This document shows positions 1 through 43,009 of a DNA stretch of 43,009 bases, one piece after another. How positions within the stretch are numbered: position 1 is the first letter of the stretch; each line of letters opens with the position of its first letter. This stretch comes from Oscillospiraceae bacterium (lineage in GTDB: Bacteria; Bacillota; Clostridia; Oscillospirales; Oscillospiraceae): positions 1 through 43,009 of the forward strand of contig JAFTGD010000004.1 of the NCBI GenBank assembly GCA_017458065.1, written 5' to 3'. A program made the position numbers and the translations under genes. The notes beneath the pieces are model-generated. The model had not been told where the DNA came from. It ran no database searches and saw only the letters and a program-made list of their open reading frames with translations.

Positions 1-30
1 ATTATAATTATACCGTAAAAGTGCAAAAAA

Positions 31-60
31 AGCAAGAGAAAGTTTTTGCTTTCTCCTGCT
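31..60. terminator. Possible terminator hairpin at the left edge
   Basis: Arms at 31-42 and 49-60 pair over 12 positions with one mismatch and a 6-nt loop. On the minus strand the stem is followed by a run of seven T residues; on the plus strand the tail is poor. It may end a gene lying left of the window or act in both directions. The rest of 1-149 is AT-rich and I see no gene in it. Confidence 0.35.
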
Positions 61-149
61 TCTTTGAAAAATACTGTGTTTTATTCTCGGTTTAGTTCAG
101 ATTTCTGCTTTTGCTATTCTTGCAAAGTGGCAAACTCGGGAGAGAATCA

Positions 150-178
150 TTTACACCGCGGCCAAAACGTGATAAAAT
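150..178 (+). promoter_or_regulatory. Sigma-A promoter of the cobalamin operon
   Basis: TTTACA at 150-155 and TAAAAT at 173-178 are separated by exactly 17 nt. The predicted transcript starts near 185, about 40 nt before the cobalamin riboswitch, so the whole leader would be transcribed. No other comparable promoter is obvious before 20145. Confidence 0.6.
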
Positions 179-221
179 ACACGAACAGCAGAGTGTTTTA
201 TCATTACGATAACTGAATCAG

Positions 222-335
222 GAACGTCTTTCCCTCCTGCGGAATGCGGAACATGGAATCGGGTGCAAAGCCCGGCGAGTCGGTCACTGTGAAGCCTGTT
301 GGAGGATAAGTCAGATACATGGGGAAAGACGGTGC
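222..335 (+). promoter_or_regulatory. Cobalamin riboswitch (aptamer core)
   Basis: Conserved blocks of the B12 aptamer are visible in order: GGGTGCAAAGCCCG (261-274), GTCACTGTGAAGCC (283-296) and the B12-box-like AAGTCAGATAC (308-318). The outer helix is formed by 225-234 pairing with 322-331 over 10 bp. A further hairpin, 332-339 with 350-356, follows and is the likely site of the kissing-loop contact. Binding of cobalamin is expected to lower expression of the downstream biosynthesis and uptake genes. Confidence 0.92.
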
Positions 336-390
336 TTTTGCCGGAACCGAAAGCACGTTCTGACGGACGCGTTCAGACGCGTCTGCCTTT

Positions 391-425
391 GACGTACTCG
401 TGTTTCGGGTGCGTCTTTTGTTTTT
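391..425 (+). terminator. Riboswitch expression platform: intrinsic terminator
   Basis: A 7-bp stem pairs 391-397 (GACGTAC) with 409-415 (GTGCGTC) and is followed by TTTTGTTTTT at 416-425. An upstream hairpin, GACGCG at 366-371 with CGCGTC at 378-383, is a candidate alternative structure. The T-tract ends 13 nt before the cbiF start, so control is most simply transcriptional termination when cobalamin is bound. Which helices exclude each other is inferred. Confidence 0.7.
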
Positions 426-438
426 ATGGAGGAATCGT

Positions 439-1200
439 ATGGTCCATTTTGTCGGCGCCGGACCCGGCGCACCGGATCTAATCACCCTGAGGGGAGCGGA
501 GCTGCTGGAGAGGGCAGACCAGGTGATCTATGCGGGGAGCCTTGTGAATCCCGCGCTGCTGGAACGCTGCTCCGATCACTGCAGGATCCTGAACAGAGCC
601 GGGATGACGCTGGAGGACGTGATCGCCGCCGTCTGCGATGCGGAGAGCCGCGGAGAGACGACAGTGCGGCTGCATACGGGCGATCCCAGTGTGTACGGGG
701 CGATCCGGGAACAGATGGACCGGCTGGACGAGTGCGGGATCGCCTATGACGTGACGCCGGGCGTCTCCAGCTTCTGCGGAGCGGCCGCGGCGCTGGGAGC
801 GGAGTACACGCTGCCAGGAGTCAGCCAGACGGTGATCCTCACCAGGATGGCGGGGAGAACGCCGGTTCCGGAGCGGGAGAGCATTGCACGGCTTGCAGAG
901 CACGGCAGTTCAATGACGGTGTTCCTCTCGGCGGGGATGCTGTCCGCCCTGCAGGAGGAGCTGCTGAAGGGGGCTTACACGCCGGATACTCCCGCCGCCA
1001 TCGTCTATAAGGCGACCTGGCCGGAGGAGAAGACTGTCCGCTGCACAGTGGGGACACTGGCCGAACAGGCGAAAGAGAACGGGATCGACCGGACAGCGCT
1101 GGTGCTGGTCGGGGAGTTCCTGGAAGCGGACTATGAGAGAAGCCGTCTCTATGATCCGGGGTTTACGACCGGTTACCGGGAGGGAAGGGAAAAGACGTGA
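439..1200 (+). CDS. cbiF: Cobalt-precorrin-4 C11-methyltransferase
   Basis: A 253-residue SAM-dependent methyltransferase of the tetrapyrrole methylase family that methylates C11 in the anaerobic corrin pathway, in the cytoplasm. The N-terminus reads VHFVGAGPGAPDLITLRGAE, the family's SAM-binding loop, and GDPSVYGA and PGVSSF follow, both typical of CbiF/CobM. Length is normal for the family. The ATG at 439 is chosen because GGAGG at 428-432 precedes it by 6 nt; an in-frame extension back to a GTG at 400 would run through the riboswitch terminator. It is the first gene of the operon, directly under riboswitch control, and overlaps cbiET by 4 nt. Confidence 0.95.
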   Translation: MVHFVGAGPGAPDLITLRGAELLERADQVIYAGSLVNPALLERCSDHCRILNRAGMTLEDVIAAVCDAESRGETTVRLHTGDPSVYGAIREQMDRLDECGIAYDVTPGVSSFCGAAAALGAEYTLPGVSQTVILTRMAGRTPVPERESIARLAEHGSSMTVFLSAGMLSALQEELLKGAYTPDTPAAIVYKATWPEEKTVRCTVGTLAEQAKENGIDRTALVLVGEFLEADYERSRLYDPGFTTGYREGREKT

Positions 1201-2378
1201 GATTGAGTCTGATCGGATGCGGCTGCGGCAGAGAGAGCCTGACCGCGCAGGCTGCCGAGGCGATCCGGAATGCGGATTCGCTGATCGGCGCGCCACGGCT
1301 GCTGGACGCCTTCCCGGAGAAAGAGCACCGGATTGCCGCCCTGACGGCAAAGGACATCCACACCGCCCTGCAGACGGCGGAGGAGAAGACAGCCTGCGTC
1401 CTCTTCAGCGGGGACAGCGGATTTTATTCCGGCGCGCGCCTGCTTCTGCCCTTACTGGAGAACATAGATTGGGAGCTTCTCCCCGGCGTCTCCAGCCTGC
1501 AGATGTTCGCGGCGCGGCTGGGGGAGCCCTGGCAGGACTGGAGGCTATGTTCCGCCCACGGGGTGGACTGTGATCCGGTCGCGGAGGTCTGTCACGGGAA
1601 AAAGGCGTTCTTCCTGACGGGAGGACAGCTCGGCCCGGCGGAGATCTGCCGCAGGCTTACAGAAGCCGGACTTGGAACACTGAAAGTCGCGGTGGGCGAG
1701 AACCTGGGCACAGACAGCGAGCAGGTGCGCCGCGGCGCCGCGGCGGAATTCAAGGATGCCAAGCTCGCTCCGCTCAGTGTGCTGCTGGCGGATGCCGCCC
1801 CGCGCTTTCCCGCACGGGTACCCGGGATCCCGGACAGCTGCTTCGAGCGGGAAGAAACCGTCCCTATGACCAAGCAGGAGGTCCGCGCGGCGGCGCTGGC
1901 GCTGCTGGAGGTCGGCCCGGAGGATGTCTGCTGGGACATCGGGACGGGGACCGGCAGTGTCGCCATTGAGCTCGCGCTGCAGACGAAGGCGGTCTGGGGC
2001 ATCGAGACAAAGGAAGAAGCGCTGCAGGTTGCAGCGCGAAACCGGGAGAAGTTCGGCGCCTGGAATCTCCGGCTGGTCAAGGGGGCTGCCCCCGAGGCGC
2101 TGCAGGTTCTCCCGGCACCGGACGTGGTGTTCGTCGGAGGCAGCGGAGGCCGGATGCTGGAGATCCTCACGGCTGTGCATGAGGCAAACCCGAGCGCGCG
2201 GATCTGCGTGTCGGCGATCGCGCTGGAAAGCCTGCAGAAGGCACTGGAGACGCTGCAGCTGCTGGGTGTGGAAACCGATGTCCGGCAGATCATGGTGAGC
2301 AGAGGCAGGCATGCCGGCTCGCTTACCATGATGACGACGCAGAACCCCGTCTACCTGATCCTGGGGAAACAGCCATGA
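1197..2378 (+). CDS. cbiET: Fused cobalt-precorrin-7 C5-methyltransferase / C15-methyltransferase (decarboxylating)
   Basis: A 393-residue fusion of CbiE and CbiT (CobL-like) that methylates C5 and C15 and removes the C12 acetate carboxyl of the corrin precursor. The CbiE domain (residues 1 to about 200) opens with LSLIGCGCGRESLT and has LPGVSSLQMFAARLG. The CbiT domain starts near residue 220 and carries the class I SAM motif DIGTGTGSVAIELA. The start is a GTG whose last bases form the cbiF stop (GTGA), indicating translational coupling. Many Clostridia encode the two parts separately; aerobic CobL is also fused. Identity is clear from both halves. Confidence 0.95.
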   Translation: MRLSLIGCGCGRESLTAQAAEAIRNADSLIGAPRLLDAFPEKEHRIAALTAKDIHTALQTAEEKTACVLFSGDSGFYSGARLLLPLLENIDWELLPGVSSLQMFAARLGEPWQDWRLCSAHGVDCDPVAEVCHGKKAFFLTGGQLGPAEICRRLTEAGLGTLKVAVGENLGTDSEQVRRGAAAEFKDAKLAPLSVLLADAAPRFPARVPGIPDSCFEREETVPMTKQEVRAAALALLEVGPEDVCWDIGTGTGSVAIELALQTKAVWGIETKEEALQVAARNREKFGAWNLRLVKGAAPEALQVLPAPDVVFVGGSGGRMLEILTAVHEANPSARICVSAIALESLQKALETLQLLGVETDVRQIMVSRGRHAGSLTMMTTQNPVYLILGKQP

Positions 2379-3727
2379 GAGCCTTTCTGATCACTGCCAT
2401 GCAGAGCGGAGCGGGCAAGACCGTGATGAGCTGCGCCCTGATGGCCGCACTGAAGCAGAAGGGCCTCACGGTGAACGCTTTCAAGAGCGGACCGGATTAC
2501 ATCGACCCGATGTTCCACCGCAGAGTTCTGGGTGTCGAGAGCCGGAACCTGGATCTCTTCCTCCAGGGGGAAGAGGGCGTCCGGAGGAGCTTCCGGAAAA
2601 CTTCTGGGGATGTGGCGATTGTGGAAGGCGCTATGGGCTATTACGACGGACTCAACGGCGGTACGGAGGCGAGCGCCTGGGACCTGGCCTGCAGGCTGAA
2701 TCTCCCGGCGGTGCTGGTTCTGCGGCCGAAAGGAAGCGGCCTCACCCTAGCGGCGCAGGTCCGGGGTATCCAGACCTTCCGGCAGGACAGCAGGATCTGC
2801 GCCCTGCTGCTTGCGGACTGCTCGGAGCGCCTCGCAGGGTATCTGATGCCGGTGCTGGAGCGTGAGTGCGGTCTGCCGGTGTTGGGTTACATGCCCCACA
2901 TGTCGGAAGCGGAGCTGGAGAGCCGCCACCTCGGCCTCCTGACTGCGGAAGAGATAGAGGATTTTACCGCGCGAATGGACCGTCTCGCGGAACAGATCAG
3001 CCGGACGGCGGATCTGGAGCGGCTGATCTCCCTTGCGGCGGAGGGTCCTTCCGACAAGGGAGCAGCTGCCGAGGCGGCTGCGAACAGCGAACCGGTCTGC
3101 CGGATCGCAGTGGCGAGGGACGAGGCCTTCTGCTTCCAATACGCGGACAATCTGGATGCGCTGCGGCGCGCCGGAGCGGAGCTCCTGTATTTCAGCCCCC
3201 TGCGGGATTGTGGGCTTCCGGAAGCGGACGGACTCTACCTCTGCGGCGGCTACCCGGAGCTGTTTGCCGGGCAGCTGGCGGCCAATGAGAGCATGCGCAC
3301 AGACATCGCGAAAAAGGTCCGTTCCGGGCTGCCGACGGTGGCGGAGTGCGGAGGCTTCCTCTACCTGCAGCAGAGCCTGGAGGATGCCGAAGGGCGTCCG
3401 CAGCCCATGTGCGGTGTTCTTCCGGGACGTGGGTTTCGGACCGGGCATCTGCAACGGTTCGGCTATCTGACGCTGAGCGCGGAGCGAGATTCGATGCTGC
3501 TGCGCCGCGGGGAGAGACTCCCGGCGCATGAGTTCCACTACTGGGACAGCACGGAAAACGGCTCTGACCTCCGCGCGGAGAAGACCGACGGAAGAAGCTG
3601 GGGCTGCGGCTGTGCGGACAGAACCGTCTATGCGGCCTTCCCGCATCTGCACTTTGGCGGGGAGCTGCCGCTGGCAGAGCGTTTTGCGGAGGCTTGTGTG
3701 AAGTATCGGAAGCATGAAGAAGATTGA
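2375..3727 (+). CDS. cbiA: Cobyrinate a,c-diamide synthase
   Basis: A 450-residue ATP- and glutamine-dependent amidotransferase that amidates the a and c side chains of cobyrinate. The synthetase half begins LITAMQSGAGKTVMSCAL, a modified P-loop, followed by FKSGPDYIDPMFH. The C-terminal half is a class I glutamine amidotransferase with LCGGYPELFA and the nucleophile region AECGGFLYL. Length is typical. It overlaps cbiET by 4 nt (ATGA) and cobT by 14 nt, so it is part of the same transcript. Confidence 0.95.
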   Translation: MRAFLITAMQSGAGKTVMSCALMAALKQKGLTVNAFKSGPDYIDPMFHRRVLGVESRNLDLFLQGEEGVRRSFRKTSGDVAIVEGAMGYYDGLNGGTEASAWDLACRLNLPAVLVLRPKGSGLTLAAQVRGIQTFRQDSRICALLLADCSERLAGYLMPVLERECGLPVLGYMPHMSEAELESRHLGLLTAEEIEDFTARMDRLAEQISRTADLERLISLAAEGPSDKGAAAEAAANSEPVCRIAVARDEAFCFQYADNLDALRRAGAELLYFSPLRDCGLPEADGLYLCGGYPELFAGQLAANESMRTDIAKKVRSGLPTVAECGGFLYLQQSLEDAEGRPQPMCGVLPGRGFRTGHLQRFGYLTLSAERDSMLLRRGERLPAHEFHYWDSTENGSDLRAEKTDGRSWGCGCADRTVYAAFPHLHFGGELPLAERFAEACVKYRKHEED

Positions 3728-4775
3728 GGATGTGATCCGGTCTGTCGGACCGGAGGAGGAAGCGGCGCGGCAGGCCGCAAAGAGGCGATGGGACGCGGTT
3801 GCAAAACCGCTTGGCAGCCTCGGCTGCTTTGAAGACGCGCTGATCCGCATTGCCGCGCTGCGCGGCAGCGCGGACTTCAATTTGGAGAATAAGGCCCTGA
3901 TCGTCTTCTGCGCGGACAACGGCGTTGTGGCGCAGGGGGTCAGCCAGTGCGGGAGCGAAGTCACAGCGAAGGTTGCCGTCGCGCTGGCGGAAGGCCGCAG
4001 CACGGCCAACACCATGGCAAAGCGCGCTTCCTGCAGGGTGATCCCGATTGATCTTGGGATGAAGGATTTTCCGGGACATCCCGGCGTCCGCAATCTGCGG
4101 GTACGGAACGGGACCGGGGACATTAGCCTTGGACCGGCCATGACACGCGAGGAATGCCTCGCTTCCATGGAGCGGGGAGCCGCACTGGTTGAGGAGCTCG
4201 CCGCGTCCGGCACCGAGCTGATCGCCATCGGGGAGATGGGGATCGGGAACACCACGACTGCCGCAGCCCTCACGGCGGCACTGCTCGGTCTGGGGCCGGA
4301 GACGGTGATCGGCCGGGGAGCGGGACTGAGCACGGATGGCCTGCAGCGCAAGCGCGAGGCGGTATGCCGGGCGCTTAGGGTGAACCACCCGAATCGCGAC
4401 GACGTGATCGGTCTGATCGCCGATTTGGGCGGACTGGACATCGCGGCCATGTGCGGCGCCTTTCTCGGGGCCGCGGCCTGCAGGGTCCCGGCCGTGATCG
4501 ACGGGATGATCAGCGCGGCAGCCTCACTCTGCGCCCAGCGGCTCTGTCCGGCTGCGGCGGCCGCCATGCTGGCAAGCCATGTCTCGACGGAACCAGCCGG
4601 CAGACTGCTGCTGGACGCGCTGGGACTTCATGCCCCGCTGGATGCGGGAATGCATCTCGGCGAGGGAACCGGAGCGCTGATGCTGATGCCTCTGCTGGAT
4701 ATGGCCTGGGAGGTCTATCACAGCGGGCAGGATTTTGAGCGCCTGGGGATTGAGGCGTACCGGCCTCTGAGTTAA
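3714..4775 (+). CDS. cobT: Nicotinate-nucleotide--dimethylbenzimidazole phosphoribosyltransferase
   Basis: A 353-residue enzyme that makes alpha-ribazole phosphate, the lower-ligand nucleotide, from nicotinate mononucleotide and a benzimidazole-type base. Seen motifs are KPLGSLGCFEDALIRIAAL near the N-terminus, GEMGIGNTTTAAAL in the middle and HLGEGTGA near the C-terminus. The glutamate of the last motif falls at residue 317, the same number as the catalytic base of the Salmonella enzyme. No lower-ligand base biosynthesis gene (bluB or bza type) lies in this window. It starts inside the end of cbiA and is followed by cobU after 10 nt. Confidence 0.95.
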   Translation: MKKIEDVIRSVGPEEEAARQAAKRRWDAVAKPLGSLGCFEDALIRIAALRGSADFNLENKALIVFCADNGVVAQGVSQCGSEVTAKVAVALAEGRSTANTMAKRASCRVIPIDLGMKDFPGHPGVRNLRVRNGTGDISLGPAMTREECLASMERGAALVEELAASGTELIAIGEMGIGNTTTAAALTAALLGLGPETVIGRGAGLSTDGLQRKREAVCRALRVNHPNRDDVIGLIADLGGLDIAAMCGAFLGAAACRVPAVIDGMISAAASLCAQRLCPAAAAAMLASHVSTEPAGRLLLDALGLHAPLDAGMHLGEGTGALMLMPLLDMAWEVYHSGQDFERLGIEAYRPLS

Positions 4776-4785
4776 GGGAGAACAT

Positions 4786-5298
4786 ATGTTTAGCTTGATC
4801 ATCGGCGGAGCCGGGAGCGGCAAGAGCGCCTTTGCCGAGACGTATGTCTGCGGGCTGGGCGGGAGGCGGATCTATCTCGCCACCATGACGGCACAGGACG
4901 CCGAGAGCCTTGCCCGGATCGGGAAGCACCGCCGACTGCGCAGCGGCAGCGGCTTCGAGACGCTGGAACAGGGCATGGACCTGAAAAGAGCCGCAATCCC
5001 GGATGAGGGCAACGTGCTGCTGGAGGACCTTTCCAATCTGTTGGCAAACGAAATGTTCTCACCCGCCGGCGGCGGTATCCGGGCTGTCAGGGATGGGATC
5101 ACGCATCTGGCGTCTGTCTCCCGCCACCTCACAGTGGTGACGAATGAAGTGTTCTCTGACGGGGTGAAACACAACGGAGAGACGCTTTGTTACCTGGAGA
5201 AGCTGGCCGATCTGAACCGGGAGCTCGCCGAGCAGGCGGACCTGGCGGTCGAGGTCGTCTGCGGCCTGCCGAACGTGTTGAAGGGGAGACTTTCATGA
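4786..5298 (+). CDS. cobU: Adenosylcobinamide kinase / adenosylcobinamide-phosphate guanylyltransferase
   Basis: A 170-residue CobU-family protein that phosphorylates adenosylcobinamide and transfers GMP to it. It has the P-loop GGAGSGKSAFAE, the YLATM segment, KHRRLR with the histidine that is guanylylated in the family, and LLEDLSNLLANEMF. The usual C-terminal consensus TNEVGxGIVP is degenerate here (VTNEVFSDGVKHN), while a short paralogue four hundred residues downstream in the operon keeps it. RBS GGGAGA precedes the ATG; the end overlaps cobS by 4 nt. Family assignment is firm; whether both activities remain is less sure. Confidence 0.88.
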   Translation: MFSLIIGGAGSGKSAFAETYVCGLGGRRIYLATMTAQDAESLARIGKHRRLRSGSGFETLEQGMDLKRAAIPDEGNVLLEDLSNLLANEMFSPAGGGIRAVRDGITHLASVSRHLTVVTNEVFSDGVKHNGETLCYLEKLADLNRELAEQADLAVEVVCGLPNVLKGRLS

Positions 5299-6056
5299 AG
5301 CTGTGGAACAGCATTCTGATTGCGTTTTCCATGTTCTCGGCAATCCCGACCCCGCAGACGGACTGGAACGAGCGCAGCATGCGCTTCAGTCTCTGCGCGT
5401 TCCCTCTGGTGGGCGTGGTGGTTGCCCTGTGCTGCAGAGGCTGGTGGCAACTGTGCTCGCTGCTGGCGCTCCCGGCGGTCCTGCGCGGAGCGGGGCTCTG
5501 TGTGTTGCCGGTCCTGATCACGGGCGGTATCCACCTGGACGGCTATGCCGACACCTGTGACGCGCTGGCGAGCCACACAGAACCGGAACGCCGGCAGGAG
5601 ATTCTGAAGGACCCGCATCTGGGGGCTTTTGCGGCGATTCGGCTCGGGGTGTACTTTGTCCTGAGCTTCGCGCTTTGGACGGCAATGGAGAAAGCCAATG
5701 TCGTTGCCCTGCTCGGCCTGTTCGGCCTCTCCAGAAGCCTCTCGGGGCTTGCGCTGCTTTGCTTCCCGCTGCGGAAAGGCAGCGGCCTTGCCAGACGCTT
5801 TGCCGAAGCCGCGGATCAAAGGCCCGTCCGGGGCATCCTGATCCTACAGGCGGTCCTGTTCGGCGCGCTGCTCTGCCTGGGTCGAGCCCCGATTGCCCTC
5901 GCCGCGGCGCTGCTGGTGTTCCTGCACTACCGCCAGGTCTGTGTCAAAGCCTTTGACGGGCTCTCCGGCGACCTGGCGGGCTGGTTCCTCCAGCGCGCTG
6001 AGCTCTGGATGCTGGGCGCTCTGGTGATTGGGCAATATGTGGAGGTGCTGTTTTGA
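5295..6056 (+). CDS. cobS: Adenosylcobinamide-GDP ribazoletransferase (cobalamin synthase)
   Basis: A 253-residue integral membrane enzyme that joins adenosylcobinamide-GDP with alpha-ribazole (phosphate) in the last steps of nucleotide loop assembly. The signature GGIHLDGYADTCDAL and the following KDPHLGAFAAIRLG are family hallmarks, and several hydrophobic helices are evident. The ATG at 5295 overlaps the cobU stop (ATGA) and is preceded by AAGGGGAGA. A longer in-frame reading back to 5187 lies entirely inside cobU and is rejected. Its end overlaps the next gene by 4 nt (TTGA). Confidence 0.94.
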   Translation: MKLWNSILIAFSMFSAIPTPQTDWNERSMRFSLCAFPLVGVVVALCCRGWWQLCSLLALPAVLRGAGLCVLPVLITGGIHLDGYADTCDALASHTEPERRQEILKDPHLGAFAAIRLGVYFVLSFALWTAMEKANVVALLGLFGLSRSLSGLALLCFPLRKGSGLARRFAEAADQRPVRGILILQAVLFGALLCLGRAPIALAAALLVFLHYRQVCVKAFDGLSGDLAGWFLQRAELWMLGALVIGQYVEVLF

Positions 6057-6385
6057 TTTTTGTGACCGGACCGCTTTTTGCCGGGAAGAGAGACTGTGTA
6101 CGCAGGCTCTGCGGCCTTACGGAAGAAGAATTCAAAGCCTGCGCCGTCTGGGACGCGCAGGAGCTTGTGCCCTGTGAGGACCTGACCGCACTGGCGGAGG
6201 AGCTCTCGCAAAACAGAATCGTGATCGCGACGGAAACCGGCGGCGGACTGATCCCCATGGACCCGGCGGAACGCCGAAGAAGGGAAGATGCGGGGCGGCT
6301 CGCCTGCCTGCTGGCCGAACGCGCGGAGACCGTCATCCGGGTCTGCTGCGGTCTGCCGCAGCTGCTGAAGGGGGAATGGCCGTGA
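6053..6385 (+). CDS. Short CobU-like protein
   Basis: A 110-residue protein related to the CobU nucleotide-binding family, too short to be a complete kinase/guanylyltransferase. It begins IFVTGPLFAGKR, a Walker A-like loop with Arg where Ser/Thr is usual. The second half, ATETGGGLIPMDPAERRRRE followed by DAGRLACLLAERA and CGLPQLLKG, matches the C-terminal region of CobU closely. The middle part holding the guanylylated histidine is absent. It uses a TTG start overlapping the cobS stop. The full-length cobU upstream is weak exactly where this one is strong, so a cooperating or regulatory role is possible; the function is not known to me. Confidence 0.75.
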   Translation: MIFVTGPLFAGKRDCVRRLCGLTEEEFKACAVWDAQELVPCEDLTALAEELSQNRIVIATETGGGLIPMDPAERRRREDAGRLACLLAERAETVIRVCCGLPQLLKGEWP

Positions 6386-6957
6386 AGGTGCTTCTGATTC
6401 GGCACGGACTGACCCGCCTGGGCGAGGAACACCGCTATCAGGGGAGTCTGGATGATGGCCTTTCCGAGCGCGGCAGAGCGGAGCTCAAAAGGGCCGAACT
6501 CTCGCCCGCACGGGTGTTTGTCTCGCCGGCAAAGCGGGCCCGTGAGACGGCGGAGATCCTCTTCCCGCAGGCGGAGCAAATCGTCTGCCCCGGGCTGAGG
6601 GAGATGGACTTTGGCATGTTTGAAGGCCGCGGCTGGTGGGAGATGGAAGACGACCCCGCTTACAACGCCTGGATCGAGAGCGAGTGCCGCAGCCGCTGCC
6701 CTCAGGGGGAGGACCGCGAGGGCTTTTCTGAGCGGGTCTGCGCGGCGTTTGAGGAGATTCTGGCCAGGGGCGGCCACGGGGACGTGCTTGTTCTGGTGGC
6801 CCACGGGGGAACCCAGATGGCGCTGCTGGAGCACTGCGGACGCCCTTCGAGAGAGTATTACCGCTGGCAGCGGCCCTGCGGCTGCGGCTGGGAGCTGGAC
6901 TATGACCCGACAGAGAAGACGCTCACAGTGGAGCGGGAGATTGCGTTTTTAAAATGA
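6382..6957 (+). CDS. cobC: Alpha-ribazole phosphatase, histidine phosphatase family
   Basis: A 191-residue phosphatase expected to remove the 5'-phosphate from alpha-ribazole-P or adenosylcobalamin-5'-P. It has the phospho-acceptor motif LIRHGLTRLG, the EMDFGMFEGR loop and the second histidine in LVAHGGTQMALL. I prefer the GTG at 6382: it makes the recurring 4-nt GTGA overlap with the previous stop and sits 7 nt after AAGGGGG (6368-6374). The ATG at 6376 is only 1 nt from that site. General phosphoglycerate-mutase-like activity cannot be excluded, but position inside the operon supports CobC. Confidence 0.87.
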   Translation: MKVLLIRHGLTRLGEEHRYQGSLDDGLSERGRAELKRAELSPARVFVSPAKRARETAEILFPQAEQIVCPGLREMDFGMFEGRGWWEMEDDPAYNAWIESECRSRCPQGEDREGFSERVCAAFEEILARGGHGDVLVLVAHGGTQMALLEHCGRPSREYYRWQRPCGCGWELDYDPTEKTLTVEREIAFLK

Positions 6958-7934
6958 GGATTCTTTTTGCCGCGCTCTGCGGCTATGTGCTGGATCTGCT
7001 GTTGGGCGATCCGGAGAAACTGACACCGATCCACCCGGTCGTCTGGATGGGAAAGGGGATCGGCAGCTTGGAAAAAGCCCTGAGGGCAGTCTTCCCGGAG
7101 ACCCCGAAAGGCGAGCGGGCGGCCGGGCTTGTGCTCGCGGTTCTGCTTCCGGTTGGGACGCTGCTTTTAAGCGCCGGCATTCTGGCGCTTCTGCGGCAAA
7201 TTGCAGCGCAGCTTGCATTTGCGCTGGAAGTCATCTGGTGCTGGCAGGCACTTGCAGTACGGAATCTGCGGGAAGAGGCGATGCAGGTCTGCCGGGCCCT
7301 GACCGCAGGGACCCTCGGGGATGCCCGGAAGGCGGTCGACCGGATCGTCGGCCGGGATACCGCGGCCCTCGATGCGGACGGCGTCACGCGGGCGGCGGTC
7401 GAGACCGTGGCCGAGAACTTCTCCGATGGCGTCGCAGCGCCGATGTGCTATATGCTGCTGGGCGGAGCGCCGCTGGCGATGTGCTACAAGGCGATCAACA
7501 CCATGGACAGTATGGTGGGCTACAGGAACGAACGCTATCTCCACTTCGGCAGAGCGGCGGCCAGACTGGACGACGCGGCAAACTATCTGCCCGCCCGGCT
7601 GGCGGCCCTGATCCTGATCGCCGCGGCAGCCCTGTGCGGGGAGAACGCGAAAGACGCTGGGATGATCTGGCGGCGGGACCGGAAAAAGCATGCAAGCCCC
7701 AACTCGGCACAGTGCGAAGCGGCCATGGCGGGGGCGCTCGGCCTGCGGCTCTGCGGTCCGGCGACCTACTTCGGGACATATTTTGACAAGCCCTGGATCG
7801 GGGACGGCAAACGCCCGATCGAACCCGGGGACATCCGCAGAGCCTGCCGGTTGGAGCTCACGGGCAGCTTCCTTTGCCTCATGCTGCTGTGCCTGCTGCG
7901 GCTGGGCATCCTATGGACGGTGAGAATGATTTGA
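6954..7934 (+). CDS. cbiB: Adenosylcobinamide-phosphate synthase
   Basis: A 326-residue polytopic membrane protein that attaches the aminopropanol (phosphate) arm to adenosylcobyric acid. The N-terminus shows LDLLLGDPEKLTPIHPVVWM, the family signature, and ETVAENFSDGVAAPMCYMLL and YKAINTMDSMVGY are also characteristic. It overlaps cobC by 4 nt (ATGA) and is followed by cobD, which makes its phosphorylated substrate, an arrangement seen in many genomes. Confidence 0.95.
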   Translation: MRILFAALCGYVLDLLLGDPEKLTPIHPVVWMGKGIGSLEKALRAVFPETPKGERAAGLVLAVLLPVGTLLLSAGILALLRQIAAQLAFALEVIWCWQALAVRNLREEAMQVCRALTAGTLGDARKAVDRIVGRDTAALDADGVTRAAVETVAENFSDGVAAPMCYMLLGGAPLAMCYKAINTMDSMVGYRNERYLHFGRAAARLDDAANYLPARLAALILIAAAALCGENAKDAGMIWRRDRKKHASPNSAQCEAAMAGALGLRLCGPATYFGTYFDKPWIGDGKRPIEPGDIRRACRLELTGSFLCLMLLCLLRLGILWTVRMI

Positions 7935-8983
7935 GAACAGAACACGGCGGCGACTGGGCCGGATACCAAGAAGAATACGGCAGCCTGCCGATGGATTTTT
8001 CCGCCAGTATCAGCCCGCTCGGCTTGCCGAAAGGGGTCCGCGAGGCGGCGGTCCGCGCACTGGACGAAGCCGACAGATACCCCGACCCGCTGTGCCGAGC
8101 GCTGTGCGCGAAGCTTGCGGAAAAGCACGGGATCCCTGCCGGTCAGATCGTCTGCGGCAACGGAGCGGCGGACCTGATCCACAGGCTCTGCAGTCGGCTG
8201 CGCCCCCGCCATGCCCTGCTGGCGGCGCCGGACTTCACCGAATACCGGAGAGCGCTACAGTCCGCGGGCTGCGGAATCAGCCTCTTCCCACTGCAGGCGG
8301 AGGACGGATTCCGGCTCGGTACAGCGTTCGCGGATACGATCGGGGAGGAGACGGACATCGTTTTTCTCTCCAACCCGAACAATCCCTCCGGTGTGCTGAC
8401 CGGGCGGGAAGTGCTGGAACCCATCCTGCAGCGCTGCAGGGAGAAAAACTGTCTGCTCGTGGTGGACGAGTGCTTTCTGGACTTTGCGGAGAGAGAGGCC
8501 GAGGTCAGCATGATCCCCGCGCTTGACGGAACCCCGCAGCTTGCCGTGCTGAAAGCCTTCACCAAGACCTATGCCATGGCCGGACTGCGCCTCGGGTACC
8601 TGCTCTGCGGCAATGCGGAGCTGGCAGCCGCGCTGCAGCGGGAAGGCCAGCCCTGGCCGGTCTCCCATATCGCGCAGGAGGCCGGGCTCGCCGCATTGAC
8701 GGAAGAAAATTATGTAAACTTACTTCGGAGACTCATTACAACAGAGCGGAAGCGTATGGCGCAGGCGCTTGATGAAATGGGATTTACCGTGATTCCCGGA
8801 GAAGCGAACTATCTGCTGCTGCAGAGCGGGAACACCCGGCTCTGTGACAGGCTGCGTCGGCGCGGCATCCTGATCCGGGACTGCAGCTGCTATGACGGGT
8901 TGGGGCCGGGCTGGTACCGCGTTGCGGTCCGGACCGAGAGAGAGAACAGCGCGCTGCTCGGCGCGCTGCGGGAGGTGCTTTGA
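7931..8983 (+). CDS. cobD: L-threonine-O-3-phosphate decarboxylase
   Basis: A PLP-dependent class I/II aminotransferase-fold enzyme of 350 residues that makes (R)-1-amino-2-propanol O-2-phosphate. The opening TEHGGDWAG and DFSASISPLGLP match CobD, and the PLP-binding lysine lies in KAFTKTYAMAGLRLGY (about residue 212). A TTG at 7931 overlaps the cbiB stop (TTGA) with GGTGAG 6 nt upstream; an in-frame ATG at 7913 is the alternative and would add six residues. It resembles histidinol-phosphate aminotransferases, but the N-terminal HGG and the position next to cbiB favour CobD. Confidence 0.9.
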   Translation: MRTEHGGDWAGYQEEYGSLPMDFSASISPLGLPKGVREAAVRALDEADRYPDPLCRALCAKLAEKHGIPAGQIVCGNGAADLIHRLCSRLRPRHALLAAPDFTEYRRALQSAGCGISLFPLQAEDGFRLGTAFADTIGEETDIVFLSNPNNPSGVLTGREVLEPILQRCREKNCLLVVDECFLDFAEREAEVSMIPALDGTPQLAVLKAFTKTYAMAGLRLGYLLCGNAELAAALQREGQPWPVSHIAQEAGLAALTEENYVNLLRRLITTERKRMAQALDEMGFTVIPGEANYLLLQSGNTRLCDRLRRRGILIRDCSCYDGLGPGWYRVAVRTERENSALLGALREVL

Positions 8984-10483
8984 ATGGCACAGTGCATCAT
9001 GGTGCAGGGGACCATGTCCGGCGCGGGGAAAAGCCTTCTGGTGACGGCGCTCTGCCGGATCTTTGCCAGGAGGGGTTTTCGCGTCGCGCCGTTTAAAAGC
9101 CAGAACATGGCCCTCAACAGCTTTGTCACGCCGGACGGGCTGGAGATCGGCCGGGCCCAGGCAGCCCAGGCGGAGGCAGCGGGGATCCCCTGCGACGTGC
9201 GGATGAACCCGATCCTGCTCAAACCCTCCAGCGACACCGGAAGCCAGCTGATTGTGCTGGGCGAGGTGCGCGGGCAGTACGACGCGCAGGAATACTTCCG
9301 CATGAAGAGGGGACTGATCCCCACGATTCTCTCGGCATACAACAGCCTGGCCGCGGAGAACGACATCATCGTCATCGAGGGCGCCGGCTCTCCGGCGGAA
9401 ATTAACCTCCGCGAGGACGATATTGTCAACATGGGTCTCGCGGAACTGGTGAACGCCCCGGTCCTGCTGGCCGGGGACATCGACCGCGGCGGGGTCTTTG
9501 CCCAGCTCTACGGCACAGTGGAGCTCCTCCGGCCGGAGGAGCGGAAGCGGGTCGCCGGTATGGTGATCAACAAGTTCCGCGGAGACGTCGAGCTCCTGAA
9601 ACCGGGCCTTCGCCAGATCGAAGCGCTCACCGGGATCCCGGTGCTGGGCGTTGTTCCGTGGCTGCAGGTGGACATCGACGATGAAGACAGTCTCGCGCCG
9701 CGGCTGACGAGGAAAGCACAGGGCGGAAAGGCGCTGGACATCGCTGTGATCCAGCTGCCGCATATCTCCAACTTCACAGACTTCGCCCCGCTGGAAGAGC
9801 ATCCTGATATCAATTTGTATTATGTAAACAAACCGGAACAGCTCGGGAACCCGGATCTGCTGATCCTGCCGGGGACCAAGAACACGATGGGCGACCTCTG
9901 CTGGCTGAAGGAGAGCGGATTCGCCGAACGGATCGTGCAGCAGAACGCGGAGGGCGTCCCGGTGCTGGGGATCTGCGGCGGCTTTCAGATGCTGGGCAGG
10001 CAGCTTCTCGACCCGGACGGAGTGGAGACCGGCGGCACGGAGGACGGGCTTGGTCTTCTTCCGTGCGAGACGGTCTTTACCGGGGACAAGACCCGGACGC
10101 GGAAGACTGCGGTCTGCACTGCCCAGCCCTTCCGCGGCGCAAAGCTGGAGGGCTACGAGATCCACATGGGAAGGACCCAAAGCGAGGGGGAACCCTTCTG
10201 CCGTTTCACCGATGGGACAGAGGACGGTGCGGTCCGGGGGAACGTGTTCGGGACCTATCTGCACGGGCTCTTCGACACGGGAGAGCTGACGGAGGTGCTG
10301 GTCCGGCGGCTGGCGCAGAAGAAAGGGATCGCGGTCCCGGAGAGAGCAATCGAGAACAGGGCCAGGTTCCGGGACCGGCAGTATGAGAAGCTGGCGGACG
10401 CTGTGGAAGCGAGCCTGGACATGGATGCGATCCGCCGGGTGATGGAGGCCTATGCACATGAAAACACGACCGGGCGAGATTGA
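8984..10483 (+). CDS. cbiP: Cobyric acid synthase
   Basis: A 499-residue glutamine-dependent amidotransferase that amidates the b, d, e and g side chains of adenosyl-cobyrinate diamide. The N-terminal domain has the P-loop VQGTMSGAGKSLL and the CbiP signature FKSQNMALNSFVT. The C-terminal glutaminase has LPGTKNTMGDL and the cysteine nucleophile in LGICGGFQMLG, with HGLFD near the end. The ATG follows the cobD stop without a gap. Confidence 0.96.
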   Translation: MAQCIMVQGTMSGAGKSLLVTALCRIFARRGFRVAPFKSQNMALNSFVTPDGLEIGRAQAAQAEAAGIPCDVRMNPILLKPSSDTGSQLIVLGEVRGQYDAQEYFRMKRGLIPTILSAYNSLAAENDIIVIEGAGSPAEINLREDDIVNMGLAELVNAPVLLAGDIDRGGVFAQLYGTVELLRPEERKRVAGMVINKFRGDVELLKPGLRQIEALTGIPVLGVVPWLQVDIDDEDSLAPRLTRKAQGGKALDIAVIQLPHISNFTDFAPLEEHPDINLYYVNKPEQLGNPDLLILPGTKNTMGDLCWLKESGFAERIVQQNAEGVPVLGICGGFQMLGRQLLDPDGVETGGTEDGLGLLPCETVFTGDKTRTRKTAVCTAQPFRGAKLEGYEIHMGRTQSEGEPFCRFTDGTEDGAVRGNVFGTYLHGLFDTGELTEVLVRRLAQKKGIAVPERAIENRARFRDRQYEKLADAVEASLDMDAIRRVMEAYAHENTTGRD

Positions 10484-11120
10484 GCGCGGCAGCATGGCGA
10501 TCATCCGTGCCGAGCTCCGAGAGAGAGGGACTGTCCTCGACCCGGAGAACGAAGCGGTGATCCTCCGCTGCATCCACGCGAGCGCGGACTTCGACTATGC
10601 CAAGACGCTGCACTTTACCCCGGACGCGGTGAAGCTGGGCGTGGCGGCGCTGCGTCAGGGGACCGGGATCGTGACGGATACCAACATGGCGCTCGCGGGC
10701 ATCAGCAAGCCGGGCCTTACAAGACTCGGCGGGAAGGCAAGCTGCTTTATGGCGGAGGACTTCATCGCGGAGACAGCGAAAGCTGAGGGCACCACGAGGG
10801 CGGTCGCCGCGATGAACTATGCGGCAGAACACCAGCCCGGTGCGGTGCTCGCCATCGGGAATGCCCCCACGGCCCTGCTGCGCATCACAGAGCTGATCGA
10901 GGAAGGCCTGCGTCCGGCACTGGTGATCGCTGTACCGGTGGGCTTTGTGAACGTGGTGGAGAGCAAGGAGGCGGTATTCGACGCCTGCGTGAGAAACGCC
11001 GTGCCCTGCATTGCCGCCATGGGCAGAAAGGGAGGCAGCAGCATCGCGGCCGCGGTCTGCAACGCGCTTCTCTACACCGCCGCGGGCCTGCTGGAGCCGG
11101 AAGCGAGAGGCTGGAACTGA
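10458..11120 (+). CDS. cbiC: Cobalt-precorrin-8 methylmutase
   Basis: A 220-residue isomerase that moves the C11 methyl group to C12, giving cobyrinate. RCIHASADFDYAKTLHF holds the family's catalytic histidine, and GITDTNMALAGISK-like and AIGNAPTALLRI segments (here IVTDTNMALAGISK) are diagnostic. Two close ATGs exist: 10452 is 3 nt after GGAGG (10444-10448), 10458 is 9 nt after it, so the second is preferred. The gene starts inside the end of cbiP. Confidence 0.94.
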   Translation: MKTRPGEIERGSMAIIRAELRERGTVLDPENEAVILRCIHASADFDYAKTLHFTPDAVKLGVAALRQGTGIVTDTNMALAGISKPGLTRLGGKASCFMAEDFIAETAKAEGTTRAVAAMNYAAEHQPGAVLAIGNAPTALLRITELIEEGLRPALVIAVPVGFVNVVESKEAVFDACVRNAVPCIAAMGRKGGSSIAAAVCNALLYTAAGLLEPEARGWN

Positions 11121-11121
11121 G

Positions 11122-11403
11122 ATGAACGGGAAACACTATATGTTTTTTCAGAATCGGGAATGCGAGTTCTTCCCCTGCCACAGCGGGATCGCGGAAGAGG
11201 ACTTCAACTGCCTGTTCTGCTACTGCCCGCTCTATACGCTGGGGGAGCGCTGCGGCGGCAGCTGCCGCTATACCGCAAGCGGCGTCAAGAGCTGCGAAGA
11301 CTGCGCTTTCCCGCACCGGCGGGAGAATTATGACGCGCTGCTGAAGCGCTTCCCGGAGCTCGCCGCCCTGGCCGCACGGCAGGAGAACAACCATGAGCTT
11401 TGA
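11122..11403 (+). CDS. Cysteine-rich small protein of cobalamin operons
   Basis: A 93-residue protein with nine cysteines, at residues 14, 19, 30, 33, 35, 44, 48, 58 and 61, and histidines after two of them. The pattern includes NCLFCYCPLY and CEDCAFPH, which match the cysteine-rich small domain often found inside clostridial and archaeal cobalamin operons. The spacing suggests binding of zinc or an iron-sulfur cluster; a role in electron supply to the pathway is only a guess. It lies between cbiC and cbiD and overlaps cbiD by 11 nt. No biochemical function is known to me. Confidence 0.8.
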   Translation: MNGKHYMFFQNRECEFFPCHSGIAEEDFNCLFCYCPLYTLGERCGGSCRYTASGVKSCEDCAFPHRRENYDALLKRFPELAALAARQENNHEL

Positions 11404-12532
11404 ACACTATCTCCGCAGCGGGACAAAGCTTCTTCGCTGCGGATATACGACGGGCAGCTGCGCGGCGCTCGCCGCCGCGGGAGCGGCGGAGCTGCTGCTG
11501 AGCGGGAATGCCCCGCCAAGCCTCAGCCTGCTGACGCCCGGCGGCCTCACCGTGGAGACCGAAGCGGAATCCTGCCGGATGGATGGGGAGACCGCGGTCT
11601 GCGCCGTGCGCAAGGACGCGGGAGACGACCCCGACATCACGGATGGGATCCTGATCGAAGCCCGTGTCAGGAAGACGAAGAATGAAATCCGTATCGACGG
11701 CGGCAGGGGAGTCGGCCGCGTGACGAAGCCGGGGCTGGACCAGCCAGTCGGCGAGGCGGCCATCAACTCCGTCCCCAGGCAGATGATCCGGAAGGCGCTG
11801 GAAGCGGTCTGCCGAGAGATGGATTACAGCGGCGGGCTGGAGGCCGTGATCACTGTCCCGGAGGGGGAGACCGTCGCAAAGAGGACCTTCAACCCCATGC
11901 TTGGCATCGAGGGCGGGATCTCGATCCTCGGGACCTCCGGCATTGTGGAACCCATGAGTGAGCGGGCCGTCGTGGAGACGATCGCGCTTGAGATCCGCCA
12001 GAATGCCGCGGCCGGTGCAGGCAGACTGATCCTCACCCCGGGCAACTACGGCATGGACTTCCTCGGGCACGAGCTGCCGGAGCTGGGCGGTGTCGCAAGG
12101 GTCAAGTGCTCCAACTTTATCGGGGAGGCGCTCGACCTCTGCGTGTTGGAAGGGATCCGCGAGATCCTGCTGGTGGGCCATGTCGGCAAGCTGGTCAAGC
12201 TGGCCGGGGGCGTGATGAACACCCACTCGCACATGGCGGACTGCCGGAGAGAGCTCTTCTGCGCCCATGCTGCGATCTGCGGCGCGGGACAGGAGACCTG
12301 TCAGGACTTGATGCGCCAGGCGACCACCGACGGCTGCCTGGAGGTGCTGGAAGCGGCAGGCCTGAGAAAACCTGTAATGGAGAGCCTGCTGGACGAGATC
12401 CAGCGTGTGCTCGAACGTCGGTGCGCGGATGCCTGCCGGGTCGGCGCCGTCCTCTTCTCCAACGTCCACGGGCTGCTGGGGATGACAGCGGAAGCGAAGA
12501 GGATGCTTGCGGACTGGAGGACACGGCCATGA
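11393..12532 (+). CDS. cbiD: Cobalt-precorrin-5B C1-methyltransferase
   Basis: A 379-residue enzyme that methylates C1 of cobalt-precorrin-5B, specific to the anaerobic route. RCGYTTGSCAALAAAGAA near the N-terminus is the CbiD signature, followed by GIGRVTKPGL-type (GVGRVTKPGLDQPVGEAAIN) and LTPGNYGMDFL segments, and HVGKLVKLAGG. The start lies inside the small cysteine-rich gene; the end overlaps cbiG (ATGA). Confidence 0.95.
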   Translation: MSFEHYLRSGTKLLRCGYTTGSCAALAAAGAAELLLSGNAPPSLSLLTPGGLTVETEAESCRMDGETAVCAVRKDAGDDPDITDGILIEARVRKTKNEIRIDGGRGVGRVTKPGLDQPVGEAAINSVPRQMIRKALEAVCREMDYSGGLEAVITVPEGETVAKRTFNPMLGIEGGISILGTSGIVEPMSERAVVETIALEIRQNAAAGAGRLILTPGNYGMDFLGHELPELGGVARVKCSNFIGEALDLCVLEGIREILLVGHVGKLVKLAGGVMNTHSHMADCRRELFCAHAAICGAGQETCQDLMRQATTDGCLEVLEAAGLRKPVMESLLDEIQRVLERRCADACRVGAVLFSNVHGLLGMTAEAKRMLADWRTRP

Positions 12533-13515
12533 GAGACGGGATCGCGCTGATCGCTTTCACGGACCGGGGAGAGGTGCAGGCCGAAAGGCTCGCGGCCTTC
12601 CTCGGCGGTACTGCCTGCCGGGCCGGACAGGCGCTGACCCTCGGCCAATGGACGGAACAGAACTTCCGGACAAGGACCGGACTGGTTTTTGTCGGTGCTG
12701 TGGGGATCGCGGTGCGGGCTGTCGCGCCGTACCTCCAAAACAAGACGGAGGACCCGGCGGTGGTCGTTGCAGATGAGCTGGGACGCTTTGTGATCCCGCT
12801 GCTCTCCGGGCATCTCGGCGGGGCCAACCGCCTCGCGGAAGACATTGCAGAGTTCCTCGGAGGGACCGCCGTGATTACAACGGCGACGGATCTGAACGGT
12901 CTCTTTGCCGTCGATCTCTGGGCAAAGGCGCAGAACATGCTGGTCCTCCAGCCCGAGCGGATCAAACAGGTCTCCGGAAAGCTGCTGCGCGGAGAGACGG
13001 TCAGCATAGGCTGCGGATGGCCGATTCTGGGGAACCTGCCCTCCAATGTGCGACTGGGCAGCGCGGAGGATGTGCTTGTGGATTACCGCAGGCACAGCAC
13101 AGAAGCGCTGCAACTGATCCCCAGAAATCTCACTCTTGGCGTCGGATGCCGGAGAGGCTGCGAGGCGGAGACGCTCGAAGAGGGCTTTGCCCGCTTCTGC
13201 GAGGAACGGGGCGTCCGCCCTGAGGCGGTAAGCGCCGCGGCCAGCATCGACCGGAAAGCAGATGAAGAGGGTCTGCTGCTCTTCTGCGAGCGGCACGACT
13301 GGAAGCTGCACTTCTTCACCGCCGAGGAGCTCAAAAGCGCGACGGGGGATTATTCCGCCTCACTATTTGTGGAGGCCGCGGTGGGGGTGGACAACGTCTG
13401 CGAGCGCGCTGCCGTACTGGACTCGGGCGGCGCTCTGGTCGAGAGCAAATACGCCGGAAACGGTGTGACCTTCGCCCTTGCGGAGCAGAAAACAAGCTTT
13501 GATTGGAGCTGGTGA
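12529..13515 (+). CDS. cbiG: Cobalt-precorrin-5A hydrolase
   Basis: A 328-residue enzyme that opens the delta-lactone of cobalt-precorrin-5A and releases acetaldehyde. The central region has FVGAVGIAVRAVAPYLQNK and DELGRFVIPLLSGHLGGAN, both typical of CbiG, and the C-terminal domain has LGVGCRRGC and the conserved NVCERAAV. The true ATG at 12529 overlaps the cbiD stop; a longer reading starting at 12106 runs through cbiD and is rejected. cbiH follows after 1 nt. Confidence 0.94.
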   Translation: MRDGIALIAFTDRGEVQAERLAAFLGGTACRAGQALTLGQWTEQNFRTRTGLVFVGAVGIAVRAVAPYLQNKTEDPAVVVADELGRFVIPLLSGHLGGANRLAEDIAEFLGGTAVITTATDLNGLFAVDLWAKAQNMLVLQPERIKQVSGKLLRGETVSIGCGWPILGNLPSNVRLGSAEDVLVDYRRHSTEALQLIPRNLTLGVGCRRGCEAETLEEGFARFCEERGVRPEAVSAAASIDRKADEEGLLLFCERHDWKLHFFTAEELKSATGDYSASLFVEAAVGVDNVCERAAVLDSGGALVESKYAGNGVTFALAEQKTSFDWSW

Positions 13516-13516
13516 A

Positions 13517-14245
13517 ATGGGAAAACTCTATGTCGTCGGGATCGGACCCGGTGACGGACGATATCTGACGGAGGCTGCAAGGACGGCGATCGACGAGGCG
13601 GAACTGCTCTGCGGCTATACGCTGTATGTGGAGCTTTTAAAGCCCCTCTGGCCCGAAAAGCCGACCTACAGCACCGGCATGACCGGCGAGGTCGAACGCT
13701 GCCGCTGGTGCCTGGAGCAGGCCGGCAGCGGAAAGACGGTTGCCCTTGTCTGTAGCGGCGACGCCGGCGTCTACGGCATGGCGGCGCCGGTCCTGGAGCT
13801 GGCCCCGGAATACGGCGGGACGGAGATCGAGATCGTACCGGGCGTGACTGCGGCCCTCACGGGCGGGGCCCTGCTGGGCGCGCCGCTGGGACACGACTTC
13901 TGCGTCATCTCACTCTCAGACCGGCTGACGGAGTGGTCGCTGATCGAGCAGCGGCTGCGCTGCGCCGCGAGAGGGAATTTTGCCATCTGCCTCTACAACC
14001 CCGCATCCCGGCACAGGAAGGACTATCTGCAGCGGGCCTGTGACATCCTGCTGGAAGAGCTTGCCCCTGAGACCGTCTGCGGCCTGACCCGCAACATCGG
14101 ACGGGAGGGCGAATCCATAAGGATCCTCCCGCTGAAGCAGCTGCGGGATACGGAGGCCGACATGTTCACCACGGTGTTTATCGGATCCACACTGACCCGG
14201 GAGATCCGGGGCAGAATGGTCACGCCGAGGGGCTACCGGACATGA
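13517..14245 (+). CDS. cbiH: Cobalt-factor III / precorrin-3B C17-methyltransferase
   Basis: A 242-residue tetrapyrrole methylase that methylates C17 and contracts the macrocycle ring. It begins KLYVVGIGPGDGRYLTEAA and contains the CbiH hallmark SGDAGVYGMAAPVLE, with ISLSDRLTEW and AICLYNPASRHRKDYL further on. The ATG at 13517 is one base after the cbiG stop with GGAG upstream; a longer reading from 13478 lies in cbiG. Length equals that of single-domain CbiH. It overlaps cbiJ by 4 nt. Confidence 0.95.
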   Translation: MGKLYVVGIGPGDGRYLTEAARTAIDEAELLCGYTLYVELLKPLWPEKPTYSTGMTGEVERCRWCLEQAGSGKTVALVCSGDAGVYGMAAPVLELAPEYGGTEIEIVPGVTAALTGGALLGAPLGHDFCVISLSDRLTEWSLIEQRLRCAARGNFAICLYNPASRHRKDYLQRACDILLEELAPETVCGLTRNIGREGESIRILPLKQLRDTEADMFTTVFIGSTLTREIRGRMVTPRGYRT

Positions 14246-14994
14246 GGTTTGTCATTTTCAGCGGAACCACAGAGGGACGGGAGCTCTCCGTGCGTCTGGC
14301 GGCGGCGGGGGCGGAGGTCGTCGTCTGCGTCGCCAGCGACTACGGCAGTGAGGAACAGGGAAGCTGCGACGGCATCATCACGAGGACCGGTCCGCTGAGT
14401 CCGGAGGAGAAGCAGCGGCTTTTGCGCACGGCGGCGCTCTGTGTGGATGCGACGCACCCCTACGCAACGCATGTGACGGCCTCGGTCATGGAGGCCTGTG
14501 AGCGCGCGGGGGTCCCTTATCTCAGGCTCTCCAGAGCGGCGAGCGACACGGAGGGCGTACGCTGCTTTGACAGCGCCGGGGAGGCGGCAGGCTGGCTTGC
14601 GGGGCGGGAAGGGAATATCCTGCTCACCACAGGGGCCAAGGAGCTCGCGGCTTTCGCCGGTCTCGACCCGGAGCGGATCTATCCCCGCATCCTTCCCAGC
14701 CATCAGAGCCTTTCCGCCTGCGAGGAGCAGGGGATCCCGCACCGGAACATCATTGCCATGCAGGGCCCCTTCAGCACCGAGATGAATATCGCGACCATCC
14801 GCCAATATGAGATCCGTTATCTGGTCACAAAAGACGGCGGAGCCCCCGGCGGCTACCCGGAGAAGGCGTCGGCGGCCCGTGAAACCGGAGCGGAGCTCAT
14901 CGTGCTGAACCGGCCGGGGGACGACGCCGGACCGGACTTTGACACGGTTTATCACCAGTGCATAACGCTGCTGCAAAGCGGCGATGCAAAATAA
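14242..14994 (+). CDS. cbiJ: Cobalt-precorrin-6A reductase
   Basis: A 250-residue reductase that reduces the C18-C19 double bond with a nicotinamide cofactor. FSGTTEGRELSVRLA at the N-terminus, DATHPYATHVTASV, and TKDGGAPGGYPEKASAA with NRP near the end are characteristic of CbiJ/CobK. It overlaps cbiH (ATGA). A 45-nt gap with a small hairpin separates it from cbiK. Confidence 0.94.
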   Translation: MRFVIFSGTTEGRELSVRLAAAGAEVVVCVASDYGSEEQGSCDGIITRTGPLSPEEKQRLLRTAALCVDATHPYATHVTASVMEACERAGVPYLRLSRAASDTEGVRCFDSAGEAAGWLAGREGNILLTTGAKELAAFAGLDPERIYPRILPSHQSLSACEEQGIPHRNIIAMQGPFSTEMNIATIRQYEIRYLVTKDGGAPGGYPEKASAARETGAELIVLNRPGDDAGPDFDTVYHQCITLLQSGDAK

Positions 14995-15000
14995 AAAAGA

Positions 15001-15017
15001 CGATTCCTCAGGAATCG
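15001..15017 (+). repeat. Small hairpin between cbiJ and cbiK
   Basis: CGATTCC (15001-15007) and GGAATCG (15011-15017) form a perfect 7-bp stem with a 3-nt loop, followed by purine-rich RBS sequence rather than a T-tract. It is therefore not a terminator by itself. It marks the first real gap in an otherwise tightly packed operon and could affect mRNA stability or processing. Confidence 0.5.
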
Positions 15018-15039
15018 GAAGAGAAAAAGGAGAAGAAGC

Positions 15040-15993
15040 ATGAAGAAACTACTCGCACTTGTTATGACCCTGAGCCTGGCGCTCACCTTTTTTGCAGGCT
15101 GGTGCGGAAGCAATGTGTCCGCTTACGCCGAGGATGCAGAGGAAGAGGAAAACTATGAGACCGGCGACGCCTCTCTCGACGATGCGCTGAACGCGGACGG
15201 GATCGGGGAGAAGGAACTGCTGGTGGTGTCCTTCGGTACCAGCTTCAACGACAGCCGCCGCATGACCGTCGGGGGGATCGAGCGGGCATTGCAGCACGCC
15301 TTTCCGGATTGGAGCGTCCGCAGAGCCTTCACCAGTCAGATCATCATCGATCATGTGAAGGCCAGAGACGGTGAGGTCATCGACAATGTCACCGAGGCAC
15401 TGGACCGCGCGATCGAGAACGGCGTCAAGACCCTTGTCGTCCAGCCGACCCACCTGATGCACGGCTATGAGTACACCGACCTGGTGAACGAGCTGGCCGA
15501 GTATGCCGACGCCTTTGAAACCATCGCTGTCGGGGAGCCGCTTCTGACCACGGATGAGGACTTTGCGCTGACAGCGGCAGTGCTGGCGGACGCGACTGCG
15601 GACTACGATGACGGCAAAACGGCAATTGTCTTCATGGGGCACGGCACCGAGGCTGAATCCAATGAAGTGTACGGCAGGATGCAGGAGGTTATGACCAACG
15701 CAGGTTATGTTAACTGCTTTGTCGGCACCGTAGAGGCCGAGCCCTCCGTGGAAGATGTTCTGGAGATGGTGCAGGCCGGAGACTATGAGCGCGTCATCCT
15801 GCGCCCGATGATGATTGTGGCCGGCGACCATGCCAACAACGATATGGCCGGCGACGAGGAGGACTCCTGGAAGTCTGTCTTTGAAGACGCGGGCTATGAG
15901 GTGGAGTGCGTGCTGGAAGGCCTGGGGCAGATGTATGTGATCCAGCAGATGTTTGCCGCGCACGCCGGCGAGGCGATTGCGTCCCTTGGCTGA
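15040..15993 (+). CDS. cbiK: Exported sirohydrochlorin cobaltochelatase
   Basis: A 317-residue class II chelatase with an N-terminal signal peptide (hydrophobic core at about residues 4-20, likely signal peptidase I site after AYA near residue 30). The mature part begins LLVVSFGTSFNDSRRMTVGG, the CbiK signature. The two metal-site histidines of the family are present in FMGHGTEAES (His201) and IVAGDHANNDMAGD (His264). CbiK normally inserts Co(II) into sirohydrochlorin in the cytoplasm; exported homologues are known in Desulfovibrio. AAAAGGAGAAG precedes the ATG. The gene lies next to an ABC uptake system, so a role in metal or tetrapyrrole handling outside the membrane is possible. Confidence 0.88.
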   Translation: MKKLLALVMTLSLALTFFAGWCGSNVSAYAEDAEEEENYETGDASLDDALNADGIGEKELLVVSFGTSFNDSRRMTVGGIERALQHAFPDWSVRRAFTSQIIIDHVKARDGEVIDNVTEALDRAIENGVKTLVVQPTHLMHGYEYTDLVNELAEYADAFETIAVGEPLLTTDEDFALTAAVLADATADYDDGKTAIVFMGHGTEAESNEVYGRMQEVMTNAGYVNCFVGTVEAEPSVEDVLEMVQAGDYERVILRPMMIVAGDHANNDMAGDEEDSWKSVFEDAGYEVECVLEGLGQMYVIQQMFAAHAGEAIASLG

Positions 15994-15996
15994 CAG

Positions 15997-17916
15997 ATGA
16001 ACGCAGTCAGAAAGTACCTTTCATGGATCCTGAGCGCAGCGCTGACCCTGTCGGTCTGCGCTCAGGCGGACGCGGAATCCGCTCCTGCTTCCCCGGCTGT
16101 GGCCGATTCCTCTCAGATGACCACGGTGGAAGAGGTCGTGGAGAAGGGAATGGTCCCGGTCTCAGGGGAGAATCTTCTCGACGGGGACTATGCCGTCACG
16201 GTCGAGAGCAGTTCCTCCATGTTCCGTATCGTGGAGGCGGTGCTCCATGTCTCTGAGGGTGGGCTGAGCGCCACCATCACCATGAGCGGGACAAGCTATC
16301 TCTATGTCTATCCCGGCACGGCGCTGGAGGCCGCGACATCGGACGAGAGCGGCTGGATCGCCTATACGGAGGACAGCGAGGGCAGGTTCTGCTTCACGCT
16401 TCCCGTCGAAGCGCTGGATGCGGGCGTGTCCTGCGCCGCCTACAGCAAGAACAAGGAGCTCTGGTATGAGCGCACGCTCCTGTTCCGGGCGGACTCGCTG
16501 CCCTTGGAGGCCTTCCGGGAGGGCTTCTTCACCACAGCCGAAAGCCTCGGGCTTGCGGACGGGGATTACCTCGTGGAAGTGAGCCTCAGCGGCGGCAGCG
16601 GAAAAGCAAAGCTGCAGTCTCCGGCGGAGCTGCATGTGAAGGACGGCCAGTGCACCGCAACACTGGTTTGGGGCAGCAAGAACTATGATTATATGAGGCT
16701 GGGGGAGACCAAAATCCTCCCGCTCCCGGACCGGGAGACCTCGACCTTTGAGATCCCGGTGGCGATCTTTGACCGGCCGATGGCCGTGATCGCCGATACG
16801 GTTGCCATGAGCGAGCCGCACGAGATCGAGTACAGCCTGATGTTCCATTCCGAGACAATTGTGAACCAAAACTCCGAGGCAGATTCTGCCTCGGAGATGG
16901 CGCTTCATAGCGCCGAACAGTTCAGCGTCGAGTTCCTCTCGGGCGACGCCGCCATCCTGACCCTCGGCGGAAAGGACCGCTATCTGCTGCTGGGCCGGGA
17001 GAGCGAGAGACCCGCAGGCCTGGAGGAGGACATCCCTGTCATCCGGACACCGGTGGAGCGGGTCTATGTCGCAAGTTCCTCGGTCCCCGATCTGTTCCTG
17101 CGCTGCGGTGCGCTGGACAGGGTCCGCTTTACAAGCACGGACGAGAGCTCCTGGCGGCTGACGAAGCTGCAGGAGGCGCTGCGGGACGAGCGCCTGCTCT
17201 ATGCCGGCAAATACAGCGCGCCGGATTATGAGCTGCTGCTGGAAGAAGACTGTGACCTTGTGATCGAGAACACGATGATCCTCCACTCCCCGGAAGTCAA
17301 GGAGAAGCTGGAGGCGCTCGGCCTGCCGGTCATGATCGAGTATTCCAGCTATGAGACAGAGCCTCTCGGCCGGGTGGAGTGGGTCCGGCTCTACGGACTG
17401 CTGACCGGCGAGCGGGAGACGGCGGACGCCTTTTTTGCCGGGCAGGAGCAGCTGCTGGAGGAGACGCTGGCGGCCGAGCCGACCGGGAAAACCGCAGCCT
17501 TTTTCCACATCACGTCAAACGGCGCCGCAGTCGTCCGGCGGAGCGGCGACTATGTGACAAAGATGATCGAGCTTGCGGGAGGCACATCACCCTTTACCGA
17601 GCTCCCCGAGGATGAGAGCGCGCTCTCGACCATGACCATCCAGATGGAGTCCTTCTACGCCCAGGCGCGGGACGCCGACGTTCTGATCTACAACAGCACC
17701 ATCTCCGGTGATCTGGAGAAGATGGAGGATCTGCTGGACAAAAGCAGCCTGTTCGCGGACTTCAAAGCCGTCCGGAACGGGGAAGTATGGTGCACGGAAC
17801 AGAGTATGTTCCAGCAGAGTTCCCTGACGGCAGGGATGATCGCAGATCTCCACACGATTCTGAGCGGCGAGGCCGAAGGCCTGGATCAGCTGACCTGGCT
17901 GCACCGGATAAAATAA
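15997..17916 (+). CDS. Exported ABC receptor: two NEAT-like modules fused to a BtuF/FecB-type domain
   Basis: A 639-residue secreted protein. Signal peptide is about residues 1-26 (ADA at the cleavage site; the sequence before Cys21 is a poor lipobox). Two homologous beta-rich modules follow, about 60-168 and 186-288. Both start LxDGDYxVxV, share an LHVxxG..AT(I/L) strand and end in a similar PV...LxF stretch, resembling NEAT heme-binding domains although the YxxxY heme motif is not evident. Residues from about 306 to 639 form a periplasmic-binding domain of the B12/siderophore/heme class. It directly follows cbiK and precedes a matching permease and ATPase. The ligand could be a corrinoid, heme or a metal chelate; the riboswitch context favours a corrinoid. 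Confidence 0.8.
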   Translation: MNAVRKYLSWILSAALTLSVCAQADAESAPASPAVADSSQMTTVEEVVEKGMVPVSGENLLDGDYAVTVESSSSMFRIVEAVLHVSEGGLSATITMSGTSYLYVYPGTALEAATSDESGWIAYTEDSEGRFCFTLPVEALDAGVSCAAYSKNKELWYERTLLFRADSLPLEAFREGFFTTAESLGLADGDYLVEVSLSGGSGKAKLQSPAELHVKDGQCTATLVWGSKNYDYMRLGETKILPLPDRETSTFEIPVAIFDRPMAVIADTVAMSEPHEIEYSLMFHSETIVNQNSEADSASEMALHSAEQFSVEFLSGDAAILTLGGKDRYLLLGRESERPAGLEEDIPVIRTPVERVYVASSSVPDLFLRCGALDRVRFTSTDESSWRLTKLQEALRDERLLYAGKYSAPDYELLLEEDCDLVIENTMILHSPEVKEKLEALGLPVMIEYSSYETEPLGRVEWVRLYGLLTGERETADAFFAGQEQLLEETLAAEPTGKTAAFFHITSNGAAVVRRSGDYVTKMIELAGGTSPFTELPEDESALSTMTIQMESFYAQARDADVLIYNSTISGDLEKMEDLLDKSSLFADFKAVRNGEVWCTEQSMFQQSSLTAGMIADLHTILSGEAEGLDQLTWLHRIK

Positions 17917-17972
17917 AACCAGAACACCGAAGTACCAAAGCAACAACGACAGTCTGACAGGGGAGGTGCAGC

Positions 17973-19025
17973 ATGCCCAAGACAATATTACCTGATACAG
18001 CGGAGAACACGGCCTGGCGCAGGCGGCCATGGTGCTGCTTCGGCGCCCTGTTTCTGCTGCTTCTGCTGTTCCTGCTGCTGAACCTGCTGGCCGGAAGCAG
18101 CCGCATGCCGGCACAGGAAGTCTTTGCCGCGCTGTTCGGGCCTGCCTCGGACAGCACCGCATTCCGGATCATCCGAAACATCCGGCTTCCGAGGCTGCTC
18201 GCCGCGGCGATCCTCGGCGGGGGACTCTCGGTCTCCGGCTATCTGCTGCAGTCCTTCTTCGGCAACCCCATTGCCGGCCCCTTTGTCCTGGGCATCTCCT
18301 CCGGTGCCAAGCTGTTTGTGGCACTGGTGATGATCTTCTCGCTGGGGCACAATCTGGCGCTGAGCTCCGCAATGATGGTGACAGCCGCCTTCTGCGGGGC
18401 GATGCTCTCCATGGGGCTGGTTTTGCTGGCAAGCCGCCGCCTTCGCAGTATGGCGCTGCTGGTGGTATGCGGCGTGATGATCGGCTATGTCTGCTCCGCC
18501 GTCACCGAGATCGTGGTGACCTTTGCCGACGACAGCAACATCGTGAACCTGCACAACTGGTCGATGGGCAGCTTCTCGGGCATCGACATGCAGGACGTGA
18601 AGGTGCTGTCGCTGACGGTATTCACGGTACTGCTGCTGTCCGTCCTCCTCTCCAAGCCGATGACGGCTTACCAACTGGGGGAGACCTACGCCCGGAGCAT
18701 GGGCGTCAATATCCGGCGCTTCCGCATGGCGCTGATCCTGCTCTCCAGCGTACTCGCCGCCTGCGTGACGGCCTTTGCGGGGCCGATCTCCTTTGTCGGG
18801 ATCGCCGTGCCGCACCTGATGCGCAGCTTTTTCCGCACCGCGAAGCCGATCCTGATGATCCCCGCCTGTTTCCTGGGCGGGGCCGTGTTCTGCCTGTTCT
18901 GCGACCTGATCGCACGCACGCTCTTTGCACCGACCGAGCTCTCCATCAGCACGGTCACGGCGGTCTTCGGCGCGCCGGTAGTGATCTGGATGCTGCTGAC
19001 AAGAAAGAGGGGGACGGAGCGATGA
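17973..19025 (+). CDS. FecCD/BtuC-type ABC transporter permease
   Basis: A 350-residue polytopic membrane protein of the iron-siderophore/vitamin B12 permease family. RIIRNIRLPRLLAAAILGGG followed by LLQSFFGNPIAGPFVLGISSGA is the family signature, and GPISFVGIAVPHLMR is the cytoplasmic coupling loop. A clear RBS, GGGGAGG, lies upstream of the ATG. It sits between the receptor and the ATPase and overlaps the latter by 4 nt, so the three genes form one importer. The substrate is not revealed by the permease. Confidence 0.93.
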   Translation: MPKTILPDTAENTAWRRRPWCCFGALFLLLLLFLLLNLLAGSSRMPAQEVFAALFGPASDSTAFRIIRNIRLPRLLAAAILGGGLSVSGYLLQSFFGNPIAGPFVLGISSGAKLFVALVMIFSLGHNLALSSAMMVTAAFCGAMLSMGLVLLASRRLRSMALLVVCGVMIGYVCSAVTEIVVTFADDSNIVNLHNWSMGSFSGIDMQDVKVLSLTVFTVLLLSVLLSKPMTAYQLGETYARSMGVNIRRFRMALILLSSVLAACVTAFAGPISFVGIAVPHLMRSFFRTAKPILMIPACFLGGAVFCLFCDLIARTLFAPTELSISTVTAVFGAPVVIWMLLTRKRGTER

Positions 19026-20131
19026 CCGGGGAAATCATTCTCTCTGCCGAGCAGCTGACCGTCGGCTATGGGAAGACGCCGGTGGTCGGCGAGATCAGCC
19101 TCCATGCCGACGCGGGGGAGATCCTCTGCCTTATCGGCCCGAACGGAGCCGGAAAATCCACCATCCTGAAGACCCTGATCCGCCAGCTGAAGCCGCTGGG
19201 CGGCGTGATCCTGATGGAAGATGCCCCGATTGCTGATATGAAGGAGCGGGACCTCGCCAAAAAGAGCGCTGCGGTCCTCACCGGGCGGGTCGACCCCGAA
19301 CTCATGACCTGTGAGGAGGTCGTCGAGACGGGCCGTTATGCTTATACCGGCATGCTGGGGATCCTCTCGGCACACGACAGGGAAACGGTGGACGAAGCCA
19401 TCCGGACCGTCGGGATCGAAGAGATCAGGGAGCGGGACTTTAACCGGATCAGCGACGGCCAGCGCCAGCGCGTGCTGCTGGCCCGTGCCCTGTGCCAGGA
19501 GCCGCAGCTGCTTGTGATGGATGAGCCGACCTCTTTCCTGGACATCCGGAACAAGCTGGAGTTCATGGGGATCCTGCGCCGCCTGGTGCGGGAAAAGCAG
19601 ATTGCCGTGATTCTGTCCCTGCACGAGCTGGAACTGGCGCAGAAATTCACGGACCGGATCGCCTGTGTGAAGGACGGGGTTATCGCCGAGGTCGGCAGCC
19701 CGGAGGAGATCTTTACCGGGCAGACGATCCGTACGCTCTACAACGTGGAACACGGCAGCTACGACAGCCTGTACGGCACGGTGGAAGGGGAGCGGAACGA
19801 CGCTCCGCCCAGGGTGTTTGTGGTCGGGGGCGGAGGCAGCGGCATCCCGGTTTACCGGAAGCTGCAGCGGGAAGGAATTCCCTTTGCCACCGGGGTTCTG
19901 CCGGAAAACGATCTGGACCTTCCGGTGGCCGGGGCGCTGGCCTCCGTTGTGATCACCGGCCCGGCCTATGAGCCGGTCTCCGCAGAGAGGGCGGATGAGG
20001 CGCTGGAGGTTTTGAAACGCTGTGAGAAGGCAGTCTGCACGGTAAAAAGCTTCGGTTCTGTCAACCGTGAAAACCGGAGGCTGCTGGACTACGCGGCGGA
20101 ACACGGCCTCCTGGAGAATGTGAAAAAATAA
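19022..20131 (+). CDS. FecE/BtuD-type ABC ATPase with C-terminal extension
   Basis: A 369-residue ATPase. Residues up to about 255 are a standard ABC domain with Walker A GPNGAGKST, signature ISDGQRQRV (a variant of LSGGQ) and Walker B LLVMDEPTSFLD, then the switch histidine in LSLHELEL. Residues from about 260 on form an extra domain with a glycine-rich start, RVFVVGGGGSG, and a Rossmann-like pattern, which is absent from ordinary FecE or BtuD. Such an extension could sense a ligand or nucleotide. The ATG at 19022 overlaps the permease stop; longer readings from 18029 lie inside the permease gene. It is the last gene of the cobalamin locus; I see no terminator before the next promoter. Confidence 0.9.
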   Translation: MTGEIILSAEQLTVGYGKTPVVGEISLHADAGEILCLIGPNGAGKSTILKTLIRQLKPLGGVILMEDAPIADMKERDLAKKSAAVLTGRVDPELMTCEEVVETGRYAYTGMLGILSAHDRETVDEAIRTVGIEEIRERDFNRISDGQRQRVLLARALCQEPQLLVMDEPTSFLDIRNKLEFMGILRRLVREKQIAVILSLHELELAQKFTDRIACVKDGVIAEVGSPEEIFTGQTIRTLYNVEHGSYDSLYGTVEGERNDAPPRVFVVGGGGSGIPVYRKLQREGIPFATGVLPENDLDLPVAGALASVVITGPAYEPVSAERADEALEVLKRCEKAVCTVKSFGSVNRENRRLLDYAAEHGLLENVKK

Positions 20132-20144
20132 TGAACGGTAAAGA

Positions 20145-20173
20145 TTGACAAATATCTGCCCAGTAAGTATAAT
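20145..20173 (+). promoter_or_regulatory. Perfect-consensus sigma-A promoter of the tct operon
   Basis: TTGACA at 20145-20150 and TATAAT at 20168-20173 have a 17-nt spacer, an exact match to consensus. The -10 lies inside an inverted repeat, AAGTA (20165-20169) with TACTT (20174-20178). Strong expression of tctC is expected unless a repressor acts. Confidence 0.9.
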
Positions 20174-20179
20174 TACTTA

Positions 20180-20205
20180 TGTGATCTTCATAAAAATTTA
20201 TCACA
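20180..20205 (+). promoter_or_regulatory. Operator-like dyad at the tct transcription start
   Basis: TGTGAT (20180-20185) and ATCACA (20200-20205) are perfect inverted arms separated by 14 nt; inside them ATAAA (20190-20194) and TTTAT (20197-20201) form a second dyad. The position right after the -10 is where a repressor or an mRNA hairpin next to the RBS (AGGAGG 20205-20210) would act. The arms resemble CRP half-sites but the spacer is far too long for CRP. Confidence 0.45.
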
Positions 20206-20217
20206 GGAGGAAACACC

Positions 20218-21186
20218 ATGAAAAAGATCATCGCACTTGCCCTGTGCCTGGTGATGGCGTTCGCACTCTGCGGCGTTGCCAGTGCAGACTTCGCCCCGAA
20301 CGGCCCGGTCTCTATGATCGTCGCCTATAAGGCCGGTTCCGGTACCGACAATACCGCCCGTATCCTGGCTAAGTACGCTGAGAAGTACGTGGGCCAGACC
20401 ATCGTCATCGAGAACGTGGAAGGCGGCTCCGGCTCCATCGGCTGGTCCCAGCTGGCCGACGCGGATCCCGACGGCCAGACCATCGGATTCATCAACCTGC
20501 CGAACTTCTCCAGCTCCATCGTCAATGAGATGGGCACCTACACGGTCGAGTCATTCGCGCCGATCTGCAACCACGTGACCGAGACCTCCATTGTCATTGT
20601 CCGCGCGGACGACGACCGCTTCCCCGATCTGGATGCTCTGGTTGCCTATGGCAAGGAGAATGAGGGCACCAAGAACGAGCTGCTGGCCTCCACCAACGGC
20701 CCGCAGGCCTCCAACCACATCGGCGCCCAGGCCTTTGCCAACTCCGCCGGATTCATGTACACCGACATTCCTCAGGGCGGCACTGCTGACCAGCTTCTGT
20801 CCCTGCGCGGCGCCGAGGCCGACTTCAGCGTTGTGAAGCTGGCTGACATTGCCGGTCAGGAAGCGGAGTATCGTATCCTGGGTGCGTTCGCCGACGAGCG
20901 TCTGCCCGAGCTGCCTGATGTCCCGACTCTGGGCGAGCTGGGCTACTATGAAGGTTGGCTGGGTTCCTCCCGCTGCCTGGTTGCACCGGTTGGTGTGAGC
21001 GAAGATGTCATCGCGTTCTATGAGGAAGCCTTCAAGGCCGCCATGGAAGACGCGGAGTATCTGGAAGCCGCGGAGCAGGCCGGCATGGCCACCGATTATA
21101 AGGATGCCGAGGCGACCGGTGCTCTGATTGCACAGCAGCAGGAATTTGCCGAAGGTCTTGCCGAGGGCTTCTGGTACGATTTCTAA
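20218..21186 (+). CDS. tctC: Tripartite tricarboxylate transporter receptor, TctC family
   Basis: A 322-residue exported solute-binding protein of the TctC/Bug family that captures a carboxylate outside the membrane for TctAB. The signal peptide ends around VASA (residue 22) with no good lipobox. The mature start GPVSMIVAYKAGSGTDNTAR and QTIVIENVEGGSGSIGW match the family's carboxylate-binding loops. AGGAGG lies 7 nt before the ATG, and the gene has its own consensus promoter. A terminator follows immediately, so this receptor is probably made in excess of the membrane subunits. The substrate cannot be told from sequence; citrate, other di/tricarboxylates and aromatic acids are known in the family. 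Confidence 0.92.
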   Translation: MKKIIALALCLVMAFALCGVASADFAPNGPVSMIVAYKAGSGTDNTARILAKYAEKYVGQTIVIENVEGGSGSIGWSQLADADPDGQTIGFINLPNFSSSIVNEMGTYTVESFAPICNHVTETSIVIVRADDDRFPDLDALVAYGKENEGTKNELLASTNGPQASNHIGAQAFANSAGFMYTDIPQGGTADQLLSLRGAEADFSVVKLADIAGQEAEYRILGAFADERLPELPDVPTLGELGYYEGWLGSSRCLVAPVGVSEDVIAFYEEAFKAAMEDAEYLEAAEQAGMATDYKDAEATGALIAQQQEFAEGLAEGFWYDF

Positions 21187-21231
21187 TAGACCGAGCTTGA
21201 ATCTTTAGCGAATTCTTATCATCGAACATTG

Positions 21232-21261
21232 AAAAGGGCAGGCATAAAACCTGCCCTTTTT
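21232..21261 (+). terminator. Intrinsic terminator between tctC and tctB
   Basis: GGGCAGG (21236-21242) pairs with CCTGCCC (21250-21256), extended by flanking A and T runs to about 11 bp, with a T-tract at 21257-21261. Being inside the operon, it most likely gives partial termination so that the receptor is more abundant than TctAB. Confidence 0.85.
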
Positions 21262-21295
21262 CGAAAAGAGAAGGATGTAAAGGAGGAATACTCCC

Positions 21296-21760
21296 TTGAA
21301 AATGAAAAAAACGGACATCGGCGTGGTCGTGTTCATGTACCTTGTCTGCGGTTTCTTTTATTATCACATGACCAAGCTGAAGGCCTCCAGCCAGACCTAT
21401 CCGAGATTTACGATTATACTGCTTTTCGGGCTGACCACCCTGTACCTGGTCCAGATGATCGTCGCAGCGAAAAAGCATGGCGTCGAGAGCGGTGTGGATG
21501 AGGTCTTCAAGGACTTTCAGCCGGCCCAGTTCTTTGTCTGCCTCATCGCGGCGATTCTGTACCTGGTCTGCATCTACTTCTTCGGCTTTTATATCTCCAC
21601 GGTGATCTTCATGCTGGCAGTTTTGCTGTATCTGAAGGTCCCGGTTCTGTATTCCGCCATCACGGTCATTGTCATTGTTGCGCTGATCTACTTTGCCTTC
21701 CAGCGCTTCCTCGGCGTGAAGCTGCCGGTGGGCACCGTGATGAAAGCGCTCGGCAAGTAA
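21296..21760 (+). CDS. tctB: Tripartite tricarboxylate transporter small membrane subunit
   Basis: A 154-residue protein with four predicted membrane helices, in the position and size of TctB, the small poorly conserved subunit. The N-terminus MKKTDIGVVVFMYLVCGFFY starts the first helix. The TTG at 21296 is 9 nt after AGGAGG (21281-21286), whereas the ATG at 21302 would be 15 nt away, so the TTG is preferred. Assignment rests on topology and location between tctC and tctA. Confidence 0.85.
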   Translation: MKMKKTDIGVVVFMYLVCGFFYYHMTKLKASSQTYPRFTIILLFGLTTLYLVQMIVAAKKHGVESGVDEVFKDFQPAQFFVCLIAAILYLVCIYFFGFYISTVIFMLAVLLYLKVPVLYSAITVIVIVALIYFAFQRFLGVKLPVGTVMKALGK

Positions 21761-21775
21761 AGGAGGCTTGAGAAT

Positions 21776-23332
21776 ATGCTGGAAACCTTATCGTTGATGG
21801 GCGCGGGCTTTCTCAATGCCCTGACCCCGATTAATCTTTTGATGATGGCGGCCGGTGTTGCCATGGGCATCATCATCGGCTGCATGCCGGGCCTCTCCGC
21901 CGCAATGGGCGTGGCGCTGATGCTGCCGATGACCTTCACCATGAAGCCGGAGACCGGACTGATCGTCCTGGGCGCCATCTACTGCGGCGCGATCTTCGGC
22001 GGTTCCATCTCTGCGATTCTGATTCACACGCCCGGTACGCCGGCCTCGGCGGCGACGGCCATTGAGGGCTATCAGATGACTCTGAGAGGACAGGCGGGCA
22101 AGGCGCTGTTCACCGCATGCTATGCCTCGTTCTGGGGCGGCCTGCTGAGCTGCGTGTCGCTGTACTTCTTCTCGCCGCTGCTGGCGAAGCTGACGCTGAA
22201 GTTCATGTCGGCGGAGTATTTCTGGCTCTCTATCTTCGGCCTGACGATCATCGCGGGCGTGTCCTCGAAGTCCATCGTCAAGGGCCTGATGTCCGGCGCG
22301 CTGGGCCTGCTGATTTCGACCATCGGGCTTGACCCGATCACCGGTGTCAAGCGCTTCATGCCCAGCAGCTACTTTGCCGAGGGCATCAACACCACCTGTG
22401 CGCTGATCGGCCTCTTCTCCATGTCCCAGGTCTTCATTCTGGCGGAGAAGAAGATCAAGGCCCGTGCCCAGGCGACAAAATTCTCGGATAAAATGAGCCT
22501 GACCCGGGAAGAGCGCAAGATTCTGCGTCCGACGATCCTGCGTTCCTGGATCATCGGCAACCTAATCGGCATCCTGCCGGGCGCCGGCGCTTCCATCGCG
22601 TGCTTCCTGGGCTACAACACCTCCCGCCAGTTCTCCAAGCATAAGGAGATGTTCGGCAAGGGCTCCATCGAGGGCGTCGCGGGCTCCGAAGCAGCAAACA
22701 ATGCCGTCACAGGCGGTTCCCTGATCCCGACCCTGACCCTCGGCATCCCCGGTGAGTCCGTCACCGCGGTCCTTATGGGCGGGCTGGTGATCCAGGGCCT
22801 CACGCCTGGTCCGGAGCTCTTCGGCAAGTACGCCCCTATGACCTATACTTTCTTCGCGGGCTTTGTCCTGGTACAGTTCTTCATGCTGGGCATCGGCCTG
22901 ATCGGCTGCCGCGGCTTCGCCCAGATCTCCCGTCTGTCCGACGCCATTCTGATCCCCTGCGTTACGGTGCTCTGCTTTGTCGGTTCCTACGCCATCCATA
23001 AGAACATCATGGACATCGTGGTCATGCTGACCTTCGGCGTGCTGGGTTATCTGATGCGGAAGTTTGACCTGAACACGGCGGCTGTCGTACTGGCGCTGAT
23101 CCTCGGTCCCATCGGCGAGAAGGGACTGCGCAACGCGCTGCGCACCTCCCGCGGCAGCATCAGCGTGCTGTTTTCCTCGGTGGTCTGCTGGGTGCTGATC
23201 GCGCTCTGCATCTTCGGTATCCTCTCTCCGATCTTCATGAACAAGCTGGAGAAGAAGGCCGAGGCCGACGCTGCGGACACGGCCGGCGGTATGGACGAGC
23301 TGGAGAAACTCACAGAAGAAGATTCTGTCTGA
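21776..23332 (+). CDS. tctA: Tripartite tricarboxylate transporter large membrane subunit
   Basis: A 518-residue polytopic membrane protein of the TctA family, the transport channel of the system. The conserved blocks GIIIGCMPGLSAAMGVALML, GGSISAILIHTPGTPASAAT and LTLGIPGESVTAVLMGGL are all present. AAAGGAGG lies upstream of the ATG. Residues after about 495 form a charged, acidic cytoplasmic tail. It ends the operon and faces the reductase gene across a bidirectional hairpin, which places the transporter beside a possible user of the same or a related substrate. Confidence 0.95.
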   Translation: MLETLSLMGAGFLNALTPINLLMMAAGVAMGIIIGCMPGLSAAMGVALMLPMTFTMKPETGLIVLGAIYCGAIFGGSISAILIHTPGTPASAATAIEGYQMTLRGQAGKALFTACYASFWGGLLSCVSLYFFSPLLAKLTLKFMSAEYFWLSIFGLTIIAGVSSKSIVKGLMSGALGLLISTIGLDPITGVKRFMPSSYFAEGINTTCALIGLFSMSQVFILAEKKIKARAQATKFSDKMSLTREERKILRPTILRSWIIGNLIGILPGAGASIACFLGYNTSRQFSKHKEMFGKGSIEGVAGSEAANNAVTGGSLIPTLTLGIPGESVTAVLMGGLVIQGLTPGPELFGKYAPMTYTFFAGFVLVQFFMLGIGLIGCRGFAQISRLSDAILIPCVTVLCFVGSYAIHKNIMDIVVMLTFGVLGYLMRKFDLNTAAVVLALILGPIGEKGLRNALRTSRGSISVLFSSVVCWVLIALCIFGILSPIFMNKLEKKAEADAADTAGGMDELEKLTEEDSV

Positions 23333-23380
23333 TATTGCAGCGCAGCTTACAGAGCAATCAAAAATCATCCATCATACAAA

Positions 23381-23415
23381 CAGGCTCCCTTCCGGTATGC
23401 CCGGAGGGGAGCCTG
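23381..23415. terminator. Bidirectional terminator between tctA and the reductase gene
   Basis: A 15-bp stem pairs 23381-23395 with 23401-23415 (one G-T pair) around a 5-nt loop. T-rich sequence follows loosely on both strands. It lies between two convergent genes. Confidence 0.75.
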
Positions 23416-23452
23416 AACTGATTGAATGGATTTTTATCAGAGTCTGATCGGA

Positions 23453-25468
23453 TTACAGATTCTGCGCGGCATGCTCACCGGCGATGAAGCCGAAGGTGAC
23501 AGCGTGGCCGAGGGACAGACCCGGATGGAAGAACGGATAGTCCGGCGCGCCGTAGAACTGGCCGCCCAGATTGCCGACTGCATACAGGCCCTTGATTACC
23601 TCGCCGTCCTCGGTCGTCACGCGGCCGTACTCATCGGAGAGCACACCGGCGGTGATGGAGGAGCAGCGGATGTGACGGCGGATGCCCCAGAAGGGAGCTG
23701 TGCCGAACTTGTGCAGATACTTTGCGGGCTTGCCAAAGTCCAGGTCCTCGCCCTTCTCGCACATCTCGTTATAGCGGTTGAAGGTCTCGACGGTCTTTTC
23801 CACGGGCAGACCGAGCTTTTCTGCCAGCTCTTCGATGGTGTCGGCACGGAAGGTGTCGATCAGCTCGGGGAAGACGCTGACATGCAGGCTGGGATCCTCT
23901 TCCTTCAGATATCGGGCCATGACGAAATCGGGCACGGGGCCGGTGGCATAGTCCATATAGTCGTTGTCATAGATCTGGCAGTACCAGCCGAGCGAACCGC
24001 TCTCCTGGTGTTCGGGATCCATGTTCTCGCCGACATAACCCGGCTGCCAGCGCAGGACGTTGGAGATGTAGGCCATGTCGACTTCTTCGCTGACAAAGCG
24101 CTCGCCGTTCATGTTGACGATCAGATAGGGCGGTTCGTCCCACATCAGGCCCGCGTCAAAGTCGTGCATGACGCGGCTGTGGGCAACCGGCTCCATGCAG
24201 CCGCCGGCCTCGATGGCCAGGATGTTGCCGTCACCGGTGCGGTGGACGACTTTCTTGTCGAACTTCTCAATGTCCGGGCAGAAGCGGCGGACCATGGTGG
24301 CGTTGTTCTCATAAGCACCCGTGGCGAGGATGACGGACTTGGCGTTGAACTTGATGTAATTGCCGTCCAGATCCTTGCCGACGCAGCCGATCACAGTGCC
24401 GTCAGTGTCCTTGACGAGCTGGACGATGGGCGTGCTGAAGAAGACCTGAAGCTTGTCGCCGTACTCTTCCTGGGCGTCCTTGAGAATGCCGGAGACGAGA
24501 GAGCCGTAGTTGCCGGGCTTGGGGCCGAACCAGGGGGCAAAGACCTCAACCTTCTCATCGCCGAAATCATAGGACTGGGTGCCGTCGTGCCAGACGCCGG
24601 TATAAACGGCGGAGGTATCCTGGTATTTGGTGACACCGTATTTGTTCACCCACTCGTTTTCCTCGGTGACGCCGCTCTTCTCGCACACAAAGCGAAGGGC
24701 TTCTTCGGAGCGGTCAATATAGGCCTCAAGGAGCTTCCGGTTGTTGCGCCAGCAGTTGACGGCGGTGGCGAAGGTGAGCCACTTTTTGAGCCCGCCCTCG
24801 GTGGAGCCGCTCTTGATGATAGCGGAGGAGCAGTTGCCCTGGGAGACCGCAACGGCCTCCTTCTGCAGGACGGCGACCCTGGCGCCCATCTCGGCCGCCT
24901 TGACAGCGGCGATCACGCCCGAGGCGCCGGCGCCGGCAACAACGATGTCAACATCCACTTCCTGTGCAAAGTCGGTGATGGGCTCCAGAACGACCGTGGA
25001 GGCGTTGATGTCATCGGCGGTAATATCTTTCAGGATAAAAGCGCTGGTGGATTCAACCATTGGCTTGACATTGCCGGAATCCACGGCCTCGCCCTTGGCC
25101 TGGGCAATGCAGTTTTTCAGAGCGGTCCTGACCGCCGTGCTGGTGATCGAAGCGCCGCTGACACCGTCGATCTCAGTGCTCTGCGCACTCATGATCTGCT
25201 CGACCAGTGCGTCCTTTGCGGCCTGGCCGATGCTCGGGGTCTCGCCGGAGACATCCAGGACGACGTCAACTATGGAGTTCTCATCAAAGGTGGCGGTCAC
25301 GATGACGGTGCCCATACCGTCGGCAATGGCGGAATAGGTGCCGGGGGTGTAGAGCCCTTCGGCGGAGGCCTTGGTGTTCACACTGCCGAGGCCGACACCG
25401 GCCATGGCGATAGCCGCGGCGCCTGCCAGGGAGCCCTTCAGGAAATCTCTTCTGCTGAGTTCAGACAT
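23453..25468 (-). CDS. TAT-exported FMN/FAD-dependent reductase (fumarate/urocanate reductase superfamily)
   Basis: A 671-residue secreted flavoprotein. The N-terminus has a twin-arginine signal, SRRDFLKGSL. An FMN-binding domain (about 38-125) contains DGVSGASITS, the type of site where ApbE attaches FMN covalently. A FAD domain follows with DIVVAGAGASGVIAAVKAAE at 175 on. The motif GERFVSEE (456-462) resembles fumarate reductase GxRFVNE, but the substrate-binding Arg four residues after the Glu is Met465, and the HHTMGG-like and NRLGG-like active-site segments are replaced by CSSITAG and APDYPFF. It is therefore probably not a fumarate reductase; an unsaturated organic acid or other respiratory acceptor is plausible. 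It is divergent from a MerR regulator. Confidence 0.88.
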   Translation of the reverse strand: MSELSRRDFLKGSLAGAAAIAMAGVGLGSVNTKASAEGLYTPGTYSAIADGMGTVIVTATFDENSIVDVVLDVSGETPSIGQAAKDALVEQIMSAQSTEIDGVSGASITSTAVRTALKNCIAQAKGEAVDSGNVKPMVESTSAFILKDITADDINASTVVLEPITDFAQEVDVDIVVAGAGASGVIAAVKAAEMGARVAVLQKEAVAVSQGNCSSAIIKSGSTEGGLKKWLTFATAVNCWRNNRKLLEAYIDRSEEALRFVCEKSGVTEENEWVNKYGVTKYQDTSAVYTGVWHDGTQSYDFGDEKVEVFAPWFGPKPGNYGSLVSGILKDAQEEYGDKLQVFFSTPIVQLVKDTDGTVIGCVGKDLDGNYIKFNAKSVILATGAYENNATMVRRFCPDIEKFDKKVVHRTGDGNILAIEAGGCMEPVAHSRVMHDFDAGLMWDEPPYLIVNMNGERFVSEEVDMAYISNVLRWQPGYVGENMDPEHQESGSLGWYCQIYDNDYMDYATGPVPDFVMARYLKEEDPSLHVSVFPELIDTFRADTIEELAEKLGLPVEKTVETFNRYNEMCEKGEDLDFGKPAKYLHKFGTAPFWGIRRHIRCSSITAGVLSDEYGRVTTEDGEVIKGLYAVGNLGGQFYGAPDYPFFHPGLSLGHAVTFGFIAGEHAAQNL

Positions 25469-25509
25469 CTTGTTTTTCCTTTCTTGTGTTATGATTTTGA
25501 ATACGGTAT

Positions 25510-25528
25510 AATAAGGACAAACCTTATT
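25510..25528 (-). repeat. Inverted repeat in the reductase 5' leader
   Basis: AATAAGG (25510-25516) and CCTTATT (25522-25528) form a perfect 7-bp dyad with a 5-nt spacer, starting just after the predicted transcription start on the minus strand. It may be a second operator or an mRNA hairpin. Confidence 0.45.
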
Positions 25529-25536
25529 CTGGTTGT

Positions 25537-25567
25537 ACTATAAACCCTGTCCCGGGGACAGAGTCAA
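25537..25567 (-). promoter_or_regulatory. MerR-type promoter and operator of the reductase gene
   Basis: On the minus strand TTGACT (25562-25567) and TATAGT (25537-25542) are 19 nt apart, too long for ordinary sigma-A recognition. The spacer contains the perfect 15-nt palindrome CTGTCCC-G-GGGACAG at 25547-25561. A 19-20 bp spacer holding a dyad is the known design of MerR-activated promoters, and a MerR gene is divergently transcribed next to it. Confidence 0.8.
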
Positions 25568-25621
25568 CAAAAAAATAACAATCTTTCAAGAAAATATTTC
25601 ACGCTGCAGGTGATGCGGAAA

Positions 25622-26419
25622 ATGAAGATCAATGAACTTGCCACACAGGCCGGGCTGAACACGGAGACCATACGCAAATACCGTGAGCGCGGCCTGATCA
25701 AGCCGGAGCGCAATCCGGAAAACGGGTATTATGAATACAGCAGGGAGGACTTCCTGCAGCTGCTCTATATCCGCAAGCTGCGCGGCGCCCACCTGTCCCT
25801 GGATGCCATTGACGCCACCTGCAGCAGCGGCGACGCCGAAACCCTTGTACAGGGCTACCGGACGACCGTTGAAGCGCTGGAGGAGCAGATCCGGCAGCTG
25901 AAGCGGCGGGAGATGATGCTGCGCATCACCGCACAGCACTATGAACGGGACGCGCATGCCGAGCAGGAAATCCGCCAGATCGAGTCTTTCGATACCAAAT
26001 ATGACATCTATTTTGGACCAGAGGAACCGAAAGGAAGCCTGCAGCGCTGGGTCCGCAACGTGGATCTCTTTACTCTGGTGCTCTGCATTGAGCGGCGGTA
26101 TTTTGAAGAAGAACTGCCGGACCGGGTTCCCATCCGGATCGGGATTGGATCTTACGAGAAGATCCTCGTTGAGGAAAACTTCCCGATCCCGGAGGAGGCG
26201 CACGTGTTCCCCAAGGCGCAGTATGCGGCGTTTTTCCTCACGGTGGAGGATCTGGATTCCATCGAAGGCAGCGCTCTCAATCCGATTAGAGACTACCTCA
26301 GGCAGGAGGGCCTGAAGCCGATGAGCGATACCACGGCCTACCTCTACCGGACGGATATCTCCCGCGGCAAACCGAGATTTGTCTTCTGCGTCCGCGTGAT
26401 GGTGCAAAAAGTATCATAA
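25622..26419 (+). CDS. MerR-family transcriptional regulator
   Basis: A 265-residue regulator. Residues 1-70 are a MerR winged helix-turn-helix: MKINELATQAGLNTETIRKY then RERGLIKPERN and DFLQLLYIRKLR. A coiled-coil dimerisation helix follows (about 75-120), and the C-terminal ~140 residues form an effector domain I cannot assign to a ligand. The ATG at 25622 is 7 nt after AGGTGAT (25608-25614), a good match to the 16S 3' end; the GTG at 25610 and ATG at 25613 lie within that site. The divergent reductase has a MerR-type promoter, so this protein most likely activates it in response to the substrate. Confidence 0.88.
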   Translation: MKINELATQAGLNTETIRKYRERGLIKPERNPENGYYEYSREDFLQLLYIRKLRGAHLSLDAIDATCSSGDAETLVQGYRTTVEALEEQIRQLKRREMMLRITAQHYERDAHAEQEIRQIESFDTKYDIYFGPEEPKGSLQRWVRNVDLFTLVLCIERRYFEEELPDRVPIRIGIGSYEKILVEENFPIPEEAHVFPKAQYAAFFLTVEDLDSIEGSALNPIRDYLRQEGLKPMSDTTAYLYRTDISRGKPRFVFCVRVMVQKVS

Positions 26420-26440
26420 AAACGAATCAGAAAAGCAAAA

Positions 26441-26469
26441 TCTCCCGATACATCTTTTGTATCGGGAGA
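26441..26469 (-). terminator. Terminator of the exonuclease gene
   Basis: A perfect 12-bp stem, 26441-26452 with 26458-26469, has a 5-nt loop. On the minus strand it is followed by TTTTGCTTTT, so it ends the minus-strand gene; it may also stop merR transcripts. Confidence 0.85.
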
Positions 26470-26485
26470 AAATATTGTCCTATGA

Positions 26486-27469
26486 TCAGGCCGGGCGGTT
26501 CTTCCGCGGGCTGCGCCCGCGTCCGCGGCGTCTTGCCTGGGCAAGCTTTGCCCGGTAAAAGCTCTGCATCTCTTCATCCGCCTCATAGATCAGGCGGTTG
26601 GCGGACCACAGCTCGTTGTCCGGGTCCTTTTTCAGTCGGATGCGGGCGAGAAAGTCGCCGTGCTCGGGACAGTTGAACAGATTCATATACCGGCCGTCGC
26701 TCTGGCTGATCCAGCGGCTGCCGGTCTGGACAACGCCGCAGACCGGGCAGGTGAGACCGTGCACCTTCGCATCGGCAAAGGCCTCGGCCTTGTCCTCATA
26801 GCTGGGAGAGCTGTCGTGGACCAGGGCCTCCTGTGAGGGGGCGATATCCTGCTGGGGCTTGTAGTTCGGCATCCGGCGGGCCAGGATCTCCTCCGCCTCC
26901 GGATAAAGGCGCATCCCCTCCGCCATGTCGAGGTGGGTGGTGACCAGCGCGGTGTTGAAGGCGTCGCCCAGCGCATCGTGGGCGACACGGGTCTGCTCAA
27001 TCTCAAAGTGCTCCATGGCGGCCGCCAGCGACTTCTGGTTCTTGTCGCCGCCGGTCTGGAGGTTGTAGATCATCTGCAGGTTGACCCAGCCGGCGATCCA
27101 GTCCCAGTCCAGGTCATGGATGATGATGTTCTGCTCAAAAATCCCCTGGTCGTCCCAGCCCCAGGTGAGGAAGGTGACATCGTCGCCGCACCAGGCACGC
27201 AGCCTTGCCATGGCCTCCGGAAAACCGACGCCGTGGGCGAGACGGTCCTTGTCAAAACCGGTGATCTTCTTGACTTTATAATGCATCCGGCGGAAATACA
27301 CCGGACGGACATCGATGGTAAACTCCTCTCCGAGGGAGAGGTCCGGGTTCAGCTTTACCGCGCCGATCTCAATAATCTCGCCGCGCAGATGAATCGGCAG
27401 ATGGTTGAAAACCTCGGACTTGGAGCTCATGGCCTGGTTCCACTCCAAATCCAGAACGACATAATTCAT
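26486..27469 (-). CDS. DEDDh-family 3'-5' exonuclease with C-terminal zinc ribbon
   Basis: A 327-residue protein. The N-terminal exonuclease domain starts NYVVLDLEWNQ, giving the first acidic pair (Asp7, Glu9), and RVAHDALGDAFNTALV supplies the His/Asp of the DEDDh motif. The fold is shared by DNA polymerase III epsilon, RNase T and the ERI1/KapD group. After a linker, CPVC and CPEH near residues 250-285 form a CxxC...CxxH zinc-ribbon-like unit, and the tail is very basic (RRRGRGRSPRKNR), suggesting nucleic acid binding. The start at 27469 follows GGAGG by 10 nt; longer readings cross the promoter. Substrate, RNA or DNA, is unknown. Confidence 0.85.
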   Translation of the reverse strand: MNYVVLDLEWNQAMSSKSEVFNHLPIHLRGEIIEIGAVKLNPDLSLGEEFTIDVRPVYFRRMHYKVKKITGFDKDRLAHGVGFPEAMARLRAWCGDDVTFLTWGWDDQGIFEQNIIIHDLDWDWIAGWVNLQMIYNLQTGGDKNQKSLAAAMEHFEIEQTRVAHDALGDAFNTALVTTHLDMAEGMRLYPEAEEILARRMPNYKPQQDIAPSQEALVHDSSPSYEDKAEAFADAKVHGLTCPVCGVVQTGSRWISQSDGRYMNLFNCPEHGDFLARIRLKKDPDNELWSANRLIYEADEEMQSFYRAKLAQARRRGRGRSPRKNRPA

Positions 27470-27514
27470 AAGGGGAATGCCTCCGCAATGATCTGTGCAT
27501 ACACATGCCCAGAC

Positions 27515-27523
27515 AGTATACCA
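27515..27523 (-). promoter_or_regulatory. Extended -10 promoter of the exonuclease gene
   Basis: On the minus strand TGGTATACT (27523 to 27515) is an extended -10 element. No convincing -35 is seen. It lies about 46 nt before the start codon. Confidence 0.5.
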
Positions 27524-27603
27524 CAGAGAAGGGGACAATGCACGAGAAATTTTCAGTTTCACAGGCAAAATCTTCCCCGCTGCCGGATCAAAAACGCAGA
27601 AAA

Positions 27604-27631
27604 GGCCCCTGCCGCAGCTGCGGCAGGGGCC
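27604..27631 (-). terminator. Terminator of gdhA
   Basis: A perfect GC-rich palindrome, GGCCCCTGCCGCAG joined directly to its complement, covers 27604-27631. On the minus strand a TTTTCTGCGTTTTT tract follows. It lies about 40 nt after the gdhA stop. Confidence 0.85.
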
Positions 27632-27672
27632 GATACCGGATAAATACGCTTTTATAACAAGCCCTGAAAGGA

Positions 27673-29169
<1,497 letters not shown>

Positions 29170-29178
29170 ATAAGAACT

Positions 29179-29205
29179 CCGCTTCCGTGATCTGTCCGGA
29201 AGCGG
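29179..29205 (-). terminator. Hairpin after nadE
   Basis: CCGCTTCCG (29179-29187) pairs perfectly with CGGAAGCGG (29197-29205). It lies just past the nadE stop on the minus strand but lacks an immediate T-tract, so termination may be weak. Confidence 0.45.
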
Positions 29206-29223
29206 AATCATATCACTGTTGGG

Positions 29224-31119
29224 TTACTCCGCGGAAACGCTCTCCAGATCCTTGAGGAAGAGGGCGGCCTCCGCATCCGACGGGATCAGGAAACCGACGC
29301 GCGGCGAGACGGTGAAGGCCTCTACCGCAGGGCCGTCCATCAGGCAACTGCGCTTGAACTGCTGGCTGAAGAGGCGCTTGCAGTAGCTGGTGAGCCAGCG
29401 GACAAGCTCTTCGTCCGTAAACTCGCCCGCATAGGCCTGCTTAGCGAGGCGGAAGGTCTTGGACGGAGTAAAGCCGCAGATCAGCATCTTGTGCGTGAAG
29501 AAGTCCTGCAGGCTGTAGGAGCCAACGGCGTCCTCGCTCTTCTGCTCGATCTGGTCGTCGTGGATGGGCAGCAGCTCCGGCGTGACGGGGCAGTCCAGCA
29601 CGTCGTAGAGGGCGGCCTTCAGAACGCGGTCTTCGGTGGTGTCGGCGATATACCGCACATTGGCGCGGACCTGGGTCTTGGTGAGACCGAGATTCACATC
29701 GTACATGCTGGTGTGGTCGCCGTTATAGGTGCACCAGCCGTCGATAAACTCGCTGAGGTCCTCCGTACCAACATCAAGGCCGTTGACCTTGTTGGCAATG
29801 TCCATGAGGACCTGGGTGCGTTCGCGGGCCTGGGCGTTCTCATAGGCGATGGAGTAGTCGTCGTGCGCGTGTCCGATATCGTCAAAGTGCTGGTATACCG
29901 CCTTGCCGATGTCGATGACGCGGACCTCGGCGCCGATCTGCTCCGCGACGACGATGGCGTTGCTCTTCGTGCGGGAGCTGGTGCCGAAGCAGGGCAGCGT
30001 GCAGGCGATGACGTTGGTGGAGGGAAGCCTCATCTTTTTGACGGCCATGGCGCTCACCATGACGGCCAGCGTGGAATCCACCCCGCCGGAGATGCCCACT
30101 ACGCAGTGGTCCAGATGGGCGTACTCCATGCGCTTGACCAGGCCGGAGACCTGGATGTCCAGCATGCGGCGGCAGTATTCCGGCAGCCGGTCGGCGCTCT
30201 CGGGCAGGTGCGGATGCATGCCGTACCGGCGGGTGAGCGCGGTGACGGCGAGCGCCTCGCCCCAGGTGAAGCGGAGATAATCCGACGGTGCGTCAAAGCA
30301 GTCCAGCGCTCTCCGTCGGGCTGTCATATGCTCCACGTCGATCTCGGAGACGGCGAGGCTGTTCTCCTGTTCCTCAAGGGAGAGGATTTTGCCGTATTCC
30401 GCCACGGCGCAGAGGCCGGAGAAGACGCGGTCGGTCGTGCTTTCGCCCTTGCCCGGCGCCGCGAGAACCATCCCGCACACAAACTGGCGGGATTCATAAC
30501 GCAGGTTCAGCTCCGCTTCCTCGCGGGAGCTGACCGTCTCCGGGAAGGAGGCCATCTGCGCGATGATGGTGGCGCCTGCTTCGGCATGGCGCGCCGCGGG
30601 CGTCAGGAAGCGATCCAGCCCCACGCCGACTTCCACAGCCACACGCAGGTCGGAAAGCGCCTCGTGCTCGAAGAGCACGCTGCAGGACATGGGCACCAGC
30701 CCGTAGTCCGGAAGGCTGACCTCATAGTCGCTCTCGGGATCGGGAACGGAGAAGTAGCCGTCCGCAATGCCCTCCGCGGGGACAAAAGCGAGGATCTCGC
30801 CGCCGCAGAGCGCGGCCGCGACGTTGTAGATCTTGGCCCCGACGGCGAGGGGCAGCCCGACAAAGACGAGCATGTCCATGCCCTCGGTGGCCTCGGCCAC
30901 GCGGACGAGGGCGGCCTTCGCCCCGTCCAGCAGCACCCGGTGGGTGAAGAGATCATAGCAGCTGCAGCCGGTCAGCGTGAGCTCGGGGAAGGTGAGGACC
31001 TTGACGCCCCTGGCGTCAGCATCCCGGATCGCCTCGATAACGCGCTCCGCGTTCCAGTCCGTGTCGGCGACCCGGATCACGGGAGAAGCGGCGGCAACTT
31101 TCACAAAACCGTTTTTCAT
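29224..31119 (-). CDS. nadE: NAD+ synthetase with a degenerate glutaminase domain
   Basis: A 631-residue protein with the architecture of glutamine-dependent NAD synthetase: nitrilase-type domain (about 1-270) plus ATP-pyrophosphatase synthetase domain with SGGVDS at 344-349, which amidates deamido-NAD. In the nitrilase domain Glu46 (FPELTLTG) is kept, but the position of the catalytic lysine reads VPAEGIAD (Ala115, GCG) and that of the nucleophilic cysteine reads VEVGVGLD (Gly165, GGC). Aligned by eye to the Mycobacterium tuberculosis enzyme (PKSYLP, VEICED), two of three triad residues are missing. The synthetase half looks intact, so the enzyme probably uses free ammonia. GGAGG lies 8 nt before the start, and glyS ends 15 nt upstream. 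Confidence 0.93.
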   Translation of the reverse strand: MKNGFVKVAAASPVIRVADTDWNAERVIEAIRDADARGVKVLTFPELTLTGCSCYDLFTHRVLLDGAKAALVRVAEATEGMDMLVFVGLPLAVGAKIYNVAAALCGGEILAFVPAEGIADGYFSVPDPESDYEVSLPDYGLVPMSCSVLFEHEALSDLRVAVEVGVGLDRFLTPAARHAEAGATIIAQMASFPETVSSREEAELNLRYESRQFVCGMVLAAPGKGESTTDRVFSGLCAVAEYGKILSLEEQENSLAVSEIDVEHMTARRRALDCFDAPSDYLRFTWGEALAVTALTRRYGMHPHLPESADRLPEYCRRMLDIQVSGLVKRMEYAHLDHCVVGISGGVDSTLAVMVSAMAVKKMRLPSTNVIACTLPCFGTSSRTKSNAIVVAEQIGAEVRVIDIGKAVYQHFDDIGHAHDDYSIAYENAQARERTQVLMDIANKVNGLDVGTEDLSEFIDGWCTYNGDHTSMYDVNLGLTKTQVRANVRYIADTTEDRVLKAALYDVLDCPVTPELLPIHDDQIEQKSEDAVGSYSLQDFFTHKMLICGFTPSKTFRLAKQAYAGEFTDEELVRWLTSYCKRLFSQQFKRSCLMDGPAVEAFTVSPRVGFLIPSDAEAALFLKDLESVSAE

Positions 31120-31134
31120 GAGACGGCCTCCGTA

Positions 31135-32571
31135 TCAGAGTCTGATGCGCTCGGAGATATAGGCTTTGACATCCTCAATGGGAATCCGGACCTGTTCCAT
31201 GCTGTCGCGCTCACGGATGGTGACGCAGTGGTCAGCCGGGTCGGTCTCGGTCCCGACGGTGTTGAAGTCGAAGGTGATGCAGAACGGCGTGCCGATCTCA
31301 TCCTCGCGGCGATAGCGCTTGCCGATGGAGCCGGTCTCGTCGTAGTCGCACATGAAGTCCTTGGAGAGCTCCTGATACAGCTCCATGGCGGGGCCGGTCA
31401 GCACTTCCTTCTTGGACAGCGGCAGGATTGCGCACTTGAAGGGGGCCAGAGCGGGATGCAGGTGCAGCACCGTGCGGACATCCTCCTTGCCCTTCTTGTC
31501 CTGACCGACGACCTCTTCGTCATAGGCGTCGCATAGGACGGAGAGCACCGTGCGCTCTACGCCGAGGGACGGCTCGATCACAAAGGGGATGTAGTGCTCG
31601 TTCTTCTCCTGGTCGTAATAGGTGAGATCCTGGCCGGAGGTCTCCTGATGGCGGGAGAGGTCATAGTTGGTGCGGTCGGCAACGCCCCAGAGCTCGCCCC
31701 AGCCGAAGGGGAAGAGGAACTCAAAGTCGGTGGTTGCCTTGGAGTAGAAGGACAGCTCTTCGGGATCGTGGTCGCGCAGACGGAGGTTCTCCTCCTTCAG
31801 GCCAATGGTCAGAAGGAACTCCTTGCAGAAGCTGCGCCAGTAGTCAAACCACTCGAGGTCGGTGTCAGGCTCGCAGAAGAACTCAAGCTCCATCTGCTCA
31901 AACTCGCGTACGCGGAAGATGAAGTTGCCCGGCGTGATCTCGTTGCGGAAGCTCTTGCCGATCTGGGCGATGCCGAAGGGCAGCTTGCGGCGCGTGGTGC
32001 GCTGGACGTTGACAAAGTTTGTGAAGATGCCCTGCGCGGTCTCCGGACGGAGATACACGGTGTTCTTGGCGTCTTCGGTGACGCCCTGGAAGGTCTTGAA
32101 CATCAGGTTGAACTGACGGATATCGGTGAAGTTGTGCTTGCCGCAACTGGGGCAGGGAATATTATGCTCCTCGACAAAGTCCTTCATCTCCGCCTGGGAG
32201 AAGGCGTCGATAGGCTTCGGAAGCTCAAAACCAACCTCGCCGCACCAGTCTTCAATGACCTTGTCCGCGCGGAAGCGCTCATGGCACTCGCGGCAGTCCA
32301 TCAGCGGATCGGAAAATCCGCCCAGATGGCCGGAGGCGACCCAGGTCTGCGGATTCATCAGGATGGCGGCGTCCAGACCCACGTTGTAGCGGTTCTCCTG
32401 GACGAACTTCTGCCACCAGGCGCGCTTGACGTTGTTCTTCAGCTCCACGCCGAGGGGACCGTAGTCCCAGGTGTTGGCGAGGCCGCCATAGATCTCGCTG
32501 CCGGCGAAGATGAAGCCGCGGTTTTTGCACAGGGCGACGATCTTGTCCATGGTTTTTTCAGTGTTTTTCAT
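31135..32571 (-). CDS. glyS: Glycine--tRNA ligase, single-chain dimeric type
   Basis: A 478-residue class II aminoacyl-tRNA synthetase of the alpha2 type, unrelated in subunit layout to the alpha2beta2 GlyQ/GlyS enzyme. It has [20 protein letters not shown] at the N-terminus, the class II motif 2 region [20 protein letters not shown] and motif 3 EPSLGVERT, plus the C-terminal anticodon-binding domain. CPSCGKHN suggests one metal-binding half-site. The start at 32571 is preceded by AAAGGA; a longer reading to 32916 would cross the divergent coaX promoter. nadE follows 15 nt later, so they may be co-transcribed. Confidence 0.96.
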
Positions 32572-32614
32572 TGGTTTCCTTTCCCGCGGCTGGCTGCCGC
32601 GTAAAACATAAAAT

Positions 32615-32654
32615 TTGACCCGCCTATCATAGCACAACAGCGGGTCAATCGCAA
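32615..32654 (-). promoter_or_regulatory. glyS promoter with flanking inverted repeat
   Basis: On the minus strand TTGCGA (32649-32654) and TATGAT (32626-32631) are 17 nt apart. The perfect 9-bp inverted repeat TTGACCCGC (32615-32623) and GCGGGTCAA (32640-32648) brackets the -10. No T-box features are seen in the leader. Confidence 0.5.
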
Positions 32655-32679
32655 CGGTTGATAGAAAACTGACGGACAA

Positions 32680-32707
32680 TTGCAAAGCCGGAAAAATCGT
32701 GTATAAT
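32680..32707 (+). promoter_or_regulatory. coaX promoter
   Basis: TTGCAA (32680-32685) and a perfect TATAAT (32702-32707) are 16 nt apart. The transcript would start about 80 nt before coaX and contains a hairpin, CTCACAG (32743-32749) with CTGTGAG (32758-32764), before the RBS. Confidence 0.65.
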
Positions 32708-32791
32708 AGGGCCATAGGGAAAAAGCAATGCCGTTGACCGGCCTCACAGAGATAAGCCTGTGAGCGGGAGCTGAAAGAAAGGAATCGAGCC

Positions 32792-33559
32792 ATGATTCTT
32801 GCAATTGACGTCGGTAATACCAATATCGTCCTCGGGACGATTGAAAACGGAGAAATCGACCGGATCGTCCGCATCCACACCGCGCTTGACGAAACGGCGG
32901 CGGAGTACGGGATCAAATTCCGCCAGCTGCTGGACGATTATGAGATCGACCCGCACTGCTTTGAAGGGGCGATTATCTCTTCCGTTGTTCCGCCGGTGAC
33001 GGGCGCCATTCGGGAAGCGGTCAAGCGGCTAACCGGGGTGGACTGCATGGTGGTCGGCCCGGGGATGAAGACAGGGCTCAATGTGCGGATCGACGACCCC
33101 GCGACACTGGCGGCGGATCTGGTGGTCGGCAGTGTGGCGGCAATCGCCTGCTACGGCGCGCCGGCGATTGTGCTGGACCTGGGGACCGCGACCACGATGG
33201 TGGTTGTCGATGAGAAGGGCAGCTATCGCGGCGGCAGCATCATGCCGGGAATCAAGCTGGGTCTGCAGGCCCTGTCCGAGGGGACCAGCCTGCTGCCGGA
33301 CATCTCCGTCACTGCGCCAAAGAAGGTGATCGGCACCAACACGGTAGACGCCATGCGCTCCGGCGCGGTCTACGCCACAGCCTCCATGATCGACGGGATG
33401 ATCGAGCGGATGGAGGAGGAGCTGGGCTATAAGTGCAAGGTGATTGCGTCAGGGGGCTTCTCACGCACCGTCACGGCCTGCTGCAGGAAAGAGATCATCT
33501 GTGACGAGGATCTGCTGCTCAAAGGCCTCTGGGTGCTGTACCAGAAGAACAGAAAATAA
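32792..33559 (+). CDS. coaX: Type III pantothenate kinase
   Basis: A 255-residue ASKHA-fold kinase that phosphorylates pantothenate in the first step of coenzyme A synthesis. [18 protein letters not shown] is the phosphate-binding start, and [16 protein letters not shown] and [15 protein letters not shown] are further CoaX signatures. Type III enzymes are not feedback-inhibited by CoA in characterised cases. GAAAGGA precedes the ATG, with its own promoter and a strong terminator after the stop. Confidence 0.96.
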
Positions 33560-33600
33560 GCAATTCAAACCGATCTGTTTGCAATATACAGACAATATAC

Positions 33601-33647
33601 AGAAAAGCTGCAGAAAGACAAAAGACTGTTCTTCCTGCAGCTTTTCT
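33601..33647. terminator. Bidirectional terminator after coaX
   Basis: A perfect 13-bp stem, 33601-33613 with 33635-33647, is flanked by T-rich sequence on both strands. It lies between convergent coaX and the metallophosphoesterase gene and probably ends both transcripts. Confidence 0.75.
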
Positions 33648-33687
33648 ATTCTTGTGATGGATCACTTCGTGCTGGCCCGGATGGAAC

Positions 33688-34266
33688 TCAGGACTGCTCT
33701 GGCGGCGTATCTGACAGGACAATCTCATCCAGGGTCCGCGGGGTGTAGTTCATATATGGCAGCATGGCGCCGGTGTTGAACATGCGGCAGATATCCTCCC
33801 GGACATAGAGCTGCTTCAGCAGGCGCTTGGCGTTCTCCGTCACGTTCCACTCGTAGGAGCTGTGAACATGCCCGTATAGATGAACCCAGCCGAAGTAGTG
33901 ATCGCGAAACGCCAGAATGGGGTAGTGGCACAGTACGACATGCCGGCCACCGTCGAGGATCTCGCGGTATTCCGCTGCGTCCTCGAAGAGGCCGCGCACC
34001 GCCTCAACGGTCCCGGGATCGTCGTGGTTGCCGAAAATGAGCGCCTTGCGGCCGTTCAATCTGCCGAGAAGCTCTCTCCAGCGCGCGGCATCCCCGACGC
34101 AGAAATCACCGAGGATCCAGGTCAGATCCTCCGGGTCGGTGACGACGCGGTTCCAGTTTGCGATCAGGGCCTCGTTCATCTCATCGACGCTGTTGAAGGG
34201 GCGGTTGTCATAGGCGATGATATTCGCGTGGTCAAAGTGCATGTCCGCAAGATAGCGTATGGTCAT
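33688..34266 (-). CDS. Calcineurin-like metallophosphoesterase
   Basis: A 192-residue phosphoesterase with all metal-binding motifs of the family in order: DMHFDH near the N-terminus, GDFCVGD, GNHDD, the histidine in LCHYPIL and GHVH. Small clostridial proteins of this type have no assigned substrate that I know of. The start overlaps the upstream ATPase gene by 4 nt (ATGA), so it is the last gene of the ABC importer operon, which suggests its substrate may be linked to the imported compound. Confidence 0.85.
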
Positions 34267-35003
34267 AGTCCCGCCTCCAGCAGTCTTTTGGTATATTCCT
34301 CACGGGGATGGTCATAGACTTCTTCCACGGGCCCCTGCTCGACAATCCGCCCCTGCTTCATAACCAGGACGCGGTCGCAGAGCTGGTAGACCACGTTCAG
34401 ATCGTGGGAGATGAAGAGGTAGCTCAGATCCAGGTCGTCCCGCAGCTGCCGCAGCAGCTTCAGGATCTGCGCCTGGATGGTCACATCCAGTGCGCTGACC
34501 GGTTCGTCCGCAATAATGAAGCGCGGCCGCTGGATCAGCGCGGTGGCGATGCATACACGCTGGCGCTGCCCGCCGGAGAGCTCGTCGGGTTTCGAGTCCC
34601 AGCAGTCCCGGGGCAGCTCGACCCGCTCCAGCATCTCGTGGACGCGGCGCTTGCGCTCCTTGGCGTCATACTTGCCGTAGATGCGCAGCGGCTCCTCCAC
34701 GGCCCATTCGGCGGTGTAGGCCGGGTTCAGCGAGCTGTACGGGTCCTGAAACACGATCTGCGGCCGCTTGGTGTAGTGGACGATCTCGCCGCTCGACGGC
34801 TTCAGGAGACCGAGGATCATGCGGGTCAGGGTCGTTTTGCCGGTGCCGCTTTCGCCCACCAGCCCGAGGATCTCACCGTGCTGCACCACAAAGTCCACAT
34901 CATGGATCACTTCGTGAAAGCCTTTTTTTCTCGCGAGCAGGCCACCCTCGGCATAGCCGCCGCTGACGTGGCGGACTTCCAGAACCAGATCCTGTTCTGC
35001 CAT
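34263..35003 (-). CDS. ABC importer ATPase, OppF/DppF/NikE type
   Basis: A 246-residue ATP-binding subunit with Walker [10 protein letters not shown], signature LSGGQRQR, Walker [14 protein letters not shown] and switch histidine ISHDLN. The [10 protein letters not shown] motif is typical of peptide/nickel importers. It is shorter than OppF (about 330) and lacks the extended C-terminal region, matching the size of NikE-type subunits. It overlaps its partner ATPase by 1 nt. Confidence 0.9.
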
Positions 35004-35788
35004 CAGCGCACCCTCCTTTCGCGAGTGGGGATCGCGTCGATCAGCTGGCGCGTATAGGGGTGCTGAGGATGATAGAAGACCTGGTCCGTCTCGCCGGTCT
35101 CCACCAGGAGACCGCGCTGCATGACCGCGACGCGGGCGCAGAGCTTACGCACCACGTTGAGGTTGTGGGAGATGAACAGCATTGAGATGCCAAGCTCGCT
35201 GTTCAGCTTCTTCAGCAGCTCCAGGATCTGCGCCTGGATGGTGACATCCAGCGCGGTGGTGGGTTCGTCGAGGAGCAGCAGGCTCGGCTCAATGACAATG
35301 GCTGCCGCGATCATGACGCGCTGCAGCATACCGCCTGAGAGTTCGTGCGGATAGCAGTCATAGAGATGCTCCGGATCGTGCAGTTCCACCGAGGTCATGG
35401 CCCGGAGTACTTTTTCCTTCCGTTCGGCTTTGCTGAGATCGGTATGGATGCGCAGCACCTCGCCGACCTGCTCGCCGATTCTCATCAGTGGGTTCATCGC
35501 GCTCATGGGCTCCTGAAACACCACGCCGATCTCACGCCCGTGCAGCTTGCGCAGCAGGCTTCGATCCGCATGGAGCAGGTCCTGCCCGTCAAGGAGAATG
35601 TCTCCGGAATAGCTGCACTGTTTGCGCGGCAGGAGCCCCGCAATGCTCATGGCGGTGACGGTCTTGCCGCTGCCGCTCTCCCCGACGAGACCAAGGATCT
35701 CCCCGGCGCCGATGCGAAAGCTGATGCCGCCCACCGCTTCACGGTCACGGTTGTTGAACTTCACATGCAGGTCGCGTACTTCCAGCAT
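35003..35788 (-). CDS. ABC importer ATPase, OppD/DppD/NikD type
   Basis: A 261-residue ATP-binding subunit with Walker [27 protein letters not shown], signature LSGGMLQRV, Walker [14 protein letters not shown] and ISHNLN. Size again fits NikD-like rather than long OppD proteins. It pairs with the following ATPase as the usual heterodimer and starts 1 nt after the permease stop. Confidence 0.9.
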
Positions 35789-35789
35789 C

Positions 35790-36599
35790 TCAGTCCACCT
35801 CCCGTTCCTGCGCCTGAAGGCCCTCGCCGATCAGGCCGACGCCGAAGACCAGCAGCACAATGGTAAGCCCGGTGCAGAGCGCGTACCAGGGGCCAGCTTT
35901 CAGCATGCTCTGCGCTTCGGAGAGCATATAGCCGAGAGAGGCGTCCGGCGGCGTCACGCCGATACCGAGAAAGCTCATGCTCGCCTCCGCCAGCACCGCG
36001 TTGTTGAAGCCGATGGTAAAGGCCGGCAGCAGGACGCGCACCGTGTTGGGCAGCAGATGGACAAAGAGGATGCGCCCGCTGGATGCGCCCATGAGGCGCG
36101 CCCCGGTCACATAGTTGCGGTTTCTGAGGGCGGCAAACTCCGTCCGCATCACCCTGGCAAAGCTGGGGATGAAGACGAGCCCGAGGGCGATCACAACGCT
36201 GTATTTCTTGCCCGGCCCCACAAGGCTCACCACCAGCAGCGCCAGCAGAAAGCTCGGGAACGCCGTCAGCGCGTCGTTGAGACGCATCAGCACATCGTCC
36301 ACGATCCCGCCGAAGTAGCCCGTCACGGCGCCGATCAGCGTGCCGATGACGGCGCCGATCGAGACCGTGGAGAGCGCAATGGCGAGGGTGGTGCCGGTGC
36401 CCTTCAGCACCCGGCTGAAGATGTCCCGGCCAAAATTGTCCGTCCCGAAGAGGTGCGCCCAGGAGGGCGGCTGGAAGCGGCCGTATTTCATCGCGGTGGG
36501 GACATAAGGCGTCCAGAAGGTCCCGATGACGGTGATCAGCAGCATCAGCCCGGTGATGATGAGGCCGACGGTCAGATAGCTGTTGAGACGCTTTTTCAT
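35790..36599 (-). CDS. ABC importer permease, DppC/NikC type
   Basis: A 269-residue permease with about six membrane helices. HLFGTDNFGRDIFSRVLKGT is the typical OppC/DppC opening after the first helix, and GARLMGASSGRILFVHLLPN is the EAA coupling loop. The start at 36599 overlaps the previous permease stop by 4 nt; a longer reading to 37271 runs inside that gene. Confidence 0.92.
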   Translation of the reverse strand: MKKRLNSYLTVGLIITGLMLLITVIGTFWTPYVPTAMKYGRFQPPSWAHLFGTDNFGRDIFSRVLKGTGTTLAIALSTVSIGAVIGTLIGAVTGYFGGIVDDVLMRLNDALTAFPSFLLALLVVSLVGPGKKYSVVIALGLVFIPSFARVMRTEFAALRNRNYVTGARLMGASSGRILFVHLLPNTVRVLLPAFTIGFNNAVLAEASMSFLGIGVTPPDASLGYMLSEAQSMLKAGPWYALCTGLTIVLLVFGVGLIGEGLQAQEREVD

Positions 36600-37576
36600 G
36601 ATCCGGCACCTCCAAGCTCCGCAGTGCTCAGCCGCAGCCGCGGATCGATGGCCTGGTTCACCAGATCGGCAGCCGTCCCGGCCAGCACGACCCAGAAGCC
36701 GAGGATGACCACGATGGTCTGCACCACCGGATAGTCCCGGTGGGAGATGCTGGTCACCAGAAAACGGCCGAGACCCGGGATGCCGAGAACCTGCTCCACA
36801 ACGATCCCGGCGCCGACCAGCTCCGCCAGCGTCTGCCCGAGAAAGGTCACGACCGAGACCATGGAGTTTTTCAGCACATGGCGGGTCAGCACGGTGCGGC
36901 GGTCGTTGCCGCGGCTGATGGCAGTGCGGACGTAGGCCTTGTTCATCTCGGAGATGACCGTCGAGCGCAGCATCCGTACCGTCATGGCGATGCGCGGGAT
37001 GCTCAGACATATAGCGCCGAAAAACAGGTGCCGCAGAGACGCGGCAAAGTCCTCCCGCAGACCCGGAAAGTCCCCCGGGGTGAAGACCCGGAGGACAATG
37101 CCGAAGCACCAGGAAAAGAGGATCCCGGTGAAGAATGGCGGAACCGCCATGCATAATTGATTCAGCGCGGTGCGCGGCCAGTTGGCAAAGCCGCCCGTAA
37201 ACCGGTAGGAGAAGATCCCGAGCGGGATAGAGATGACCGCAATCAGCACAAAGCTCATGAGGCTCAGCCACAAAGTGAGCTCCAGCTTTCCGGCGATCAG
37301 CCCCCAGACCGGCTGCCGATAACTGTAAGAGGTGCCCAGATTACCGGAGAAGAAGCCGGCCAGCCAGCTCAAATAGCGCAGGAGAAAAGGCCGGTCCAGT
37401 CCCAGCTCATGGCGCAGCGCCGTGAGCTGCTGGGGCGTGGCCTCGGTGCCCAGCATGGTCCGGGCGGGATCGCCCGAGACCAGCTCAAACGCCAGAAAGG
37501 TCAGAAACGACACCAGCAGCATCGTGACCAGCAGCAGGCCCAGCCGCTTCAGCGTGTATTGCAGCGCCGTGCTCAT
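36596..37576 (-). CDS. ABC importer permease, DppB/NikB type
   Basis: A 326-residue permease with the N-terminal helix and the motif SYSYRQPVWGLIAGKLELTL typical of DppB. The coupling loop is in RTAISRGNDRRTVLTRHVLK. It overlaps the receptor gene by 4 nt and the next permease by 4 nt, so all subunits are co-translated. Confidence 0.92.
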   Translation of the reverse strand: MSTALQYTLKRLGLLLVTMLLVSFLTFLAFELVSGDPARTMLGTEATPQQLTALRHELGLDRPFLLRYLSWLAGFFSGNLGTSYSYRQPVWGLIAGKLELTLWLSLMSFVLIAVISIPLGIFSYRFTGGFANWPRTALNQLCMAVPPFFTGILFSWCFGIVLRVFTPGDFPGLREDFAASLRHLFFGAICLSIPRIAMTVRMLRSTVISEMNKAYVRTAISRGNDRRTVLTRHVLKNSMVSVVTFLGQTLAELVGAGIVVEQVLGIPGLGRFLVTSISHRDYPVVQTIVVILGFWVVLAGTAADLVNQAIDPRLRLSTAELGGAGS

Positions 37577-39141
37577 TTGGCCCAGCTGAGCGTGGAGATA
37601 TCCAGCACGTAGATCGGATAGAAGGTCAGGCCCTCCAGACCGCTGCGCACCGCGACCAGATCCGCCATATCCTGCAGATAGACGTTGGCGGCGTTCTCGG
37701 TGAGGTTGCGCTCCAGCGCACGGTAGAGCTCGGTCTGCTCCGCGTCGTCGGTGGCGCGCAGAGCCTTGGCGAGCGTCTCATCATACTCCACGTTGGAGTA
37801 GTTGGTAAAGTTGTTGCCGACCTCGCTGCCGAAGCGCTCCAGCAGCTTGCGGGCGGTCATGTTGTCGCTGGTGAGCCCGGTGATGGTGCTCTGGAAGTTG
37901 CGGTTGCCGTAGACGTCCTCCAGCCAGGTACCCCAGTCGACGGGCTGGACGGTGGCCTTGATGCCCGCCTCACGCAGCAGCTCGACGAGGACGGTGGCAG
38001 TGTTCACGTGCGGGGTGTAGTTGGACGGCACGGTGATCGTCATCTCAAAGCCGTCGGGGTAGCCAGCCTCGGTGAGCAGCTCCTTCGCCTTTTCGAGGTT
38101 CAGCGTGTAGTAATCCGTCAGAGACTCGTCGTAGTATTTGCTGAAGGAGGGGAACATGGAGGTCCCAAGAGGGATGCCGTAGCCGTCAAAGGCGAGATCG
38201 ATGACCGCCTGCTTGTCCACGGCATAGCAGAGCGCCTGACGCACGCGCACGTCGTCAAAGGGCTTCTCGGCGTTGTTGAGATAGAGCGCCTGCACCAGGT
38301 TCATGCTGCCTTCCTCAATCTTGAAGGCGCCGGAATCCAGCTGCACTGTCTGGTCGCTGGAGAGGTGGGCCACGAGGTCCAGAGCGCCGCTCTGCAGACC
38401 GAGGACCAGACCCTCAGCGCCTTCCAGCACCTTAAAGGTGACCTTGTCCAGCTTGCCGGGCGTGCCCCAGTAGTCGTCAAAGCGCTCCAGAACCAGGCTG
38501 TCCTGTACCGCGCGTGAGACAAATTTGTAAGGGCCGGTGCCGACCGGCGCGGTCTCCTGCTCAGTGTAGTCCGCGGGGATGATATACGCGTTCATCACGG
38601 CCGCAAGGAACTCGTTGCTCGGCTCGGAGAGACGGATGGTGAGGACGTTGCCTTCCACCTCCACTGCCTCAATCACCGAGAGGGCGGCGAGCTGGGCGGC
38701 GGTGTCGTCACCTGTCCAGCGGCGCTCGACAGAATAAACAAGATCCTGCATCTCGACCGGATCGCCGTTGTGGAACTTCACGCCCTCGCGCAGCGTAAAC
38801 GCATAGCTCAGGCCGTCGTCCGACTTGACGATCTCAGACGCGACTGCAGGAACAATCTCACCGTCCGAGGTGGGCTTTACCAGCCCCTCGAACATATTGA
38901 ACAAAATTTCCTTGGTTCCTGCCGCCGTCATATAATCGGGGTCAAGACTGTCAAAATCCTGGGCGATGCCAATGTTGGCTTCATTGGTCTTCGCCCGGGG
39001 GTTCTCCTGTGCCGGAGCGGTCTGCTCAGGCTCGGCGCTGGGCTCGGCCGACGGAGCGGGCGCAGACTGACTGCCGCATCCGGTGAACAGCGCAAGGGCC
39101 ATCGCCAGTACAAGAGAGAGTGCAAAAATCCGTTTCTTCAT
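37573..39141 (-). CDS. ABC importer solute-binding lipoprotein, family 5
   Basis: A 522-residue peptide/nickel-binding family 5 receptor. The signal peptide ends in the lipobox FTGC, followed by an Ala/Pro/Glu-rich linker. The mature domain has EGLVKPTSDGEIVPAVAS and SYAFTLREGVKFHNGDPV, hallmarks of the family, with VGTGPYKF in the middle. Family members bind peptides, nickel, heme or opine-metal chelates, and the ligand cannot be read from sequence. Subunit lengths of the whole operon (522, 326, 269, 261, 246) are close to NikABCDE and Cnt systems. It is the first gene of the operon, with a promoter and operator-like repeat upstream. Confidence 0.9.
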   Translation of the reverse strand: MKKRIFALSLVLAMALALFTGCGSQSAPAPSAEPSAEPEQTAPAQENPRAKTNEANIGIAQDFDSLDPDYMTAAGTKEILFNMFEGLVKPTSDGEIVPAVASEIVKSDDGLSYAFTLREGVKFHNGDPVEMQDLVYSVERRWTGDDTAAQLAALSVIEAVEVEGNVLTIRLSEPSNEFLAAVMNAYIIPADYTEQETAPVGTGPYKFVSRAVQDSLVLERFDDYWGTPGKLDKVTFKVLEGAEGLVLGLQSGALDLVAHLSSDQTVQLDSGAFKIEEGSMNLVQALYLNNAEKPFDDVRVRQALCYAVDKQAVIDLAFDGYGIPLGTSMFPSFSKYYDESLTDYYTLNLEKAKELLTEAGYPDGFEMTITVPSNYTPHVNTATVLVELLREAGIKATVQPVDWGTWLEDVYGNRNFQSTITGLTSDNMTARKLLERFGSEVGNNFTNYSNVEYDETLAKALRATDDAEQTELYRALERNLTENAANVYLQDMADLVAVRSGLEGLTFYPIYVLDISTLSWAK

Positions 39142-39182
39142 GTGTAACTCCTTTCATCACTGCCCCTGAGGGGTCAATGTGC

Positions 39183-39202
39183 GGCGCCCCATGGCGGGCG
39201 CC
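39183..39202 (-). repeat. Hairpin in the importer leader
   Basis: GGCGCCC (39183-39189) and GGGCGCC (39196-39202) form a perfect 7-bp stem in the roughly 100-nt untranslated leader of the importer operon. No T-tract follows on either strand, so it is not an obvious terminator. Confidence 0.45.
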
Positions 39203-39218
39203 CCGTTTACAAGAAAAT

Positions 39219-39281
39219 CGGTTTCACAGTATTCAGTTGTCAAACCGCAGGTATTATACTATATATGATCCGGAAACGCAA
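39219..39281 (-). promoter_or_regulatory. Promoter and operator-like repeat of the importer operon
   Basis: On the minus strand TTGCGT (39276-39281) and TATAAT (39253-39258) are exactly 17 nt apart. Just downstream, at the predicted transcription start, 39219-39228 (CGGTTTCACA) and 39238-39247 (TGTCAAACCG) form a 10-bp inverted repeat with one mismatch and a 9-nt spacer, a good candidate repressor site. Confidence 0.65.
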
Positions 39282-39288
39282 GAAATTT

Positions 39289-39316
39289 GCGGCCGGTTTA
39301 TGCTTTTTCCGGCCGC
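39289..39316 (-). terminator. Terminator after metA
   Basis: GCGGCCGG (39289-39296) pairs perfectly with CCGGCCGC (39309-39316). On the minus strand AAATTTCTTG follows. It lies about 30 nt past the metA stop and just before the importer promoter. Confidence 0.6.
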
Positions 39317-39344
39317 AGGATATGCGCATAAGGCCGGCGGGCTC

Positions 39345-40271
39345 TCACTCAATCGGCGTGATGGCCTGGATGTCGTAAGGCGCGGCCTGATAGACAAAGT
39401 AGTTCAGCCAGTTGCTGAAGAGCAGGTTGGCGCTGGAGCGCCAGGTGTTGACCGGCGGTCTGGTGTCGTCGTCGTTGGGATAGTAGTTCTCCGGGATCTC
39501 GATGGGGAGCCCTGCCCGCTTATCCCGCAGGTATTCCTGCTCCAGCGTGCCGGTGTCGTATTCCGAATGCCCTGTGATGAAAATCTGGCGGCCGCCGTTG
39601 GTGCTGGCGGCATACACGCCTGCCCGCTCGCTCTCCGCGAGGATCTTGAGCTTGGGCTCGGCGGCAATGGCGTCGCGGGGCGTCTCGGTATGGCGGGAGT
39701 GGGGGACGTGAAACACATCGTCAAAACCGCGGAAGAGAATGGAGCTCTTGTGGGTGACCTCGTGCTCAAACACGCCAAAGAGCTTCTGGGGCATCTGACG
39801 CTTCTGAATGCCGTAGTGGTAGTACAGCGCGGCCTGCGCGCCCCAGCAGATATGCAGCGTGCTCTGCACGTGGGACTTGCTCCACTCCATGATCTGGCAC
39901 AGCTCGTCCCAGTAGTCCGCCTGCTCAAAGGGCAGATGCTCGATGGGGGCGCCGGTGATGATCAGGCCGTCAAAGTTGCGGTCCCTGATCATCTGAAAGG
40001 TCTTGTAGAACGTGAGCATGTGCTCCTGAGAGGTGTTCTTGGAGGTGTGGCTGTCAAAGGCCATGAGTTCAACCTCTACCTGCAGGGGCGTGTTCCCGAG
40101 CAGACGCACAAACTGGGTCTCGGTCGCAATCTTGGTGGGCATCAGATTCAACAGCAGGATGTGCAACATTCGGATGTCCTGGCTCAGCGCACGGGGCGTG
40201 TTGTAATAGAAGATGTTCTCGCGCTGCAGCGCGTCTGCGGCCGGCAGGTCGGGCGGGATGATGATAGGCAT
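39345..40271 (-). CDS. metA: Homoserine O-acyltransferase (acetyl-CoA type predicted)
   Basis: A 308-residue MetA-family enzyme that activates homoserine for methionine synthesis. The catalytic triad is visible at family numbering: Cys142 in HICWGAQA, His235 and Glu237 in TGHSEYD. Residue 111, in [10 protein letters not shown], is Glu; in characterised MetA proteins Glu here goes with acetyl-CoA use and Gly with succinyl-CoA, so O-acetylhomoserine is the likely product. AAAGGAAGGAAG lies before the ATG. The gene is preceded by its own promoter, a methionine-rich leader ORF and a terminator hairpin, indicating attenuation. Confidence 0.95.
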
Positions 40272-40293
40272 GAGGGTGAACTTCCTTCCTTTG

Positions 40294-40331
40294 AAAAAAT
40301 AAGCGGGAGGCCCCGTCTGGGACCTCCCGCT
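40294..40331 (-). terminator. Attenuator terminator upstream of metA
   Basis: On the minus strand a 13-bp stem (40331-40319 with 40314-40302, one G-T pair) with loop AGAC is followed by TATTTTTT (40301-40294). It ends 22 nt before the metA start, after the leader ORF, in the position of an attenuator. Its first arm, GCGGGAGG (40330-40323), can pair instead with UCUUCCGC at 40369-40362 in the last codons of the leader ORF. Confidence 0.88.
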
Positions 40332-40356
40332 GTGAAGACTGAATCAGCTTATGCTG

Positions 40357-40455
40357 TTACCGCGGAAGAATCGCACCGGAGGCGTGGCCATGGCGAAGCG
40401 TGCACATGCTCATAGGCATGTACATCATCATCTTCATCATGGAACGAGATGTCAT
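40357..40455 (-). CDS. Methionine-rich leader peptide of metA
   Basis: A 32-codon ORF with AGGAGG (40466-40471) 10 nt before its ATG. Nine codons are Met, eight of them in the stretch MMKMMMYMPMSM (residues 6-17). It lies about 33 nt after the predicted start of a consensus-promoter transcript and is followed by a strong terminator before metA. This is the layout of amino-acid leader peptides such as those of trp, his or leu operons, here with methionine codons as the sensor. Its last codons overlap the sequence that can form the antiterminator. A longer in-frame reading starting at 40590 would precede the promoter and is not expected to be made. The peptide itself probably has no other function. 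Confidence 0.85.
   Translation of the reverse strand: MTSRSMMKMMMYMPMSMCTLRHGHASGAILPR
40362..40369 (-). promoter_or_regulatory. Candidate antiterminator segment in the leader ORF
   Basis: UCUUCCGC (40369 to 40362 on the minus strand) can form an 8-bp helix with GCGGGAGG (40330-40323), including two G-U pairs, which would destroy the terminator. It lies 3-12 nt before the leader stop codon, so a ribosome reaching the stop would cover it, while one stalled at the Met codons would leave it free. A GAAGA inside the Met-codon region could in turn pair with its UCUUC. Confidence 0.6.
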
Positions 40456-40494
40456 CCGTGCAGATCCTCCTGATCGCGATTTAAAAACAAGCGA

Positions 40495-40523
40495 ATTATA
40501 TCGCGTACGGAGGCTTTTGTCAA
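40495..40523 (-). promoter_or_regulatory. Perfect-consensus promoter of the metA leader
   Basis: On the minus strand TTGACA (40518-40523) and TATAAT (40495-40500) are exactly 17 nt apart. Transcription should begin near 40488, giving a leader of about 217 nt. A promoter this strong with no visible operator agrees with control after initiation. Confidence 0.9.
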
Positions 40524-40582
40524 CCGCAAAGGAGACGGTTCTTTCCTGAAAAGAAAAAAGGGATGCAATCTTCCGCGGATTC

Positions 40583-40591
40583 TGATACAAT
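40583..40591 (+). promoter_or_regulatory. Possible extended -10 promoter for the DUF218 gene
   Basis: TGATACAAT resembles an extended -10 element about 50 nt before the start codon. No good -35 is visible. It is divergent from the metA promoter. Confidence 0.35.
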
Positions 40592-40639
40592 CAGCAGCAG
40601 AGGATCCGGAGATTCGGCGCTGACCGGCGAGAGAGGAAA

Positions 40640-41776
40640 ATGACCGTGAGCAGAGGACGAAAAAGAAGAACGCCGCGGCGAAGCGGCTTGATATGGGCGG
40701 TTTTTGCGGCTGTTCTGCTTCTGCTGTGCGCGGTCCTGCTGCTGCGTTATCTCCGGCTGCCGGAAGGCTCTCGCGGCGGAGAGGCGGTTGGTGTTGTTCA
40801 GCAGATCGCCGGAGCTGCGGCGCAGACGGACAGCGCGGATACTGTGTCTGAGGAGGCGGAAAATGCCGCCGACGGCGCGGAGCGCCCGGCGAGAGAGAGC
40901 ACCGCAGCGGAGCAGCACGTGCAGGAGGAAGGACAAAACGCGCAGACGCAGCCGGTCCAAAGCGCCTCTGATGAGAGCGTAACGGCTCCCGACGCTGAAG
41001 CTGCTTCCGTGCAGGGCACCACCGAGCCGGGAAAGCGCTATAACGAGCAGACCTACCAGCTGGTTACCGACCTGGTCGTCACCATGAGGAACCACGGCCT
41101 CGAGGGGGCCGATTCGATCCGCGCCCTGCTGGAGGAACTGAAGGCGGCGGACCCGGAGCTCGGCGTTCTCTGGGAAGGCATCATGGACTACTGGATGGAG
41201 ATCAGCGCAGACCTGCCCCTCTATCCGGGAGTGCTCCCCGACGGGCTGCCGGAGGACGACAGCCTTTGCATTGTCGTGCTTGGTTTCCAGCTGATGTACG
41301 ACGGGGACATGGCGCCGGAACTGGAAGGCCGCTGTGAGATCGCCCTTGCCAGCGCGAGAAAGTACCCCAACGCCTATATCGTGGTGACAGGCGGCGGCAC
41401 CGCAGCCGGAAACCACAGCGCCACCGAGGCGGGCGTGATGGCGGACTGGCTGATCGGGCAGGGGATCCGGCCGGAGCGGATCATTGTGGAGGACCGTTCC
41501 ATGACCACCGACCAGAACGCGGTTTTCTCCTGTGCGATTCTGGCGGAAGAATATCCGCAGATCAAAGAAGTCGCCATCGTCTCCAGCGATTACCATGTCG
41601 CGCTGGGGAGCATGATGTTTACCGAGGCAGGGCTGCTTTATGCCTATGAGAACAACTGCGGCGTGCCCTACCGTGTTGTGTCCAACGCGGCCTATGCCAC
41701 CACCGGCAACCCCGAGTACAGCAACACAAGGCGCTTTTCCTCCTATATCTGGGTGATGGCGGATCCGACATACTAA
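40640..41776 (+). CDS. Membrane-anchored YdcF/SanA-like (DUF218) protein
   Basis: A 378-residue protein. A basic N-terminus (residues 1-15) and one membrane helix (about 16-37) anchor it, followed by a disordered Ala/Glu/Gln/Ser-rich stretch to about residue 130. The C-terminal DUF218 domain starts LCIVVLGFQLMYDG and has YIVVTGGGTAAGNHSATEAG and IVEDRSMTTDQNAVFS, then IVSSDYH, matching the conserved residues of the family. Related proteins affect envelope barrier function in enterobacteria, but the enzymatic role is not settled. GAGAGGAAA precedes the ATG. It is monocistronic with a terminator after it. Confidence 0.87.
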   Translation: MTVSRGRKRRTPRRSGLIWAVFAAVLLLLCAVLLLRYLRLPEGSRGGEAVGVVQQIAGAAAQTDSADTVSEEAENAADGAERPARESTAAEQHVQEEGQNAQTQPVQSASDESVTAPDAEAASVQGTTEPGKRYNEQTYQLVTDLVVTMRNHGLEGADSIRALLEELKAADPELGVLWEGIMDYWMEISADLPLYPGVLPDGLPEDDSLCIVVLGFQLMYDGDMAPELEGRCEIALASARKYPNAYIVVTGGGTAAGNHSATEAGVMADWLIGQGIRPERIIVEDRSMTTDQNAVFSCAILAEEYPQIKEVAIVSSDYHVALGSMMFTEAGLLYAYENNCGVPYRVVSNAAYATTGNPEYSNTRRFSSYIWVMADPTY

Positions 41777-41800
41777 ATGGTAAATAGAAATATAGATGCA

Positions 41801-41846
41801 AAGCCGCCGGCCTTCCCAACAGCAGATGGGAGACCGGCGGTTTTTC
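41801..41846 (+). terminator. Terminator of the DUF218 gene
   Basis: CCGCCGG (41804-41810) pairs with CCGGCGG (41834-41840), with further pairing of CTTCCCA and TGGGAG inside, and TTTTT follows at 41841-41845. It also separates the gene from convergent prmA. Confidence 0.85.
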
Positions 41847-41860
41847 GCACATTTGAGGTG

Positions 41861-42793
41861 TTATGCTCCGATACTCGGAAGGGCGACGTAGCAGTGCCAG
41901 TCATCCTCGGAGAGGTGGCGCACGATGCGGAAGCCCGCCTTCTCAACGGCGGCGCGCACTTCCTCCTGGCGGCCCTCAATGATGCCCGAGGTGATGAACA
42001 CTCCATCGGGCCGGATAAAACCGGGGACATAGGCGGAGAGGGGAATGATCACGTCCGAGACGATGTTTGCAAGGACAATGTCATATCCCGTCCCAAAGCT
42101 GCGCCGCAGAGAGGCATCGGAGAGAAGATCTCCCGCTACAATGCGGATCCGGTCCGGGCCGAGCCGGTTCAGCGCAGCGTTCGACATGGCGACGTCGGGC
42201 GACTTGGGGTCAATGTCGCAGCCGAGACAGCTGTCACAGCCCAGCACCAGCGCCCCGATGCCGAGGATGCCGCTGCCGCAGCCAAGGTCCAGGACCCGCT
42301 TGCCCGGGGCGGCGTATTCCTCCAGCGCCTGCAGGCACATCCGGGTGGTGGCATGGCTGCCGGTGCCGAAGGTCAGCCCGGGGTCCAGCCAGAGCGGCAG
42401 ACGCCCGCCGGAGGGGAGCGCTTCCCATTCCGGGACGACCACAAGCCGCTCTCCGACTTCGATGGGCTTATAATACTCCCGCCAGTTGTTTTCCCAGTCG
42501 CTGTCTTCCACAACCGAGACCCGGACGCCCTCATACCGTGCCCGGACCGCCCGGAGGACTGCGAGGCCGTCTTCATCGTCCGTGAGATAAAACTTCAGCC
42601 GGCTGAGTCCGGCATAGCGGTTTTCCAGTTCCTGGTCCACATAGTCCCAGTACTGGCGGTTGTTCTCCAGAAAATCGCGGAAGTCCTCCTCGTTCTCCAC
42701 GACAAAGCCGCCGACTCCAAGGGAGGCGAGCTCGTCGCAGCGGGCGTCGATCTCCGCGGCGGGCGTATCCAGAATGCATTCCCAATAGCGCAT
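41861..42793 (-). CDS. prmA: Ribosomal protein L11 methyltransferase
   Basis: A 310-residue SAM-dependent methyltransferase that modifies ribosomal protein L11. The N-terminal substrate-recognition domain (about 1-110) begins RYWECILDTPAAEIDARCDE. The catalytic domain has LDPGLTFGTGSHATTRMCLQ and the SAM motif VLDLGCGSGILGIGALVLG, then the NPPY-like LANIVSDVI, all PrmA hallmarks. The start at 42793 is preceded by AAGGAGA at 6 nt; a longer reading to 42856 has no RBS. The family length is typical. Confidence 0.95.
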   Translation of the reverse strand: MRYWECILDTPAAEIDARCDELASLGVGGFVVENEEDFRDFLENNRQYWDYVDQELENRYAGLSRLKFYLTDDEDGLAVLRAVRARYEGVRVSVVEDSDWENNWREYYKPIEVGERLVVVPEWEALPSGGRLPLWLDPGLTFGTGSHATTRMCLQALEEYAAPGKRVLDLGCGSGILGIGALVLGCDSCLGCDIDPKSPDVAMSNAALNRLGPDRIRIVAGDLLSDASLRRSFGTGYDIVLANIVSDVIIPLSAYVPGFIRPDGVFITSGIIEGRQEEVRAAVEKAGFRIVRHLSEDDWHCYVALPSIGA

Positions 42794-42867
42794 GTCAAAT
42801 CTCCTTCTGTATGATGAAAGCGGAAGTCCGCCGGGCGCTGCCGGAGACCGCTTCACTTGTCAAAACC

Positions 42868-42896
42868 ATTATATCACAGATCCCGCTCGTTCGGGA
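42868..42896 (-). promoter_or_regulatory. Possible prmA promoter region
   Basis: TATAAT is present on the minus strand (42868-42873), without a recognisable -35. A small dyad, TCCCG (42881-42885) with CGGGA (42892-42896), lies where the -35 and spacer would be. I see no gene in the remaining 42897-43009, which is AT-rich. Confidence 0.4.
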
Positions 42897-43009
42897 GGTT
42901 TTTTCAAACAGTTTTCATCTGTGTTTTCAAAGACAGCCGACCCAATTGGTAGGTTAACATAAAACGGATTTTAACAAATAACAGATCATAACGAGTATCA
43001 GTTGACGAA

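Follow-up and report, generated by a model that had tools for sequence, protein, structure and literature searches.

A candidate Met-tRNA attenuator upstream of metA and similar Met-rich leaders before methionine genes of related clostridial genomes

The metA gene of the window (the whole stretch of DNA analysed, a 43-kb contig whose place in the genome rests on binning) is preceded by a Met-rich leader that we interpret, with a probability of roughly 85%, as a ribosome-mediated transcription attenuator measuring charged Met-tRNA. This interpretation was put forward in a preliminary description of the sequence and is supported by a family of similar leaders, in which terminators (40/43) and methionine target genes (32/33 profile matches) recur. 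What appears to be the same device stands before methionine genes in dozens of related clostridial genomes. Bacteria carrying this leader most likely gauge methionine by the speed of the ribosome over Met codons, and we infer that termination responds to Met-tRNA charging.

Leader, terminator and metA in the window

The following features, all on the minus strand, make up the metA upstream region.

40495..40523 (-): sigma-70-type promoter, TTGACA-17-TATAAT, 12/12 consensus matches
40458..40471 (-): segment A, the leader Shine-Dalgarno (SD) region (AGGAGGATCTGCAC), containing AGGAGG and complementary to segment B
40357..40455 (-): leader ORF, 32 codons plus stop, peptide MTSRSMMKMMMYMPMSMCTLRHGHASGAILPR
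40405..40440 (-): Met run with eight Met in codons 6-17, where ribosomes would stall
40402..40423 (-): hairpin within the Met run (GTACATGC..GCATGTGC), predicted here and for many relatives
40362..40376 (-): segment B, codons 27-32, putative partner of segment A or of the terminator 5' arm
40345..40356 (-): small hairpin right after the leader stop codon (CAGCATAAGCTG), from the predicted fold
40294..40331 (-): intrinsic terminator, a 13-bp stem (40302-40331) followed by a T tract, TATTTTTT
40315-40330 (-): segment C, the terminator 5' arm and loop
40281..40292 (-): putative metA ribosome binding site (AAAGGAAGGAAG), assigned from sequence
39345..40271 (-): metA, homoserine O-acetyltransferase (NCBIfam NF047918), the presumed regulated gene

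The promoter, the AGGAGG, the 32-codon ORF with eight Met in residues 6-17 (positions 6, 7, 9, 10, 11, 13, 15 and 17) and the 13-bp terminator ending 22 nt before metA had all been named in the preliminary description, and each was confirmed. The 22-nt gap is that between the end of the T run at 40294 and the metA start at 40271. MetA matched NF047918 with 473.8 bits against a cut-off of 460.5. Among the 364 small ORFs (20-80 aa) of the window, the leader alone had at least 4 Met in 14 residues. The region 39300-40700 held two promoter-like sites, compared to a shuffle mean of 0.5, and three terminator-like sites, compared to 0.7 in shuffles. Six other metA leaders (L100 not among them) had a 17-nt promoter spacer, with 10-12 promoter matches.

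The window genome has three such leaders, one at metA and a near-identical pair upstream of two metN genes (G000:C22:23958-24050(+) and G000:C50:4502-4594(-); MRTNRHSFMMMAMHMCSMCMMMRAQNSAS[P/T]D). Downstream of metA (36596-39141, -), the window encodes a peptide/nickel-type substrate-binding protein and, by eye, a permease.

Distribution of the Met-rich leaders

Relatives of MetA were scanned with one genome per species, taking the best 80 of 90 loci. The metA start lay inside the locus in 78 of these, and a like leader was found at most 420 nt upstream of metA (less at contig ends) in four (L002-L005), each of which also has a terminator-like hairpin and a promoter spacer of 17 nt. Of the remaining 74 loci, 73 lacked any ORF reaching 4 Met in 14 residues, while L051 had a weak, unrelated one. 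Small ORFs with at least 6 Met in 14 residues were rare, numbering 11 among 6,132 in 606,487 scanned bases, a set made up of the window, the loci up to L111 and the T-box loci, which are mostly metA neighbourhoods and in part duplicated. All 11, of which 10 are distinct (L082 is the window itself), precede metA or a metY-metA operon (L013, L016 and L019; metY by eye), and a chance ORF was rejected on these grounds.

A profile built from the first five leaders matched 37/400 genomes of the window genome's family at E ≤ 0.05. Inspection of these matches revealed leaders before metN, metQ and cysK besides metA, as well as chance matches among the weak ones. A profile of 26 leaders matched 33/300 same-family genomes at E ≤ 0.02, and 32 of the 33 places precede metA, metN, metQ or metY (L208 is the exception). 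The wider searches, whose profiles and E thresholds differ from one another and from those of the family searches, matched 2/394 genomes at order level (E ≤ 0.002; the window genome and G695), 2/391 at class level (E ≤ 0.01; the window genome and G907) and 1/279 at phylum level (E ≤ 0.02; the window genome), few enough to suggest that the leader family is centred on one taxonomic family.

In total, 47 Met-rich leaders were collected, before metA (8), metN (18), metQ (13, L127 included), metY (7) and cysK (1); 43 came from the profile and MetA-locus work and four (L013, L016, L019 and L100) were added later. Because the downstream gene helped to decide which weak matches were kept, the 32/33 profile matches are a fairer figure than 47. 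Matches dropped on inspection were L129-L132, L134, L136-L144, L150, L168, L169 and L208, and the counts exclude the uninspected L113-L115, L148, L171-L173 and the five-leader-profile places without a locus (one of which, in G011, is L167). Those named relatives that have leaders are known from records of metagenome assemblies or of uncultured isolates. Models for MetN, MetQ/NlpA, CysK and O-acetylhomoserine sulfhydrylase were matched by ten sampled target proteins, all over the Pfam cut-off and several below that of NCBIfam; the other targets were assigned by eye from translations.

A predicted translatable ORF with an SD-like stretch (by eye) is present in all 43 listed leaders, which are 27-44 aa long with 5-12 Met each, start included. 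The Met run and SD-like stretch are retained in leaders of diverged sequence. A fixed rule found terminators in 40/43 leaders, compared to 20/300 random positions; it gave none for L119 and L167, whose terminators were assigned by eye (that of L167 with a poor T tract), and L205 fell slightly short. In the metQ and metY loci, the gene starts ~100-240 nt past the leader. The preliminary description had proposed a search of relatives and had held that absence of conservation would speak against attenuation; conservation was found, with Met runs, SD-like stretches and terminators repeated among the 8 metA leaders and the 39 metN, metQ, metY and cysK leaders. In genomes without annotation, the leader could serve as a marker placing metNIQ-type transporters and metY genes under methionine control.

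MetA of the window is 82-88% identical to MetA of L002-L005, two of which belong to another genus, but 63% identical to that of G174, the one same-genus genome listed with a match (G004 and G109, of the same genus, are listed without one, and 28 further genomes had none). This pattern could reflect a horizontally transferred leader-metA unit or a misbinned contig, either of which leaves the leader finding itself unaffected. In G174 (L210, G174:C17:70500-73000), a metN with a Met-rich leader diverges from a metA that has no leader in the 300 nt upstream, suggesting that leaders come and go gene by gene. Unlike in the window, metA is followed by a metY-like gene (by eye) in L002-L004. In L005, a THF riboswitch (RF01831, 84 bits; 4189-4282, +) lies ~770 nt beyond the end of metA.

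In nine loci (L145, L165, L174, L195, L196, L199, L205, L206 and L212), the stretch from the leader terminator to metQ or metY contains a second short ORF whose context, CGAATGT, recurs (by eye). Its peptides end or run on at ..RFGRM(C) before metY and ..RMCPxxT (..NERM in L205) before metQ; RRMC occurs also in the metL peptide of S. lividans (PMC8079986). No Rfam match was found in the second short ORF in the 8/9 loci scanned, and no NCBIfam match for two metY-type peptides (one of them queried with a wrong residue). It is possibly a second leader peptide.

Pairings, the proposed switch and other readings

The leaders are predicted to be highly structured. To compare pairings, we used 36 leaders (43 less 7 near-duplicates), and in earlier tests 22 (26 less 4); L013, L016, L019 and L100 stand outside the structure tests and the terminator count. 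In the swap test, the SD region was set against the last codons, taken from the end of the Met run up to the stop, of its own or of other leaders, with 100,000 permutations. Own pairs averaged -18.4 kcal/mol compared to -14.8 kcal/mol for swapped pairs (36 leaders; z -7.7, p 1e-5, the permutation floor). The signal persisted within gene classes (z -6.2) and when the post-stop tail was added (z -8.4, or -6.9 inside gene classes), and the control, the SD against the post-stop tail alone, gave z -0.3 (36 leaders). This A:B helix was also better than shuffles (Fisher p 9e-9, 22 leaders) and than synonymous recoding (Fisher p 1e-8, or 6e-9 with window-gene codon weights; 10/36 leaders at p<0.05 each). 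The own partner was the single best of 36 in only three leaders (five when the tail is added), which means that the set is shifted as a whole. In the window, GGAGGATC-TGCAC lies opposite GTGC-GATTCTTCC, with p 0.07-0.20 for the window alone (shuffling, recoding). Across the leaders, the last codons are complementary to, and covary with, their own SD region, which is a new finding; the preliminary description had noted an antiterminator and missed this better supported helix. A:B is predicted to mask the leader's own SD and, because segment B is shared, would also pre-empt the antiterminator. As a separate observation, the SD paired worse with its own Met run than with swapped ones (z +3.3, 36 leaders), as if this pairing were avoided.

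The antiterminator of the preliminary description corresponds to B:C. Swapping gave z -3.2 and p 0.001 in 36 leaders (within class p 0.02) and p 0.048 in a first test of 22, and an ensemble test against shuffles gave Fisher p 0.004 for energy and 2e-4 for pairs (22 leaders). Shuffled-duplex energies (Fisher p 0.11, 22 leaders) and synonymous recoding (Fisher p 0.07; 2/36 leaders at p<0.05) gave weaker, non-significant signals. In the window alone, UCUUCCGC and GCGGGAGG are complementary as described, yet pair no better than shuffled or recoded sequences (p 0.35, 0.24, 0.75). We consider a B:C antiterminator likely for the leader family and unproven in the window sequence itself. For the cysK leader of L133 (leader match 1501-1560), the last codons are predicted to form a duplex of 16 pairs with the terminator arm, at -19.0 kcal/mol (rank 2 of 22).

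Other pairings gave no signal: the Met run with the last codons (swap p 0.44, 22 leaders), the terminator arm with the post-stop tail (z +2.0, swapped pairs being better, 36 leaders) and the SD with the terminator arm (z -0.9, 36 leaders). A selected hairpin within the Met run is not claimed, as its signal mostly reflects codon usage, Fisher p being 1e-15 with uniform codons and 0.01 with window-gene weights (4/36 leaders at p<0.05).

In the proposed mechanism, when methionine is plentiful, the first ribosome would reach the stop codon and cover B, C would pair with the second terminator arm and transcription would end. After ribosome release, A:B would form and stop further synthesis of the Met-costly leader. 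When methionine is scarce, ribosomes would stall in the Met run and following ribosomes would occupy A, leaving B free to pair with C, and metA would be transcribed. Without translation, A:B would form and termination would be the default. The Met codons are 6-17, the switching codons (B) 27-32 and the stop is at 33; B presumably lies within the stretch that a ribosome at the stop codon covers, and the codon spacing fits attenuation. A ribosome stalled in the Met run leaves A uncovered, and the model therefore needs queued ribosomes or kinetics that beat A:B formation. Further points count against attenuation. The B:C signal is weak, the own A:B partner is rarely the single best, and the T tract of L167 is poor. 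Methionine shortage should slow fMet-tRNA initiation too, and conserved non-Met residues (MC; R or C, R or C, A) seem unneeded by codon sensing alone. More generally, methionine is awkward for leader-peptide control because each start codon also needs it.

A fuller version, which we put forward tentatively and at somewhat less than even odds, is a dedicated Met-tRNA attenuator regulon (metA, metY, metNIQ and cysK) with a three-way switch. Here B would pair either with its own SD (leader off, default termination) or with the terminator arm (read-through), queued ribosomes on the Met-starved leader would hold the SD open and free the antiterminator, and the peptide would be made about once per transcript. 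Such a regulon would stand where SAM riboswitches or T-boxes might be expected. The 47 leaders, with their clear target set and covarying SD helix, offer many natural variants for telling codon-specific stalling, SD masking and antitermination apart.

The interleaved Cys and Met codons raise the possibility of joint sensing of methionine and cysteine by a general sulfur amino acid sensor, which we consider unlikely but a serious contender. Cys is present in 43/43 leaders counted, with 1-7 each, and the sole cysK leader (L133) has the highest count of 7. However, the cysK case is single, the UGC codon also serves the hairpin, and the window leader has one Cys compared to nine Met (start included).

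The conserved residues could instead mark nascent-peptide arrest, in which M-C-M-P-M-x-M-C-M-x-R-R-A would stall its own ribosome on methionine, SAM or another small molecule, and this stalling, rather than slow decoding by Met-tRNA, would switch the terminator. The late Met is followed by a nearly invariant Cys, and R/C-R/C-A is frequent across leaders of different genes. The core nevertheless varies (AVMCM, CSMCM, PGCMCM, CRMCM) while the Met count stays at 5-12, the residues past the core vary as well (TLRHG, MMSAT, AFAVP, SFHAH), and part of the motif may stem from the self-complementarity of TGC-ATG codons in the Met-run hairpin. Arrest is improbable on this evidence.

Since A:B, the best supported structure, masks the leader SD, the leader's main effect might be on how its own ORF is translated, or it might act in trans, as a peptide or small RNA, with a terminator in either case that only ends a separate small gene. 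This is still less probable, as 32/33 profile matches directly precede a methionine gene. Moreover, the scan of 39300-40700 found no promoter-like site between the window terminator and metA, the second site (9/12 matches) being inside the leader ORF, upstream of the terminator.

SAM riboswitches (RF00162) and T-boxes (RF00230) are known regulators of methionine genes in Firmicutes. The preliminary description found neither at the site, and Rfam agrees: it gave no match at gathering score in the whole window, neither SAM riboswitch nor T-box. In 40000-40900, with E up to 10, there were six sub-threshold Rfam matches, none of them a SAM riboswitch, and a T-box was likewise not found. At the leaders of the scanned relative loci (10 + 20 + 20), no Rfam family covers the leader, and both classes were rejected for the scanned regions. 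In contrast, both are matched elsewhere in the window genome. The T-box has seven matches, one over the family cut-off, and the single match to SAM-I, the SAM class searched genome-wide, precedes metK (by eye). A SAM-I match before metK, with leaders before metA and two metN genes, was counted in favour of Met-tRNA attenuation, and it raises the question of why synthesis and uptake should be governed by Met-tRNA in this genome, as they appear to be, when SAM sensing is kept for metK. An unrecognised kind of riboswitch or T-box that encloses a Met-rich ORF by chance, for which the predicted high structure of the leaders might speak, is very improbable, given that matches were only sub-threshold (in 40000-40900) and that the Met run and SD-like stretch are kept despite sequence divergence.

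Comparison with known systems

In the trp, his, leu, thr and ilv attenuators, the structural gene is preceded by an intrinsic terminator, by alternative helices and by a leader ORF in which codons for the end product abound, and the window shares the codon-rich leader ORF, the predicted alternative helices and the terminator. Unlike in these classical attenuators, the codons are those of Met, the leader SD rather than the run codons would compete with the antiterminator, and the antiterminator is statistically weaker. Translation of the E. coli trp leader is self-limited by a comparable pairing.

Seliverstov et al. describe no conserved RNA structures upstream of methionine operons in Actinobacteria (PMC1262725), and Naville and Gautheret describe regular leader peptides, for His, in bacilli (PMC2965389). 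A search of the open literature, with preprints and most subscription papers outside its scope, yielded no Met-codon attenuator in Clostridia among the matches listed. In Streptococcus, an fthC uORF motif consists of a uORF and a terminator with a suggested indirect response to methionine (PMC11109978). It differs in that the proposed action is via the initiator tRNA, on initiation of the uORF (PMC11109978). In Rhodobacterales, uORFC-8-2 before cysS has a stem with Cys codons in a uORF and a terminator, and attenuation was proposed (PMC8632094); it differs in having two Cys codons, a tRNA synthetase gene as target and an alphaproteobacterial host (PMC8632094).

Two Met-leader candidates were found in the literature searched. 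S. lividans metL, from RNA-seq, is a candidate Met leader peptide before metNIQ (ARCMCRRMCAF; PMC8079986). It resembles the clostridial leaders in its metNIQ target and interleaved Met and Cys, and differs in being leaderless, without a clear intrinsic terminator, and in belonging to Actinobacteria (PMC8079986). C. jejuni MetL has 20 aa with three Met codons before metBA, and a short RNA ends just past its stop codon (PMC3847290). The same attenuation mechanism was proposed for it, and its reported occurrence is confined to C. jejuni, C. coli and C. doylei (PMC3847290). For neither candidate do the sections drawn on report a mutational test (PMC3847290, PMC8079986). Met leaders had already been proposed in both species (PMC3847290, PMC8079986), which qualifies the preliminary description, and the clostridial leaders are therefore not categorically new. 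By description, MetL of C. jejuni (PMC3847290) shares with the window leader a short Met-codon ORF before a metA-containing operon, whereas the clostridial leaders have 5-12 Met in 27-44 aa and stand before several target genes.
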